A stretch of 64,000 bases of DNA from Miniimonas arenae (GTDB lineage: Bacteria > Actinomycetota > Actinomycetes > Actinomycetales > Beutenbergiaceae). Both the position numbers and the translations under genes were made by a program. How positions within the stretch are numbered: position 1 is the first letter of the stretch; the number at the start of each line of letters is the position of its first letter. Where the stretch lies: the NCBI RefSeq assembly GCF_006351005.1, contig NZ_VENP01000001.1, forward strand, positions 1 to 64,000. Reading direction: 5' to 3'. The notes beneath the pieces are model-generated. The model saw nothing but the letters and a program-made list of their open reading frames with translations. It did no database searches and had not been told where the DNA came from. Below are positions 1 to 64,000 of this stretch, piece after piece.

Positions 1-20
1 TGTTGAGTTCTCAAACAACA
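1..20 (-). promoter_or_regulatory. pre-16S rRNA leader segment (rrn operon continues left)
   Basis: Read on the minus strand, the last 20 bases before the edge match the TTTGAGAACTCAACA segment that I know from actinobacterial pre-16S leaders, where it acts in antitermination and RNase processing. It lies about 50 nt downstream of the rrn promoter below. The 16S gene itself is outside the window. Confidence 0.75.
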
Positions 21-75
21 CACCACACCAGCCACACCAACCCACCAGGGCCAGCACCACCGGGGCAACCTCTCC

Positions 76-105
76 AACTTACACCGGCCAGTTCGTGACT
101 GTCAA
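76..105 (-). promoter_or_regulatory. rrn promoter, proximal
   Basis: On the minus strand there is a perfect -35 TTGACA (100-105), an 18-base spacer and a -10 TAAGTT (76-81), followed by GGAGAGGTTGCCCC. This is the strongest sigma-70-like promoter in the window and points into the rRNA leader at the left edge. The full -35 contrasts with the -10-only promoters elsewhere here. Confidence 0.85.
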
Positions 106-226
106 ATCGTCATTCGCTGATCTGTGTGAGTGGTGGATCTCCGTCCGGCTTGAGGCCGTCCGTTCCGATCCTGGCTGCAGCTCTCGAGTCCGGCTTTCGC
201 TCGACCTCTCGGCGCAACGGGATGAA

Positions 227-255
227 AACTTACGCGGTGATTCGCGCTCCCGCAA
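227..255 (-). promoter_or_regulatory. rrn promoter, distal candidate
   Basis: A second TAAGTT -10 (227-232, minus strand) has TTGCGG (250-255) 17 bases upstream. Tandem promoters are usual for rrn operons, and the -10 is identical to that of the proximal promoter. The -35 is only partial. Confidence 0.5.
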
Positions 256-478
256 ATCGAGTGAATCTCGGGCGTGTCGCGCACCCTCGACCACTGCTGA
301 CCTGCACGGATGCCGCCGGCGCCGGCCTTGGCGGGCGGCCGGCCGCACCGCCGTCGCGCTGACGGGGGCGTGTGGCGCGGACGACACTCCTACGACCGAG
401 CGCGCCTGCTGCGCGCGCCGGCCGCGTCCCACCAACGTCACCGGTCGGTCCGCACTCCCGTCGAGCGCCCTCCGTGCG
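233..478. other. gene-free rrn upstream region
   Basis: Apart from the distal promoter at its left end I see no gene here. The open frames on both strands are Arg/Ala/Pro-rich translations of GC-rich DNA with no family resemblance. It probably holds only upstream promoter sequence for the rRNA operon. Confidence 0.5.
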
Positions 479-516
479 CCGGGTGGAGCGCGCGCCGGCG
501 CTCGCACTCCACCCGG
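479..516 (-). terminator. tyrS terminator
   Basis: A perfect 10-bp inverted repeat (CCGGGTGGAG at 479-488, CTCCACCCGG at 507-516) with an 18-nt loop begins 15 nt after the tyrS stop. There is no U tract, which is common for actinobacterial terminators. It would isolate tyrS from the rrn promoters. Confidence 0.6.
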
Positions 517-531
517 CAGGGCCTCGCTCGC

Positions 532-1878
532 TCAGGCGTCGGCGCGCGTGAGCACCCCGAGCGTGCGGCGCCCGCGGCGAACGAGGACGTGGCGCCCGTG
601 CAGCAGGTCGTCCGCGCCGAGCGCGCGCTCGCCGTCGTCCTGCTTGACGTTGTTGACGTAGGCACCGCCCTCGGCGACGGCACGGCGAGCGTCGTTCCGT
701 CCCCGCACCACGCCGGAGGCGACGAGCGCGTCGACCACGGTCGTCCCGGGCTGCCACGTCCCGCTCGGCAGCTCGGACACCGCGGCGTCCAGCACCCCCG
801 CGTCCAGCTCACGCAGGTCGCCACGGCCGAACAGGGCCTGGCTCGCGCGTTCCACCGCCTCGGTGGCCGCGGCCCCGTGCACGAGCGTGGTGACGTCGCC
901 CGCCAACGTGCGCTGGGCCAGGCGCGCGGCCGGCCGCTCGGCGTGCTCGGCGGCGATCGCCTCCAGCTCCTCCCGCGGCCGGAAGGTGAACGTCCGGAGC
1001 CAGCGCACGGCGTCGTCGTCGGCCGCGTTGACCCAGTACTGGTAGAACGCGTAGGGCGTCATCATGTCCGGCGCGAGCCAGACGGCTCCGCCCTCGGTCT
1101 TGCCGAACTTCGTCCCGTCCGCCTTCGTGATGAGCGGCGTCGTCCACGCGTGGACCGCGTGACCCTCCGCCTTGCGCACGAGTTCGACGCCGGCCAGGAG
1201 GTTGCCCCACTGGTCGCTCCCGCCGGTCTGGAGCGTGACGCCGTGCCGCCGGTACAGCTCGAGGAAGTCGTTGCCCTGGAGCAGCTGGTAGGAGAACTCG
1301 GTGAAGGAGATCCCCTCCTCCGACGCGAGCCGCCGGGCGACCGTGTCCTTCGCGAGCATCGTGCCCAGCCGGAAGTGCTTGCCGATGGTGCGCAGCAGGT
1401 CGATCGCCGTGAGGTCCCCGGTCCAGTCGAGGTTGTTCACCATCCGAGCCGCGTGCGGTCCGGTGAAGTCGAGGAACGGCTCGATCTGCGCACGCAGGCG
1501 GTCGGCCCAGCCCGCCACGACGTCGGCGGAGTTCAGCACGCGCTCCCCCGACTGGCGCGGGTCCCCGATGAGCCCCGTCGCCCCACCCACGAGCGCCACG
1601 GGGTTGTGCCCGGCGAGCTGCAGGTGGCGCAGCAGGATCAGCTGGACAAGGTGGCCGTGGTGCAGGCTCGGCGCCGTGGGGTCGAACCCCGCGTAGTAGG
1701 TCACCGGCCCGGCCGCGAGCGCGGCGCGCAGGGCGTCCTCGTCGGTGGTCTGCTGGAGGAGACCGCGCCAGCGCAGCTCCTCGATCAGGTCGGCGCCGGG
1801 GCGGGCGGCCTCGGCGGCGTGGTCGCCGTCGGGCAGGGCGGTCTCGGGCGTGGTGGTGGGGGCGTTCGTCTCGGTCAT
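532..1878 (-). CDS. tyrS: tyrosyl-tRNA synthetase
   Basis: Charges tRNA-Tyr with tyrosine in the cytoplasm (class I synthetase). From the ATG at 1878 the protein is 448 aa. It shows the HIGH-type motif HHGH near residue 74, the KMSKS-type loop KFGKT near 258, the tRNA-binding GSDQWGN segment, and a C-terminal S4 domain from about residue 385. The frame opens at a GTG at 1905, but that start has no ribosome site. The ATG site is also weak (GACGAG), so the start is uncertain by nine codons. A short acidic N-terminal tail precedes the catalytic fold. The gene sits directly upstream of the rrn operon, a common actinobacterial arrangement. Confidence 0.95.
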   Translation of the reverse strand: MTETNAPTTTPETALPDGDHAAEAARPGADLIEELRWRGLLQQTTDEDALRAALAAGPVTYYAGFDPTAPSLHHGHLVQLILLRHLQLAGHNPVALVGGATGLIGDPRQSGERVLNSADVVAGWADRLRAQIEPFLDFTGPHAARMVNNLDWTGDLTAIDLLRTIGKHFRLGTMLAKDTVARRLASEEGISFTEFSYQLLQGNDFLELYRRHGVTLQTGGSDQWGNLLAGVELVRKAEGHAVHAWTTPLITKADGTKFGKTEGGAVWLAPDMMTPYAFYQYWVNAADDDAVRWLRTFTFRPREELEAIAAEHAERPAARLAQRTLAGDVTTLVHGAAATEAVERASQALFGRGDLRELDAGVLDAAVSELPSGTWQPGTTVVDALVASGVVRGRNDARRAVAEGGAYVNNVKQDDGERALGADDLLHGRHVLVRRGRRTLGVLTRADA

Positions 1879-1926
1879 CTCGGTTCTCGTCGTCAGGAAG
1901 GTCACGGGGGCAGGGGTCGGCGGCGG

Positions 1927-2577
1927 CTAGACGGCGCGATATCGCGACACGGTCGTCTCCCCTGACAGCCAGTACCGCCAGGGGTACTCAGCACCGCTGC
2001 CGCCTGCGCCGGAGACACCGGTGCGCGGTCCGTGCTGCCACGGCCCCGGGCGCACCTCCGGCACGCGCAGCGAGGCGCTCACGTGTCCGGGCATCACGTG
2101 CCCGTCCTCGGCGTCGACGCTCGTACCGTCGTGCAGGCCAGTGAGGCCGAGCGCGGCGGCCAAGCGCGCGGGACCGCTCGCGAGGTCGCGGTCCTGCTTG
2201 GACGTCACGCGGCGGTGCCGAGCGAGCTCGTCGCCCCCGACCACCTCGCCGGCGCGCAGCAGCACGGCCGACGCCGTGCCCTCCGGCCCGGTCACGAGGT
2301 TGACGCACCAGTGCATGCCGTAGGTGAAGTACACGTAAAGCCGACCCGGCGGTCCGAACATGCTCGCGTTGCGCGCGGTGCGTCCGCGGTAGGCGTGCGA
2401 ACCCGGGTCGTCCGAACCCCCGTAGGCCTCGACCTCCGTGAGCCGGACGGTCACCGTGCCCTCGGGCGAGGTCACCGAGAGGTGGGCCCCGAGCAGGTCG
2501 GGGGCGACCTCCAGGACGCTGCGCGCGTACCACGACCGCCCCGGCACGTAGAACGAACGGGGGGTCACCTGGCTCAC
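1927..2577 (-). CDS. mpg: 3-methyladenine DNA glycosylase (AAG/MPG family)
   Basis: Base-excision repair enzyme that flips out and removes alkylated purines. The GTG at 2577 is chosen because GGAAGGA lies 6 bases upstream; the longer frame upstream has no family likeness. The 216-aa product is normal length for bacterial members. Family features seen are RSFYVPG near the N terminus, TEVEAYGG with the catalytic Glu and adjoining residues, [15 protein letters not shown], and [12 protein letters not shown]. It lies between the small kinase and tyrS, as in many actinobacteria. The TAG stop is about 50 nt before the tyrS ATG, so the two may be cotranscribed. Confidence 0.93.
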
Positions 2578-2704
2578 GGCAGCGTCCTTCCTCTCTCGCT
2601 CTGCGGCCCGCCCGAGACCGGCAGAAATGACCCCGGCATCCTCCCACAGCAGCCGGGCGCGCCCTCCCATCGTCCGCCCCACGACCGCTCCGCCGGGGCC
2701 GCCC

Positions 2705-3397
2705 TCACGAGGCGGGCGGCCCGTGCACCCGGTCCGGCCACGGGCGCCCGCCGCCCCAGCGGACCACGGCGCCACGCTCGTCGAGCACGACGTCCGCCCT
2801 CGCCGTCGTGCCCTCGCGCGCCTCGAGCGTCGCCTCGTCCGCCATGAAGGCACGCCAGCTGGCCTCGAGCGCCTCGCCGTCGCGCGCGATCCCCCGGGCG
2901 AGACGCACGTCGTCGGGCGCGACCACGCGCACGACGAGCGCGGCGACGTCGTCGACCCCGCGCGGGGCGCTCCCGCACCCCTCGAGGATCACGACGGCGC
3001 AGCGCGGCACGCGCACGTGACCTCGCCATCCGCCCTCGATCCAGTCCCAGCGGCGGGCCTGCCCGTCCCGGCCGGCCGCCAGCGGGTCGACGACCTCCCG
3101 CAGCACGGTCCGCCCGACGTCGAGTAGACCCGTCCAGCCCTCGTACAGGTCGTCGAGGTGGACCACCGCGACGTCGGCGCCCGCGTCTGCCCACGCCTCG
3201 CGCAGCCGCTCCGCGAGCGTGGTCTTGCCCGCCCCGGCCAGGCCGTCGACGCAGACCAGGCGCGTGCCGGGGGTGATCTCGGGGCCGCGGGCGGCGAGGG
3301 CTGTCAGCGCAGCAACGACCTCGGCCGGCGCGCGCGGATCCTCGGGTCCGCCGGCGGCGCCGTCGGTCGCGCCGGGCGGAGGCACCGGCAGCGTCAT
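2705..3397 (-). CDS. P-loop kinase, uridine kinase-like
   Basis: A 230-aa protein with Walker [10 protein letters not shown] near residue 52, a [11 protein letters not shown] segment typical of uridine/pantothenate-kinase-like folds, and VVILEGCGS as a Walker B-like strand. This places it in the (d)NMP/uridine kinase branch of P-loop proteins; the substrate cannot be read from sequence. The ATG at 3397 begins 16 nt after the argH stop with no clear Shine-Dalgarno, so it probably trails the arg operon. Residues 1-40 are Pro/Ala/Gly-rich. Confidence is high for an NTP-dependent kinase fold and low for any specific substrate. Confidence 0.8.
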
Positions 3398-3413
3398 GCG
3401 GATCGCCGCGCGG

Positions 3414-6650
<3,237 letters not shown>

Positions 6651-6654
<4 letters not shown>

Positions 6655-7925
6655 CGCGTCTGCTCCTGGTCCGCGGCCCGGTCGAGCACGCTGTCGAGCG
6701 CGGCGGGCAGCGCCGCGGTGAACGAGGCCGCCTGGGCGGCCGTGAGGATGAGCGGCGGCGCGAGGCGCAGCGTCGTCGGCGTCGGGGCGTTCACGATGAA
6801 GCCCGCCTCGAGCAGCGCGGCCTGCACCGTGGGTGCCACGGCGGCGCCGAGCTCGACCCCGATGAGGAAGCCCTCGCCGCGCACCTCCCGCACCGCTGAG
6901 TGGGCGGCGGCGAGCTCCTCGCGCCATGACGCGCCCAGGTAGCGGACGTGCTCGAGCAGGCCGTCGCGCTCGATGACGTGCAGCGTCGCGAGCGTCGCCG
7001 CGGCCGCCACCGGGTTGCCCCCGAAGGTCGTGCCGTGGTTGCCCGGGCCGAACAGCGCGCCGGCCGGTCCGAACCCGATCGCCGCACCCACCGGGAAGCC
7101 GCCGCCGAGGCCCTTGGCGAGCGTCACGACGTCGGGCGTGACGCCCTCGCCCACCTGGGGCAGCTGACTGGCCAGCCACGCGCCGCAACGCCCGACGCCG
7201 GTCTGCACCTCGTCGAGCACGAGCAGCGCGCCGCTGCGCCGGGTCAGCTCGCGCGCCGCCGCGAGATACCCGGCGCGGTGCGGCCGCACACCCGCCTCGC
7301 CCTGGATCGGCTCGATCACCAGCGCCGCGACGTCACCTGCCGCGAAGGCCGCCTCGAGGGCGGCGACGTCGCCGAACGGCACGAACTCCACGCCGCCCGG
7401 CAGCGGCTCGAACGGCTCGCGGTACGCGGCCTTGGAGGTGAGCGACAGCGCCCCCATCGACCGACCGTGGAACGCCCCCTCGAGCGCGAGCACCCGGTGC
7501 GTGCCCGTGGCACGCCCGTGCAGCCGGATCATCTTGAGCGCGGCCTCGTTCGCCTCCGTGCCGGAGTTGCTGAGGAACACCCGGGAGCCGTCCTGCGCGC
7601 CCGCGCCGGTCAGGTCGAGGAGCCGCTCGGCCATGGTGACCTGGGTGGGGGTCGCGAAGAAGTTCGAGACGTGCCCGAGGGTGCCGAGCTGGGCCGAGAT
7701 GGCCGAGACCAGCGTGGGGTGGGCGTGCCCGAGCGCGTTCACCGCGATGCCGGCGAGCAGGTCGAGGTAGCGTCCGCCGTCGGCGTCCCACACGTAGGCG
7801 CCGTCTCCGCGCACGAGCACGCGCTGCGGTGCGCCGAAGGTGTTCATCAGCGCTCCCGCGTACCGCGCCCCGATCTCCGCACCCGATCCGCGGACCGCTG
7901 TGCTCGCCGTCGTGACCTCGCTCAT
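6651..7925 (-). CDS. argD: acetylornithine aminotransferase
   Basis: PLP-dependent class III aminotransferase that converts N-acetylglutamate semialdehyde to N-acetylornithine. Seen are the cofactor-binding [10 protein letters not shown] segment, the [11 protein letters not shown] strand carrying the PLP-pyridine Asp, and [11 protein letters not shown] with the Schiff-base Lys near residue 271. The ATG at 7925 overlaps the argB stop by 4 nt and has GGAGGG 5 bases upstream. The 424 aa are slightly above the usual ~400, with a short extra N terminus. Confidence 0.96.
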
Positions 7926-8932
7926 GCGAGCCCTCCCGTCTGTACCGACACGGCGTCCGCGCTCTCCAGCTCGGCCGGGCGCGAGCCCGGCAGCACCATC
8001 GTGCCGACGCCGTCGCTCGTGAAGATCTCCAGCAGCAGCGCGTGCGGCGCGCGCCCGTCGATGACGTGCGCGCGGCCGACGCCGCCGGTCACGGCCCGCA
8101 GGCACGCCTCCATCTTCGGCACCATGCCGGAGGACAGCGTCGGCAGCATCGGGGCGAGTTCGACGGCGCCGATCCGGCGCACGAGCGAGCCGCGGTCCGG
8201 CCACGCGGCATAGAGCCCCTCGACGTCGGTGAGCACCACGAGCTTCTCGGCACCGAGCGCGACGGCGAGGGCCGCGGCCGCCGTGTCGGCGTTGACGTTG
8301 AGGATCTGGGTCGGGTCGGACTCGTCCACCGCGATCGTGGACACCACCGGGATCCGGCCCGCCGCGAGCAGGTCCGTGACCGCCGCCGGGTCGACGCTCG
8401 TCACGTCCCCCACGAGGCCGACGTCGACCTCGACCCCGTCGACGACGGCGGAGCGCCGCGACGCGCGGAACAGGCCGGCGTCCTCCCCGCTCAGGCCCAC
8501 GGCGAGCGGGCCGCGCGCGTTGAGCATCGTGACGAGGCGGCGCTGCACCTGACCGGTGAGCACCATCCGCACGACGTCCATCGCCTCGGGCGTCGTCACC
8601 CGCAGGCCGCCGCGGAACTCCGAGGCGATCTGCAGCCGGGCGAGCATGTCGCTGATCTGCGGGCCGCCGCCGTGCACCACGACGGGCCGCAGGCCCACCC
8701 GGCGCAGGAACTGCACGTCCTGGGCGAACGCCCGCTCCAGCTCGGCGTCGACCATGGCGTTGCCGCCGAACTTCACGACGACGACGGCGCCGGCGAACTT
8801 CTCCAGCCACGGGAGCGCCTGCACGAGCACCTCCGCCTTCTGGTAGGCGAACAGGTCTCGCTCGGTGTCGAAGTAGAAGTCGGAGCTCTCGCCCCCACCG
8901 TCGTCGTCGCTCACCACCGTCTGCGCGGCCAT
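7922..8932 (-). CDS. argB: acetylglutamate kinase
   Basis: Phosphorylates N-acetylglutamate, the second step of the acetylated arginine pathway and usually the arginine-inhibited step. Family features are [20 protein letters not shown] for the phosphate-binding Gly loop, and [13 protein letters not shown] plus [12 protein letters not shown] in the nucleotide half. I chose the ATG at 8932 because GGAGA lies 5 bases upstream. A GTG at 8956 would overlap the argJ stop by 4 nt, like other junctions in this operon, but has no ribosome site. The ATG start gives 336 aa, with an acidic N-terminal segment before the kinase fold. Confidence 0.95.
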
Positions 8933-8952
8933 CCCGGTCTCCGTCCGTCGCG

Positions 8953-10125
8953 TCACGTCGAGTAGGCGCTGTTCTCGTGCACGTAGTCGTGCGTGAGGTC
9001 GTTGGTCCACACCGTCGCCTCGCTGTCGCCGGCGTGCAGGTCGATCCGGATGTGCACCTCGCGCGCCGCGGCGAGGTCCACGAGCGAGCGGTCCTCGCCG
9101 ACGCCGCCCGCGCGGCACACCTGGACGCCGTTGATCGCGACGTCCAGCGTCAGCGGGTCGTACGGCGCGACCTCCTCCGGCACCGTGCCGACGGCCGCGA
9201 GCACGCGGCCCCAGTTCGGGTCGTTGCCGAACACGGCCGCCTTGAGCAGGTTGGACCGGGTCACGGCCCGCGCGACGGCCACGGCGGCCTGCTCGCTCGA
9301 GGCGTGCACGACCGTCACGGCGATGTCGTGGCTCGCGCCCTCGGCGTCGGCCACGAGCGCGCGGGCGAGCTCGCCGCACGCCCGCTCGAGCGCGACGGCG
9401 AACGCGGCCTGGTCAGGCGTCTCACCGCTGGCTCCCGAGGCGAGCAGCAGCACCGTGTCGTTGGTCGACATGCAGCCGTCGGAGTCGACGCGGTCGAACG
9501 TGCGCGCCGTCGCGGACCGCAGCGCCGCGTCCGCCTGCTCGGCGTCGAGCACGGCGTCGGTGGTGAGCACGACGAGCATCGTGGCGAGGCCGGGCGCGAG
9601 CATCCCGGCGCCCTTCGCCATCCCCCCGATCGACCAGGACGCGCCGTCGGGCGCGGGCACGTGGGTGCGCTTGGGCACGGTGTCGGTCGTCATGATGGCC
9701 GTCGCGGCGTCGTCCCCGCCGTCGGGCGAGAGCGCAGCCGCGGCCGCGTCGACCCCGGCCAGCAGCGTGTCCATCGGCAGCCGTTCGCCGATCAGGCCGG
9801 TCGAGCAGACGAGCACGTCGCCGAAGTCCACGCCGAGCGCCGCGCCCACGTGCTCCGCGGTGCGGTGCGTGTCGGCGAACCCCTCGGGACCCGTGCACGC
9901 GTTGGCGCCGCCGGAGTTGAGCACCACGGCGCGCGCCACGCCGTCGCCCACGGCGACGCGCGACCACGTCACGGGGGCGGCGACCACCCGGTTGGAGGTG
10001 AACACGCCGGCCGCGACGGCGAGCGGACCGTCGTTCACGACGAGCGCGAGGTCGGGCCGGCCGGACGGCTTGAGGCCGGCGGTGACGCCGGCGGCCCGGA
10101 ACCCGGCGGGGGCGGTGACGGTCAT
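8953..10125 (-). CDS. argJ: glutamate N-acetyltransferase / amino-acid acetyltransferase
   Basis: Recycles the acetyl group from N-acetylornithine to glutamate and, if bifunctional, also uses acetyl-CoA. The precursor self-cleaves into alpha and beta chains at the Thr in [15 protein letters not shown], near residue 181; the ATML nucleophile context is intact. The C-terminal block [12 protein letters not shown] is typical. The ATG at 10125 has GGAGG 5 bases upstream. Length (390 aa) is normal. ArgJ implies the cyclic acetyl pathway rather than ArgE. Whether it is bifunctional cannot be decided from sequence. Confidence 0.95.
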
Positions 10126-10171
10126 GCGGTCCTCCTGGTGCGCGTGCGCGAGCGCGTGCGCGTCGAGCGTG

Positions 10172-11245
10172 TCACGGGGCCACGCCGAGGAGCGGCAGGC
10201 CCGCCGTCTCGGGCAGGCCGAGGGCGAGGTTGAGGGACTGCACGGCGGCGCCGGCGGTGCCCTTGACGAGGTTGTCCAGCGCGCAGGTGATCACGGCGCG
10301 GCCGGCCCGCTCGTCAAGCGCGACCTGCACGAGCACGGTGTTCGCCCCGACGACCGACGCGCTGGTGGGCTGCTGCCCCTCCGGCGGCAGGTGCACGAAG
10401 GGCTCGTCGTCGTAGGCGGTGGCCCACGCGTCGCGCAGCTGCGCCGCGGTGGTGCCCTCGGCGACGGGCGCGGTGACGGTCGCGAGGATGCCCCGGGACA
10501 TCGGCACGAGCACGGGCGTGAAGGACAGCCGGACCTGCTGCGCGCCCGCGACCTGCAGGTTCTGCACGATCTCGGGGTTGTGCCGGTGCGTGCCGCCCAC
10601 GCCGTAGGGCACGGCCGCTCCGTGCGCCTCGCTCGCGAGCAGGTGGGTCTTGGGCGCCTTGCCGGCGCCGGAGTACCCGACGGCGAGCACGGCCACGACG
10701 TCGTCGCTCGCCACGAGGCCGGCGGCCACGCCGGGCTGCAGCGCGAGCGTCACCGCGGTGACGTTGCAGCCCGGGACGGCGACGCGGCGCGTGTCGGCGA
10801 GCAGCGCGCGCTGCGCGCTCGCCGTCCGCTCCCCCGCGTGCAGGAGCTCTGGCATGCCGTAGGTCCAGGTCCCCGCGTGCTCGCTGTGGTAGTAGTCCCG
10901 CCAGGCCTGGGGGTCCACGAGCCGGTGGTCCGCGCCGACGTCGAGCACGAGGACGTCGGGGTCGACCTCGGCGAGCGCGGCGGCCACGGCACCGGAGGCG
11001 CCGTGCGGCAGGGCAAGGAACACGACGTCGTGCCCCGCCAGCGCGGGCGCTGAGGTGGCGTCGAAGCGGCGGCCGACGATCGCGGGGTGCGCTGCGAGGT
11101 GCGGCTGGTGCGCCGCGACGCTCTCGCCCGCGTTGCTGTGCGCCGTGAGCGCACCGAGACTCAGGTCCGGGTGGGCCAGGACGAGGCGGGCGATCTCGCC
11201 GCCGGCGTAGCCACTGGCCCCGGCGATCGCAACGGATACGGTCAC
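10172..11245 (-). CDS. argC: N-acetyl-gamma-glutamyl-phosphate reductase
   Basis: NADPH-dependent reduction of N-acetylglutamyl phosphate; first gene of the arg operon. The Rossmann motif GASGYAGGE is at the N terminus, the catalytic Cys in VAVPGCNVT near residue 159, and the GTHRHNPEI segment follows. The start is ambiguous. An ATG at 11251 is two codons upstream, but a TATAGT hexamer at 11253-11258 lies 7 bases before the GTG at 11245. That matches the leaderless pattern in this window and would leave the ATG untranscribed. I see no Shine-Dalgarno for either. Length is 357 aa from the GTG. Confidence 0.94.
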
Positions 11246-11248
11246 GCG

Positions 11249-11260
11249 CATAACTATACA
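11249..11260 (-). promoter_or_regulatory. argC -10 and candidate ArgR operator
   Basis: A 12-base AT-rich island (cataactataca on the plus strand) in very GC-rich DNA holds TATAGT (11253-11258, minus) 7 bases before the argC GTG. AT-rich, imperfectly palindromic 18-20 bp sites are what ArgR proteins bind. Overlap with the -10 would allow repression. The -10 call is fair; the operator call is an inference from position and composition. Confidence 0.5.
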
Positions 11261-11332
11261 CACGAGGGTGGGCGGCGCCGTCCCACGACGTGAGCCACCC
11301 TGATCGGACGCACCGCATCGTGGGCACGCGCG

Positions 11333-11338
11333 TAGGTT
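11333..11338 (+). promoter_or_regulatory. -10 element, leaderless start of quinone oxidoreductase
   Basis: TAGGTT followed by 7 bases and the ATG at 11346, with no Shine-Dalgarno in between. It is one of the recurring TANNNT-N(6-8)-start arrangements in this window. Confidence 0.6.
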
Positions 11339-11345
11339 GACGACC

Positions 11346-12326
11346 ATGAAGGCGATCCAGGCCCGCGCGGCGGGCGACCCCGACGTCCTTGCCCTCGTCG
11401 ACCTCCCCGACCCCGAGCCCGGCCCGGGCGAGCTGCTCGTCGAGGTGGCCGCGGCAGGCGTGAACTTCATCGACACGTACCGGCGCTCGGGCGTGTACCC
11501 CGTGCCCTTCCCGCACGTCCCGGGCAGCGAGGGCGCCGGCCGCGTGGTCGCGGTGGGCGACGGCGTCGCGGACGTCGCGGCCGGGGACCGGGTGGCGTGG
11601 AGCGATGCGGCCGGCTCGTACGCCGAGCGGGTCCTCGTCCGCGCCGACCGTGCGCTGCCCGTGCCCGACGGCGTGCCGGACGACGTCGCGGCCGCACTCC
11701 CCCTCCAGGGCATGACGGCGCACTACCTCGTCGCGTCCACGTTCCCGCTCGAGCCGGGTCACCAGGTTCTCCTGCACGCGGGAGCCGGCGGGGTCGGCCT
11801 CCTGCTCACCCAGCTCGCGGTGTCCCGTGGAGCACGTGTGGTCTCCACCGTGTCGACCGAGGAGAAGGCAGAGCTCGCGCGCGCGGCGGGTGCCGCGGAG
11901 GTCATCCGGTACGACCAGCTCGAAGACCTGACCCGCGAGCTTCCGCCGCTCGTGCGCGAGGCCACCGACGGCGGCGCTCACGTGGTGTACGACGGCGTGG
12001 GGCGCGCCACGTTCGACGCCTCCCTTGCGAGCCTGCGTCGCCGCGGGCTGCTCGTGCTGTTCGGCGGGTCGAGCGGTCAGGTGCCGCCGCTGGACCTGCA
12101 GCGGCTCAACGCCGCCGGATCCTTGTTCGTCACCCGGCCCACGCTCGGCGACTACGTCGCCACCACCGAGGAGCTGCGCGAGCGCGGGTCGGCGCTGTTC
12201 GACGCGGTGCTCGACGGCTCGCTCGACGTCCGCATCGGGGCGCGCTTCCCGCTCGGCGAGGCAGCACAGGCGCACCGCGACCTCGAGGGCCGGCGCACCA
12301 CCGGCAAGGTGCTGCTGGAGCCGTGA
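11346..12326 (+). CDS. quinone oxidoreductase, zeta-crystallin type
   Basis: NADPH:quinone reductase of the zinc-free medium-chain dehydrogenase family. The N-terminal catalytic domain has [12 protein letters not shown] and [11 protein letters not shown]; the Rossmann dinucleotide motif [11 protein letters not shown] is near residue 145. The Cys/His zinc ligands of alcohol dehydrogenases are absent, which supports the QOR branch. Length is 326 aa. A TTG at 11337 is in frame, but the ATG at 11346 sits 7 bases after a TAGGTT -10, so I take a leaderless ATG. It is divergent from argC and ends 1 nt from the convergent flavodoxin gene. Confidence 0.9.
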
Positions 12327-12327
12327 G

Positions 12328-12855
12328 TCAGGCGGAGCCGAGGCCCGCCGAGGGTGCGCTCGCGAGCGCGGGGTCCGCCGCGACCGCACCCGCCCAGGCG
12401 CGCACGCCGTCCCAGTCGGTGAACTCACCCTCCTTGGCGCGCACGACGGCGAGCAGCGAGCGCTCACGCATCGAGAGCGCCGAGCGGTCGATGATGCCGG
12501 CGAAGGTCACCCGAGCGCTGGCCGTCGCGGTCGTCCGCGGAGCCGTCACCGCCGGGTCCAGCACGTCCGGCGTGACGTCCAGCACCCCGACCGCGAACGC
12601 GTAGGTCCGCACGCCGCGCTCGATGAGCAGGGCCTGGGCGATCGTGGCGCGGGCGAGCCAGCTGCCGGTGTACACGGATCCCCCGATGACGGCGGCGTCG
12701 ATGTCGGCGGTCTGGAGGACGGCCGCGACGTCGTCGTCCTCGAACACCTCCAGGCGCGTGACCACGTGACCTGCGTCCGCCAGCACACCTGCGATCACGT
12801 CGCCGATCCGCGTGGTCGCGCCGTGTCGGGACGCGGTCGCCACGAGGATCCTCAT
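12328..12855 (-). CDS. flavodoxin-domain protein
   Basis: A 175-aa protein with a flavodoxin-like fold. The FMN-phosphate loop region TASRHGATTRIG is at residues 8-19, and the aromatic-loop region GGSVYTGSW is near residue 60. Such proteins are often annotated as flavodoxin or as HemG-like protoporphyrinogen oxidase, but length and motifs do not decide. The ATG at 12855 starts with MRILVATASR; a GAGGA lies 14 bases upstream, too far for a normal site, and I see no TANNNT box. The gene ends tail-to-tail with the quinone oxidoreductase. The partner redox protein is unknown. Confidence 0.8.
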   Translation of the reverse strand: MRILVATASRHGATTRIGDVIAGVLADAGHVVTRLEVFEDDDVAAVLQTADIDAAVIGGSVYTGSWLARATIAQALLIERGVRTYAFAVGVLDVTPDVLDPAVTAPRTTATASARVTFAGIIDRSALSMRERSLLAVVRAKEGEFTDWDGVRAWAGAVAADPALASAPSAGLGSA

Positions 12856-12943
12856 GGCGATCAAGGATTCCTCGACCCGTGTGCGACCGCGTGGGCCGAA
12901 GGTCCCGCACCCGTCGAGCACGCCGCGACCGCTCGCACTGACC

Positions 12944-13822
12944 TCAGCGCGCGGGCGGGACCAGACCCTCGCCGGCGTTCGGGTCGTCCTCGCCCCACGG
13001 GGTGATCCCCAGCCGGCGCGCCCCCGGCGCAGGGGTGCCGTGCGCGCGGAGGCTCGTGACGTCGTCGTGCGTGACGCGCAGGTAGCGCCCGGACCAGTCG
13101 TCGAGCTCACCGCGGCCGATGGCGGCGACGAGGTCCACCGTGCGCTCGACGGGCGTGAACTCGGTCCTGTTGCGGTGCACGAGCATCGACGTCGACATTC
13201 GCGTCTCGACCGTGCCCGGCGCGACGCCGAACGCGCGCAACCCACGCGCGAACCCCGCCTCGTGCACGTGCCCGACCAGCCGCAGCTGGCCCGCCTTCGT
13301 CGCCGTGTAGGCGGAGGCCACGTCCCAGTCGCGCGCCCCGGCGCCCGAGACGATGTCGACCGTCCGGCCACCGCCGCGCGCCACCATCGCGGGCAGCACG
13401 GCGCGCGAGACGTGGAAGGACCCGAGGAGGTTCGTCGCGACGACGCCGTGCCACTGCTCGACGTCGGCCTCCCACAGCGGGACCTCGGCATCGATGCGGC
13501 CGGCGTTGTTGACGAGCAGGTCCACCGGGCCGAGGTCGGCGACGAGGGCCGCGACGGCGTCGCGCACGGCCTCGGCGTCGCTCACGTCGGCGACGGCGAA
13601 CGCGGCCCGTCCCCCGGCCGCGGTGAGCTCGGCCGCCGCCTCGGCGAGCGCCTCGCCGTCGCGCGCGAGCAGCCCGACGCGCAGCCCGGCGCGCGCCAGG
13701 CCGAGGGCCACCGCGCGGCCGATGCCGCGCGAGGCACCGGTGACGAGCGCGACCTCGGCCGGAGCCGGGCTGACGGCGGGCGTGCCGCCGTCGGCCGTGT
13801 CGTCCGCCGTGGCGTCAGCCAC
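12944..13822 (-). CDS. short-chain dehydrogenase/reductase
   Basis: NAD(P)-dependent oxidoreductase of the classical SDR family. It has TGASRGIG near residue 31, the structural NNAG motif, and the catalytic YTATK near residue 170 preceded by an IVSGAGA strand. The GTG at 13822 overlaps the pheT end by 8 nt with only a weak ribosome site (GGCGGCG), so the start is uncertain; the first ~24 residues are low-complexity. The substrate is unknown. Position suggests cotranscription behind pheST without a functional link. Length (292 aa) includes a Pro-rich C-terminal extension after the SDR core. Confidence 0.85.
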   Translation of the reverse strand: MADATADDTADGGTPAVSPAPAEVALVTGASRGIGRAVALGLARAGLRVGLLARDGEALAEAAAELTAAGGRAAFAVADVSDAEAVRDAVAALVADLGPVDLLVNNAGRIDAEVPLWEADVEQWHGVVATNLLGSFHVSRAVLPAMVARGGGRTVDIVSGAGARDWDVASAYTATKAGQLRLVGHVHEAGFARGLRAFGVAPGTVETRMSTSMLVHRNRTEFTPVERTVDLVAAIGRGELDDWSGRYLRVTHDDVTSLRAHGTPAPGARRLGITPWGEDDPNAGEGLVPPAR

Positions 13823-16483
13823 GGAGCACGCCGCCCACGCGCTCGGCCGCGAGGCGCACGACGGCGTCACGCACCTGCGCCGTCTCGGCGGCCGTGAGAG
13901 TGTGGTCACCCGCCCGAAGCCGCAGCGCGAACGCGAGCGACTTGCGGCCCTCGCCGACCTGGTCCCCGACGTAGACGTCGAACAGCTCGACCGACTCCGC
14001 GAGGTCGCCCGCGGCCTCGAGCACCACCTGGCGCACGTCCTCCGCGGGCACGTCGGCGGCCACGACGAGCGCGACGTCCTCCTTCGCCAGCGGGTACGTC
14101 GAGAGCTTCCCGGCGAGGGCGACCGCGTCGCGGGCGTGCTCGCACAGCGCGTCCAGGTCGAGCTCGAGGGCCGCCGAGCGACGCGGCAGCGCGAACGCGG
14201 CCGCGACCTTCGGCGCGAGCTCCCCCACGTGACCGAGCACGAGGTCCTCGGGTGCGTCGGCACCCGTCAGCACGACCTCGGCGCACCGCCCGGGGTGGAA
14301 CGGGGCCCACGGCTCGGGCACGGGGCGCGCCCGCAGCCGCACGTCGGCACCGAGCGCGGCCGCGAGACGGTGCACGACGCCGATGAGCGCCTCCGCATGC
14401 TCCGCCGAGGTGGCCGAGCCGACCGGGCCGCCCAGCACGGCGGCGACGTGGCGCTCCTGGGCCGGCACCGACTTCAGCACCGCCGCGAGCACGTCCGGCT
14501 CGGGCCGGACGCCGCCGGGCGGCAGGACCCCGGGGCCACCGGGACGCGCGTGCGTCACCGAGCCCGTCTCGAAGACGGCCACCTCGGTGGCGCCGCGGGC
14601 GATGTTCCGCGCCGCGACCGGCAGGAGCGTCGCGAGCAGGCTCGTGCGCAGCTCGGGCTGGTCCTCGGTGAGCGGGTTGGCGAGTCTCTCGGCCCCGCGG
14701 CGCGGGTCCTCGGCCGGCTCGCCCAGCTGGTCGTGCACGTGCGGGGACACGAACGGGTACGACAGCACCTGCACGAGCCCCGACTCGGCCAGCGTGCGCT
14801 CGGCCGAGCGGCGCAGCCGCTGCGAGCGGGTCAGCCCGGTGCCGACCTGGGCGTGCGGGAGCACGGAGGGCACCTGGTCGTACCCGCGCAGCCGGACGAC
14901 CTCCTCGATCAGGTCGACGGCCGCCGTGAGGTCCGGACGCCAGGTCGGGGGCACGACGACGAGCTCACGGTGGTCCGCCGTCGTGCTGCCGTTCGCCACC
15001 TCCACCACGATGTCGGTGACGGACGCGCCGAGTTGAACGAGGACGTCGTGCACCTCGTCGTAGGTGTAGGCGACGCCCACGCGCGCGGAGACCGAGGCGG
15101 GGTCGAGCGTGATCGGGGCGGGCGCCGTCGTGCGGTCGACGTCACCGACCCGGGCGTCGTCGGCCACGCCGCCGCCGTAGCGGACGAGCAGGTCGACGAC
15201 GCGCTGCGCGGCGACCGCCTGCAGCCGCGTGTCGACGCCGCGCTCGAAGCGCCGCGAGGCCTCGCTCGGCAGCTTGTGCCGGCGGGCGGACCGGGCGATC
15301 GTGATCGGGTCGAAGTGTGCGGCCTCGACGAGGACGTCCGTCGTGGTCGCCGTCACCTCGGTGCTCTCCCCGCCCATGACGCCCGCGATGCCGATCGCCC
15401 GCTCGCCGCGCGCACCGGCCGGGGAGTCGGTGATGAGGAGGTCCTCGGCGTCGAGCGCGCGGTCGACGCCGTCGAGGGTCGTCATCCGCTCGCCGGGGCG
15501 CGCCCGGCGCACCACGATCGGGGCGTGCACGGTCGCGAGGTCGTAGGCGTGCAGGGGCTGCCCGAGGTCGAGCATCACGTAGTTCGTGGCGTCGACGGCG
15601 AGCGAGATCGGACGCATGCCGGCCTGCCGGAGGCGGCGCTGCAGCCACTCCGGGCTGGGCGCGGCCGCGTCCACGCCGCGCACCACGCGCGTGACGAACC
15701 GGTCGCAGCCGGGCACGCCGTGGATCGGGGCGGCGTCCTCGAACGCGACCTCGAAGGCCTCGGGCGTGGTGGGCGGCACCGCGGGGCCGCTGCCGGCCGG
15801 TGCGGACAGGCCCGGGTCGACGAACCGCGCGCCGGTGGCGTGGCCGTACTCGCGGGCGACGCCGCGCACGCTGAAGCAGTAGCCCCGGTCCGGGGTCACG
15901 TTGATCTCGAGCACCTCGTCGGCCAGACCGAGCAGCGCGAGGGCGTCGGAGCCGGGCTCGGGGGCCTCGGGCGCGGCGTCGGCGCCCTCGGAGGCGGCGT
16001 CGGCGCCCTCGGAGGCGGCGACGGAGACCGACCCGCGGGCGAGCACGATGATGCCGTGCTCGCCGTCGTCCTCCAGGCCGAGCTCGGCGGCGGAGCAGAT
16101 CATCCCGTCGGACACGTGCCCGTACGTCTTGCGCGCGGCGATCGCGAAGTCGCCGGGCAGCACCGCGCCGGGCAGCGCCACGACGACCGTGTCACCGGCG
16201 TCGAAGTTGTGGGCGCCGCAGATCACGCCGCGCGGCACCACCGCCCCGGCGTCGTCCCGCTCACCGGTGTCCACCTGGCACCAGTTGACGACCTTGCCGT
16301 TCTTCTGCGGCTCGGGCGTGCGCTCGAGCACGCGGCCGACGACGACCGGGCCCGTGACGCCGCTGGTGTGGACGGCCTCCTCCTCCAGCCCGACCCGGAC
16401 CAGGTCCGCGGCCAGCTGGTGCGCGGTGCGGTCGGCGGGCAGCTCGACGTGCTCGGCGAGCCACGGCAGCACGACGTACGGCA

Positions 16484-16484
<1 letters not shown>
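13815..16484 (-). CDS. pheT: phenylalanyl-tRNA synthetase beta chain
   Basis: Large subunit of the (alpha-beta)2 synthetase, with tRNA binding and editing. Domains in order: N-terminal EMAP-like tRNA-binding domain (VVNWCQVDTG, GVICGAHNF), the B3/B4 editing module, B5, and a C-terminal anticodon-binding FDX-ACB domain ending near AERVGGVLRG. The 889 aa exceed the usual ~800-830, partly because a linker near residue 160 carries a duplicated ASEGADA segment. The start overlaps the pheS stop by one base (TGATG), so translation is coupled. Confidence 0.96.
15973..16014. repeat. 21-bp tandem duplication in pheT
   Basis: Two perfect 21-bp copies (starting gcggcgtcggcgccctcgg) encode the repeated ASEGADA in a linker of PheT. 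The period keeps the frame. Confidence 0.9.
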
Positions 16485-18695
<2,211 letters not shown>

Positions 18696-18745
18696 GTGCG
18701 CAGTCTCCCATGCACGCTCACGAGAGACGGTCGCTTCCGTCGCTC

Positions 18746-18759
18746 TAGGTTGCTAGCAT
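18746..18759 (+). promoter_or_regulatory. -10 pair for the RHH gene
   Basis: Two candidate hexamers: TAGGTT (18746-18751) and TAGCAT (18754-18759). TAGCAT is 6 bases before the ATG at 18766 and would give a leaderless mRNA. TAGGTT would place a 3-codon ATG-CTG-GCA-TGA ORF at the transcript start, ending inside the real start region. Confidence 0.5.
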
Positions 18760-18765
18760 GCTGGC

Positions 18766-18930
18766 ATGAATCCGGTGACCGAGGAGTCTCCGCCCCGCAA
18801 GGTGCAGTTCAACGTCTACCTGCCGCCGGACCTCGTCCGCGCGGTCAAGCACCGCAGCATCGACGAGGGGCTGTCCCTGTCCGAGCTCGTGCGCCAGGCG
18901 CTCGAGCGCTATCTCGAGGAGGAACGATGA
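18766..18930 (+). CDS. small ribbon-helix-helix protein
   Basis: A 54-aa protein with a CopG/Arc-like ribbon-helix-helix fold. The beta strand [17 protein letters not shown] is followed by [16 protein letters not shown], which reads as helix-turn-helix. Such proteins usually dimerise and bind operator DNA, often their own. It starts at ATG 18766 without a Shine-Dalgarno, 6 bases after a TAGCAT hexamer. Its stop overlaps the start of the VOC gene by 4 nt (ATGA), so the pair is translationally coupled. This resembles an antitoxin-style layout, but the partner is not a known toxin type. Confidence 0.85.
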
Positions 18931-19796
18931 TCGTCCGACCCATCCACCGCACGAGCGAGCTCGCGCGCTGGCGGGAGCTCGCCGTCGCGCTCGGCGGCGT
19001 CGTCACGCACGAGTCCGACGGCTGGATCGAGCTCACGTACGGCTCCGGTGCGCTCGCGCTGCACCACGCCGAGGCCGGCGCACCCGACGACGGCGTCACC
19101 GACCTGCGACTTCTCGTCGAGGAGGACAGCCTGCCCGCGCTCGAGCGCCGGCTGGGTCCCGCCCTGGCAACGCACGGCGCGCGGCTCGAGCGTCGCGTCA
19201 TGGGGCACGGCGAGGAGCTGCGCGTGATCGCGGCCGACGGCGCGGTCGTGACGTTCGATCCGGTGCTCGCGCCGGCAGCCGAGCCGCCCGCCGCGCACTC
19301 CCCCGCAGACCCGGCACCCGCGGGCCCGACGCCCACGACGGCGGTGCAGGCGATCTGGTACACCCCGGTCGTCCAGGAGGCCGCGGACCTGCTCGAGACG
19401 CTCGGGCTGCGGCGTCGGATCGCCTCCGACTCCGGCGGCTGGGTCGACCTGCGAGCCGACGGCGGGGGGCTCGCCGCGGTGCACGCCGGACGGACGGTGG
19501 GAACCGAGCTGGCCTTCGAGATCGCCGGACCCGGCGCCGTCGGCGACGCCGGAGCAGGCGACGGCGACGGCGGGCTGCTGCACGAGCTGCACGCGCGACT
19601 CACCGCGAGCGGCCACGACGCCGCGCTCATCGACGAGAGCTACGGCGTCACGCTGCGCGTGGCCAACCCCGACGCGCCCGACGACGTCGACGCTCGGATC
19701 TGGGTCAGCGAGTGGCAGGGCGAGCTGTACGGCTACACCGTCGCCCACGACGACGGCGCCGTCGACGACGCCGAGCACGAGACCGCGGCCGGCTGA
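18927..19796 (+). CDS. VOC/glyoxalase-like two-module protein
   Basis: A 289-aa protein with two half-modules typical of the vicinal-oxygen-chelate fold. The first (residues 1-100) includes a strand ending in [11 protein letters not shown]. The second (about 150-285) includes [18 protein letters not shown] and [11 protein letters not shown], joined by a Pro/Ala-rich linker. VOC proteins include lyases, dioxygenases and antibiotic-binding proteins; I cannot assign a substrate. It is coupled to the RHH gene upstream and convergent with rplT. Its plus-strand position interrupts the usual rplT-methyltransferase order. Confidence 0.75.
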
Positions 19797-19880
19797 CGCC
19801 CGCGGCGGCGCGGGCGCCCCAGCGGGCGCCCCGACGGGCGCGCCCGACCCGATCGGCGAACGAGCGCCCGCGCACGAGAA

Positions 19881-19910
19881 ACGGCCCGTCCCCCGAGGGG
19901 GACGGGCCGT
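19881..19910 (-). terminator. rplT terminator
   Basis: A 14-bp perfect stem (ACGGCCCGTCCCCC at 19881-19894 with GGGGGACGGGCCGT at 19897-19910) lies just past the rplT stop. On the minus strand it is followed by TTTCTCGTG, so it best serves infC-rpmI-rplT, but it can also stop the convergent VOC transcript. Confidence 0.88.
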
Positions 19911-19926
19911 GTCGTCTCGCAGGAGG

Positions 19927-20310
19927 TCAGGCCGCCTTGGGGGCGTTGACGTCCTCGGGGAGCGCCTTCTTGGCCAGCTCCACGAGCGCCGTGAACGCCG
20001 CGGGGTCGTTGACCGCGAGCTCGGCGAGCATGCGACGGTCGACCTCGATCTCCGCGGCCTTGAGGCCCTGGATGAACCGGTTGTACGTGATGCCGTTGGC
20101 GCGGGCCGCGGCGTTCACACGCTGGATCCACAGGCGACGGAAGTCACCCTTGCGGGCGCGACGGTCGCGGTAGGCGTAGCCGAGGGAGTGGGTGACCTGC
20201 TCCTTGGCCTTGCGATACAGACGCGAGCGCTGCCCGCGGTAGCCGGACGCCTGCTCGAGAACGACCCGGCGCTTCTTGTGGGCGTTGACCGCCCGCTTCA
20301 CGCGTGCCAC
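19927..20310 (-). CDS. rplT: 50S ribosomal protein L20
   Basis: Early-assembly 23S rRNA-binding protein. The basic N-terminal tail ([14 protein letters not shown]) and the core [19 protein letters not shown] identify it. In several bacteria L20 also represses its own operon by binding leader RNA. The GTG at 20310 has AAGGAGA 5 bases upstream. Length (127 aa) is usual. It is the last gene of infC-rpmI-rplT, ending at the strong hairpin below. Confidence 0.98.
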
Positions 20311-20339
20311 GTGAGTCTCCTTCTAGTAGTACGCGCGGC

Positions 20340-20534
20340 TCAGCGGCCGAGCAGCTTCTTGATCTTGCGGACGTCGGCGCTGTCCACGACCTGGTCGGAG
20401 GACAGGCGGCGCTTGCGGGTGGAGGTCTTGTGCTCGTTGAGGTGACGGATGCCCGTCTGCTCGCGCATGATCTTGCCGCTCCCGGTCACCCGGAAACGCT
20501 TCTTGGCACCGGAGTGCGTCTTGTTCTTCGGCAT
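20340..20534 (-). CDS. rpmI: 50S ribosomal protein L35
   Basis: A 64-aa basic ribosomal protein starting [14 protein letters not shown] and ending in KIKKLLGR, both typical. The ATG at 20534 is preceded by GAGGAT; the longer frame upstream is not L35-like. It lies 29 nt before rplT in the same operon. Confidence 0.98.
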
Positions 20535-20625
20535 CTCGCCATCCTCGGTAGGGCCGCACCGTGCGGTGCGGGGCTTGCGGGTCGTGCGGGCGGGGATCCG
20601 CCCGGCAGGTGCCGGCCGGAGCCGG

Positions 20626-21636
20626 TCAGGACTTGGGTCGCGGTGCGGGCCGCGCGGGACGCGGTGCACCGGGCTTGGGAGCCGCGGGCCGGGGGGCCTG
20701 CGGCCGGGGTGCGGCCGACGACGTCGTGCTCGCCGTGCCAGCCTGCTCGCTCGGCCGGGAGGCGGGTCGCGGAGCCGGACGCGGCGTGGCGGGACGCGGG
20801 GCCGCGGGGGCCTTCGCGGCCGGGGCGCTCGCCTTGGCCGGCGCGCTGACCGGTGCGGGCTCGCTCACCTCGGCGACCTCCTCGACGTCGTCGCCCTGCG
20901 GCGCGACGGCCTCGGCCCGGGTCTCGGCCGGCGCCGCGGGAGCCTCGACCGTCGCGGGCGTGGCGGTCTCGGCGACCTGCTCGGCCGCCGGGGCCTCGAC
21001 GACGGACTCGGGCTCGGGTGCCGGCGCCGCCGCTGCGCTCCGGTCGCCGTCCGCGGGCGACGCCACCGGGGCGTCCTCGCGGGTGCGCTCGGCGCGAGCC
21101 TTGCGCTGCTCCTGGATGGCGTCGGCCTTCCGCTTGGTCGGCGCGATGACCATCGTCATGTTTCGCCCGTCCAGCCGCGGCGAGGACTCCACCGTGCCCA
21201 GCTCGGAGACGTCCTCGGCGAGCCGCTGCAGCAGGCGCATGCCCATCTCCGGACGGGACTGCTCCCGGCCGCGGAACATGATCATGACCTTCACCTTGTC
21301 GCCGGCCTTGAGGAACCGCTCGACGTGGCCCTTCTTGGTGCCGTAGTCGTGCGGGTCGATCTTGAGCCGGAAACGGATCTCCTTCAGCACGGTGTTGGCC
21401 TGGTTGCGGCGCGCGTCGCGCGCCTTCTGGGCCGTCTCGTACTTGAACTTCCCGAAGTCCATGAGCTTGCAGACCGGGGGGCGCGCGTCCGGCGCGACCT
21501 CGACCAGGTCGAGGTCCGCCTCCTCGGCGAGGCGAAGCGCGTCCTCGACGCGAACGATGCCGACCTGCTCACCGTTCGGGCCGACCAGACGTACCTCGGG
21601 CACGCGGATCCGCTCGTTGATGCGGGGCTCGCTGAT
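20626..21636 (-). CDS. infC: translation initiation factor IF-3 with ATC start
   Basis: Binds the 30S subunit and checks start-codon pairing. The conserved N terminus [19 protein letters not shown] begins at an ATC codon (21634-21636) with AAGGAG 6 bases upstream. No ATG or GTG fits, and non-canonical starts are the known basis of IF3 self-regulation in other bacteria. The N and C domains (about residues 1-180) include [11 protein letters not shown] and [12 protein letters not shown] tail of about 155 residues rich in Ala, Pro and Glu follows and ends in a basic Pro/Arg stretch; extended IF3 tails are known in actinobacteria. Length is 336 aa. Confidence 0.95.
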
Positions 21637-21682
21637 GCTGTGCTCCTTGGGTCTCTCGTCGGATGACCTCACGCACAGGAAA

Positions 21683-21712
21683 GGCCCCCGCACGTGAGCG
21701 CATGCGGAGGCC
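21683..21712 (-). promoter_or_regulatory. terminator-like hairpin in the infC leader
   Basis: On the minus strand, GGCCTCCGCA pairs with TGCGGGGGCC (10 bp with one U-G pair, 10-nt loop) and is followed by TTTCCTGTG. It lies about 46 nt before the infC ATC and roughly 185 nt into the inferred transcript. This is the shape of an intrinsic terminator or attenuator in the leader. I cannot tell whether it is conditional. Confidence 0.55.
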
Positions 21713-21901
21713 TCGAGCTCGGCGCACCGGGGTGCACCTGCTGGGGTGCGCGACGGCGTCGCGAACCCCGACCGAGGACCTGCTCCCCGTCGCCGCGAGG
21801 GCCGGGAGCGAGGTGGGAGGATCTCCACTTGCGCACCGATCTCGCCGTCGTGCGCCGCCGGACGGCGGGCATGAGTGAGCGTGACCGGTTGGTCGACATG
21901 C

Positions 21902-21908
21902 AAGACTA
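21902..21908. promoter_or_regulatory. overlapping divergent -10 elements (infC and DUF1844 gene)
   Basis: The minus-strand hexamer TAGTCT (21903-21908) lies upstream of infC, giving a leader of about 260 nt. The plus-strand hexamer AAGACT (21902-21907) lies 7 bases before the DUF1844 GTG. The AGACT core is shared. The plus-strand match to TANNNT is weaker, so that half is tentative. Confidence 0.45.
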
Positions 21909-21914
21909 CCAGAC

Positions 21915-22325
21915 GTGACCGATCCCCACTCCACCGCCGCCGACGCGCCCGTGGCGGGCGGCTCCGACGAGGCCGTGGCGGGCGGCTCCGACGAGGCCAC
22001 CCGCGACATCGCCGACGTCCCCGCCGTCGAGATCATCAGCTCCGCGGCCGTCCACCTCATGAGCGCGGCCGCCGTGAAGTGCGGCCTCGCGCCCGACTCC
22101 GACGACGTGCGGGGCGCCGACCTGCGCGACCTCGACGAGGCGCGCAAACTCATCACGGCGCTCGCCGGACTGGTCACCGCCGGAGCCACGGAGATCGGCG
22201 ACCGGCACGCGCGCCCGCTGCGGGACGGCCTGCGCACGCTGCAGCTCGCGTTCCGCGAGGCCTCGCCCTACCCCGACGCACCGGGCGACGGCCCCGGCGA
22301 GAAGTGGACCGGCCCGGTCCGCTGA
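21915..22325 (+). CDS. DUF1844 family protein
   Basis: A 136-aa protein whose core (residues about 35-110) has the DUF1844 pattern: helix-forming [21 protein letters not shown] and [15 protein letters not shown]. The biochemical role is unknown to me. It is commonly beside infC in actinobacteria, as here. The GTG at 21915 follows an AAGACT hexamer by 7 bases, with no Shine-Dalgarno. The N terminus contains a perfect VAGGSDEA duplication from a 24-bp repeat. It is divergent from infC and convergent with the hydrate dehydratase. Confidence 0.85.
21951..21998. repeat. 24-bp tandem duplication in the DUF1844 gene
   Basis: Two perfect 24-bp copies starting gtggcgggcggctccg encode VAGGSDEA twice near the N terminus, outside the conserved core. 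Confidence 0.92.
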
Positions 22326-22360
22326 CCCGCGGTCGCTGACCTCCTCGGGCGCGGTGTCGC

Positions 22361-23248
22361 TCAGCTCACCTCGCGCACCGCGAGCGCGAGCTCCGGGGCG
22401 AGCTCGCGGGCGAGGAAGCCGAGCCCGAGCCGTTCGGTGAGGCGCTCGCCGGCCCGCGCGTGCACCCAGGTCCCCCACACCGCGGCGCGCGCGAGGTCGA
22501 GCCCGCGGGCCGCGAACCCGGCGATCGCGCCGGACAGCACGTCCCCGCTGCCCGAAGTGCCCAGGCCGGGGCCGCCGTCGGGCACCCGCCACACGTGGCC
22601 GGTCGGGTCGGCGACCGTGCCGTAGCACGTCACGACGGCGCCGTACCGGCGCGCCACCTCGACGACGTCGGCGAGCTCGTCCCCGTCGGAGCCGTCGGAC
22701 TCGCCGTCGGAGCCGTCGGACTCGCTGTCGGATCCGGCCTCCCGCAGCAGCGTGAGCTCCTCGCGGTTCGGCGTGAGCACGAGGCGCTCGGGCAGCGCCG
22801 ACCGCTCGGCTCGAGGCAGGACGCCGAGGCCCCACGCGTCGAGCACGAGGCACCTCGGGTGTGCCTCGGCGACGGCGACGAGCGTGGCCAGGGTCTCCTC
22901 GGCGTCGTCGAAGCCCGGCCCGAACAGGACCGCGTCCGCCGCCGCGAGCTGGTCGCGCGGCGGCCCCTCGACCGGATCGGTCGGGTCGTCCGGGAGGGCG
23001 AAGATCGCGGCCTCCGGCAGGACGGCGCCGAGCTGGGCGTCGATCGACCCGGGCGCGAGCACGGCGAGCCGGCCCGCGCCGACCCGGAGCGCCGCCTCGC
23101 CGGCCAGCATGACGCCGCCAGGCGTGCGGCGCGACCCGCCGACGACGACGACGTCGCCGCGGTCCTTCTTCGACTCCCCCGGGTCGGGCAGCCCCCACGA
23201 GCGCAGCAGCTCGGCTGTGACGGAGACCGGCTCACGCATGGTCGACAT
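22361..23248 (-). CDS. nnrD: ADP-dependent NAD(P)H-hydrate dehydratase
   Basis: Repairs hydrated NAD(P)H using ADP; ribokinase-like fold (YjeF C-terminal family). It shows VVVVGGSRRTPGGVMLAGEAALR, the NREELTLL segment and LGTSGSGDVLSGAIAGF, where the GSGD Asp is catalytic. The 295-aa protein lacks the N-terminal epimerase domain of fused NnrDE proteins. A Ser/Asp/Glu/Gly-rich loop near residues 173-195 comes from a 21-bp repeat. The ATG at 23248 has GGGAAG upstream and overlaps the phosphatase gene by 17 nt; an ATG at 23239 is an alternative. Confidence 0.92.
   Translation of the reverse strand: MSTMREPVSVTAELLRSWGLPDPGESKKDRGDVVVVGGSRRTPGGVMLAGEAALRVGAGRLAVLAPGSIDAQLGAVLPEAAIFALPDDPTDPVEGPPRDQLAAADAVLFGPGFDDAEETLATLVAVAEAHPRCLVLDAWGLGVLPRAERSALPERLVLTPNREELTLLREAGSDSESDGSDGESDGSDGDELADVVEVARRYGAVVTCYGTVADPTGHVWRVPDGGPGLGTSGSGDVLSGAIAGFAARGLDLARAAVWGTWVHARAGERLTERLGLGFLARELAPELALAVREVS
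22683..22724. repeat. 21-bp tandem duplication in nnrD
   Basis: Two perfect 21-bp copies (ccgtcggagccgtcggactc...) followed by a partial third encode the acidic Ser/Asp/Gly loop in the hydrate dehydratase. Confidence 0.88.
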
Positions 23249-23951
23249 CGGGGCTTCCCGGGTGCACGGTGACGTCGGCGCCCTCGCGCTGCAGGTGGTC
23301 GACGTCGGAGAACACCGCGAGCTGCCAGCCCTCCTCCGTCAGCTCCACGCGGGTGAGGGACGCGTTGAGCACCGTGTGCTCCGCCGCGAACGGCATGAGC
23401 TCCTCCTCGGTCATCCCCAGCAGCGCGGCCACCACGAGCATCACGACGGCGTCGTGCGCGACGACCATCGCCGTGCCCTCGGGCGTGGCGAGGGCGTCGT
23501 GCAGGAAGGACCGCAGCCGCAGCTGGACGTCCGCCCACGACTCCCCGCCGGGTGGGCGGTGGTAGTACTTCCCCAGCCGGCGCCGCCGCTCCGCCTCCTC
23601 GGGGTACCGCGCCTGGACGCCCCGCCAGGTCAGCAGGTCGAGCACGCCGAGCTCGCGGTCCCGCAGCCGTTCGTCCACGCGCGCCGGTGCGTCCAGGTCG
23701 GCCGCGGCGATCTCGAGCGTCTGCCGTGCCCGGCGGTACGGCGACACGAAGAACACGTCGATCCCGGTGCGGTGCTCCGTGAGCCACGCCCCGAGGGCCT
23801 CGGCCTGCTCGACCCCGACGTCCGACAGCGGCACGTCGGCGTCGCGCAGGTCGAGCTCGATCCGCTCGAGCCCCGCGCGCTCGGCGCTCGTCGCGGCCTG
23901 GTTGCCGACGCTCTCGCCGTGCCGGACGAGCCAGATCGTGTGGAGCGTCAT
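23232..23951 (-). CDS. histidine phosphatase family protein
   Basis: Member of the phosphoglycerate-mutase-like superfamily. The catalytic VRHGESVGN motif is near residue 9; FVSPYRRARQT and VAHDAVVML carry the further Arg and His of the active site. The 239-aa protein fits the family, but the substrate is not readable. The frame opens at 23969, but the ATG at 23951 lies 7 bases after TAGCCT, fitting a leaderless start. The gene overlaps nnrD by 17 nt, so the two are probably transcribed together. Confidence 0.88.
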   Translation of the reverse strand: MTLHTIWLVRHGESVGNQAATSAERAGLERIELDLRDADVPLSDVGVEQAEALGAWLTEHRTGIDVFFVSPYRRARQTLEIAAADLDAPARVDERLRDRELGVLDLLTWRGVQARYPEEAERRRRLGKYYHRPPGGESWADVQLRLRSFLHDALATPEGTAMVVAHDAVVMLVVAALLGMTEEELMPFAAEHTVLNASLTRVELTEEGWQLAVFSDVDHLQREGADVTVHPGSPDVDHA

Positions 23952-23958
23952 GCCGCCA

Positions 23959-23964
23959 AGGCTA
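23959..23964 (-). promoter_or_regulatory. -10 element, leaderless histidine phosphatase
   Basis: TAGCCT on the minus strand, then 7 bases, then the ATG at 23951. The sequence between has no ribosome site. It decides the start six codons inside the longest frame. Confidence 0.6.
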
Positions 23965-23993
23965 GCCACCCGGGTGGCGAGGGCGCGTCGCGC

Positions 23994-24803
23994 TCAGGCT
24001 GAGGCGGTGCCGGGCGCGGTCCCGGGTCCGCGGTCGGCCCCGGCCAGGGGCAGCCAGGCGAGCACGTCCTGGATGCGCGCGTCCCAGTACCCCCACTCGT
24101 GCTGCCCCGGGCCGAACGACGTGGTCACGTCGATCCCGCGCTCGGCCGCGACGGCGAGGAAGGACTCCTGCATCGGCCACAGGTCGTCCTCGGTGCCGCA
24201 GGCGACCATGAGGGCGGGCAGCGCCGCCGGGTCGGCCTCGCGCAGCAGGTGCAGCAGGTCGGCCCCTGTGCCCTGGACGTCTGCCTCGCCGAACGCGTTC
24301 GTGTAGAAGTCCTCGCGCGCGTCGCGGACGAACGGGTGCGCGATGTCGAGCGCGCCGGACAGCGACGCGGCCGCCGCGAACCGGTCGGGCCGGGCGAGCC
24401 CGAGCCGCATGGCGCCGTAGCCGCCCATCGACAGGCCCGCGACGAACGTGTCCTCGCGCCGGCTCGACACCCGGAACAGCTGCTGGACGATCGCCGGCAG
24501 CTCCTCGCTCACGTAGGTCCAGTACCGCTCACCGTGTGCCATGTCCTGGTAGAAGCTGCGCTCCACGCGTGGCATCACGACGGCGATCCCGTAGTCGGCC
24601 GCGTAGCGCTCGATCGAGGTGCGGCGCAGCCAGATGGTGTCGTCGTCGGAGAGGCCGTGCAGCAGGTAGAGGACGGACGGGTCCGCCGCGGTGCGTGTGC
24701 CGCTCATCCCGATCTGGGCGTTCGTCGCCTGCGGCAGGATCACTGTGAGCGAGGTGCTCATGAGCAGGGACTCGGAGAAGACGTAGGTGTGCGCGAGAGC
24801 CAT
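23994..24803 (-). CDS. alpha/beta-hydrolase esterase (FrmB/tributyrin esterase-like)
   Basis: Serine esterase of the S-formylglutathione hydrolase/EstA group. The oxyanion region is LYLLHGLSDDDTIW, the nucleophile elbow is GLSMGGYG near residue 124, and the C-terminal His lies in PGQHEWGYW. Similar proteins hydrolyse short acyl esters; mycobacterial relatives include mycolyltransferase-like folds, but no signal peptide is seen, so it should be cytoplasmic. The ATG at 24803 is 6 bases after GAGACT. An in-frame ATG at 24821 is possible. Length is 269 aa. Confidence 0.85.
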   Translation of the reverse strand: MALAHTYVFSESLLMSTSLTVILPQATNAQIGMSGTRTAADPSVLYLLHGLSDDDTIWLRRTSIERYAADYGIAVVMPRVERSFYQDMAHGERYWTYVSEELPAIVQQLFRVSSRREDTFVAGLSMGGYGAMRLGLARPDRFAAAASLSGALDIAHPFVRDAREDFYTNAFGEADVQGTGADLLHLLREADPAALPALMVACGTEDDLWPMQESFLAVAAERGIDVTTSFGPGQHEWGYWDARIQDVLAWLPLAGADRGPGTAPGTASA

Positions 24804-24993
24804 GGCCGCAGTCTCGCCCATCCGACCGCGGTGGCGGCACCGAACACGCACCGCAGACGGGTCGAGCACCCGGTCGCGCCGACTCGTCGCCGGACCGCCG
24901 GGCGCGTCTGCGCCGCGATCCGCCGCTACCCGCCCGGCCCGTCCGCCCTGCGACACCGGCGCGCGCCTCGCCGGGTCGTCGAAGCCTGGTTGC

Positions 24994-24999
24994 TAGCGT
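24994..24999 (+). promoter_or_regulatory. -10 candidate for the GerW-like gene
   Basis: TAGCGT lies about 50 nt before the ATG at 25049, with no matching -35. Unlike most units here this mRNA would have a leader with AGGAG 5 bases before the ATG. The rest of the 245-nt gap to the esterase gene shows nothing I recognise. Confidence 0.4.
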
Positions 25000-25048
25000 C
25001 GAGACCAGGTCGTCCTGGCCGGGGCGGCCCCCCTGTTGAGGAGCAGTC

Positions 25049-25795
25049 ATGTCAGCGCAGCCCACGTCCGCCCGCCCGACCTCCCCTCTCGCCGCGCTCA
25101 CCGAGGCGGCCTCGCGCGCGCTCGGCGTCAGCCGGGTGTTCGGCGACCCGATCGAGACCCCCGCGGGCAGCGTGATCCCGGTCGCCACCGTCTTCGGCGG
25201 CCACGGCCTCGGGTTCGGCGAGGGCGACTTCACGGCCGCGGCCGCCGCCGGTGCCGGGGCCGACACCGACGCCGGTGACGGTGCGGCCAGGCCCGCCGGC
25301 TCCTCCCCCAGCGGGTCGGGCGGCGGCGGCGGGTTCGGGGTCGTCGGGTGGCCGGCGGGCGCGTACGTCACGACGAACGGCGAGACGCGGTGGCGCCCCG
25401 CGGTCGACGCCAACCTCGTCATCCTCGGCACGGCCGCGTTCGCCGGTGCCGTGGTGGCGTCCGTCGCGGCGGTCGCCGCGGCCACGGTCGTCACGCGGGG
25501 CGCGACGACGATCGCGACCGCCGGGTTCGCCGCCTTCGCCTCGGCCGCGGGCTCCGCCGCCGGCGCGTTCGGCGCGGCGACCGACCGCGTGAGCCAGGCC
25601 TTCACCTCGGTGGCAGGCTCGGCCGCCGGCGCTTTCGGCACCGCGACCGAGAAGGCCGGCGAGGCGTTCGTGGCCGGGGCCAACGCGGCGGCGCAGGCCG
25701 CGCTCGGCGTGAGCGAGCACGGCGCGCAGGCCCTGCGCGACACCGTGCCGACGACGGCGGAGAAGGTCGCCCACGCGATCGGCCGGCGCCGGTAG
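25049..25795 (+). CDS. GerW/YtfJ-domain protein with Ala-rich tail
   Basis: The N-terminal half resembles the spore-protein YtfJ/GerW domain: VFGDPIETPAGSVIPVATV, a Gly-rich GGHGLGFGEG stretch and GGGGGFGVVGWPAG. Non-sporulating actinobacteria carry this domain too, and its function there is unknown to me. Residues about 130-170 are an Ala/Val-rich hydrophobic stretch that could be a membrane helix. After it comes a near-duplicate segment (GSAAGAFGAATDR, GSAAGAFGTATEK), giving an amphipathic Ala-rich tail. The ATG has AGGAG 5 bases upstream. Length is 248 aa. Confidence 0.65.
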   Translation: MSAQPTSARPTSPLAALTEAASRALGVSRVFGDPIETPAGSVIPVATVFGGHGLGFGEGDFTAAAAAGAGADTDAGDGAARPAGSSPSGSGGGGGFGVVGWPAGAYVTTNGETRWRPAVDANLVILGTAAFAGAVVASVAAVAAATVVTRGATTIATAGFAAFASAAGSAAGAFGAATDRVSQAFTSVAGSAAGAFGTATEKAGEAFVAGANAAAQAALGVSEHGAQALRDTVPTTAEKVAHAIGRRR

Positions 25796-25814
25796 GCGCT
25801 GCGGCTCGCGCCGC

Positions 25815-25848
25815 GGCGCTGCCCCGGCGGCGCTGCCCCGGCGGCGCT
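25815..25848. repeat. 14-bp tandem repeat between convergent genes
   Basis: Two perfect copies of ggcgctgccccggc and a partial third lie just past the GerW-like stop. The 136-nt gap to the SseB-like gene holds nothing else recognisable. The repeat is GC-rich and could contribute to termination, but no clean stem stands out. Confidence 0.7.
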
Positions 25849-25931
25849 CAGCCGGGTCGCCGGAGCAGCGTCCGCGCTCGCACGCGCAGTGCGGGCGCGG
25901 CGTGGGACGCCTGCGCCGTCTGCCGGCCGGG

Positions 25932-26942
25932 TCAGGCCGAGGTGAGCGCCAGCTCGAGGGAGTCCACGCGCTCGGCGACGACGGCGCTCTCGCCGAGCGC
26001 GGTCGCGACCGCCTGCGCCACCCCCTGAACCTGCTCGCGCGACAGCCCGGGCACGACGGCGAGGCTCACCTTGACCTCGGCGCGCGCCCCGGGTGCGACG
26101 GCGGCCGACCGCACGCCGTCGACGCCGCGCACGGTGTCGACGAGCTCGCGCACGACGGTGGGATCGGCCAGCGCTGGGACCCACGCCTCGCGCCGGGCGA
26201 GCGCCCAGACCGCGGGCCGCGGGATCAGCACAGGTGCGGGTGACCCGGCGTCGAGCACGAGCACCCCGCCGGCCTCGTCCACGGCGGCCATCGCGGCCCG
26301 GACCGCCTGGTGCGGCACGGGCCGGGCGTCACGGCGCCATGCGGTGAGCGCCGCGACCGAGGAGAACACGGGCAGCGCCTCGCGGCCGTCCGGCGTGCGC
26401 ACGGTGACCATCGACGCCGAGGCGTGCCGGTCGCCGTCGTGCGCCTCGCCGTGCTCGTGCCCCGCGCCCGGGTGAGCGTCGTGTCGATGGTGCGCGCCGC
26501 CGTCGTGCGCCACGCCGTGGTGCGCGCCGTGCTGATCGTGCGCGCCGCCGTCGTGCGCTGCGTCCTGATCCGCTCCGCTGCCGGTCGGCACGCCGGGGCG
26601 CGAGTACGTGCGCCGCTCGCGGTGACCGGTCAGGCGTTCGCGGACGTCGCCGTCGTGCGCGGTCTCCTCGTGCGCGACGACCGGCACGAGCACGCGGGCG
26701 CTCGCGAGGGCCGCGACGACCGCGCGCAGCCGCTTCGAGCCGGCCACGGCGCCGGCTTCGGGGCCCGCTCCGGGGCCCGCTCCGGCGTCTGCCTCCGGGT
26801 CGGCCTGGTCGACCGGGACCGCGAGCGCGGCCGCGAGCTCGGGCGGGCAGGTGCCGTCGTCGCCGGCGAAGGCGGAGACGGGCGGCAGCTCACGGGGCGC
26901 GCGCTGCTCCCCCGTGCGCGGGAGGAAGTCCGAGATCGGCAT
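25932..26942 (-). CDS. SseB-like protein with His-rich insertion
   Basis: A 336-aa protein that resembles SseB N-terminal-domain proteins: KRLRAVVAALASARVLVPVV, a PVFSSVAALTAWR segment with ARPVPHQAVRAAM, and AGGVLVLDAGSPAPVLIPRPAVWAL. Between the first two blocks (about residues 118-178) is an insertion very rich in His, Asp, Gly and Ala, with about 20 His residues (for example HDQHGAHHGVAHDGG). This could bind metal, but that is inference. The ATG at 26942 follows the priA stop by 7 nt with no clear ribosome site. SseB-like genes beside hisA are common in actinobacteria; the role is unknown. Confidence 0.7.
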   Translation of the reverse strand: MPISDFLPRTGEQRAPRELPPVSAFAGDDGTCPPELAAALAVPVDQADPEADAGAGPGAGPEAGAVAGSKRLRAVVAALASARVLVPVVAHEETAHDGDVRERLTGHRERRTYSRPGVPTGSGADQDAAHDGGAHDQHGAHHGVAHDGGAHHRHDAHPGAGHEHGEAHDGDRHASASMVTVRTPDGREALPVFSSVAALTAWRRDARPVPHQAVRAAMAAVDEAGGVLVLDAGSPAPVLIPRPAVWALARREAWVPALADPTVVRELVDTVRGVDGVRSAAVAPGARAEVKVSLAVVPGLSREQVQGVAQAVATALGESAVVAERVDSLELALTSA

Positions 26943-26949
26943 CGCGGGC

Positions 26950-27702
26950 TCAGGCGCGTCCGGCGACGTCGAGCGCCTCGTCGATCGTGAAGGCGCCCGA
27001 GTACAGCGCCGTGCCGACGATCGCCCCCTCCACGCCCTCGGCCACCAGCGTGCGCAGCACGCGCAGGTCCTCGAGCGTCGAGATCCCGCCCGAGGCGATC
27101 ACGGGTGAGGAGGTGCGCGCGCACACGTGTCGCAGCAGGTCGAGGTTCGGGCCGCGCAGCGTGCCGTCCTTCGTCACGTCCGTGACGACGTAGCGCGCGC
27201 AGCCGGCGGCCTCGAGCTGGTCGAGCACGTCGTCGAGCTCACCGCCCTCCTGGGTCCAGCCGCGCGCCGCGAGGCGCGACCCGCGCACGTCGAGCCCGAT
27301 CGCGATCCGGTCGCCGTGCTCGGCGATCACCCGGGCGGTCCAGTCGGGGTCCTCCAGGGCGGCCGTGCCGATGTTCACGCGACGCACGCCCGTGGCGAGC
27401 GCGCGGGTCAGCGACGCGTCGTCCCGGATGCCGCCGGACAGCTCCACCTGGATCCGGCCGCTCACCCGCTCGACGATCGAGGCCAGCAGCTCGTGGTTCG
27501 ATCCCCGGCCGAACGCCGCGTCGAGGTCCACGAGGTGCAGCCACGGCGCGCCCGCGTCCACCCAGCGCAGCGCCGCGTCGTACGGGTCGCCGTACTGCCC
27601 GCCCGAGCCGGCCACGCCCTGGACGAGCTGGACGGCCTGGCCCTCCGTCACGTCGACGGCGGGCAGCAGCTGGAGCACGGGGAGCTCGGCGGGGGCGGTC
27701 AT
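26950..27702 (-). CDS. priA: phosphoribosyl isomerase A (HisA/PriA)
   Basis: Beta-alpha barrel that isomerises ProFAR in histidine synthesis; in many actinobacteria it also does the TrpF step. The N-terminal catalytic Asp lies in [13 protein letters not shown] and the second in [13 protein letters not shown]. Phosphate-binding strands are GGIRDDASL and [12 protein letters not shown]. Bifunctionality is inferred from lineage; I did not check for a separate trpF. Length (250 aa) is normal. The ATG at 27702 has GGAGAG about 10 bases upstream. It follows hisH after a 137-nt gap that holds a hairpin. hisF is not adjacent. Confidence 0.92.
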
Positions 27703-27788
27703 GCGGGTTCACTCTCCAGGGAAGGTCGCGGCGCACGTGCCGCGGACGGGGGTCGGACGAGTCGGGTCGGGGTCGGATCAGGTCGGAC

Positions 27789-27806
27789 GACGGCGCGCGC
27801 GCCGTC
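27789..27806 (-). terminator. hairpin between hisH and priA
   Basis: An 18-bp perfect palindrome (gacggcgcg and its complement, essentially no loop) lies in the 137-nt gap after hisH. It may end or attenuate the hisCB-hisH transcript. No U tract is present and the palindrome could also be a protein site. Confidence 0.4.
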
Positions 27807-27839
27807 CCGAGGGAACGTGCCGCCGGCGGTGCCCAGCGG

Positions 27840-28568
27840 TCACAGCGCCTGGACCCAGTTGCGCAGCAGCCGCGCGCCGGCGTCACCGGACTTCTCGGGG
27901 TGGAACTGGGTGGCGGACAGCGGGCCGTTCTCGACGGCGGCGACGAACGGGCTGCCGTGCTCGGCCCACGTGACCAGCGGCGGCGAGAGCGGCGTCTCAC
28001 CCGCCGCGGCGAGCGCGGCGGCCGGGTCGGTCTGCACGCCGTAGGAGTGGACGAAGTAGAACCGCTCGTGCTCGACGCCCTCGAACAGCACCGACCCCTC
28101 GGGCACGCGCACCGGGGACCACCCCATGTGCGGCACGATCGGCGCGTCGAGCCGGTCCACGCTGCCGGGCCACTGGCCCAGGCCGTCGGTGCGCTCGCCG
28201 TGCTCGACCCCCTCGGTGAAGAGGATCTGCAGGCCCACGCAGATGCCGAGCACGGGTCGCCCGCCGGCGAGCCGACGCTCGATGAGCTGGTCGCCGCGCA
28301 CCGCGAGCAGCTGCTCCATCACGGCGCGGAACGCACCGACGCCGGGGACGACGAGCCCGTCGGCGGCCGCGACCGCGCGGGGGCTCGAGGTGAGCGTGAC
28401 GTCCGCGCCCGCTCGCTCGAGGGCGCGCACGGCCGAGTGGGTGTTGCCCGAGCCGTAGTCCAGGACGACGACGCTGGGACGCGGGCCCGGTGTCTCCACC
28501 GGCAGCTCGGTCGCCCGTGCCGGCTGCGTCGCCCGTGCCGGCTCGTTCGCACCGGTCGCCGCGGTCAC
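27840..28568 (-). CDS. hisH: imidazole glycerol phosphate synthase subunit HisH
   Basis: Glutamine amidotransferase subunit that feeds ammonia to HisF. The nucleophile is in LGICVGLQ near residue 111 and the His-Glu pair in QFHPEKS near residue 222, so the triad is complete. The GTG at 28568 overlaps the upstream gene by 4 nt. The first ~28 residues are a Pro/Ala/Arg/Thr stretch with a repeated PARAT motif before [10 protein letters not shown], where the family normally starts. Length is 242 aa. hisF is not in the window. Confidence 0.95.
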
Positions 28569-29347
28569 GCGTCGTCACCGCCCTTGCGGCGTCGGCCGAA
28601 GAACGAGCGGCCCGCGGGCTTGGCGAGGTCGGCCGAGCTGACGTAGCCCGGCACCTCGGGCGCCTGCACCAGGCCGATGAGGAGTCGCTCGGCCACCTGG
28701 TCCGCCTGCGCGAGCACGAGTCCCGGCGGCGGCTCGTCCGCCACCTGACCCCCGCGGTAGCGCCGGGCCTTGACCTGGCCGGCGATCTCGCCGTCGACCT
28801 CGTCGACGCGCGCCGCGAGCAGCACCACCTCCGAGCGCGTCGCGACCGACAGCGCCGCACCGAGCGCCTCGGCCTCGCGCGGGATGCCGCTGAGCGCCTC
28901 GGCGGGGTCGACGTCGGCCGCGGCCTGCTCGACGTAGCGCACCGCGAGCGCGCCGCGTGCCGAGGGCACCACGGCGGCCTCGATGCCCGTCAGGGCGAGC
29001 ACACCGGCGAGCACCTTGGCCTGACGCACGGACGTGAGCACGACGGCGGTGGTGCGGACGATCGGGTCCGCGGCCTCTCCCTCGGCCGGGCCCGCGTCGG
29101 CCGCGGCAGCGGTCCCGCCGTCGCGCAGGTCGGCTCTGCCCGCGGCGTCCGCCCCCTCCGACGGCGCCGCGGCCGGAGCGCTCGCCGCTCGCGGCTCGAC
29201 CCCCGCGGGCGGCGACCCGGCCGCGGACGCCTGGTCCGCCGTCGTGCCCTCGGTGTCGCCGAGGAGCGCGGACAGGTCGTCGGGGATGACGACGTCGTCG
29301 GGCCAGTCGGGCAGGTCGTCCCGCGGGTCGCCGGGCTCGCGCGTCAC
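28565..29347 (-). CDS. unknown protein embedded in the his operon
   Basis: A 260-aa protein with no family I recognise. Residues 1-90 are Pro/Ala/Glu-rich and acidic. From about residue 95 it has alternating strand- and helix-like segments ([34 protein letters not shown]) and ends in a basic FFGRRRKGG tail. There is no signal peptide or clear membrane segment. The start overlaps hisB and the stop overlaps hisH, both by 4 nt, so it is firmly coupled to histidine genes. The repeated [20 protein letters not shown] segment suggests a small-domain fold, but function is not inferable. Confidence 0.75.
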
Positions 29348-29952
29348 AGCGCACCCTTGGTCGAGGGCACGCCGACCACGCGCTCGTCCGGCGCGACCGC
29401 CGCCCGCAGCGCCCGGGCCAGCGCCTTGAACTGGGCCTCGACGATGTGGTGCGGGTCGCGTCCGGCGAGCACGCGCACGTGCAGGCAGATGCCGGCGTGC
29501 AGCGCGAGGGACTCCAGCACGTGCCGCGTGAGCGAGCCCGTGAAGTGGCCACCGATGAGGTGGTACTCCTGGCCCTCGGGCTCACCCGAGTGCACGCAGT
29601 AGGGGCGCCCGGAGATGTCCACGACGGCGAGCGCGAGCGCCTCGTCCAGCGGCACCGTGGCGTCGCCGAAGCGGGCGATCCCGGTCTTGTCGCCGAGCGC
29701 CTCGCGCATCGCCTCGCCCAGCACGATCGCGGTGTCCTCGACCGTGTGGTGCACGTCGATGTGGGTGTCGCCGCTGGCCCGCACCGTGAGGTCGAACCGC
29801 GCGTGCGTGCCGAGGGCTGTGAGCATGTGGTCCCAGAAGCCGACCGTGGTGTCGACGTCGACCACGCCGCTGCCGTCCAGGTCCAGCTCGACCAGGACGG
29901 TGGACTCCTTGGTCGTCCGCTCGATGCGGGCGTACCGCCGTCGTTCGCTCAT
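29344..29952 (-). CDS. hisB: imidazoleglycerol-phosphate dehydratase
   Basis: Dehydrates IGP to imidazole acetol phosphate, using Mn. Both metal motifs are present: [19 protein letters not shown] with HH and E ligands, and [25 protein letters not shown]. The enzyme is monofunctional (no phosphatase domain). Length is 202 aa. The ATG at 29952 overlaps the hisC stop by 4 nt. Confidence 0.97.
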
Positions 29953-31112
29953 GCCTCTCGTCCCTCTCCCGGCCCGCGCAGCACGTCCGCGAGCGCCTCG
30001 CAGAACGTCCGGGTCTCCTCCGGGGTGCCGACCGACACCCGCAGCCAGCCCGGCGGGCCGACCTCCCGGATGAGCACGCCGCGGTCCAGCAGCTGCTGCC
30101 AGACCTCGTGCCGCGCCTCAAACGTACCGAACAGGACGAAGTTGGCGTCGCTCGGGACCACCTGCAGCCCCTGTGCGGCGAGCCACGCGACGAGGCCGTC
30201 CCGCTCCTCGCGCAGCGATGCGACCTGGGCCATGAGCGCGTCGGTGTGCGCGAGCGCCGCGAGCGCGACCGCCTGCGTCACCGCCGAGAGGTGGTAGGGC
30301 AGGCGCACCACGCGCAGCGCGTCGACGAGGGCGGGCGCGGCGGCCAGGTAGCCGAGCCGCGCTCCGGCCATGCCGAACGCCTTGGACATCGTCCGCGTCA
30401 CCGCGAGGTGGGGGTGCTCGGCGAGCAGCGTGAGGGCGCTCGGGGTGCCGGCGCGGCGGAACTCGGCGTACGCCTCGTCCACCACGACGACGCTCGCGGT
30501 GGGCGCGCCGTCGGGCCCGTCCGGGCCCGTGGTGCGGGCGGCGGCGAGCAGCGTGCGCACGGTCTCGAGCGGCAGCGCGGTCCCGGTGGGGTTGTTCGGA
30601 CTGGGCAGGAGCACGACGGCGGGACGCACCTCGCGCAGGAGGCGCACCGCCGCGTCGGGGTCGAGCGTGAAGTCCTCCTCGCGGCGGCCCGCGACCCAGC
30701 CGGTGTTCGTGTCCCGGGCGTACTCGGGGTACATGGAGTAGGTCGGCGCAAAGCTCAGGGCCGTGCGGCCCGGGCCGCCGAACGCCTGCAGCAGGTGCAG
30801 CATGACCTCGTTCGACCCGTTCGCGGCCCAGAGGTGGTCGGCGTCCAGGCCCGTCACGCCGGCCTCGCGCGCCAGGTACGCGGCGAGCGCGGTGCGCAGT
30901 GTGCGGAACTCGCGGTCCGGGTACCGGTTGAGGCCGCGGGCGGCGTCGGCGACGGCGGCGGCGATGCTCGCGACGACCTCCTCGCTCGGCGGGTACGGGT
31001 TCTCGTTGACGTTGAGGAGCACCGGGACGTCCAGCTGCGGGGCGCCGTAGGGCACCTCGTCCGCGAGCTCGGGACGGACGGGCAGCACGCAGCCCGTGGT
31101 CGAGGGGGTCAC
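29949..31112 (-). CDS. hisC: histidinol-phosphate aminotransferase
   Basis: PLP enzyme converting imidazole acetol phosphate to histidinol phosphate. It has [11 protein letters not shown] at the N terminus, SPNNPTG for cofactor contacts, and [15 protein letters not shown] with the Schiff-base Lys near residue 245. The GTG at 31112 lies 7 bases after a TAGACT -10, with no ribosome site, so this operon starts leaderless. Length is 387 aa. It is separated from hisD by recQ and pspC; in many actinobacteria hisD and hisC are adjacent. Confidence 0.96.
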
Positions 31113-31119
31113 GGGGGCA

Positions 31120-31125
31120 AGTCTA
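31120..31125 (-). promoter_or_regulatory. -10 element, leaderless hisC operon
   Basis: TAGACT on the minus strand, 7 bases before the hisC GTG at 31112. The identical hexamer lies before hisD (35633-35638), so the split his genes share promoter type. Confidence 0.65.
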
Positions 31126-31188
31126 GGAGCCTGTGGACGACGGCACTCGGCGAGCTCCTCCGGGTCCGTCCTTGTCGGCGCCGGGACG

Positions 31189-31194
31189 TAGCGT
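31189..31194 (+). promoter_or_regulatory. -10 element, leaderless recQ
   Basis: TAGCGT followed by 7 bases and the ATG at 31202. It is divergent from the hisC promoter, about 64 nt away. Confidence 0.6.
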
Positions 31195-31201
31195 TCCTCG
31201 C

Positions 31202-33790
31202 ATGCCGATCTCTCCCGACTCCACCGGCGGGCTCGACGCCTCCGACCGGCTCGAGGTCCCGCTTGACGAACCGCCGTACGACCCGGAGTACGACGCCGCC
31301 CCGCCGGACCTGGCGGACTGGGGCGGCGCCGGTGGCCCGGCGGCGCCGTCGACCACGCCGCGTGGCCCGGCGCGGTCCCCGCGCAGCGGCGGACGAACCA
31401 CCGGCCCGACGGCGCAGCGCACCGGTGACCGGACGCCTCGCCCGGCCGCTCAGCACACCGGCGACCGGTCGGTGGCTCCGACCGGCGACGCGTCCGCGAC
31501 GCCGCCGGCGCGCACCGAAGTCCGCGCCGTCGACGTCACCGACGTCGACTCCCCCGAGCTGCGGGAGGAGGCGCAGGCGGCGCTGCGGGCGCTCGTCGGT
31601 CGGGACGACGCGGCGCTGCGGGAGGACCAGTGGCGCGCCGTGCACGCGCTGGTCGCGGAGCGCCGGCGAGCGCTGGTCGTGCAGCGCACCGGGTGGGGCA
31701 AGTCGGCGGTCTACTTCGTGGCCACCGCGCTGCTGCGCGCCCGCGGCGCCGGCCCCACCGTCATCGTCTCGCCGCTGCTGGCGCTCATGCGGGACCAGGT
31801 CGCGGCCGCCGCCCGGGCCGGGATCCGGGCGGAGACGATCAACTCCGCGAACGTCACCGAGTGGCAGTCGGTGCACGCCGCGATCGCCGCCGGTGACGTC
31901 GACGTGCTGCTGTGCTCGCCCGAGCGCCTCAACAACCCCGGGTTCCGTGCCGAGGTGCTGCCGCGCCTGGCCGCCGAGGCGGGGCTCGTCGTCGTGGACG
32001 AGGCGCACTGCGTCTCGGACTGGGGGCACGACTTCCGGCCGGACTACCGACGCATCCGCACGCTGCTTGCCGACCTGCCCGCGGGTACGCCGGTGCTCGC
32101 GACCACGGCGACGGCGAACGCCCGGGTGAGCGCCGACGTCGCCGAGCAGCTCGGGGTCTCGGCGGACACGGCCGGCGGAAGCGGCGTCGGCACGGGCGCG
32201 GGCATGGGCATGGGCATGGGCGCGGGCGGCGGGAACGGGCCGGACGCGGCGACCGCACCGCACGAGGACGTGCTCGTGCTGCGCGGCTCGCTGGACCGCG
32301 AGTCGCTGCGGCTCGCGGTGCTCCCGCGCGCCGACTCGGCGGTGCGCGTCACGTGGCTCGAGGGCTACCTGCGCGAGGCGGCCGCGGCGGGCAGCGGCTC
32401 CGGCATCGTCTACTGCCTCACCGTGGCGGCCGCCGAGGAGGTCGCGAGCCGGCTGCGCGCGGCCGGTCACGAGGTCGCGGCCTACACCGGACGCACCGAT
32501 CCGGCCGAGCGCGAGCAGCTCGAGGCGGACCTCCTGGCCAACCGGGTGACGGCGCTCGTCGCGACGTCGGCCCTGGGCATGGGGTTCGACAAGCCGGACC
32601 TCGGGTTCGTCGTGCACCTCGGCGCACCCGGCTCGCCGATCGCCTACTACCAGCAGATCGGACGCGCCGGCCGCGGGGTGGCTCGAGCCGACGTCGTCCT
32701 CGAGCCCGGTCCCGAGGACGCCGCGATCTGGGCCTACTTCGGCTCACTCGCGTTCCCGGCGGAGGAGACGGTGCGCACGGTGCTGGACGCGCTCGAGCAC
32801 GCGCCGGACCGCACGGCCTCGACCGCGCGGCTCGAGACCGAGGTCGACCTGCGGCGCTCCCGCCTGGAGATGATGCTGTCCGTGCTCGACGTCGACGGCG
32901 CCGTGGAGAAGGTGCGCGGCGGGTGGCGGGCCACGGGGCGGCCGTGGACGTACGACGCCGAGCGGTACGCCCGGGTGGCCAGGGCGCGCGAGGACGAGCA
33001 GGCCGCGATGCTCGCCTACGAGCGGCTTGCCGGTTCCGACGCCTGCCGGCTGGGGTTCCTGCGAGCGCAGCTCGACGACCCCGACCTCACGCCCGGGTGG
33101 CGGTGCGGCCGGTGCGACCTGTGCGCCGGGGCGTGGTTCGCGCCGCTGCCGGACGCCGCCGCGGTCGAGGAGGTGCGGGTCGCGCTCGCCCGGGCCGGCG
33201 TCGAGGTCGTCCCGCGGCGGCAGTGGCCGACCGGCATGGCGACGCTCGGCGTCCCGCTCGCCGGGCGGATCGCCGTCGAGGAGCGCGCCGAGGCCGGGTC
33301 GGCCGTGGCGCGGCTCGACGGCGTGGGCCTGTCCGCGGCGGTGCGCGACGCCGTCGGGCCGGGCGCGGGTGACGGACCCGTCCCGGCCGACCTGCGCCCC
33401 GCGGTGCGCTCGCTGCTCGAGCGGCTCGTGGCCGAGCGGACGAAGATCGACGGCGTGGTCCTCGTCGACTCGACGACCCGGCCGCAGCTCGTGGACCACC
33501 TGGCCAAGGGTGCCGCGCACGTGCTGGGCGTCCCGGTCGTCGGGCGGTTCGTCGCTCGGGGCGACGCCCCGCCCACCCGCCACGACGTGAACTCGGCGCA
33601 GCGGCTCGCCGCGGTCCAGCAGCGGTTGGAGCTGGACCTGTCACCTGCGGCCGCGGCGGGCCTGCCGGGCCGGTCGGTGCTGCTGGTCGACGAGTACACC
33701 GACTCCGGCTGGACGCTCACGCTCGCGGCGCGCCTGCTCCGGCTCGCCGGTGCCCGGGCCGTCCACCCGTTCGTGCTGGGCGTGCGCTGA
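31202..33790 (+). CDS. recQ: RecQ-type helicase with C-terminal PRTase-like domain
   Basis: ATP-dependent 3'-5' DNA helicase of the RecQ family, 862 aa. Walker A is [11 protein letters not shown] near residue 163; motif II is [21 protein letters not shown] near 265; the second RecA domain has [20 protein letters not shown] and QQIGRAGRG; zinc Cys residues sit in [12 protein letters not shown] near 637. The usual HRDC domain is not evident. The last ~180 residues read like a phosphoribosyltransferase fold: [11 protein letters not shown], then [21 protein letters not shown] near 825. An N-terminal ~125 residues and a [10 protein letters not shown] loop are low-complexity. The ATG at 31202 is leaderless. 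Confidence 0.88.
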
Positions 33791-33811
33791 CCTCGACGAC
33801 GGCCGAGGGCA

Positions 33812-33858
33812 GGTGCCTCGGCGGGGCACCGGCGCCTTGATCCCTCGGCCGAGGGATC
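33812..33858. terminator. hairpins between recQ and pspC
   Basis: GGTGCC (33812-33817) pairs with GGCACC (33825-33830). Next comes a perfect 20-bp palindrome, gatccctcgg and its complement (33839-33858). The pair lies between convergent stops and could end both transcripts. The palindrome has no loop and might instead bind a protein. Confidence 0.45.
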
Positions 33859-33865
33859 TGGTGCC

Positions 33866-34171
33866 TCAGCGGTCCTGAGCGTGCGGCACCTGCTCGACGC
33901 CGCTCGCACGGTCCGCGTTCTGCGGCCGCACCGACCCGGTGAGCATGCTCTGCAGCGGGATCGTGCCGTCCTGCCACGGCAGCAGGAGCCAGGCGATCGC
34001 GTAGACGACCCAGCTGAGCACCGGGAGGAGCAGCAGGACCGCGACGACGAGCCGCACGATCCAGACGTCGAGACCCAGCTGACGGGCGATGCCGGCGCAG
34101 ACGCCGCCGAGGATGCGGTCCGGACCACGGCGGAAGCCGGTCCGACGGATGAGGTCGAAGAAGGAGTCCAT
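33866..34171 (-). CDS. PspC-domain membrane protein
   Basis: A 101-aa protein with the PspC pattern: RGPDRILGGVCAGIARQLGLD, then a hydrophobic segment VRLVVAVLLLLPVLSWVVYAIAWLLLP (about residues 34-60). PspC proteins sense or transduce envelope stress. The tail after the membrane segment is short and polar. The ATG at 34171 lies 7 bases after TACCGT (34179-34184), so I prefer it to the longest frame (34195). The sequence between also reads AAGGA, so a weak ribosome site is possible. It is convergent with recQ and lies downstream of hisD. Confidence 0.88.
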   Translation of the reverse strand: MDSFFDLIRRTGFRRGPDRILGGVCAGIARQLGLDVWIVRLVVAVLLLLPVLSWVVYAIAWLLLPWQDGTIPLQSMLTGSVRPQNADRASGVEQVPHAQDR

Positions 34172-34178
34172 GTCCTTC

Positions 34179-34184
34179 ACGGTA
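34179..34184 (-). promoter_or_regulatory. -10 element for the PspC gene
   Basis: TACCGT on the minus strand, 7 bases before the ATG at 34171. Same layout as the other leaderless starts. Confidence 0.55.
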
Positions 34185-34280
34185 GGCGAGCGCACGCGCG
34201 GGGCGGATCGGGGCGATCCCCCATCCGCGACCCTGATCTTGGTGCCGGCGTCGGCGTCGGCGCGGGACCTCGGCTCGACG

Positions 34281-35624
34281 TCAGAGGAAGCGGGCCTGCG
34301 CGGCCTCGCCGTGCGCGGGCAGGTCCTCGACGTTCGCGAGCGCCACGAGCGGTCCGGTCACCTCGGCGAGCGCGTCGCGCGTGTACTCGATCACCTGCAC
34401 CGACTTCGTGAAGCTCATGACGCCGAGGCCCGAGGAGTAGTGCGCGCAGCCGCCGGTGGGCAGCACGTGGTTGGACCCGGCGACGTAGTCGCCCAGGGAG
34501 ACCGGCGAGTAGGCGCCGACGAAGATCGCGCCGGCCGAGCGCACGCGCTCGGCCACCGCGGCGGCGTCGGCCGTCTGGATCTCGAGGTGCTCCGCGGCGT
34601 AGGCGTCGACGACGGCCAGGCCGTGCTCGACGTCGTCCACGAGCACGATCGCGGACTGCGGGCCACCGAGAGCCGCGCACACGCGAGCGGTGTGCTTCGT
34701 CGCCGCGACCCGCTGGTCGAGGCGCTCCTCGACGGCGTCGGCGAGCCGGGTCGAGTTGGTCACCAGGACCGAGGCCGCGTTCGGGTCGTGCTCGGCCTGC
34801 GAGACGAGGTCGGCCGCGACGTGGGCGGCGTCGGCGCTCGCGTCGGCGAGGATCGCGATCTCGGTCGGCCCGGCCTCGGCGTCGATCCCGACGGCGCCGC
34901 GCACCGCGCGCTTGGCCGCCGCGACGTAGACGTTGCCCGGCCCGGTGATCACGTCGACGGGTTCGCACAGCACGGTCCCGACCGTGCTCTCGTCGCCCGC
35001 CACCGCGTCGTGCTCGACGGCGCCGTACGCGAACATGCCGATCGCCTGCGCGCCGCCGACGGCGTAGACCTCGGTCACGCCGAGCAGCGCGCACGCCGCG
35101 AGCACGGTCGGGTCGGGCAGGCCGTCGTTGTCCTTCTGCGGCGGGCTTGCGACCGCGAGGCCCTCGACCCCCGCGACCTGCGCCGCGACGACGTTCATCA
35201 CCACGCTGGACGGGTACAGGGCCAGCCCGCCCGGCACGTAGAGCCCGACCCGGCGGACCGGGACCCAGCGCTGGCGCACCACCGCGCCGGGTGCGAGCTG
35301 CGTCGTCGTGGGCTGCGGGAGCTGGGCCTCGTGGCCGCGGCGCACGCGCGCCGTCGCCAGTTCGAGCGCCGCCCGCAGCTCGGGGTCGAGCGCCTCGAGC
35401 GCGGCCGCGAGCGCCGACGCCGGGACCCGCAGGTGCACCGGGCGCACGCCGTCGAACCGCTCGGCGAGGTCGCGCAGCGCCACCGAACCGGTGTCGCGGA
35501 CGGCGGCGAGGATCGGCTCGACCACCCCGGTGGCGGCCTCGACGTCCAGATCCGCGCGCGGGATCGCGCGGCGCAGCTCGGCGGCGGTCAGGGTCCGACC
35601 ACGCAGGTCGATGCGGGAGATCAC
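34281..35624 (-). CDS. hisD: histidinol dehydrogenase
   Basis: Two-step NAD oxidation of histidinol to histidine, zinc-dependent. Signature segments are [63 protein letters not shown] and AAEHLEIQT. The GTG at 35624 lies 8 bases after TAGACT, and the reading [10 protein letters not shown] is the family N terminus; the longer frame upstream is unlike HisD. Length is 447 aa. It normally leads hisD-hisC-hisB, but here recQ and pspC sit between it and hisC. Confidence 0.96.
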
Positions 35625-35632
35625 GGGCACCG

Positions 35633-35638
35633 AGTCTA
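35633..35638 (-). promoter_or_regulatory. -10 element, leaderless hisD
   Basis: TAGACT on the minus strand, 8 bases before the hisD GTG at 35624, with no ribosome site between. It decides the start codon well inside the longest frame. Confidence 0.6.
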
Positions 35639-35736
35639 GGGCGCGAGCCGCCGGCGCGCCGCGAGGGCCGACCCGCGCAACCGTCGGGTCAGGACCGCCG
35701 GCCCAGGTGGTGGCGCAGAGGCACTGGCCCTGGCGT

Positions 35737-35790
35737 GTCAGCCCAGCGTGTCGGCTCGGGCGGGTCAGCCCAGCGTGTCGGCTCGGGCGG
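35737..35790. repeat. 27-bp tandem duplication at a gene end
   Basis: Two perfect 27-bp copies starting gtcagcccagcgtgtcggct. The stop codon of the small kinase lies in the right copy, so the left copy looks like duplicated coding DNA left behind the stop. Confidence 0.9.
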
Positions 35791-36427
35791 GCCCGAGCGA
35801 GTCCAGCCACGCGGCGACGGCGCGCCGACCACCGAGCCGCAGGAACGTCGGGTCACCCACCCGCGGGGCGAACCGGGTCCGGGTCGGACCGTGCTGGGTC
35901 CAGCCCCACAGCAGGATGTTCTCCTCCGGGTCCCGCCGGATCCAGTCCGCGGGGTTCTCCCGGTTGCCGTGCCACAGCTCCTCGCGCAGCACGCCACGCC
36001 GCACGGTCCGGCGCACCAGCCGGGACATCACGAGCGCACGCGAGTGGTCCAGCCACACCACGAGGTCGGCTCCCCCGGGTGTGCCCGGCTCGAGGAGACC
36101 CTCGAGCCTCGTGCGCCAGTTCCCGTCCGCGACCCAGCCGTCCGGGTGCGCCGCGACAAACTCCCGCACCAGTGCACGCGCCTCCTCGACGTCCCGGAAC
36201 GTCCAGTCCCGGTCCCAGAACACGGCGTCGAGCTCGAGGTGCGCGACGCCGAGCCGACGCGCAGCCTCGGCGGCGAGCGTCGTCTTGCCGGCACCGGAGA
36301 CCCCCACGATCCGCACCCGTCGCTTGCGGGCGGGCTCGCCGTCGGGCGTCGGGGCCGAGCGGTCCGGCCGAGGAGGCGGCGACGCCGGAACCGGCTCCGG
36401 CGACGGGTGCGCAGCGGACTCGTCCAC
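35765..36427 (-). CDS. P-loop nucleotide kinase-like protein
   Basis: A 220-aa protein with Walker [20 protein letters not shown] near residue 42, a [13 protein letters not shown] segment, [10 protein letters not shown] and [21 protein letters not shown]. This matches small adenylate-kinase-like or topology-modulation (FlaR-like) proteins; the substrate is unknown. The GTG at 36427 lies 6 bases after CAGGAT and fits the leaderless layout. The frame opens further upstream at 36481, but that would overlap the divergent S4 gene. Residues 1-35 are Pro-rich. Confidence 0.8.
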
Positions 36428-36433
36428 CGCTCG

Positions 36434-36467
36434 ATCCTGCCAGCCCCCGGCGGCCGCGGGGCACAAT
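36434..36467. promoter_or_regulatory. back-to-back -10 candidates, kinase and S4 genes
   Basis: On the minus strand CAGGAT (36434-36439) is 6 bases before the kinase GTG; on the plus strand CACAAT (36462-36467) is 6 bases before the S4 ATG at 36474. Both hexamers deviate from TANNNT only in the first base. The 46-nt gap holds no ribosome sites. Confidence 0.4.
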
Positions 36468-36473
36468 GGCCGG

Positions 36474-36695
36474 ATGGACATCCCGATCCGCGATGAGTCG
36501 ATCCGCCTCGGTCAGCTGCTCAAGCTGGCCGGGCTCGTCGAGGACGGCGCCCAGGCCAAGGAGCTTCTCGCCGACGACGCGGTGACGGTCGACGGCGAGC
36601 CCGAGTCCCGCCGAGGACGTCAGGTCGCGGTGGGTGCGGTGGTCGAGGTGTCGCTGCCCCGCGGCGTCGAGCGCGTCGTCGTCACCTCCGCCTGA
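36474..36695 (+). CDS. S4-domain RNA-binding protein
   Basis: A 73-aa protein that is little more than an S4 RNA-binding module (YbcJ-like). RLGQLLKLAGLVEDGAQAKELL and VTVDGEPESRRGRQV are the conserved halves. The target RNA is unknown. The ATG at 36474 is 6 bases after CACAAT, without a Shine-Dalgarno. It is convergent with dnaE across a strong hairpin. Confidence 0.88.
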   Translation: MDIPIRDESIRLGQLLKLAGLVEDGAQAKELLADDAVTVDGEPESRRGRQVAVGAVVEVSLPRGVERVVVTSA

Positions 36696-36705
36696 GCCGT
36701 CGCCG

Positions 36706-36735
36706 ACCTGAGCGCCCGCCCGGGCGACGTCAGGT
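36706..36735. terminator. terminator between S4 gene and dnaE
   Basis: Nested stems: ACCTGA (36706-36711) with TCAGGT (36730-36735), and inner CGCCCG (36713-36718) with CGGGCG (36721-36726) closing on CC. It fills the gap between convergent stops. No U tract. Confidence 0.6.
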
Positions 36736-36741
36736 GCGACG

Positions 36742-39700
36742 TCAGGACGCGAGGCAGTTCGGCCCGAGCAGCGCCTTGAGGTCGCCGAACAGCGCGGAGG
36801 AGCGCTCCACCCGCAGCGTGTCCTCGAGCCGCATCACGGTGGCCCGCCCGGGCTGAGTGATCCGCAGGTGCACCTCGGTCCCGCCCGGGTGCGACTCGAG
36901 CACCTCACGCAGCCGCGTCACCAGGGGCGCGGTGCACCGCATCTCGGCGAGCTGCAGCGTGATGGGGGCGGTGTCCGCCGTCGTGAGGTCGGGCAGCGAG
37001 AGCTCCTGGGCCTGCAGCGAGATGGCCTCGTCCCGACGCCGCACGCGTCCCTTGAGCACCACCACGGCGTCCTCGGCCAGCACGGTGGAGTACGCGACGT
37101 AGGTCTCGCCGAAGAACATCACCTCGACGCTGCCCTCGAGGTCCTCGATCGTGACCGCGGCCCACGGGTTGCCGTTCTTGGAGATCTTCAGGGCCACGGA
37201 GGTCACCAGGCCGGCGATCGTCACCATCGACCCGTCGGGGCGGTGCTCGTCGGCGAGCAGCGTGGCGATCGAGACGTCCGCCGCGGACGTGAGCACGTGC
37301 TCGACCCCGGCGAGCGGGTGGTCGGACACGTAGAGCCCGAGCATCTGCCGCTCGAAGGTGAGCTTCTGCTTCTTGTCCCACTCCGGCAGGTCCGGCACCG
37401 TCACGGCGAAGGCCGACGTGCCGCCCGGTCCCCCGCCCCCGCCCATGAGGTCGGCGAACAGGTCGAACTGACCCTCGGCCTCCTTGCGCTTGACCCCGAT
37501 CACGGCGTCGACCGCCTGCTCGTGCACGAGGAGGAGCGAACGCCGGGTGTGTCCGAGCGAGTCGAACGCGCCCGCCTTGATGAGCGACTCGATCGTGCGC
37601 TTGTTGCAGACGACGGCGGGCACCTTGTCCAGGAAGTCCGTGAACGAGGTGAACTCGCCCTTCTCCTCCCGCGCCGCGACGATCGCGTCGACGACGTTCT
37701 GACCCACGTTGCGCACCGCGGCCATCCCGAACCGGATGTCCTGGCCGACCGGGGTGAACGTCCCGGCGGACGCGTTGACGTCCGGCGGCAGCACCGTGAT
37801 CCCGAGGTGACGGCACTCGTTGAGGTAGACCGCCGACTTGTCCTTGTCGTCCCGCGTCGAGGTCAGCAGCGCGGCCATGTACTCGGTCGGGTAGTTCGCC
37901 TTGAGATAGGCCGTCCAGTAGGACACGAGGCCGTAGGCCGCGGAGTGCGCCTTGTTGAACGCGTAGTCGGAGAACGGGACGAGGATGTCCCAGAGGGTCT
38001 TGATCGCCGCCTCGGAGAAGCCGTTCTTCTTCATGCCGGTGGAGAACGGCACGTACTCCTTGTCGAGGATCTCCTTCTTCTTCTTGCCCATCGCGCGCCG
38101 CAGCAGGTCGGCCTCGCCGAGCGTGTAGCCGGCCAGGTGCTGGGCGATCGCCATCACCTGCTCCTGGTACACGATGAGTCCGTACGTGGGACCGAGCACG
38201 TCCGCCAGCGCGGTCGCCAGCTCGGGGTGGATCGGCTCGATGTCCTGCAGGCCGTTCTTGCGCAGGGCGTAGTTCGTGTGCGAGTTCGCGCCCATCGGGC
38301 CGGGCCGGTAGAGCGCGCCGACGGCGGAGATGTCCTCGAAGTTGTCCGGGCGCATCTGCCGCAGCAGCGTGCGCATCCCGCCGCCGTCGAGCTGGAAGAC
38401 CCCGAGCGTGTCGCCCCGGCCCAGCAGCGCGTAGGTGGGGGCGTCGTCGAGCGGCACCTCCTCGATGACGAGCCGGTCCTTGCCGTTGACGACGATGTTC
38501 TCGAGCGCGTCGTCGAGGATCGTGAGGTTGCGCAGCCCGAGGAAGTCCATCTTCACCAGGCCCAGGTCCTCCCCGGCGGGGAAGTCGATCTGGGTGATGA
38601 TCGCGCCGTCGGCCTCTCGGCGCATGATGGGGATGACGTCGAGCAGCGGCTCGCTGGAGATGATGATCCCCGCGGCGTGCACGCCCCACTGGCGCTTGAG
38701 CCCCTCGATGCCCTTCGCGCGGTCGGTGATCTTGCGGGCGTCCGGGTCGGCCTCGTACAGCGCGCGGAACTCCGCAGCCTCGGCGTAGCGCTTGTCCTGC
38801 GGGTCGAAGATGCCGCTGAGCGAGATGTCCTTGCCCATCACCGCGGGCGGCATCGCCTTCGTCAGCCGGTCCCCCATCGCGAACGGGTAGTCCAGCACGC
38901 GGCCGGCGTCCTTGAGCGCCTGCTTGGCCTTGATCGTGCCGTACGTGACGATCGAGGCGACGTTCTCCTCGCCGTACTTCTCCGTCACGTAGCGGATCAC
39001 CTCGCCGCGCCTGCGCTCGTCGAAGTCGATGTCGAAGTCGGGCAGGCTCATCCGCTCGGGGTTGAGGAACCGCTCGAAGATGAGGCCGTTCGCCAGCGGG
39101 TCCAGCTCGGTGATCTTCATCGCGTACGCCGCCATCGACCCGGCACCGGAGCCACGCCCGGGCCCGACCCGGATCCCGTGGTCCTTGGCCCAGTTGATGA
39201 AGTCCGCCACCACGAGGTAGTAGCCGGCGTAGCCCTTGGAGGTGATGACCTCGATCTCGTAGGCCGCCTGCTTGCGCACCTCCTCGGGCACGTTCTCGCC
39301 GAACCGGTGCACGAGGCCCTGCTCGACCTCCTTGACGAACAGCGAGATCTCGTCCTCGCCCGGCGGCACCGGGAAGTGCGGCATGTACTTGCCCACCTGC
39401 TCCGTGAACGTGACGTCGCACCGCTCGGCGATGAGCAGCGTGTTGTCGCACGCCTGCGGCAGCTCGGCGAACAGGCTGCGCATCTGGGCGCTGGAGCGCA
39501 CGTAGTAGGTGTCGCCCGTGAACGCGAAGCGGTTGCCGCCCTGCTCGTACGTGGGGTCCTTGAGGAGCGAGTTGGACTGCACCGCGAGCAGCATCTCGTG
39601 GGCGGCGGCGTCCTCCTCCTTGACGTAGTGCAGGTCGTTCGTCGCCACCAGGGGCGCACCGATGTGCCGGGACAGCTCGATGAGCTGCGTGACCACGCGG

Positions 39701-40317
39701 GTCTCGAGGTCCAGCCCGTGGTCCATCAGCTCGATGAAGTAGCTCTCCTTGCCGAAGATGTCCTGCATCTCGGCGGCCGCGCGGACCGCCTCGTCCCACT
39801 GCCCCAGCCGGATCCGGGTCTGGACCTCGCCCGACGGGCAGCCGGACGTCGCGATGAGCCCCTCGGAGTACCGCGTGAGCAGCTCGCGATCCATCCGCGG
39901 CTTGAAGTAGTACCCCTCGAGGCTCGCGAGCGACCCGAGCCGGAACAGGTTGTGCATGCCGCGGGTGTTCTCCGACCACAGCGTCATGTGGGTGTACGCG
40001 CCGCCACCGGAGACGTCGTCGCCCTTCTGGTGCGGCTCGCCCCACCGCACCCGGGTGCGGTCCTGGCGGGCCGTGCCGGGGGTGACGTAGGCCTCGAGGC
40101 CGATGATCGGCTTGACGCCCTCGGCGCGCGCTCGCTTCCAGAAGTCGTACGCCCCGAAGAGGTAGCCGTGGTCGGTGATCGCCACGGCGCCCTGGCCCTG
40201 CGCCTTCACCTCCGCGATGAGAGCGGGCACGCGCGCGGCGCCGTCGAGCATCGAGTAGTCGGTGTGCACGTGGAGGTGGACGAAGTCTTTCCCAGGGGTT
40301 CCCACGGCGTCCGGCAT
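36742..40317 (-). CDS. dnaE: DNA polymerase III alpha subunit
   Basis: Replicative DNA polymerase, 1191 aa. Domains in order: PHP domain (HLHVHTDYSMLDG at residues 13-25), palm with the catalytic Asp pair in PDFDIDF near residue 428, thumb/fingers (ALYRPGPMGANSHTNY near 668), and a C-terminal OB fold (VTIAGLVTSVALKISKNG near 1030). The PHP proofreading residues appear largely kept, as in actinobacterial DnaE1. The ATG at 40317 lies 7 bases after TAGGAT, so the mRNA is probably leaderless. Length is right for DnaE1 rather than the shorter DnaE2. Confidence 0.97.
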   Translation of the reverse strand: MPDAVGTPGKDFVHLHVHTDYSMLDGAARVPALIAEVKAQGQGAVAITDHGYLFGAYDFWKRARAEGVKPIIGLEAYVTPGTARQDRTRVRWGEPHQKGDDVSGGGAYTHMTLWSENTRGMHNLFRLGSLASLEGYYFKPRMDRELLTRYSEGLIATSGCPSGEVQTRIRLGQWDEAVRAAAEMQDIFGKESYFIELMDHGLDLETRVVTQLIELSRHIGAPLVATNDLHYVKEEDAAAHEMLLAVQSNSLLKDPTYEQGGNRFAFTGDTYYVRSSAQMRSLFAELPQACDNTLLIAERCDVTFTEQVGKYMPHFPVPPGEDEISLFVKEVEQGLVHRFGENVPEEVRKQAAYEIEVITSKGYAGYYLVVADFINWAKDHGIRVGPGRGSGAGSMAAYAMKITELDPLANGLIFERFLNPERMSLPDFDIDFDERRRGEVIRYVTEKYGEENVASIVTYGTIKAKQALKDAGRVLDYPFAMGDRLTKAMPPAVMGKDISLSGIFDPQDKRYAEAAEFRALYEADPDARKITDRAKGIEGLKRQWGVHAAGIIISSEPLLDVIPIMRREADGAIITQIDFPAGEDLGLVKMDFLGLRNLTILDDALENIVVNGKDRLVIEEVPLDDAPTYALLGRGDTLGVFQLDGGGMRTLLRQMRPDNFEDISAVGALYRPGPMGANSHTNYALRKNGLQDIEPIHPELATALADVLGPTYGLIVYQEQVMAIAQHLAGYTLGEADLLRRAMGKKKKEILDKEYVPFSTGMKKNGFSEAAIKTLWDILVPFSDYAFNKAHSAAYGLVSYWTAYLKANYPTEYMAALLTSTRDDKDKSAVYLNECRHLGITVLPPDVNASAGTFTPVGQDIRFGMAAVRNVGQNVVDAIVAAREEKGEFTSFTDFLDKVPAVVCNKRTIESLIKAGAFDSLGHTRRSLLLVHEQAVDAVIGVKRKEAEGQFDLFADLMGGGGGPGGTSAFAVTVPDLPEWDKKQKLTFERQMLGLYVSDHPLAGVEHVLTSAADVSIATLLADEHRPDGSMVTIAGLVTSVALKISKNGNPWAAVTIEDLEGSVEVMFFGETYVAYSTVLAEDAVVVLKGRVRRRDEAISLQAQELSLPDLTTADTAPITLQLAEMRCTAPLVTRLREVLESHPGGTEVHLRITQPGRATVMRLEDTLRVERSSALFGDLKALLGPNCLAS

Positions 40318-40324
40318 GGTCTCG

Positions 40325-40330
40325 ATCCTA
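40325..40330 (-). promoter_or_regulatory. -10 element, leaderless dnaE
   Basis: TAGGAT on the minus strand, 7 bases before the dnaE ATG. It is divergent from the ABC transporter -10, about 70 nt apart. Confidence 0.6.
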
Positions 40331-40399
40331 GGTCGGGTCCGGGGCGTCCCGGGGGGACGCCCGAGGCATTTCCCTGGACGCCGTGTGGGTGCGGCGACC

Positions 40400-40405
40400 T
40401 ACGGT
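40400..40405 (+). promoter_or_regulatory. -10 element, leaderless ABC exporter
   Basis: TACGGT followed by 6 bases and the ATG at 40412. No ribosome site is present. Confidence 0.6.
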
Positions 40406-40411
40406 GGCTCG

Positions 40412-42199
40412 ATGCGCGACACAGCCCGCGGGATCCGGTTCGTTGTCGCCCGCACCTGGCGGGCCTCGCCGCCCCGGGTCATGGTGTCCGCCGTCGTCAC
40501 CCTGCTGCTCGCCTTCGTGCCGGCGCTGCAGGTGCTCGCGCTCGCCACCCTCGTCGAGCGGCTCGACGGCGAGCACACCCTGCGCGACGTGCTCGCCCCG
40601 CTGCTCGTCATCGTCGCGATCGTCGGCCTGGCCAACCCGGTGCGCGCCGTCGCCACCACGCTGCGGGTGGACGCCGATCACACCGTGATCGCCGACCTCG
40701 AGCGCGAGCTCATGCTGCGCGCCGCCCGCACCCCGCCGCGCGACCTCGCCCGCGCGGAGACGACGGCGCGGCTGCAGAAGCAGGTGGAGGTCGCCCACGC
40801 CTCGGCGCAGTACCTGTACGGGCAGCTCGTCGGCGCGATCGAGTCGGTCGTCGCCACGATCGCCGTGGTGGCCGCGCTCGCGACCTTCTCGAGGCTTGCC
40901 GCCCTGCTCACCGTGCTCGCGCTCGTCCCGGCGCTGATCGCCGGTCGACTCCTCGCGGGCGTGTGGCGGCGGTACTGGGACGTGGTCGGGCCGATCTTCG
41001 GCCGCCAGCGCTACCTGAGCAACCTGCTGGTGCGTCAGCGTTCGGCGGTCGAGCTCGCGACCCTCGGCGCGGGAGACGCGGTCGCGGCCCGCCACGGCCG
41101 GCTGTGGCGCGACCTCGTGGGGCACCGCATCCGGCTGTCGCGCCGCGAGCTCGCCTCCGACTGGATCGTCGGCGCCGTGTCCACGGTGTTCGTGCTGGGG
41201 GCGCTCGTGGCGCTCCTGGTCGGCACCGACCTGTCCCCCGTCGCGGTCGCCGGCGTCACGGGTGTCACGGGGGCCGCCGCGTCGGTCGGGATGGCCGGCG
41301 TCCAGATCGGCCGCGTGCTCAGCGCGGCGCCGCAGGTCACCGAGATTGCCGACTTCCTCGCCGGCGTCCCGCTCACGGACGACGACGGCGCGACCCGGCC
41401 CTCGCCGTCGGGCATCGAGGAGCTGCGCGTCCGGGGCCTCACGCACACCTACCCGGGACGGGCCGCGCCGGCCGTGGCCGACGTCGCCTTCGAGGCACGG
41501 CGCGGTGAGGTCGTCGCGCTGGTCGGCGCGAACGGCGCCGGCAAGACCACGGCGCTGCACGCGCTGCTGGGTCTGCTCACGCCGGACGCCGGGACGGTGA
41601 CGCTCGACGGGCTGGGCCCCGACGAGGTGGGCCAACGCCCGTGGCTGCGCCGGTTCGCGACGATGGTGCAAGAGTACGAGCGCTACGAGTTCACGGTGCG
41701 CGAGAACCTCCAGCTCGGGCGCTCCCCGGACGACGCCGTGCCGGACGAGGCGCTGTGGCGCGCGCTCGAGCTCGCCGGGCTCACCGACCTCGTGCGCTCG
41801 CTGCCCGACGGCCTCGACACCCAGCTCGGGGAGCAGTGGGACGGGACCACGCTGTCGGGCGGGCAGTGGCAGCGGCTCAGCGTGGCGCGCGTGGCCGTGC
41901 GGGACGCGCCGGTGTGGGTGCTCGACGAGCCGACCTCCGCGATCGACGCCGAGAGCGAGGAAGCCATCCTCGAGCGGCTCGTCGCGGGCAAGGAGGAGCG
42001 GATCACGGTGCTCGTGTCCCACCGCGCCTGGACACTTCGCGCCGTGGACCGGATCTACGTGCTCGACGGCGGACGCGTCGTCGAGCACGGCTCCTACCGT
42101 GCGCTCGTGGCCGCCGACGGCCCGTTCTCGCGGCTGTTCCGCAACCAGCTCGCCGGGGCGGCGGACGGGTCGGGCGTGACCGACCGCGCGCTGCCATGA
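40412..42199 (+). CDS. ABC exporter with fused membrane and ATPase domains
   Basis: A 595-aa half-transporter, type I exporter layout. Residues about 20-310 form a six-helix membrane domain with hydrophobic segments near 23-43, 55-80, 145-190 and 255-300. The nucleotide-binding domain (about 340-580) has Walker A GANGAGKTT near 374, signature LSGGQ near 484, Walker B VWVLDEP near 506 and the H-loop VSHR. The exported compound is unknown. The ATG at 40412 is leaderless after TACGGT. The next gene, a membrane protein of unknown function, begins 7 nt after its stop. Confidence 0.9.
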   Translation: MRDTARGIRFVVARTWRASPPRVMVSAVVTLLLAFVPALQVLALATLVERLDGEHTLRDVLAPLLVIVAIVGLANPVRAVATTLRVDADHTVIADLERELMLRAARTPPRDLARAETTARLQKQVEVAHASAQYLYGQLVGAIESVVATIAVVAALATFSRLAALLTVLALVPALIAGRLLAGVWRRYWDVVGPIFGRQRYLSNLLVRQRSAVELATLGAGDAVAARHGRLWRDLVGHRIRLSRRELASDWIVGAVSTVFVLGALVALLVGTDLSPVAVAGVTGVTGAAASVGMAGVQIGRVLSAAPQVTEIADFLAGVPLTDDDGATRPSPSGIEELRVRGLTHTYPGRAAPAVADVAFEARRGEVVALVGANGAGKTTALHALLGLLTPDAGTVTLDGLGPDEVGQRPWLRRFATMVQEYERYEFTVRENLQLGRSPDDAVPDEALWRALELAGLTDLVRSLPDGLDTQLGEQWDGTTLSGGQWQRLSVARVAVRDAPVWVLDEPTSAIDAESEEAILERLVAGKEERITVLVSHRAWTLRAVDRIYVLDGGRVVEHGSYRALVAADGPFSRLFRNQLAGAADGSGVTDRALP

Positions 42200-42200
42200 T
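42195..42200 (+). promoter_or_regulatory. -10 candidate, leaderless membrane-protein gene
   Basis: CATGAT, 6 bases before the GTG at 42207, overlapping the stop region of the ABC gene. It is weaker than the TANNNT sites; cotranscription with the ABC gene is equally likely. Confidence 0.35.
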
Positions 42201-42206
42201 CGGCGC

Positions 42207-43349
42207 GTGAACGCACTCTCGACGCCGGACGCGGTCGTCTTCGGCCTCGTCCTGGCGGCGCGGCTGCTCGTGCCGCTGCTCATCCCCCGGTTCCCGCTGC
42301 CGGCGGTGCTGGCCGCGATGGTGATCGACGGCGTGGACGGCGGCATCTTCTCCTCGTTCACGTCGATCGACATGGGCTTCTACCAGTCCTACGACAAGGC
42401 GCTGGACGTCTACTACCTGGCGATCGCGTACCTCGCGGTGCGGCGCAACTGGCCCGGACGATTCCCGGTCGCGCTGCTGGCGGGGCTCTGGTACTACCGG
42501 CTCGTCGGCGTGCTCGCGTTCGAGCTGACCGGCGCCCGCTGGCTCCTCATGGTGTTCCCCAACACGTTCGAGTACGCGTTCATCGCGCTCGAGGTGGCAC
42601 GCACCCGCTGGTCCCCCGTGCGGCTGTCCCGTCGCGCGCTCGTGCTGACGGTGGCCACGATCTGGATTGTCGTCAAGCTCCCCCAGGAGTGGTGGATCCA
42701 CGTGGCCCAGCTCGACTTCACGGACGAGTTCACCCGCGTCACGTCCACCTGGCCGTGGACGTGGGCCGTGATCGCCGCCCTCGTCGCCGCTCTCGGCGTG
42801 CTCGCCCGGTGGGGACTCCCGCGGCTGCCTCGGCCCGACTGGTCGGTGACGCTCGACGCCGACGTCGTGGCCGAGCGCACGGGCTGGCGCCCGGTTCGCG
42901 AGGTCGGACCGCGCGGCTCGATGTGGAACCTCGCGCTCGTGGAGAAGCTCGTGTTCGCGGCGCTGCTCACCGCGATCCTCGCCGAGGTCTACCCCGGGGT
43001 CTCGGCGCCGGTGTCGCGGGTCGTGCTCGTCGTCGGGCTCGTGGTGCTGGCCACGGCCGCGCTCGACGTGACCCGGCGCCTCGTGCGGGCGTCGCTGCCG
43101 ACGTGGGCGCGCGCCCTGGTCGCGTTCGCCCTCACGGCGGCGGCACTCGTCGTGTTCGCCGACCTCGTGGCTGGCCGGCGGGGTGCGCTCGGCTGGGTGG
43201 ACGCGCTGGTCTTCGCGTACGTCATCACGCTCGTCGCGAGCCTGTACGACGTCTTCGAGCTGCGCCGCCTGCGCCGGGCGGGCTCGGTCGAGGTGCGCTC
43301 GGACGTGCCGTCCGGCGCCGCACGGACGCCGGCCGGCGCGCCGGGGTGA
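42207..43349 (+). CDS. polytopic membrane protein of unknown function
   Basis: A 380-aa protein with roughly nine hydrophobic segments, for example VVFGLVLAARLLVPLLIP near residue 10, VYYLAIAYLAV near 71, ALVLTVATIWIVVKL near 148, AVIAALVAALGVLARWGL near 186, and four more after residue 250. A soluble stretch near 205-245 includes WSVTLDADVVAERTGW. I recognise no family and no catalytic motif. The GTG is 6 bases after CATGAT and 7 nt after the ABC gene stop, so a joint role in transport is possible but unproven. Confidence 0.75.
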   Translation: MNALSTPDAVVFGLVLAARLLVPLLIPRFPLPAVLAAMVIDGVDGGIFSSFTSIDMGFYQSYDKALDVYYLAIAYLAVRRNWPGRFPVALLAGLWYYRLVGVLAFELTGARWLLMVFPNTFEYAFIALEVARTRWSPVRLSRRALVLTVATIWIVVKLPQEWWIHVAQLDFTDEFTRVTSTWPWTWAVIAALVAALGVLARWGLPRLPRPDWSVTLDADVVAERTGWRPVREVGPRGSMWNLALVEKLVFAALLTAILAEVYPGVSAPVSRVVLVVGLVVLATAALDVTRRLVRASLPTWARALVAFALTAAALVVFADLVAGRRGALGWVDALVFAYVITLVASLYDVFELRRLRRAGSVEVRSDVPSGAARTPAGAPG

Positions 43350-43358
43350 GGCCCGGCG
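43339..43358. terminator. hairpin between convergent genes
   Basis: CGCCGGG (43339-43345) pairs with CCCGGCG (43352-43358) across a 6-nt loop that holds the stop of the membrane-protein gene. It lies 4 nt from the end of the opposite gene and may serve both. Confidence 0.45.
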
Positions 43359-43361
43359 GCG

Positions 43362-44003
43362 TCAGCCCGCCAGCCGCCGCGTCAGCTCCTCTGCCTCGGC
43401 GACGGTGAGGCGGATCTCGACGTCGCCGCGGCCGTCCGACCCGAGCGCCGCGAGCAGCTCACGGCGCGCGGCCTCGGCGTCGCCGGCCCGCCGCGCCCGC
43501 TCCGCGGGCTGCCGGCGGGCCGCGGCCGTCCCGCGGTCCACGACCGTCCGGGCGGCCTGGTAGGCGATCAGCGGCCGCGACAGCGGCACGAGCTCGAACC
43601 GGATCCCCGGCTCACGCGTCGCGCACCCGAGCGGGCGCGACCGGTCGGGGTCGAGCGGGAGCCGGAAGATCGGCGGGGGGTTGTCCGGGCCGTAGGGCGG
43701 GTACTGCGCGAGCACCCGCTCGAGCTCCTCGACGTCCACGGGTCGGCCGACGGAGCGCAGGACCAGCACGCCGACTCCTCCGCCGGGGGGCACCGGTGCG
43801 GTGTCGGCGGCGCGAGGCGTCACGCGGAAGCGGCCCATGCCGCGCTGCCAGCGCGGCGGCACGGCGGTCCACAGCGTGTCGGACGCGACCACCATCGGGG
43901 CCGGCGTGGCGCTGGCGTACCGGTTGACGGCCGTCGTGACGGCGGCACCCCGGCGCAGGGCGGCGGGGTCGAGCAGGGCGGGAAGGTCGGCGGTTGCGGT
44001 CAT
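43362..44003 (-). CDS. orphan protein of unknown function
   Basis: A 213-aa protein I cannot assign. Residues 1-60 have an Ala-rich helix then PMVVASDTLWTAVPPRW. A middle block has GVGVLVLRSVGRPVDVEELE and YPPYGPDNPPPIFRLPLDP. The C terminus from about 155 is an Arg/Ala/Glu-rich helical stretch ending DVEIRLTVAEAEELTRRLAG. No signal peptide or membrane segment. The ATG at 44003 is preceded by GAGGTGATCC, a very strong match to the 16S anti-Shine-Dalgarno, and by a GC hairpin just upstream. Confidence 0.7.
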   Translation of the reverse strand: MTATADLPALLDPAALRRGAAVTTAVNRYASATPAPMVVASDTLWTAVPPRWQRGMGRFRVTPRAADTAPVPPGGGVGVLVLRSVGRPVDVEELERVLAQYPPYGPDNPPPIFRLPLDPDRSRPLGCATREPGIRFELVPLSRPLIAYQAARTVVDRGTAAARRQPAERARRAGDAEAARRELLAALGSDGRGDVEIRLTVAEAEELTRRLAG

Positions 44004-44038
44004 GGATCACCTCGGGCGCGGGGGGATCGTCCCCCGCG
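44004..44038 (-). promoter_or_regulatory. strong Shine-Dalgarno with upstream hairpin
   Basis: On the minus strand GAGGTGATCC (44004-44013) abuts the ATG. Only 3 nt further upstream CGCGGGGG (44017-44024) pairs with CCCCCGCG (44031-44038), an 8-bp stem with a 6-nt loop. A hairpin this close could protect the transcript end or affect ribosome access. Confidence 0.5.
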
Positions 44039-44173
44039 GATCGCGGGTCGGGAGCATCGGTCGGACCGGGCCGCGAGGGTCCCACGGCCGGGCCGCTCCT
44101 TCCAGGGTGCCACCGCCGCATGTGCGTGGCCCGCACGTCGGCGCCGTCCGCGCGTGAGGTTCGCCACCCGACG

Positions 44174-44179
44174 TAGGGT
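44174..44179 (+). promoter_or_regulatory. -10 element, leaderless photolyase
   Basis: TAGGGT followed by 6 bases and the ATG at 44186, without a ribosome site. The rest of the 182-nt gap to the orphan gene holds only its hairpin and ribosome site. Confidence 0.6.
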
Positions 44180-44185
44180 CGTGCG

Positions 44186-45625
44186 ATGGCGCGCACCGTG
44201 ATGTGGTTCCGCCGCGACCTGCGGCTCGCGGACAACCCCGCCCTGCTCGCCGCGGCGGGTCGGCTGGGCACCCGGGAACCGGGCGCACCGGGCGATCAGC
44301 GCGAGGTTCTCGCCCTCTACGTGCTGGATCCGCACCTGCTCTCGCGCGCCGGCGCGCCGCGCCGCGCCTACCTCCACGAATCCCTGCGTGCCCTCGCCGA
44401 GGCGATCGAGGACGCCGGTGGCCGGCTCGCCGTCGTGACCGGTGACCCGGTCGTGGAGGTTCCGCGTGTCGCGAACAGAGTCGGAGCCGAGGAGGTCCAC
44501 GTCGCGGCCGACTTCGCGCCGTACGGCGCCGCCCGGGACGACGCGGTCGAGCAGGCGCTCACCGCCCAGGACCGGCGGCTCGTGCGCACGGGGTCGCCGT
44601 ACGCCGTCGCGCCCGGGCGGGTGCGCAAGGGCGACGGCGAGCCGTACCGGGTGTTCACCCCGTTCCGCGCCGCGTGGCTCGACCACGGCTGGCGTGCGCC
44701 GGTCCCCGCTCCCGACGGCGTGCGCTGGCTCGAGAAGCCGCGCGGGGCGGGCGGTGCGGCCGACGGCGAGGGCACCCGTGCGCTCGCGGCGCGCCCCGAC
44801 GTCGACGTGCCCGAGGCGGGCGAGGGCGCCGCGCGTGCGCTGTGGGAGGAGTTCCTCGACGACGGGCTGGACCGCTACCAGCAGGACCGCGACCGCCCCG
44901 ACCTGGCCGGCACGTCGCGCCTGTCGATCGCGCTGCGCTGGGGCGAGATCCACCCCCGCACGCTCCTGGCCGACCTCACACGCCTCGGGCAGGACGGGCG
45001 ACGCTCCAGCGGGATGCACGACGGCGTCGCCTCCTTCCGCTCCGAGCTCGCCTGGCGCGAGTTCTTCGCGGACGCGCTCTGGCACACCCCGACGTCCGCG
45101 CGGACGTCCCTGCACGCCGTCGTGCCCGAGGACGCCTGGGTGGACGGCGTGGACGAGGACGCCGCCCTCGAGGCGTGGGCCGCGGGCCGCACGGGCTACC
45201 CCTTCGTCGACGCCGGGATGCGCCAGCTCGCCGCGGCGGGCTGGATGCACGGGCGCGTCCGGATGGTCACGGCGTCCTTCCTCGTCAAGGACCTGCACGT
45301 GCGCTGGCAGCGCGGCGCACGCCACTTCATGCGCCACCTGCTCGACGGCGACCTCGCCTCCAACCAGCACAACTGGCAGTGGGTCGCCGGGACCGGCCTG
45401 GACGCCGCGCCCTACTTCCGCATCTTCAACCCCGTCACGCAGGGCACGAAGTTCGACCCGCACGGGGACTACGTCCGTCGCTGGGTGCCCGAGCTGCGCG
45501 ACGTCCCCGGCGCCGTGGTGCACGAGCCGTGGCGGCTGCGCGAGACACCCGCGGGCTACCCCGAGCGCATGCTCGACCACGCCGTCGAGCGCAAGGTCGC
45601 GCTCGACGCGTACGGGCGCCGGTGA
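44186..45625 (+). CDS. phrB: deoxyribodipyrimidine photolyase
   Basis: Light-driven repair of cyclobutane pyrimidine dimers. The N-terminal photolyase domain starts RTVMWFRRDLRLADNPAL; the FAD-binding half has SELAWREFF, GYPFVDAGMRQL, GWMHGRVRMVTASFLVKDL, and DGDLASNQHNWQWVAGTG with the Asn/Trp residues of CPD photolyases. The WQRG and FNPVTQGTKFDP blocks are also normal. Length (479 aa) fits. The ATG at 44186 is leaderless after TAGGGT. It is convergent with rluD. Confidence 0.93.
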   Translation: MARTVMWFRRDLRLADNPALLAAAGRLGTREPGAPGDQREVLALYVLDPHLLSRAGAPRRAYLHESLRALAEAIEDAGGRLAVVTGDPVVEVPRVANRVGAEEVHVAADFAPYGAARDDAVEQALTAQDRRLVRTGSPYAVAPGRVRKGDGEPYRVFTPFRAAWLDHGWRAPVPAPDGVRWLEKPRGAGGAADGEGTRALAARPDVDVPEAGEGAARALWEEFLDDGLDRYQQDRDRPDLAGTSRLSIALRWGEIHPRTLLADLTRLGQDGRRSSGMHDGVASFRSELAWREFFADALWHTPTSARTSLHAVVPEDAWVDGVDEDAALEAWAAGRTGYPFVDAGMRQLAAAGWMHGRVRMVTASFLVKDLHVRWQRGARHFMRHLLDGDLASNQHNWQWVAGTGLDAAPYFRIFNPVTQGTKFDPHGDYVRRWVPELRDVPGAVVHEPWRLRETPAGYPERMLDHAVERKVALDAYGRR

Positions 45626-45646
45626 CGAAGCCGGCCAGGTGCGCGC

Positions 45647-46570
45647 CTAGGCCGACCGCAGCGTCTCGAGCGCGTGGGCGAGGTCCGGCGGGTACTGCGA
45701 CGTCACCACGACCGGGAACCCGGTGGTCGGGTGCTCGAAGCCCAGCCGCACGGCGTGCAGCCACTGCCGACTCAGGCCGAGCCGGCGTGCGAGCACCGGA
45801 TCGGCGCCGTAGGTCACGTCGCCCACGCACGGGTGCCGCAGCGCGGAGAAGTGCACCCGGATCTGGTGGGTGCGGCCGGTCTCGAGGTGGATCTCGAGCA
45901 GGCTCGCCGCGGGCATCGCCTCGAGCGTCTCGTAGTGCGTCACGGACGGCTTGCCCGACGCCACGACGGCGAACTTCCAGTCGTGCTTCGGGTGGCGGCC
46001 GATCGGGGCGTCCACGGTTCCGGCCGACGGGTCCGGGTGGCCCTGGACGAGCGCGTGGTAGGTCTTCTCGACCGTGCGCTCCTTGAACGCGCGCTTGAGC
46101 ACGGTGTAGGCGTGCTCGCTCTTCGCGACCACCATGAGGCCGGACGTGCCGACGTCGAGCCGGTGCACCACGCCCTGCCGCTCGGGAGCGCCCGACGTCG
46201 AGACCCGCACCCCCGCGGCCGCGAGGCCGCCCACCACGGTCGGACCGGTCCAGCCCGGTGACGGGTGGGCCGCGACGCCCACGGGCTTGTCGACCACCAC
46301 GAGGTCGTCGTCCTCGAGCACGATCCGCATGCCCTCGACGAGGACCGGCTCGGCCACGACCGCCGCCGGCGGCTCGGGCCGCTCCACCTCGAGCCAGCCC
46401 GCCGTGACACGGTCGGACCGGCCCAGGATGCGGCCGTCCAGGCGCACGCCCCCGTCGTCGGCCAGCTGTGCCGCGCGCGAGCGCGAGAGCCCCATGAGCC
46501 GCGCCAGCGCGACGTCGACGCGCTCGCCGACGAGGCCGTCGGGAACGGGCAGCGCCAGGGCCTCGCTCAC
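45647..46570 (-). CDS. rluD: RluA-family 23S rRNA pseudouridine synthase
   Basis: Isomerises uridines in 23S rRNA (RluD/RluA family). An N-terminal S4 domain (about residues 15-65, [19 protein letters not shown]) precedes the catalytic core. The catalytic Asp is in [17 protein letters not shown] near residue 137, followed by [15 protein letters not shown]. Length is 307 aa. The GTG at 46570 overlaps the lspA stop by 4 nt; lspA-rluD pairing is common in actinobacteria. The exact site modified is not readable. Confidence 0.94.
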
Positions 46571-47286
46571 GCCGGCGAGCCGTTCGGCGCGGGACGCTCG
46601 GTGTCGGCGACGCCGACCTGCGAGGGCGACCGCTCGCCGTCGGGCGCCAAAGCGCTCGAGCCGGCGATGGCGCCCCGCGAGGGCGACCGCTCGCCGTCGG
46701 GCGTGGTCGGCTCGTCGCCCTCCCGGGCGGGGTCGGGCTCGCCGTCAGACGCGCTGTCGGGCTCGCCGTCGGACGCGTCGTCTCGCTCGTGCGGGAGCCG
46801 GCCCGGCCGGTCCCAGCCGTACCCGAGCAGCGAGAGCAGCACCATGAGCAGCGCCGAGCCGACGATCGCGATGTCGGCGACGTTGCCGATGAAGACGCCG
46901 TAGTCGATGAAGTCGACGACGTGCCCGACGCCGAAGCCCGGCTCACGCGCGAGCCGGTCCACGAGGTTGCCCATCGCGCCGCCGAGCAGCGCGCCGAGCG
47001 CAAACGCCCAGGGGCGGGAGTAGATCCGGCGCGCACCGACGAGCACCGCGACCGCGACCACGCCCATGACGACCGTGAAGATCCACGTCACGCCGGTGCC
47101 GAAGGAGAACGCGGCGCCCGGGTTGAAGACGAGGCGCCAGCCGAGCCACGAGCCGAGCACGTCGGTGCGCTCGCCGGGGACGAGGCGCTCGAGCGCGATC
47201 GCCTTGGTCGCCTGGTCGAGCAGGAGCGTCACGAGCGCGGTGACGCATAGCAGCATCACGTGGCGTCGCGGAGTGGAATCAGTCAT
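46567..47286 (-). CDS. lspA: lipoprotein signal peptidase
   Basis: Membrane aspartyl protease that cleaves prolipoproteins after lipid attachment. Four hydrophobic segments span about residues 10-165. Catalytic Asp residues lie in GNLVDR near 108 and in FIGNVADI near 137; NPGAAFSF is also family-typical. The product is 239 aa because residues after about 165 form an acidic, Ser/Pro/Glu/Asp-rich tail with repeated DGERSPS and DGEPD motifs. The tail should be cytoplasmic. The ATG at 47286 is 7 bases after CAGGAT (47294-47299), a possible leaderless start. Confidence 0.93.
46621..46703. repeat. 26-bp direct repeat, 57 bp apart, in lspA 3' end
   Basis: Two perfect 26-bp copies of cgagggcgaccgctcgccgt... 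(46621-46646 and 46678-46703). The 57-bp period is in frame and encodes the repeated PDGERSPS in the LspA tail. A further imperfect duplication lies near 46735-46785. Confidence 0.85.
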
Positions 47287-47293
47287 CGGTCAC

Positions 47294-47299
47294 ATCCTG
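47294..47299 (-). promoter_or_regulatory. -10 candidate, leaderless lspA
   Basis: CAGGAT on the minus strand, 7 bases before the lspA ATG, 8 bases from the divIVA terminator stem. The first base departs from TANNNT, so confidence is modest. Confidence 0.4.
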
Positions 47300-47306
47300 C
47301 CGCACG

Positions 47307-47350
47307 CACGACGGCCCGGATCCGCACCAGGTGCGGTCCGGGCCGTCGTG
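47307..47350 (-). terminator. divIVA terminator
   Basis: A 20-bp stem with one bulged T: CACGACGGCCCGGA pairs with TCCGGGCCGTCGTG, and inner CCGCAC with GTGCGG closing on CAG. It lies about 60 nt past the divIVA stop and just upstream of the lspA start. This is one of the strongest hairpins in the window. Confidence 0.85.
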
Positions 47351-47411
47351 ACGACGCGCGTGGGCGTCTCAGTGCTGCCTGGGGCAGGCTCAGCGCCGTC
47401 TCAGGGCAGCG

Positions 47412-48083
47412 TCAGAGCTTCGGCGTGGGGCCGTCCAGGCCCACGGTGCTGGCCTGGGAGTCGAGCTGCTCCACGAGGGTGCCGAGGTAGCCCTTGAGGC
47501 GCATCCGGTAGTCCCGCTCGAAGCTGCGCAGACCGTCGATCTTCTGCTCGAGGGTCGCCTGCTCGGTCTCGAGCTGCTTGAGCGTGCGGTTGCGCTGGCT
47601 CTCCGCCTCGCCGATGAGGCGCTCGGCCTCGGCGCGCGCCTCGGAGACCAGGCGGTCGGCCTCCTCCTTGCCGTTGCGCACGTACTCGTCGTGCAGACGC
47701 TGCGCGAGCTGGAGCATCCCCGTGGCCGACTCCGGCTCGCTGGCACCGGACGTCGCGGCGAGCGCGGCGGCCGGGGCGGCAGCGGGCTCCGGCGTAGGCT
47801 CGGGGGCCGGCTCGGGCTCCGGCGCCGCCTCCTGGACGGCGGGCTCGGGCGCGGGCACCTCGTCCTGCACCGCCGGGGTGACCTCGGTGGCGTCGACCGC
47901 CGCGGGGGCACCCTGGCCGGACTCGAGCTGCGACTTCAGGTCCGCGTTCTCGTTCTGGAGGACGCGGAGGGTGTTGACGATCTCGTCCAGGAAGTCGTCG
48001 ACCTCGTCCTGGTCGTAGCCCTCCCGGAACTTCGTCGTCTGGAAGGTCTTCTTCAGCACGTCGTCTGCGGTCAGCAGCGTCAT
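47412..48083 (-). CDS. divIVA: polar growth protein DivIVA (Wag31)
   Basis: Coiled-coil scaffold that marks poles and septa and directs cell-wall growth in actinobacteria. The N-terminal lipid-binding domain is present (LTADDVLKKTFQTTKFREGYDQDEVDDFLDE region), then a Pro/Glu/Ala linker near residues 55-105, then a long charged coiled coil (QLAQRLHDEY onward) to the end. Length is 223 aa. The ATG at 48083 has GAGGTGA upstream, and a TACCGT -10 lies about 58 nt before it, giving a short leader. A 20-bp terminator follows. Confidence 0.95.
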   Translation of the reverse strand: MTLLTADDVLKKTFQTTKFREGYDQDEVDDFLDEIVNTLRVLQNENADLKSQLESGQGAPAAVDATEVTPAVQDEVPAPEPAVQEAAPEPEPAPEPTPEPAAAPAAALAATSGASEPESATGMLQLAQRLHDEYVRNGKEEADRLVSEARAEAERLIGEAESQRNRTLKQLETEQATLEQKIDGLRSFERDYRMRLKGYLGTLVEQLDSQASTVGLDGPTPKL

Positions 48084-48140
48084 ATCGTCACCTCGGTTGG
48101 GTCGAGACGCACGCACACGCACATGCGTCGATCGCGGACA

Positions 48141-48146
48141 ACGGTA
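48141..48146 (-). promoter_or_regulatory. -10 candidate for divIVA
   Basis: TACCGT on the minus strand, about 58 nt before the divIVA ATG. This unit has a leader and a ribosome site, unlike its neighbour yggT. No -35 match. Confidence 0.5.
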
Positions 48147-48246
48147 GCGGATGGGGAGGCGCGGTGCCGTCGGGAGCGTCCGCGAGTCCGGTGGTCGGAC
48201 GGGTGGGGAACGGACAGGCGGGGTGCGGTCGAGGACCGGGCGGTGC

Positions 48247-48543
48247 TCACCGGGTCGCCAGCACCCCGAGGACCTGGAGCAGGATCCAGGCCACGAACAT
48301 GACGATCAGGAACGCCAGGTCGAGCGCGACGGCGCCCAGGCGCAGCGGCGGCACCCACCGGCGGACCAGCCGGAGCGGCGGGTCGGTCGTGGTGTAGACC
48401 GCCTCGGCGGCCACGAGCGCGAGCCCGCGCGGGCGCCACTCCCGCGCCACCATCTGCACGACGTCGTACACGACCCGCACGAGCAGCGCGACCACGAACA
48501 GGAGGACCACCACGTAGGCGATCGTGGCGAGGAGGGTCAGCAC
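48247..48543 (-). CDS. YggT-family membrane protein
   Basis: A 98-aa protein with two hydrophobic helices (residues about 3-28 and 70-96) separated by a segment ending TTDPPLRLVRRWVPPLRLG, the YggT hallmark. In actinobacteria it lies between sepF and divIVA, as here, and is implicated in cell division or envelope assembly, without a clear biochemical role. The GTG at 48543 lies 6 bases after TACGGT (48550-48555), so it can be leaderless. It starts 27 nt past the sepF stop. Confidence 0.9.
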   Translation of the reverse strand: MLTLLATIAYVVVLLFVVALLVRVVYDVVQMVAREWRPRGLALVAAEAVYTTTDPPLRLVRRWVPPLRLGAVALDLAFLIVMFVAWILLQVLGVLATR

Positions 48544-48549
48544 ACGGTC

Positions 48550-48555
48550 ACCGTA
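48550..48555 (-). promoter_or_regulatory. -10 element, leaderless yggT
   Basis: TACGGT on the minus strand, 6 bases before the GTG, in the 27-nt gap after sepF. No ribosome site is present. Confidence 0.55.
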
Positions 48556-48570
48556 CCCGGTGGTCGCGGG

Positions 48571-49020
48571 TCAGCTCTGGTTGAAGACGCGCGTCCCGGT
48601 CTCGGCCGAGTACGTGTCGGACGCGACCTCCACCGAGGAGGGCGAGAGCAGGAAGACCCGCGGCGTGACGCGCTCGAGGGTGCCGTGCAGCCCGAACACG
48701 AGTCCGGCGGAGAAGTCCACGAGCCGCTTGGCGTCGGCCTCGGACATGTCCGTGAGGTTCATGATCACGGGCGTGCCGGAGCGGAAGCTCTCGCCGATCA
48801 CCTTGGCGTCGTTGTACGTGCGCGGGTGCACCGTCGCGATGCGACGCAGGTCCCCGGGCGCGGCCGAGCGCGCGGCGGAGATCGGGGTCACCGGCGCGTG
48901 GTGGACCGGCTCGAGAGCCATGTCGTCGTAGCTCTCGTCGGGCACGTCGTACTCCACCTCGTCGACTCGCTCGGGCTCGGACAGCCCGAGGTACTCCATC
49001 GTCTTGCGCAGCGCTCCCAT
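48571..49020 (-). CDS. sepF: cell division protein SepF
   Basis: FtsZ membrane anchor in actinobacteria. The N-terminal amphipathic start ([13 protein letters not shown]) is followed by an acidic linker and the SepF core (about residues 58-140, [53 protein letters not shown]). Length is 149 aa. The ATG at 49020 is preceded by AGGAAGTGG; a -10 TAGCGT (49071-49076) overlaps the pgeF stop, so it may also be transcribed on its own. Confidence 0.95.
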
Positions 49021-49070
49021 GGGCGTCCACTTCCTCCTCGTGGGACTCCCGTCGAGTCCTTCCGTCCAGG

Positions 49071-49076
49071 ACGCTA
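49071..49076 (-). promoter_or_regulatory. -10 candidate for sepF overlapping the pgeF stop
   Basis: TAGCGT on the minus strand, about 50 nt before the sepF ATG. Its TAG is the pgeF stop codon (49074-49076). No -35 match. Confidence 0.45.
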
Positions 49077-49976
49077 CCGAGCGGCGGGAGGACGCTGCGG
49101 GATATCCCACGGCGTGGCGTGTCGCAGCGCGACGACTCCGGCGAACCTCCCGGTCGGCGCACCACCGCGGTGGGAGAACAGCCACGGGGTCTCGAGCGTG
49201 CACAGCGCGAGTCGGCTCACCTCGACGCCGGCGCTCACGAGCTGGCGCACGACGGCGCCCGGCAGGTCGAGCGCGGGCGTCCCCGCCCGCGTGGTCGCCC
49301 GGGCACCGGGCTCGACGGCGCAGACCTCCTCCTGCAGCTCGGCCGGCACCTCGTAGCACGCGCCGCACACCGCGGGGCCTACGACGGCGCCCACCCGCAC
49401 CGCGCCCGCGGCCTCGAGCGCTCGGGCCGCCGCCGGCGCCGCGCCCGCGACGACCCCCCGTCGCCCCGCGTGCGCCGCGGCCACCGCGACGGCGTGCCCC
49501 GCGGCGTCGTAGCCGGCCAGCAGCACCGGCACGCAGTCGGCCGCGAGGGCCGCGAGCCCCCGGCCGGGCGAGGAGGTCACGAGGACGTCAACAGGCGGGG
49601 CCGCGGGGTCGAGCCAGAGGTCGCGCTCGCCGTCGTGCAGGCCAGCGGTCCCGGCCGCGGCCGACCCGGGCGACGGCGAGCCCCCGGCCGGGTGCACGAG
49701 GCGCGCCTCGCCGTCGGGCAGGACGAGCGCGACGTCGGCCGCGTGCACCGGCCGCGGCCAGGTGACCGGCGCGCCAGCCACCCGTGCCACCGCGGCCCGG
49801 TTGGCGGCGACGGCGGCCGGGTCGTCACCGACGCCGGCGCCGAGGTTGGCGCCCGCGTAGGGCGGGCGGCTGACCCCGCCGCGGCGTGTGGTGAAGAACG
49901 CGCGCACGCCGGGGCCGAGGTCGGCCGCCAGCACCGCGAGGCCCGGACCGCCGTCGCCGGGACGGACGTCGGTCAC
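49074..49976 (-). CDS. pgeF: peptidoglycan editing factor PgeF (YfiH/DUF152 family)
   Basis: Family of the so-called laccase-domain proteins, shown in other bacteria to prevent misincorporation during peptidoglycan precursor synthesis. Metal-site segments are [20 protein letters not shown] and [12 protein letters not shown]; the last normally reads HAGWRG, so Trp is replaced by Arg. A further [13 protein letters not shown] block is typical. Length (300 aa) slightly exceeds the usual 240-260. The GTG at 49976 lies 6 nt after the ftsZ stop with only AGG as a ribosome site. yggS, often next in this cluster, is missing. Confidence 0.88.
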
Positions 49977-49982
49977 GTCGGC

Positions 49983-51257
49983 CTACTTGAGGAAGTCGGG
50001 GACGTCCAGCTCCTCGTCGCGACGGTTGCGCACCGGCACGTGCGGCACCGGCTGGAAGGCCTGCGTCTGCGCCACCGCGACCGGCTCGGCGTCGGTCGTC
50101 ACGGGGATCTCGGGCTCGTCCACCGACACCGGCACGGGCGCCGCGTTCGTGCCCGCGCTCGCGTAGGAGCCGTTCGACGAGCCGTTCGAGTGCCCGGTCG
50201 AGGAGCCGTTGGCCGACCCGTTCGAGGCGCCGTTGGCCGATCCGTTGCCCGAGGCCGGCGGCCGTGAGACCTGCCCGACCCCGCGCCGGTCGGCCGGGCG
50301 CCGCTCGGGCGTGCCCGAGTCGAAGCCGGCGGCGATGATCGTGACGCGGACCTCGTCGCCGAGCGTGTCGTCGATGACCGTTCCGAAGATGATGTTCGCC
50401 TCGGGGTGCGCGGCCTCCTGGACGAGGCGCGCGGCCTCGTTGATCTCGAACATGCCGAGGTCGCTGCCGCCCTGCACGGACAGCAGCACGCCGTGAGCGC
50501 CGTCGATGCTCGCCTCGAGCAGCGGCGAGGAGATCGCCAGCTCGGCCGCCTGCAGGGCGCGGTCCTCGCCGGTCGCCGACCCGATGCCCATGAGCGCGCT
50601 GCCGGCGCCCTGCATCACCGACTTCACGTCGGCGAAGTCGAGGTTGATGAGGCCGGGGGTGGTGATGAGGTCCGTGATGCCCTGCACGCCCGAGAGCAGC
50701 ACCTGGTCGGCCGAGCGGAACGCGTCGAGCACGGAGACGCTGCGGTCGCTGATCGAGAGCAGGCGGTCGTTGGGGATCACGATGAGCGTGTCCACCTCGG
50801 CGCGCAGCTGGTCGATCCCGCTCTCCGCCTGGGTGGCCCGGCGGCGCCCCTCGAACGTGAACGGGCGCGTCACCACGCCGATCGTCAGGGCGCCGAGCTG
50901 CCGCGCCATGCGGGCCACGACGGGCGCGCCGCCGGTGCCGGTGCCGCCGCCCTCGCCGGCCGTCACAAACACCATGTCGGCGCCGCGCAGGACGTCCTCG
51001 ATCTCCTCCGCGTGGTCCTCGGCGGCCTTCTTGCCGACCTCGGGGTCGGCGCCGGCGCCGAGCCCGCGGGTCAGCTCCCGGCCGACGTCGAGCTTGACGT
51101 CCGCGTCGCTCATGAGGAGCGCCTGGGCGTCGGTGTTGATGGCGATGAACTCCACGCCCTTGAGTCCGGCGTCGATCATCCGGTTGACGGCGTTCACGCC
51201 GCCGCCCCCGATGCCGACGACCTTGATGACCGCCAGGTAGTTCTGCGGTGCCGTCAC
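49983..51257 (-). CDS. ftsZ: cell division GTPase FtsZ
   Basis: Tubulin-like GTPase of the division ring. The GTP-binding [10 protein letters not shown] is near residue 107 and [12 protein letters not shown]-like features are not expected; the T7 loop region [11 protein letters not shown] is present. The C-terminal peptide ending DVPDFLK is the conserved tail that binds partners. The linker before it (about residues 325-410) is rich in Asn, Gly and Ser with [16 protein letters not shown]-like repeats. The GTG at 51257 has GGAGGGATC upstream. Length is 424 aa. A short hairpin lies in its leader. Confidence 0.98.
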
Positions 51258-51300
51258 GTGTGATCCCTCCGTCCGTGCCGACCGCCGGCCGACCAACCCT

Positions 51301-51319
51301 CACCCTCAGGTAGAGGGTG
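51301..51319 (-). promoter_or_regulatory. hairpin in the ftsZ upstream region
   Basis: CACCCTC (51301-51307) pairs with GAGGGTG (51313-51319) across a 5-nt loop, between the ftsQ stop and the ftsZ GTG. It could end the mur-ftsQ transcript or structure the ftsZ leader. An AT-rich TAAGTA (minus, 51321-51326) next to it is a possible -10. The 167-nt gap holds no other recognisable feature. Confidence 0.4.
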
Positions 51320-51424
51320 ATACTTATGTCACTTTCTGACGTCGATGACGCTAGGTCGGGCGTTCGCGGTGAGCAACGACCGTCGCGGGCGTGTCGCGCG
51401 TGTCGATGTGGGAGGGAGGCTCGC

Positions 51425-52633
51425 TCAGCGGGTGAGCGGGGCCTCGGGCGCGCTCACGTCGTACGTGGACGCGTCCACGGGCAGCAGCGTGAGCAGCACC
51501 TGGGCCTTGAGCGCGTTCTCCTCCGCGCTCCCCCATCGCACGGTGTCCCCGCTCGTGAGGGTGAACGTCACGTCGTCCTGCGACGTGGCGCCGGCCTGCG
51601 CGACCTGGCCGAGGAGCTCCGGCGGCAGCGACGCGAGGACGTCGAGCACGGCCGTCACGGCGGAGCCGGACGCCGGGTCCGTCATGTCCACCGTGATCCG
51701 GGGCAGGTTCTCGGGCGCCGCGTCCGGGTCGACGGTCGTCACCACGACGCCGTCGGAGGCGACGAGCGACGCGGCGGAGCCGTCCGCACCGAGCGACACG
51801 GCGACGACCTCGCGCGGCACCAGCGTGACGGTCGCGCCGTGCGGCCACGAGCGCACCACGCTCGCCTCCGCGACGGCCGGCATCGCCTCGAGCTGCGCGG
51901 TGATCCCCGCGGTGTCCAGCCGCGCGAGAGGCTCGCCCTCCTGCGCGGTGGCGACGGCGAGCACGGCCGGGGCGTCCACGTACGGTCCCGCGCCGTCCAC
52001 GACGACGTCCTCGGCGCGCAGCGCGAGCCACGAGGACCCGAGCAGCACCCAGCCCAGACCCGCGAGCAGCGCGAGCACCCCGACGCCGGCGGCGATCCGG
52101 ACACCCGCGACCCGCCGGCGCGCGCGGCGCTTCTCCTGCAGACGGACCTGGAGCGTCTCGACGGGCGCCGGGACGTCCGCGTCGGACCAGGCGTCCGCGT
52201 CTGACCAGGCGTCCGCGTCGTCCACACCGGTCTCGTCGCGACCGTCGTCGCCGAGGAGGGCGCCGCCCGGCTCGGCGTCGCGGGCGTGCCGGTCGCCGCG
52301 GGCACCGCCGCGGCGGGACTGGCCGCCGACGCGGCGGACCGCGGGCGCGGACGTCACCAGGGCGCGCGAGCCGATCGGGCCGGTGGGGGCGGCGTCGTCC
52401 CACTCCCCCGAGCTCCAGGCGGCGAGCTCCTCCTCGCTGAGCACGAGGTCGTCGCCCGTGCGAGCGTCGACGGCCGGCCGTGGGGGGGCCGGCGTGCCAC
52501 CACCTGCACCTGCACCTGCACCAGCACCTGGACGAGCACGGTGGGCGGCGCGCGGGTCGGCGCCCCCGCCTGCCCCACGCGCGCGCCCTGCGTCGCCCGG
52601 TCGCCCGGCCCGCGGCGCGCTCGGCGGCCTCAT
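51425..52633 (-). CDS. ftsQ: cell division protein FtsQ
   Basis: Bitopic divisome protein. A long cytoplasmic N terminus (about 175 residues, Ala/Gly/Pro-rich with a DADAWS duplication and an Ala-Gly run) precedes one membrane helix near residues 178-197, VGVLALLAGLGWVLLG. Outside lies a POTRA domain (DVVVDGAGPYVD onward) and the FtsQ/DivIB domain. The 402 aa exceed the usual 260-320 because of the N-terminal tail. The ATG at 52633 overlaps the murC stop by 4 nt. Confidence 0.92.
   Translation of the reverse strand: MRPPSAPRAGRPGDAGRARGAGGGADPRAAHRARPGAGAGAGAGGGTPAPPRPAVDARTGDDLVLSEEELAAWSSGEWDDAAPTGPIGSRALVTSAPAVRRVGGQSRRGGARGDRHARDAEPGGALLGDDGRDETGVDDADAWSDADAWSDADVPAPVETLQVRLQEKRRARRRVAGVRIAAGVGVLALLAGLGWVLLGSSWLALRAEDVVVDGAGPYVDAPAVLAVATAQEGEPLARLDTAGITAQLEAMPAVAEASVVRSWPHGATVTLVPREVVAVSLGADGSAASLVASDGVVVTTVDPDAAPENLPRITVDMTDPASGSAVTAVLDVLASLPPELLGQVAQAGATSQDDVTFTLTSGDTVRWGSAEENALKAQVLLTLLPVDASTYDVSAPEAPLTR
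52175..52216. repeat. 18-bp tandem duplication in ftsQ
   Basis: Two 18-bp copies (gtccgcgtcggaccaggc and a one-base variant) and a partial third encode the repeated DADAWS in the cytoplasmic tail of FtsQ. Confidence 0.88.
52501..52530. repeat. 6-bp tandem repeats in ftsQ 5' end
   Basis: Five cacctg units (one variant, caccag) encode an Ala-Gly run near the FtsQ N terminus. Period six keeps the frame. Confidence 0.88.
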
Positions 52634-54180
52634 GCCGACCCCTCACGGGCGCGCAGCTCCGCCAGCACGACCGGCGCGAGCAGGGTGACGTCGCCGGAGC
52701 CCACGGTCATGACGAGGTCGCCCTCCCACGCCAGCGCCGCGACGCGCCGCGCGGCGGCGAACCGGTCCGGCACGAGCTCGTAGGGCGTGGCGCCGCGCTC
52801 GGCGCGCGCGGGCGGCTCCGCCTCGGTCACGAGGGCGGAGGTCACGCCCTCGATCGGCGATTCGCGCGAGCCGAAGATGTCGGTGACGACGACGGCGTCG
52901 GCCAGGTCCAGCGCGTCGGCGAACTCCTCGGCGAAGTCGCGCGTGCGGGTGAACAGCGCGGGCTGCAACAGCACCAAGAGGCGCCCGTCGCCGACCGCGA
53001 GCCGACCGGCCCGCAGCGCGTTCTCGACCTTGCGCGGGTTGTGCGCGTAGTCGTCCACGACGCGCACCCCCGCGGCCTCGCCGACCACCTCGAACCGGCG
53101 CCCGGCCCCGTGGAAGGCGCTCAGCGCGTCCGCCACGCGCTGCGCCGCGTCGGGTGAGCCGTCGGTCGCCTCGAGGGCCGCGGCCCACGCCGCGGCCGCG
53201 TCCAGCACGGTGTGCAGCCCGGGCGAGGCGATCGCGACGCGCACGGGCGGGAGGATCGGGACGCCGCCGCGGCCCAGCACGAACGTCGCCGCCGCCGACC
53301 CCCCGGTGAGGGTGACGTCCTCGATCGCGACGTGCTCGACGTCGAGCCGGCCGCCGAGATCGCCCGAGGCGACGTCCGCGCCCGAGCCGTCGTTCGCCGT
53401 CGTGCCCTGGTCCGCCGGCGCCTCGGCGAGGGCGGCCGTCGCGAGCCCGTAGGTCCGCACGCGGATCCCCTCGCGCGCCGCGGTGCGCAGCACCGACCGG
53501 GCGCCCGCGTCGTCGCTGCACGCGACGAGCAGCCCGCCGGGCACGATGCGGCGCGCGAAGTCCTCGAACGCCGCGAGGATCTGCGGCAGGCCGCCGGTGT
53601 AGTGCGCGAGGTGGTCGGCCTCGACGTTCGTGACGATCGCGACCCGCGGGGCGTAGTTGAGGAACGACCCGTCGGACTCGTCGGCCTCGGCCACGAACGG
53701 CCCGGTGCCCACGCGCGAGCCCGACTCCCAGTCCAGCACCGTCCCGCCGATCGCGGCGCCCGGGTCGGCGTCCGCACCGAGCTCGAGCGCGACGGCGAGC
53801 ATCGCCGACGTCGTCGTCTTGCCGTGCGTGCCCGCCACGGCGTAGAAGTCGCGTCCGCGCGCCAGGCGCGCCATCGCCACGGACCGGTGGATCACCTCGA
53901 TGCCGCGCCCGTGCGCCGCGACCACCTCGACGTTGTCGGCCGGGATCGCGGTCGAGACGACGACGACGTCTGCGCCCTCGACCTGCTCGGCGGCGTGCCC
54001 GAGGAAGACCCGGGCGCCGCGGGCGCGCAGGCGGGCGGTCTCCTCGCCGTCGACCTGGTCCGAGCCGGTCACGACGTGGCCGCTCGCGAGGGCGATCTCC
54101 GCGAGCACGCTCATGCCGTGCCCGCCGATCGCGACGAAGTGCCAGTGCTCGGTGGTGCGGTCCGACGCGCGCTCAGCCAC
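52630..54180 (-). CDS. murC: UDP-N-acetylmuramate--L-alanine ligase
   Basis: First Mur ligase: adds L-Ala to UDP-MurNAc using ATP. It has the N-terminal GGHGMSVLAEIALASGHVVTGSD Rossmann region, the ATP loop VAGTHGKTTTSAML near residue 117, and the central TNVEADHLAHY strand. Length (516 aa) is slightly above the usual ~460-490, with an Ala/Asp-rich insert near residue 245. The GTG at 54180 overlaps murG by 8 nt behind AGGAGG. Note that the N-terminal GXGGXG-like loop here begins AIGGHGMS. Confidence 0.96.
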   Translation of the reverse strand: MAERASDRTTEHWHFVAIGGHGMSVLAEIALASGHVVTGSDQVDGEETARLRARGARVFLGHAAEQVEGADVVVVSTAIPADNVEVVAAHGRGIEVIHRSVAMARLARGRDFYAVAGTHGKTTTSAMLAVALELGADADPGAAIGGTVLDWESGSRVGTGPFVAEADESDGSFLNYAPRVAIVTNVEADHLAHYTGGLPQILAAFEDFARRIVPGGLLVACSDDAGARSVLRTAAREGIRVRTYGLATAALAEAPADQGTTANDGSGADVASGDLGGRLDVEHVAIEDVTLTGGSAAATFVLGRGGVPILPPVRVAIASPGLHTVLDAAAAWAAALEATDGSPDAAQRVADALSAFHGAGRRFEVVGEAAGVRVVDDYAHNPRKVENALRAGRLAVGDGRLLVLLQPALFTRTRDFAEEFADALDLADAVVVTDIFGSRESPIEGVTSALVTEAEPPARAERGATPYELVPDRFAAARRVAALAWEGDLVMTVGSGDVTLLAPVVLAELRAREGSA

Positions 54181-55312
54181 GGGCCACCCTCCTCGTGCGC
54201 AGAACGAGGTCGCGCAGCCGCTCGGCGCCGTCGGCCACGCCGTGGGCGCGTGCGGCCGCGGCCATCCGGCCGCGGCGCTCGGCGTCGAGCAGGAGCGGCA
54301 GCACGATCGCCCGGACGGCGTCGGGCGTCATCGCGGCGTCCTCCACCACGACGGCGCCGCCCGCCTCCTCCAGGGCGCGCACGTTGAGCCGCTGCTCGCC
54401 GTTGCCGATCGGCAGCGGCACGTACACCCCGGGCAGCCCGACGGCGGCCTGCTCGCAGACGGTGCCAGCTCCCGACCGACCGAGCACGAGGCTGGCCGCG
54501 GCGTAGGCGCTCGCCATGTCGTCGAGGTACTCCACCAGGTGGTAGTCCTCACCCGCGGCGGCGGCGGCCGCCGCGACGCTGTCCACCTTGCCGCGGCCCG
54601 CGGCGTGCAGCACCTGGACGCCGGCGGCGGTCAGGTCGGTGGCCGCGCCCGCCATCGCGAGGTTGATCCGCTGCGCCCCGAGCGAGCCGCCGGTGACGAG
54701 GAGCACGGGCCGGGTCGGGTCCAGGCCCAGCCGCGCCGCCGCGGCGTCGTGCGCCGCCTGGCGCCCGGCATCCGGCCTGCGGGCGAGAGCGCTCACGTCC
54801 GCGCGCATCGGCAGGCCCACGTGGGTGGTCTCGCCGCGGCGCGCGCGCAACCGCGTCTCGGCGAACGTCAGGGCGACGGCCGCCGCGGTGCGGGCGCCCA
54901 GCCGGTTCGCCAGGCCGGCCCGCACGTTCTGCTCGTGGATCACGACCGGGACGCCGCGACGCGCGGCCGCACGGTACGCGGGCGTCGCCACGTACCCGCC
55001 GAACCCCACCACGACATCGGCGCCCACCGCGTCGATCGCGCGCTCGGCCTGCGCGACGGCGCGGGCGAAGTCGCGCGGGAAGCGCGCGGCCGCCGGGTCG
55101 GGCCGGCGCGGGAACGGCACCCGGGGGATCGTCGCAAGCTCGTAGCCGCGCTCGGGCACGAGGCGCGACTCCAGTCCCTCGGCGGTGCCGAGGACCAGGA
55201 TCTCGGCACCGTCGGCACCGACGGCGCTGTCCCGGACGGCGTCCGCGAGCGCGAGCAGCGGGTTGACGTGCCCCGCCGTGCCGCCGCCCGCGAGCAGGAG
55301 GCGCACGGTCAT
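54173..55312 (-). CDS. murG: lipid II synthase MurG
   Basis: Glycosyltransferase that adds GlcNAc to lipid I at the inner face of the membrane. The donor/acceptor loop GGGTAGHVNPLLAL is at residues 9-22; other segments are GFGGYVATPAYRAA, HEQNVRAGLANRL, GGSLGAQRIN and GRSGAGTVCEQAAVGLP. Length is 379 aa. The ATG at 55312 overlaps the ftsW stop by 4 nt. Confidence 0.97.
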   Translation of the reverse strand: MTVRLLLAGGGTAGHVNPLLALADAVRDSAVGADGAEILVLGTAEGLESRLVPERGYELATIPRVPFPRRPDPAAARFPRDFARAVAQAERAIDAVGADVVVGFGGYVATPAYRAAARRGVPVVIHEQNVRAGLANRLGARTAAAVALTFAETRLRARRGETTHVGLPMRADVSALARRPDAGRQAAHDAAAARLGLDPTRPVLLVTGGSLGAQRINLAMAGAATDLTAAGVQVLHAAGRGKVDSVAAAAAAAGEDYHLVEYLDDMASAYAAASLVLGRSGAGTVCEQAAVGLPGVYVPLPIGNGEQRLNVRALEEAGGAVVVEDAAMTPDAVRAIVLPLLLDAERRGRMAAAARAHGVADGAERLRDLVLRTRRVARG

Positions 55313-56637
55313 CGGCCGCTCCGTCCGCCGCGCGCGAGCACGCCGAAGGAGCGCCGCACCACGCCGCGGCGCGCGGCGAGCGCCTCGCGCGCGCCGGGTT
55401 CGTCGCGGGCGAAGGCGAGCACGATGCCGAGCGCGATGAGCGTCGCGATGAGCGAGGAGCCGCCGGCGGAGACCAACGGGAGCGGCACGCCGATGACCGG
55501 GCCGCCGATCGTGACCGAGATGTTCACGAGGGCCTGGACGATGATCCAGGAGGCGACCGCTCCGGTGGCGATCTTCACGAACGGGTCGGGGTGGCGCAGC
55601 ACCACGCGGGTGAGGCCGACCATGAGCACGCCGAACAGCACGAGGATGAGCAGCGTGCCCATGAGGCCGAGCTCCTCGCCGATGATCGCCATGATGAAGT
55701 CGTTCTGCGCGGCCGGCAGGTAGAGCCACTTCGTCCGCGAGCCACCGAGCCCGACGCCGGAGATGCCACCGGTGCCCAGGGCCTCGAGCGAGACCCGGGT
55801 CTGCAGGCCGAGGCCCTGCGGGTCGAGGGAGTCCGGGTCGAACACCGCCATGATCCGCGCCATGCGGGTCTCGTACTGCACGGCGAGGAATGCCACCACG
55901 GCGCCGGCCATCACGCTCATCGTGGCGAGATAGCGCAGCGGGAGGCCGGCGACCCACAGCGCCCCGGCCACGAGCGCGCCCATGATGAGCATCGTGCCGA
56001 GGTCGCCGGCGTAGATCTGGGGCGCGAGCAGCAGGGCGGCGCCGCCGATCGGCAGCAGCACGTGGCGCAGCCGGCCCAGCTGGTGCTGCTTCACCGCGAG
56101 CACGGCGCCGAGCCACAGCACGAGGCTGACCTTGACGAACTCGCTGGGCTGGATCGTCACCGGACCGGCGCAGACCCAGGCGATGTTGCCGCCGGTCCCG
56201 CACGCGAGCGGCGTGAAGAGCAGGCCCTGCAGGAGCAGGCCACCCGCGAAGGCGGGCCACGCGAGCCAGCGCAGCACCCGGATGGGCATCCGGGAGAACG
56301 CGAAGGCCAGCGGCAGCGCGATCGCGGCGAACCGCACCTGGTCGAGGAAGTGCAGCAGCGGGTTCTGCCCCGAGCTGTCCTTGAGCGAGTAGATCGAGGA
56401 GCTCGAGAGCACGAACACGAGACCGAGCGCCACGAGCACGAGCGTGGTGACGCCGATCAGGTAGTAGGAGGTGACCGGCGCGTCCCACGCCGAGCGGACC
56501 GCGGCGCGCGTGGACGCGAACGCCCGGGTGTCCGGCTGCGGGGCGGTGACCGGGCGCACCGCGCCGGGCCGGTCCGCCGTGGCACGCGGCACCTCGTCGC
56601 GGCGCCGGCCCGTGGCCCGCCCGTCGAGCGTGGTCAC
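55309..56637 (-). CDS. ftsW: FtsW-type SEDS peptidoglycan polymerase
   Basis: SEDS glycosyltransferase of the divisome, partner of FtsI. About ten hydrophobic segments begin near residue 55 (SYYLIGVTTLVLVALGLVFVL). Conserved blocks are GPVTIQPSEFVKVSLVLWL, YAGDLGTMLIMG and VSAGGSSLIATLIALGIVL. A ~50-residue basic/Pro-rich cytoplasmic tail precedes the first helix. Length is 442 aa. The GTG at 56637 overlaps the murD stop by 4 nt. Confidence 0.95.
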   Translation of the reverse strand: MTTLDGRATGRRRDEVPRATADRPGAVRPVTAPQPDTRAFASTRAAVRSAWDAPVTSYYLIGVTTLVLVALGLVFVLSSSSIYSLKDSSGQNPLLHFLDQVRFAAIALPLAFAFSRMPIRVLRWLAWPAFAGGLLLQGLLFTPLACGTGGNIAWVCAGPVTIQPSEFVKVSLVLWLGAVLAVKQHQLGRLRHVLLPIGGAALLLAPQIYAGDLGTMLIMGALVAGALWVAGLPLRYLATMSVMAGAVVAFLAVQYETRMARIMAVFDPDSLDPQGLGLQTRVSLEALGTGGISGVGLGGSRTKWLYLPAAQNDFIMAIIGEELGLMGTLLILVLFGVLMVGLTRVVLRHPDPFVKIATGAVASWIIVQALVNISVTIGGPVIGVPLPLVSAGGSSLIATLIALGIVLAFARDEPGAREALAARRGVVRRSFGVLARGGRSGR

Positions 56638-58190
56638 GCGGTGCCCAGCAGGTCCCGGACGGCCGCCGCGAAGGCGTCGCCGCGGTGACCGTAGTTGCGG
56701 AACTGGTCCCACGAGGCGCCGGCGGGCGCGAGCAGGACGGTGTCCCCCGGGCGGGCGTGGTCCCTTGCTGCTCTCACGGCGACGCGCATCACCTCGCCAT
56801 CGTCGCCTTCGGGGACCTCGAACACCGGGAGGTGCGGCGCGTGTCGCCGAAGCGGGCCGAGCCACGGCGAGCGGTCCACACCCAGGAGCACGACGGCGCG
56901 CATCGCCGGCGCGTACTGCGCGATGAGCTCCTCGAGGTCCGCGCCCTTGGCGTCGCCGCCGGCCAGCCACACCACGGTGCCGGCCGGGATCGCCCGCAGC
57001 GCCGCCGCGGCGGCGTGCGCGTTGGTGGCCTTGGAGTCGTTGATCCAGGTGATCTCGTCCGCCTGCGCGACCACCGCGGAGCGGTGCGCGTCGAGCCGGA
57101 AGCCGCGCAGGCCGGGCGCCACCGCCTCGGCCGGGGTGCCGCCCGCGCGGGCGAGCGCGGCCGCGGCCATCGCGTTGGTGAGCACGTGCGGCGGGACGCC
57201 CGCGGCGCCGCCGAGGTGGGCGAGGTCGTCGGGCGTGAAGAGCGCGAGCGCCTCCGTCCAGCGTCGGGGGTGGAAGGCGCGGTCCACGACGAGGTCCTCG
57301 ACCACGCCGATCTCGCTCGGGCCGGGCACGCCGAGCGTGAGCCCGACGGCGCGCGCCCCCTCGAGCACCCCGGCCTCCTCGACCATCGCGCGCGCCCCGT
57401 CCTCCCACGTGGGGTAGACGCACGCGAGCCGGACTCGGGAGTACACGCTCGCCTTGGCCGCGCGGTAGGCGGCCATCGAGCCGAAGTGGTCGAGGTGGTC
57501 CTCGGCGACGTTGAGGCAGATGCTCGCCGTCGGCTCGGCGCGGTGGGTGTCGTAGAGCTGCAGCGCCGCGATCTCGATGGGCCAGGCCTCCGGCGGGCGC
57601 ACCACGCCGGCGTCGTCCGCGATCCCCTCCAGCGCAACCGTGGACACCGCGACGCCCATGTTGCCCAGCGGTGGCGCGTGCAGGCCGCCGGCGCGCAGCA
57701 GCGCGGAGGTCATCTGCGCCGTCGTCGTCTTGCCGTTCGTGCCCGTGACGAAGAGCCACGGCGCGTCGTCGGCGCGGACGAGCCACGCGAGGTCGAACTC
57801 GCTCATCACGTCCAGACCGGCGGCGCGCGGCAGCGCGATCAGCGGTGAGGCCGGCGGGATGCCGGGAGACACGACGGCGAGCCTCGGGTCGAGCGCGAGA
57901 GCGCGCTCGACGAGGGCGGACGCCGCGCGGGACCGATCGGCGGCCTCGTCCTGAGGATCACCGTGGGGGCCGCCGGCCGTCGGTTCCGGTTCGAGAACGA
58001 GCACGCCGGTCAGCGACGCCGCCGCGCGGGCGGCCACGTCGGGACGGGTGTCGATCGCGACGACGTCGGCGCCGAGCGCCGCGAGCGTGCGGGCGGCGGC
58101 CTCGCCGGTCAGGCCGAGCCCGACGACGAGGGCGCGCGCGCCGCGGAACGCGCCTCGCCGGGCGTCGACGTCGCCGATCGGGGCGCTCAT
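56634..58190 (-). CDS. murD: UDP-MurNAc-L-alanine--D-glutamate ligase
   Basis: Adds D-Glu to UDP-MurNAc-Ala. The ATP loop [13 protein letters not shown] is near residue 150; [17 protein letters not shown] and [12 protein letters not shown] are typical. Length (518 aa) is above the usual ~450, with an insert near residue 70-90 ([17 protein letters not shown]). The ATG at 58190 overlaps mraY by 4 nt. Confidence 0.96.
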
Positions 58191-59284
58191 GCGGACGCGA
58201 TCCACTCGGCGTAGTAGATGGACACCCCGATCGCGGCGAAGACCGCCGCGATGAGCCAGAACCGGATGACGATGGTGATCTCGGCCCAGCCCAGGAGCTC
58301 GAAGTGGTGGTGCAGCGGTGCCATCCGGAACACGCGTCTGCCGCCGGAGATCTTGAAGAACCCGATCTGGATCACGCTCGAGGCGACGATGACGACGAAC
58401 ATGCCGCCGATCACGACGGCGAGCAGCTCGGTCCGGGTGAGGATCGACAGCCCGGCGAGGGCGCCGCCGAGGGCGAGCGAGCCCGTGTCGCCCATGAAGA
58501 TCTTGGCGGGGCTCGCGTTCCACCACAGGAAGCCCACGCACGCCCCGACGATGGCCGCGGTGACGATCGCGAGGTCGAGCGGGTCGCGCACGTCGTAGCA
58601 GCGCGGCCCCGCCAGCACGCGCTGGCAGCTCTGGTTGAACTGCCACATCGTGACCAGCACGTAGGCGCCGAAGACGAAGATGCTCACGCCGGTGGCCAGC
58701 CCGTCCAGGCCGTCCGTGAGGTTCACCGCGTTGGACCACGCCGTGACGAGGAAGTTCGCCCAGACCACGAACAGCAGCAGCCCGATCACACTCCCCCACA
58801 TCGCGAGGTCGAGGTTGAGGTCGCGGATGAACGAGATGCCGGTGGACGCGGGGGTCTGACCGAAGGAGTTGGGCAGCTGCAGCGCGAGCAGCGCGAACAC
58901 CACGCCCACCCCGCCCTGGCCGAGGATCTTGGCGATCGGGGACAGGCCGAGGGAGCGCTGCTTGGAGATCTTCGTGAAGTCGTCGGCGAACCCCACCATG
59001 CCCAGACCCACCATGAGGAACAGCAGCAGCAGACCCGAGACGCTCGGCGTCGAGCCGGTCCGCAGGAACGAGACGAAGTTCGCCACGAAGTAGCCGAGCA
59101 GCGTCGCGGCCAGGATGACGACCCCGCCCATGGTGGGCGTGCCGCGCTTGGTGTAGTGCGCCGTCGGGCCGTCCTGACGGATGAACTGCCCGTACTGGCG
59201 GCGCACGAGGAAGCGGATGAACAGCGGCGTGCCGAACAGCGCGACGGCGAGCGCGACGCCGCCCGAGACCATGACGGGGATCAT
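58187..59284 (-). CDS. mraY: phospho-MurNAc-pentapeptide transferase MraY
   Basis: Integral membrane enzyme that makes lipid I on undecaprenyl phosphate. About ten hydrophobic helices; catalytic-region motifs are [31 protein letters not shown] and the C-terminal [11 protein letters not shown]. Length (365 aa) is normal. The ATG at 59284 overlaps the murF stop by 4 nt. Confidence 0.97.
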
Positions 59285-60810
59285 GCGTCCACCTGCTGGT
59301 CCGCCCGCTGGTCGGCGTGCGCCGCACTGGCCGCACCGGCCGCCGAGCCGTCCCTCGACCCGCGCACCGAGCCCTCGGCGACGAGGGCGTCGGCCAGCCG
59401 GTACAGACCCGCACCGTTCGAGGACTTCACGAGCACGACGTCGCCGGGCAGCACCTCGCGACGCAGCCAGGCGCGGGCCTCCTCGACGTCCTCGGCGAAC
59501 GCGGCCTCCTCGCCGAAGGACCCCTCGAGCAGCGCCCCGGTGTACATCGCGCGCGCGCCGCGACCGACGACGAGCAGCCGCGAGACGTCCAGGCGCACCG
59601 CGAGCCGGCCCAGGGCGTCGTGCTCGGTGAGCGCAACCTCGCCCAGCTCGAGCATCTCCCCCAGCACGGCCACGGTCCGGCGGCCCGCGCCGATCGCGAC
59701 GAGCGCCTTGAGCGCGGCGCGCATCGAGTCCGGGTTGGCGTTGTAGGAGTCGTCCACGAGCGTCACGCCGTCGGCGAGCTCGGTCACGGCCATCCGGTGC
59801 GGGCTCGCGGCGTCAGCCTGTGACAGCCGCCGCGCCACGACGTCGAGCGACAGGCCCGCAGCGATCGCCGTCGCCGCCGCGGCGAGCGCGTTCGTCACGT
59901 GGTGCTCGCCGACCAGCCGCAGCGTGACCGGCGCGGTCCGCCCGCCGTGGTGCAGCGTGAACGACGCGCGCGCGCCACCCGCGGTGACGTCGGTCGCCCG
60001 CACGTCGGCGTCCGCGCTGCGCCCGAACCTGAGCACCGCACCCGGGGCCTGCTCCGCCATGGCCGCGACGCGCGGGTCGTCCGCGTTGAGCACCGCGGTG
60101 CCGTCGGGGCGCAGACCGCGGACGATGGCGGCCTTCTCGTGGGCGATACCGTCGATCCCGCCCATCCCGGCCAGGTGCGCGCTGCCCACGACGAGCACGG
60201 CGGCGACGTCCGGCGGCGCGATCGCCGTGAGGTAGTCGATGTTCCCGGGTGCGTCCGCGCCCATCTCGAGCACGAGCGTGCGGGTCTCCTCGGTGCACCG
60301 CAGCACGGTCACCGGGAGCCCGACCTCGTTGTTGAAGGAGCGCACCGGCGCGACCGTCGGCCCGTCGGCCGCGAACACCTGCGCGAGCAGGTCCTTCGTC
60401 GTCGTCTTGCCGACCGAGCCGGTCATCGCGAGCACGCGGGGGGCGCCCTCGGGGCGCTCGCGCAGGCGCGCGAGGACGCCGCGGGCCAGCTCGCCGAGCG
60501 CCCGCACCGAGTCGGCGACCTGCACGCTCGGGAGGGGCTCGCCGTCGGGCGCGGTGTCGGGCGCGCTGTCGGAGGAGGCGAGGGGCCGCTCGGTGAGCAC
60601 GAGGCTCGCGCCGGCCGCGACGGCGCCCGCCGCGTGGTCGTGCCCGTCCACGTGCTCGCCCGCGATCGCGACGAACAGCGCGCCGGGCGTCACCTCGCGC
60701 GAGTCGGTCACGACCGAGGTGACGACGACGTCCTCGGCGGCTACGCCGTCGGGCAGCGTGAGGGTGCCCCCCACGAGCGCGGCGACCTGCGCCGCGGTCA
60801 GCGCGATCAC
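59281..60810 (-). CDS. murF: UDP-MurNAc-tripeptide--D-Ala-D-Ala ligase
   Basis: Adds D-Ala-D-Ala to complete the pentapeptide precursor. The ATP loop is [14 protein letters not shown] near residue 132, followed by [12 protein letters not shown] and [18 protein letters not shown]. Length (509 aa) is slightly above average; a Ser/Asp/Pro insert lies near residue 80-95 and the C terminus ends in Ala/Asp/Gln-rich [13 protein letters not shown], echoing the ArgH tail. The GTG at 60810 overlaps the murE stop by 4 nt. Confidence 0.95.
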
Positions 60811-62609
60811 GTGGTCGCCCCGGCGGCCACCTCGCGGGGGCGGCCGTCGCGGTAGCGCGGGTCGCCGACGGCCTCGAGGTAGACGAAGCGGTCGTTGTAC
60901 CGGTGGAACACGCCGGCGATCTCCTGGGTCGGCTCGTGCCCCTTGCCGGTGACGATGACGGTGTCGCCCTCGCCGGTCGTGGCGACGGCGTGGCGCAGCG
61001 CGTCGGCCCGCGACGTGGTGATCTCGACGACGTCGGTGAGGTCCGGGCGGAGGGTGCGCACGCCGTCGAGGATCGCGGCGCGGATCGCGGCCGGGTCCTC
61101 CGAGCGCGGGTTCTCGTCGGTGACGACGAGCACGTCCGCCAGGCGCGCGGCGATCTCCCCGAGCATGGGTCGCTTGCCCTGGTCGCGGTCGCCGTCGGAG
61201 CCGAACACGAGGACGAGCCGGCCGGGTGTGATGGGGCGCACCGCCTCGAGCGCGTAGACCAGGGCGTCCGGGGTGTGCGCGTAGTCCACGATGCACAGCG
61301 CGTGGCCCTGGCCGCGCTCGACGACGCGCTCCATCCGCCCCGGGATCGCGGTGGCCGCGGCGACGGCGTCGATCGCGACGGCGAGCGGGACGCCCGCCTC
61401 GTGCGCGGCGACGACGGCGGCGGCCGCGTTCGAGACGTTGACGAGCCCGGGCAGGGGGCTGTGCGCGACGTGCTCGGTGCCGTCGGGCCCGCGCAGCACG
61501 AAGGCGGACCCCACACCGTCGAGCCCGATGTCGGCCGACACGACGCGCCAGTCGGCGGCGGTCGCGGCCGCGGAGTCGTCGTCGGGGTGGGTGGCGAGGG
61601 TCGCGACGGGGATCGGCGACGCGGCGGCCAGGCGCCGGCCCCACTCGTCGTCGACGAGCACGACGCCGCGCGCGGCGCGCTCGGGCGAGAAGATCGACGC
61701 CTTCGCGGCGAAGTAGCGCTCCATCGTGCCGTGGTAGTCGAGGTGGTCGCGCTGGAGGTTCGTGAACACGACGACGTCGAACCGCATCCCCGCGAGCCGG
61801 TGCAGCGCGATGCCCTGCGAGGACGCCTCCGTGACGAGCGCGGCGACGCCCTGCTCGCGGGCCGCGGCGAGCACACCGTGCAGCGCGGGAGCCTCGAGCG
61901 TGGTGCGGGGGCTCTCGATCGCGACGTCGCCCAGGCGCACCTCGACGGTGCCGAGCAGCGCGACCGAGCCGTGCTGCGCGCGCAGCGCGGCGTCGACGAA
62001 GTAGGCGGTGGTGGTCTTCCCGTTCGTGCCGGTCACCGCGACCGTGACGAGGTCGTCGGAGGGGCGGCCGTAGACGGTGTCGGCGAGCTCGCCGGCGAGG
62101 GCGCGGGGGTCGGCGGCGACCAGGACGGGCACGGCGCGCGGCAGCGGCGGCACCTGCGGCACCGCGTCGGTGGCGCTGTCGACGGTCGCGTCGCTGTCGA
62201 CGGTCGCGTCGCCGGCCTCGCCGGCGGCCGCGCGGAGCAGCGCGCGGGCGCCGACCTCGTCGGTCACCACGGCGACGGCGCCGGCCGCGACCGCGGCGGC
62301 CGCGAAGCGCGCGCCGTGGGCGCGCAGACCGGGCACGGCGACGAACAGATCGCCCGCGCGGGCCTCGTCGCTCGCGACCGTCACGCCGGTGACGAGCACG
62401 CCGTCGAGCACGGCTTCGAGCGTGCCGCGGGAGGATCCGACGGTGCCGTGGAGCGCGTCGTCAGGGACGCCGTCGAGCCCGTCCGCCGTGCCGTCCGGAG
62501 ATGCCGGGACGCCCTCGGAGGCGACGGTGAGCGCGTACGCCGCAGCGAGCTCGGCCAGCGGAACGGCCGGCACGCGCGTGGGTCGCAGCTGCGCCAGGGG
62601 TGCGGTCAC
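60807..62609 (-). CDS. murE: UDP-MurNAc-dipeptide ligase MurE
   Basis: Adds the diamino acid (third residue) to UDP-MurNAc-Ala-Glu. The ATP loop [12 protein letters not shown] is near residue 196; FTNLQRDHLDYHGTMERYF and DYAHTPDAL follow. The specificity motif, DNPR in enzymes adding meso-diaminopimelate, reads VTDENPRSEDP near residue 500, so its first Asp is Glu. Cellulomonads use ornithine here, but the actual substrate is not proven. Length is 600 aa with a Val/Asp/Ser/Thr repeat near residue 140. The GTG at 62609 follows a TAGATT -10 by 8 bases, with no ribosome site. Confidence 0.94.
   Translation of the reverse strand: MTAPLAQLRPTRVPAVPLAELAAAYALTVASEGVPASPDGTADGLDGVPDDALHGTVGSSRGTLEAVLDGVLVTGVTVASDEARAGDLFVAVPGLRAHGARFAAAAVAAGAVAVVTDEVGARALLRAAAGEAGDATVDSDATVDSATDAVPQVPPLPRAVPVLVAADPRALAGELADTVYGRPSDDLVTVAVTGTNGKTTTAYFVDAALRAQHGSVALLGTVEVRLGDVAIESPRTTLEAPALHGVLAAAREQGVAALVTEASSQGIALHRLAGMRFDVVVFTNLQRDHLDYHGTMERYFAAKASIFSPERAARGVVLVDDEWGRRLAAASPIPVATLATHPDDDSAAATAADWRVVSADIGLDGVGSAFVLRGPDGTEHVAHSPLPGLVNVSNAAAAVVAAHEAGVPLAVAIDAVAAATAIPGRMERVVERGQGHALCIVDYAHTPDALVYALEAVRPITPGRLVLVFGSDGDRDQGKRPMLGEIAARLADVLVVTDENPRSEDPAAIRAAILDGVRTLRPDLTDVVEITTSRADALRHAVATTGEGDTVIVTGKGHEPTQEIAGVFHRYNDRFVYLEAVGDPRYRDGRPREVAAGATT
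62176..62211. repeat. 18-bp tandem duplication in murE
   Basis: Two perfect 18-bp copies of ctgtcgacggtcgcgtcg encode the DATVDS duplication between domains of MurE. Confidence 0.9.
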
Positions 62610-62617
62610 GTCGAGCC

Positions 62618-62623
62618 AATCTA
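62618..62623 (-). promoter_or_regulatory. -10 candidate for murE overlapping the ftsI stop
   Basis: TAGATT on the minus strand, 8 bases before the murE GTG at 62609. The TAG is the ftsI stop codon (62621-62623), so one sequence would serve both roles. No Shine-Dalgarno or -35 is visible. Confidence 0.5.
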
Positions 62624-64000
62624 CCCGTCGTACCCGGGCACGCTCATGTCTCCGCCGGGGGTCAGCGGGTACAGCGGCTCGGTCACGCCGGTCGGCGGGA
62701 TGCCGAGCGTGGAGAGGGCGAACGACGCGATGTCGTGGAACACCGGGGCCGCGATCGTGCCGCCGAAGAACCCGTGCTGCGGCCGGTAGATGATGACGCC
62801 GACGGCGATCTGGGGGTCGTCGGCGGGCACGACGCCCACGAACGACGCGGCCGAGTCGGTGAGCCGGCCGTCCGTGGTGTTCGCCACCTGCGCCGTCCCC
62901 GTCTTGCCCGCCACCCGGTAGCCGTCGATGGCGGCGCGGTTGCCCGTGGCGCCGTCGGCCGAGGTCACGCTCTCGAGCATGAGGAGCATCTGGTCGGCCG
63001 TCTCGGGGCTCACCACGCGCACCGGGTCCGCCACCGTCTGGGGTGTGAAGGTCCCGCTGGAGTCGGTGAAGCCGGAGACGAGGTGCAGCTGGTTGCGCAC
63101 GCCGCCGTTGCCGAGGGTCGCGATGACGTTGACGTTCTGCAGCAGGTCCACGGCCACGCCCTGGCCGAACATGCTCGCGTACTTGGTGCGGCCGTCCCAC
63201 CCGTCGGGGTCGAGGTTGTAGCCGCCGCTCTCCCCCGCGAGCTCCACCCCGCTCGGCTCGTCCCAGCCGAACGCCTGCATGTACTTCGCGCGGGTCGCGT
63301 CCGACATGAGCGATCCGATCTGGATCGTGCCGGTGTTGGAGGAGTCCGCGAGGATGCCCGCGACCGTGAGCCGCTCGTCAGGGTGCTCGGTGTGGTCCTT
63401 GAACACCTGGCCGTTCGGCGTCGTGTAGTGGTAGGGCACGTCGAAGTCCGACGTCGGGCTGATGAGCCCCTCCTCCATCGCCGCGGCGACCGTGAGGATC
63501 TTGCCCGTCGAGCCGGGCTCGTAGGGGCTCTGCACCGCGTTGATCTTGCCGAAGCCGGTGGGCGCGTTGGGGTCGATCATGTCCGACTCGCACAGCGCGA
63601 GGACCTCGCCGGTCTTGACGTCGACCACGGTGGCCGCCGCCCACTCGGCGCCGGTCTCTGTCTTCTTGGCGTCGATGACCTGCTGGCACTGCTGCTGGAG
63701 GTCGAGGTCGAGAGTGGTGTGCACGGTCTCGCCGTCCCGCGCCGCCACGACGGTCTGCGCGGCCCCGGGGATGACGGTGCCGCCGACCCCGATCTCGACC
63801 GTGCGGCTGCCGTTGGTGCCGGTCAGCACGTCGTCGAAGCGGGACTCCAGGCCCGCCGCACCCTGCAGCGTGCCGTCGCCGTCGGTGTCGTTCACCCAGC
63901 CGACGATGCTGCCGGCTGTGCTGCCCCCGGGGTACACGCGCTTGGTCTTCTGCTCGGTGGTCAGGCCGTTGATGCCGAGGTCCATGACCTGCTGGCGCAC
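62621..64000 (-). CDS. ftsI: peptidoglycan transpeptidase FtsI (class B PBP), 5' truncated
   Basis: Division transpeptidase; partner of FtsW. The visible 459 codons cover most of the pedestal and the transpeptidase domain. Catalytic motifs are intact: the SxxK Ser in EPGSTGKIL near visible residue 165, SxN in ADSSNTG near 219, and KTG in VAGKTGTAQ near 368. The N-terminal membrane anchor lies beyond the right edge (64000), where the frame stays open. A downstream gene, murE, starts 11 nt past its TAG. Confidence 0.94.
   Translation of the reverse strand: MRQQVMDLGINGLTTEQKTKRVYPGGSTAGSIVGWVNDTDGDGTLQGAAGLESRFDDVLTGTNGSRTVEIGVGGTVIPGAAQTVVAARDGETVHTTLDLDLQQQCQQVIDAKKTETGAEWAAATVVDVKTGEVLALCESDMIDPNAPTGFGKINAVQSPYEPGSTGKILTVAAAMEEGLISPTSDFDVPYHYTTPNGQVFKDHTEHPDERLTVAGILADSSNTGTIQIGSLMSDATRAKYMQAFGWDEPSGVELAGESGGYNLDPDGWDGRTKYASMFGQGVAVDLLQNVNVIATLGNGGVRNQLHLVSGFTDSSGTFTPQTVADPVRVVSPETADQMLLMLESVTSADGATGNRAAIDGYRVAGKTGTAQVANTTDGRLTDSAASFVGVVPADDPQIAVGVIIYRPQHGFFGGTIAAPVFHDIASFALSTLGIPPTGVTEPLYPLTPGGDMSVPGYDG

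Follow-up and report, generated by a model that had tools for sequence, protein, structure and literature searches.

A probable terminator/antiterminator RNA switch in the infC-rpmI-rplT leader of Actinomycetes

The 5' leader of the infC-rpmI-rplT operon in Miniimonas arenae, a high-GC actinomycete, is probably a cis-acting RNA switch built from a terminator and an antiterminator. This confidence applies to the switch and not to bL20 as its ligand. The DNA that we analyzed (the window) comprises the 64,000 nucleotides at positions 1 to 64,000 of contig NZ_VENP01000001.1 (RefSeq assembly GCF_006351005.1), and the features of the operon and its leader are listed in Table 1. The anatomy of the leader, its conservation, its covariation, and its place before infC come from this analysis. 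Our best reading is that the leader is an uncatalogued terminator/antiterminator RNA of infC-rpmI-rplT.

Table 1. Features of the infC operon and its leader (window positions)
Feature	Positions	Strand	Description or basis
Extended -10 TGGTAGTCT	21903..21911	-	-10 box TAGTCT 21908-21903
Junction (sensor) domain, helices P1-P4	21770..21894	-	P1 = 21894-21891 with 21773-21770
Helix P2 (ACCGGUC...GAUCGGU and apical part)	21835..21889	-	MFE; 5/5 modelled pairs vary on both sides
Switch strand GCGCAAGUGGAG	21823..21834	-	Junction CAAG and 5' side of P3; alternatively antiterminator 5' strand
Helix P3 (GGAG-AUC-CUCC)	21816..21826	-	MFE; 86.7% of cells paired in relatives
Helix P4 (ACCU...AGGU, GCUCCC...GGGAGC)	21778..21814	-	MFE; 81.6% of cells paired in relatives
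Hairpin P5, between sensor and terminator	21743..21769	-	MFE only
Hairpin P6, between sensor and terminator	21716..21742	-	MFE only
Terminator hairpin (predicted)	21675..21714	-	5' arm 21714-21701, loop 21700-21695, 3' arm 21694-21681, U-rich tail 21682-21675
Antiterminator 3' strand CUCCGCAUGCGC	21698..21709	-	Pairs with 21834-21823; permutations and covariation
Reciprocal hairpin P8	21669..21697	-	Terminator 3' arm and RNA after U-tract; energy model, permutations
Shine-Dalgarno AAGGAG	21643..21648	-	Read directly from sequence
infC (IF3), long C-terminal extension	20626..21636	-	TIGR00168 E 1.2e-64 for the ORF from ATC
rpmI (bL35)	20340..20534	-	TIGR00001 E 7.7e-25
rplT (bL20), candidate ligand	19927..20310	-	TIGR01032 E 8.7e-44
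Terminator-like hairpin 3' of rplT	19881..19910	-	Top terminator score in window

We searched 23 other genomes of the family for relatives of this locus. By protein search, the closest named locus was that of Occultella (92% in IF3); Georgenia was among those that followed. rpmI and rplT lie downstream of infC in 76 of the 80 named loci, and three of the four exceptions are contig ends. One Streptosporangiaceae MAG contig (L083, 494-1548) carries two convergent IF3 frames and no rpmI or rplT match, reflecting either a misassembly or a duplication. In the window, the hairpin at 19881-19910 directly follows rplT, is the strongest terminator-like hairpin, and scores on both strands; it is probably the end of the operon. 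Past its core, the window IF3 carries an Ala/Pro-rich C-terminal extension of ~165 residues (20626-21123, minus strand), and the open-frame lengths of IF3 vary widely among family relatives.

The original prediction placed the IF3 start at ATC after AAGGAG, and the coordinates agree: the codon occupies 21636-21634 and the Shine-Dalgarno sequence 21648-21643 (both minus strand), with a spacing of 6 nt. Among 104 loci, for which start codons were assigned by position after the Shine-Dalgarno sequence and not by protein data, 99 start at ATC, 2 at ATT, and 2 at GTG, and 1 is unclear. The codon had also been called the classic self-regulated choice. A non-canonical start is indeed kept, but it is AUC here and AUU in E. 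coli. In Lentzea (L084, L099, and L102), the AUC start is apparently lost, with GTG in L099 and L102 and an unclear start in L084. These loci retain the leader element, as covariance model R1 (described below) matches L084 and L099, and L102 was parsed by motif scan.

Streptomyces infC is reported to start with ATC, and IF3 to autoregulate its own translation (PMC5472188). According to the same source, IF3 of S. coelicolor represses the non-canonical GTC start of sigR, by experiment, and infC has several promoters there, one of them SigR-dependent (PMC5472188). Because these promoters could bypass the leader, it need not govern all S. coelicolor transcripts. The translational autocontrol originally proposed for infC gains comparative support from the Streptomyces report and from the AUC or AUU starts in 101 of 104 loci. 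The best reading of the window operon would combine AUC-based IF3 autocontrol with an attenuator.

A TANNNT box lies 6-12 nt before P1 in 57 of the 63 loci with a parsed P1 (window included), with TG upstream of the box in all 57. The background is TANNNT in 5.3% of 24-nt windows across the 600 nt upstream of infC. Because this extended -10 is conserved just before P1, we predict that transcription starts near 21896, at or just before P1. The leader of ~260 nt suggested earlier, with TAGTCT as its -10 box, is thus upheld as a prediction. If its GTG start is correct, a DUF1844 gene on the opposite strand (PF08899; 21915-22325, plus strand) begins 6 nt past the -10 box of infC. Its promoter would have to sit inside the infC leader DNA, and the DUF1844 and infC transcripts may overlap in antisense.

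The hairpin before infC had been described as a 10-bp stem about 46 nt before the start. The stem is real and the distance is correct when measured from the end of the 10-bp stem (21683), but the helix comprises 14 pairs, not 10, and the end of this longer stem lies 44 nt from the start. It has a z score of -3.4, none of 200 shuffles is as stable, and it ranks fourth of the 21 hairpins that score at least 30 on either strand of the window. Its U-tract is TTTCCTGT (21682-21675). A standard terminator scan (at least 5 T in 8) does not call the hairpin (21714-21681) because the tract is U-poor. Longer U-tracts occur in some relatives, namely GGGGCAUUUUUUGUG in L143 and L144 and one U more in L145. 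Few intrinsic terminators are reportedly predicted in Actinobacteria (PMC2965389). The original prediction proposed conservation of the structure in relatives as a check, and the hairpin does recur: at a loose threshold (4 T or more among the 9 nt that follow), it is found in 97 of 104 loci, and in 90 of 104 it passes tighter limits on position and score in a locus that also has the junction anchor (counts without a shuffled control). As in an attenuator, the hairpin, a predicted terminator that the standard scan does not call, lies between the promoter and the first gene.

The terminator is half of a larger structure. The original prediction had seen this half and missed the antiterminator, the junction domain P1-P4, and how widely that domain is distributed. 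Side-by-side reading of 32 leaders, combined with motif scans, revealed the block GACC - P2 - CAAGN - P3 - CACC... P4 ...GGU - GGUC. We built a covariance model (R1) from 22 aligned sequences, none of them from the family genomes (L002-L025) or from the Occultella or Georgenia loci. The better of the two R1 matches in the window lies at 21896-21768 (E 2.1e-5), and 21 of the 25 modelled pairs are standard in the window leader. The other match (35825-35887, plus strand; 21 bits, E 0.052; GACC...CACCCG...CGGGUCC...GGUC) is probably due to chance. When given 100 of the 105 loci (L001, L064, L100, L102, and L104 were omitted), R1 recovered 90, comprising 21 of 22 seeds and 69 of 78 others; one seed (L062) and nine other loci were not recovered. 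L001, which is identical to L002, was excluded throughout, and L064 has 95 nt upstream and no anchor.

The R1 alignment was fitted to the structure, and its counts are therefore biased in favor of the structure. In this alignment, 86.9% of cells were paired, compared with 74.4% when shuffled, and the covariation score was 0.346 compared with 0.143. Twenty of the 25 modelled pairs change on both sides; in P4, 8 of 11 modelled pairs do so. All five measures of pairing in the junction domain exceeded those of 500 out of 500 shuffles and of all six slid controls, and all five fell when the partners were slid by 1-3 columns. By eye only, the 3' strand of P1 possibly pairs with the sequence just before the terminator.

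The sequence of the 12-nt switch strand (CAAG plus the 5' side of P3) complements that of the terminator 5' arm and loop. We examined this pairing and P8 in the 90 loci with an anchor and a filtered terminator, or in 69 representatives, using permutations that ignore relatedness, so that their values are not strict probabilities. Across the 90 loci, the mean pairing energy was -15.1 kcal/mol for matched strands versus -12.6 kcal/mol between species, and none of 5,000 permutations reached the observed sum. With the 69 representatives, the antiterminator pairing was reached in 0 of 20,000 permutations. Of the downstream windows tried, the terminator 5' half was the best partner in 55 of the 69; it was not in the other 14, nor in 10 of the 25 representatives of a second set, and L084, L086, L105, L139, and L140 are among the loci concerned.

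The second set, which was not used to form the idea, consisted of 44 loci from 41 genomes (three were fetched twice) and was reduced to 25 representatives. L150 was dropped for want of a terminator, the L131 row was kept though the wrong hairpin was taken, and the switch segment was 3 nt longer than in the test of 69 representatives. The antiterminator pairing was reached in 1 of 20,000 permutations, and the terminator 5' half was the best partner in 15 of 25. For the reciprocal hairpin P8, the corresponding counts were 0 of 20,000 permutations with the 69 representatives and 31 of 20,000 with the second set.

With terminators aligned blind to their partner and the best-pairing register chosen, both-sided covariation of the antiterminator was 4798 versus 1739 ± 303 (0/500). 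Two bases before CAAG, the pair is C-G in 21 sequences and U-A in 21; three bases before, it is G-C in 31 and A-U in 7. Of the 14 columns, three are mostly unpaired (5%, 33%, and 47%), and in the mycobacteria-like leaders L139 and L140 the antiterminator is weak. In our view, the both-sided changes and the second set make a stronger argument for the predicted antiterminator than the permutation values. The leader has an antiterminator that is mutually exclusive with the terminator and that covaries, as an attenuator would. Attenuation, which the original prediction suggested for this operon, is supported at the level of sequence comparison: the hairpin recurs, and its arms join mutually exclusive covarying helices.

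To describe the energetics, we folded the window leader and 43 representatives among the 63 loci with a parsed P1; the leader-ORF counts given below refer to the same 43. Folded freely, the window leader has the OFF state (P1-P6 plus the terminator) as its MFE, at -136.0 kcal/mol; forced into the antiterminated (ON) state, it reaches -134.3 kcal/mol. In the full leader, the model gives a probability of 0.94 to the terminator pair and 0.06 to the antiterminator. In the MFE folds of window transcripts, 11 antiterminator pairs are present at 203-211 nt and none at 213 and 215 nt. Among the representatives, the antiterminator formed in 39 of 43 truncated leaders and the terminator in 37 of 43 full leaders. 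P1, with 4 bp, is present in 9 of 43 full-length MFE folds. A helix that is conserved yet this weak in the model would fit one stabilized by a bound protein.

A refined covariance model (R2) gave one match in the window genome (E 2.7e-6), and we took the next (E 0.885) as chance. Scanning the class with R2 yielded a single match in each of 190 of the 296 genomes, representing 88 of 115 genera. IF3 was found in 288 of the 296 genomes, including 98 of the 106 without an R2 match; the stricter filters lose weak matches. These misses cluster by lineage. In one family of small genomes (f33), 0 of 27 genomes matched, and in another family (f25) 3 of 26 did, with IF3 present in 52 of these 53; the misses in the two families reflect either loss or divergence. 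In all 89 genomes among the matches listed, the RNA lies 69-241 nt upstream of infC on the same strand, and IF3 lies beside the match in 30 of 30 loci fetched from the class scan. A phylum-wide scan with stricter filters matched 13 of 198 genomes, all 13 in the class of the window. Several genomes of Streptomyces-like size carry the element, as do L139 and L140, in which IF3 begins like the mycobacterial protein. A search of open-access literature gave no description of this leader RNA.

We propose that the switch sets whether RNA polymerase stops after ~220 nt or enters the operon. Here we infer termination, the ligand, the direction of the response, and the dependence on IF3. Transcription would start near 21896, directly at P1. 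The switch strand GCGCAAGUGGAG (21834-21823) would have two options as the leader emerges: remaining in the P1-P4 junction or pairing with CUCCGCAUGCGC (21709-21698). In the OFF state, the junction would hold the switch strand, allowing the terminator to form and transcription to stop at ~21675-21682. In the ON state, the switch strand would pair with the terminator 5' arm, the 3' arm would fold into P8, and polymerase would read through. The effector would most likely be a protein of the operon that, in excess, binds and stabilizes the P1-P4 junction. Translation of read-through transcripts would begin at AUC, where IF3 itself would set a second brake. bL20 is the most likely effector, with about an even chance, on the strength of the Bacillus precedent and the gene content (rpmI and rplT downstream); IF3 comes next, and its candidacy stems from the codon choice.

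That the effector is IF3, or free 30S bound by IF3, is unlikely; it would imply double control, with termination at the junction and initiation at AUC. The element lies before the first gene, infC, in 89 of 89 genomes among the matches listed, AUC or AUU starts predominate (101 of 104 loci), and the two halves of the bL20 motif were not found together in any of 69 leaders, all of which suit IF3. However, rpmI and rplT also follow infC in 76 of the 80 named loci, so that position favors neither candidate; the precedent from Bacillus is L20; and IF3 is not known to bind an mRNA leader. More broadly, the leader could be a class-wide uncatalogued RNA of Actinomycetes in which something other than bL20 binds the junction, be it a small molecule, IF3, or an IF3-30S state, a reading that is possible but doubtful. 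The switch might also dispense with a specific ligand and respond kinetically, independent of protein, to RNA polymerase speed, NTPs, Mg2+, or temperature. The modelled ON and OFF states lie only 1.7 kcal/mol apart, and the antiterminator disappears from the MFE when the terminator 3' arm completes, as such an attenuator would have it. We consider it quite unlikely, given that the junction sequence (GACC/GGUC, CAAG, and CACC) is conserved beyond the need of a bare competing hairpin.

Two further explanations were considered. Control could be translational only, the hairpin serving as an mRNA-stability or processing element with no regulated termination, as the U-poor tract and the negative standard scan might suggest. 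The mutually exclusive covarying helices joined by both arms, the longer U-tracts of relatives (GGGGCAUUUUUUGUG in L143 and L144), and the high 5' UTR/CDS read ratio reported for M. tuberculosis (PMC3207917) make this highly improbable. Alternatively, a translated upstream ORF could set the fold. An ATG followed by at least 8 codons occurs in 25 of 43 leaders, and an ATG or GTG preceded by a Shine-Dalgarno sequence in 20 of 43. The start positions are scattered, however, the commonest being common to 3 of the 43 leaders; the lengths from P1 to the terminator show no phase (11, 17, and 15 leaders per class); the window ATG (21899) precedes the predicted transcription start; and the covariation points to RNA pairing. 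With no conserved upstream ORF in the 43 leaders, we rejected leader-peptide attenuation, to which we give almost no credence.

A terminator/antiterminator switch in this leader would matter in several ways. How E. coli and Bacillus control the IF3-L35-L20 operon is textbook knowledge; for actinomycetes, the open-access literature that we searched yielded the long mycobacterial UTR and the ATC start codon but no mechanism. A covarying switch beside infC in about two-thirds of the class genomes scanned would offer a concrete mechanism, as well as a covariance model for annotation, and would add another bacterial group that controls the same operon with a different RNA. The switch might bear on the excess of reads in the M. 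tuberculosis infC 5' UTR, with the antiterminator weak in the two mycobacteria-like leaders. If the effector were not bL20, two RNA checkpoints would read initiation capacity, one at transcription elongation and one at the AUC start, and this two-checkpoint control would extend to Streptomyces-like and mycobacteria-like genomes.

Several known systems resemble the leader in part. E. coli infC has an AUU start and is under IF3 autocontrol. The leader resembles it in having a non-canonical start, AUC or AUU in 101 of 104 loci, and differs in using AUC rather than AUU and in having a predicted attenuator upstream. In M. tuberculosis, infC is reported to have a 326-nt 5' UTR, with a ratio of UTR to CDS reads of 2.6 in exponential and 4.9 in stationary phase, and alignment suggested regulation shared with infA (PMC3207917). 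The excess of UTR reads would fit premature termination. The passages of that description that we compared contain no structure, terminator, or antiterminator. In our scans, R2 found a single match per matched genome, at infC in 89 of 89 among the matches listed, and none was seen at infA. For M. marinum and M. bovis, infC is reported to be one of the genes whose start sites are shared and that carry a TT at -35 (PMC4128351). The rplJL leader of Bacillus subtilis, an L10(L12)4 attenuator in which an anti-antiterminator is reported to promote termination (PMC10931766), is likewise an attenuator of a ribosomal protein operon, but the operon, the protein, and the RNA are different.

The closest parallel is the Firmicutes L20_leader (RF00558), the infC-rpmI-rplT leader of Bacillus subtilis, which shares the operon, the location in the infC 5' leader, and a helical junction near the 5' end. 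It also shares an intrinsic terminator, which is only predicted here. In Bacillus, L20 binding is reported to stabilize the terminator of the infC leader (PMC6097659; PMC10931766). The leader described here differs from L20_leader in its P1-P4 junction with a CAAG core, its own antiterminator, and the lack of a covariance-model match. In Rfam 15, no family reached its gathering score in the window or in 20 relatives; when the threshold was relaxed, four weak matches appeared, far under the gathering scores and none of them to L20_leader. The L20_leader model had no match at E <= 0.001 in the whole window genome, and as a control it matched in B. subtilis and three other controls. The bL20 site motif, made up of two rRNA-like halves (H40/H41), was also looked for, and both halves together occurred in 0 of 69 leaders.

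Mimicry of the 23S bL20 site was considered and gained no support. The switch-strand consensus GTGTGCAAGTGGAG is 2 edits from the adjoining 23S segment, a likeness not beyond chance (5 of 60 random 23S sequences do equally well), and the window's own variant matches elsewhere. In L138, the 23S segment GUGUGCUAAGUGGGA, presumably located beside H40/H41 and next to the bL20 site, resembles the switch strand GUGUGCAAGUGGAG, again not beyond chance (5/60). Because the L20_leader model fails to match and the L20 site motif was not found in 69 leaders, we describe the leader as separate. Judged from sequence, its mode of action would be that of the L20 leader of Firmicutes; no membership in that family was detectable, and we therefore regard it as a separate leader of the same operon.
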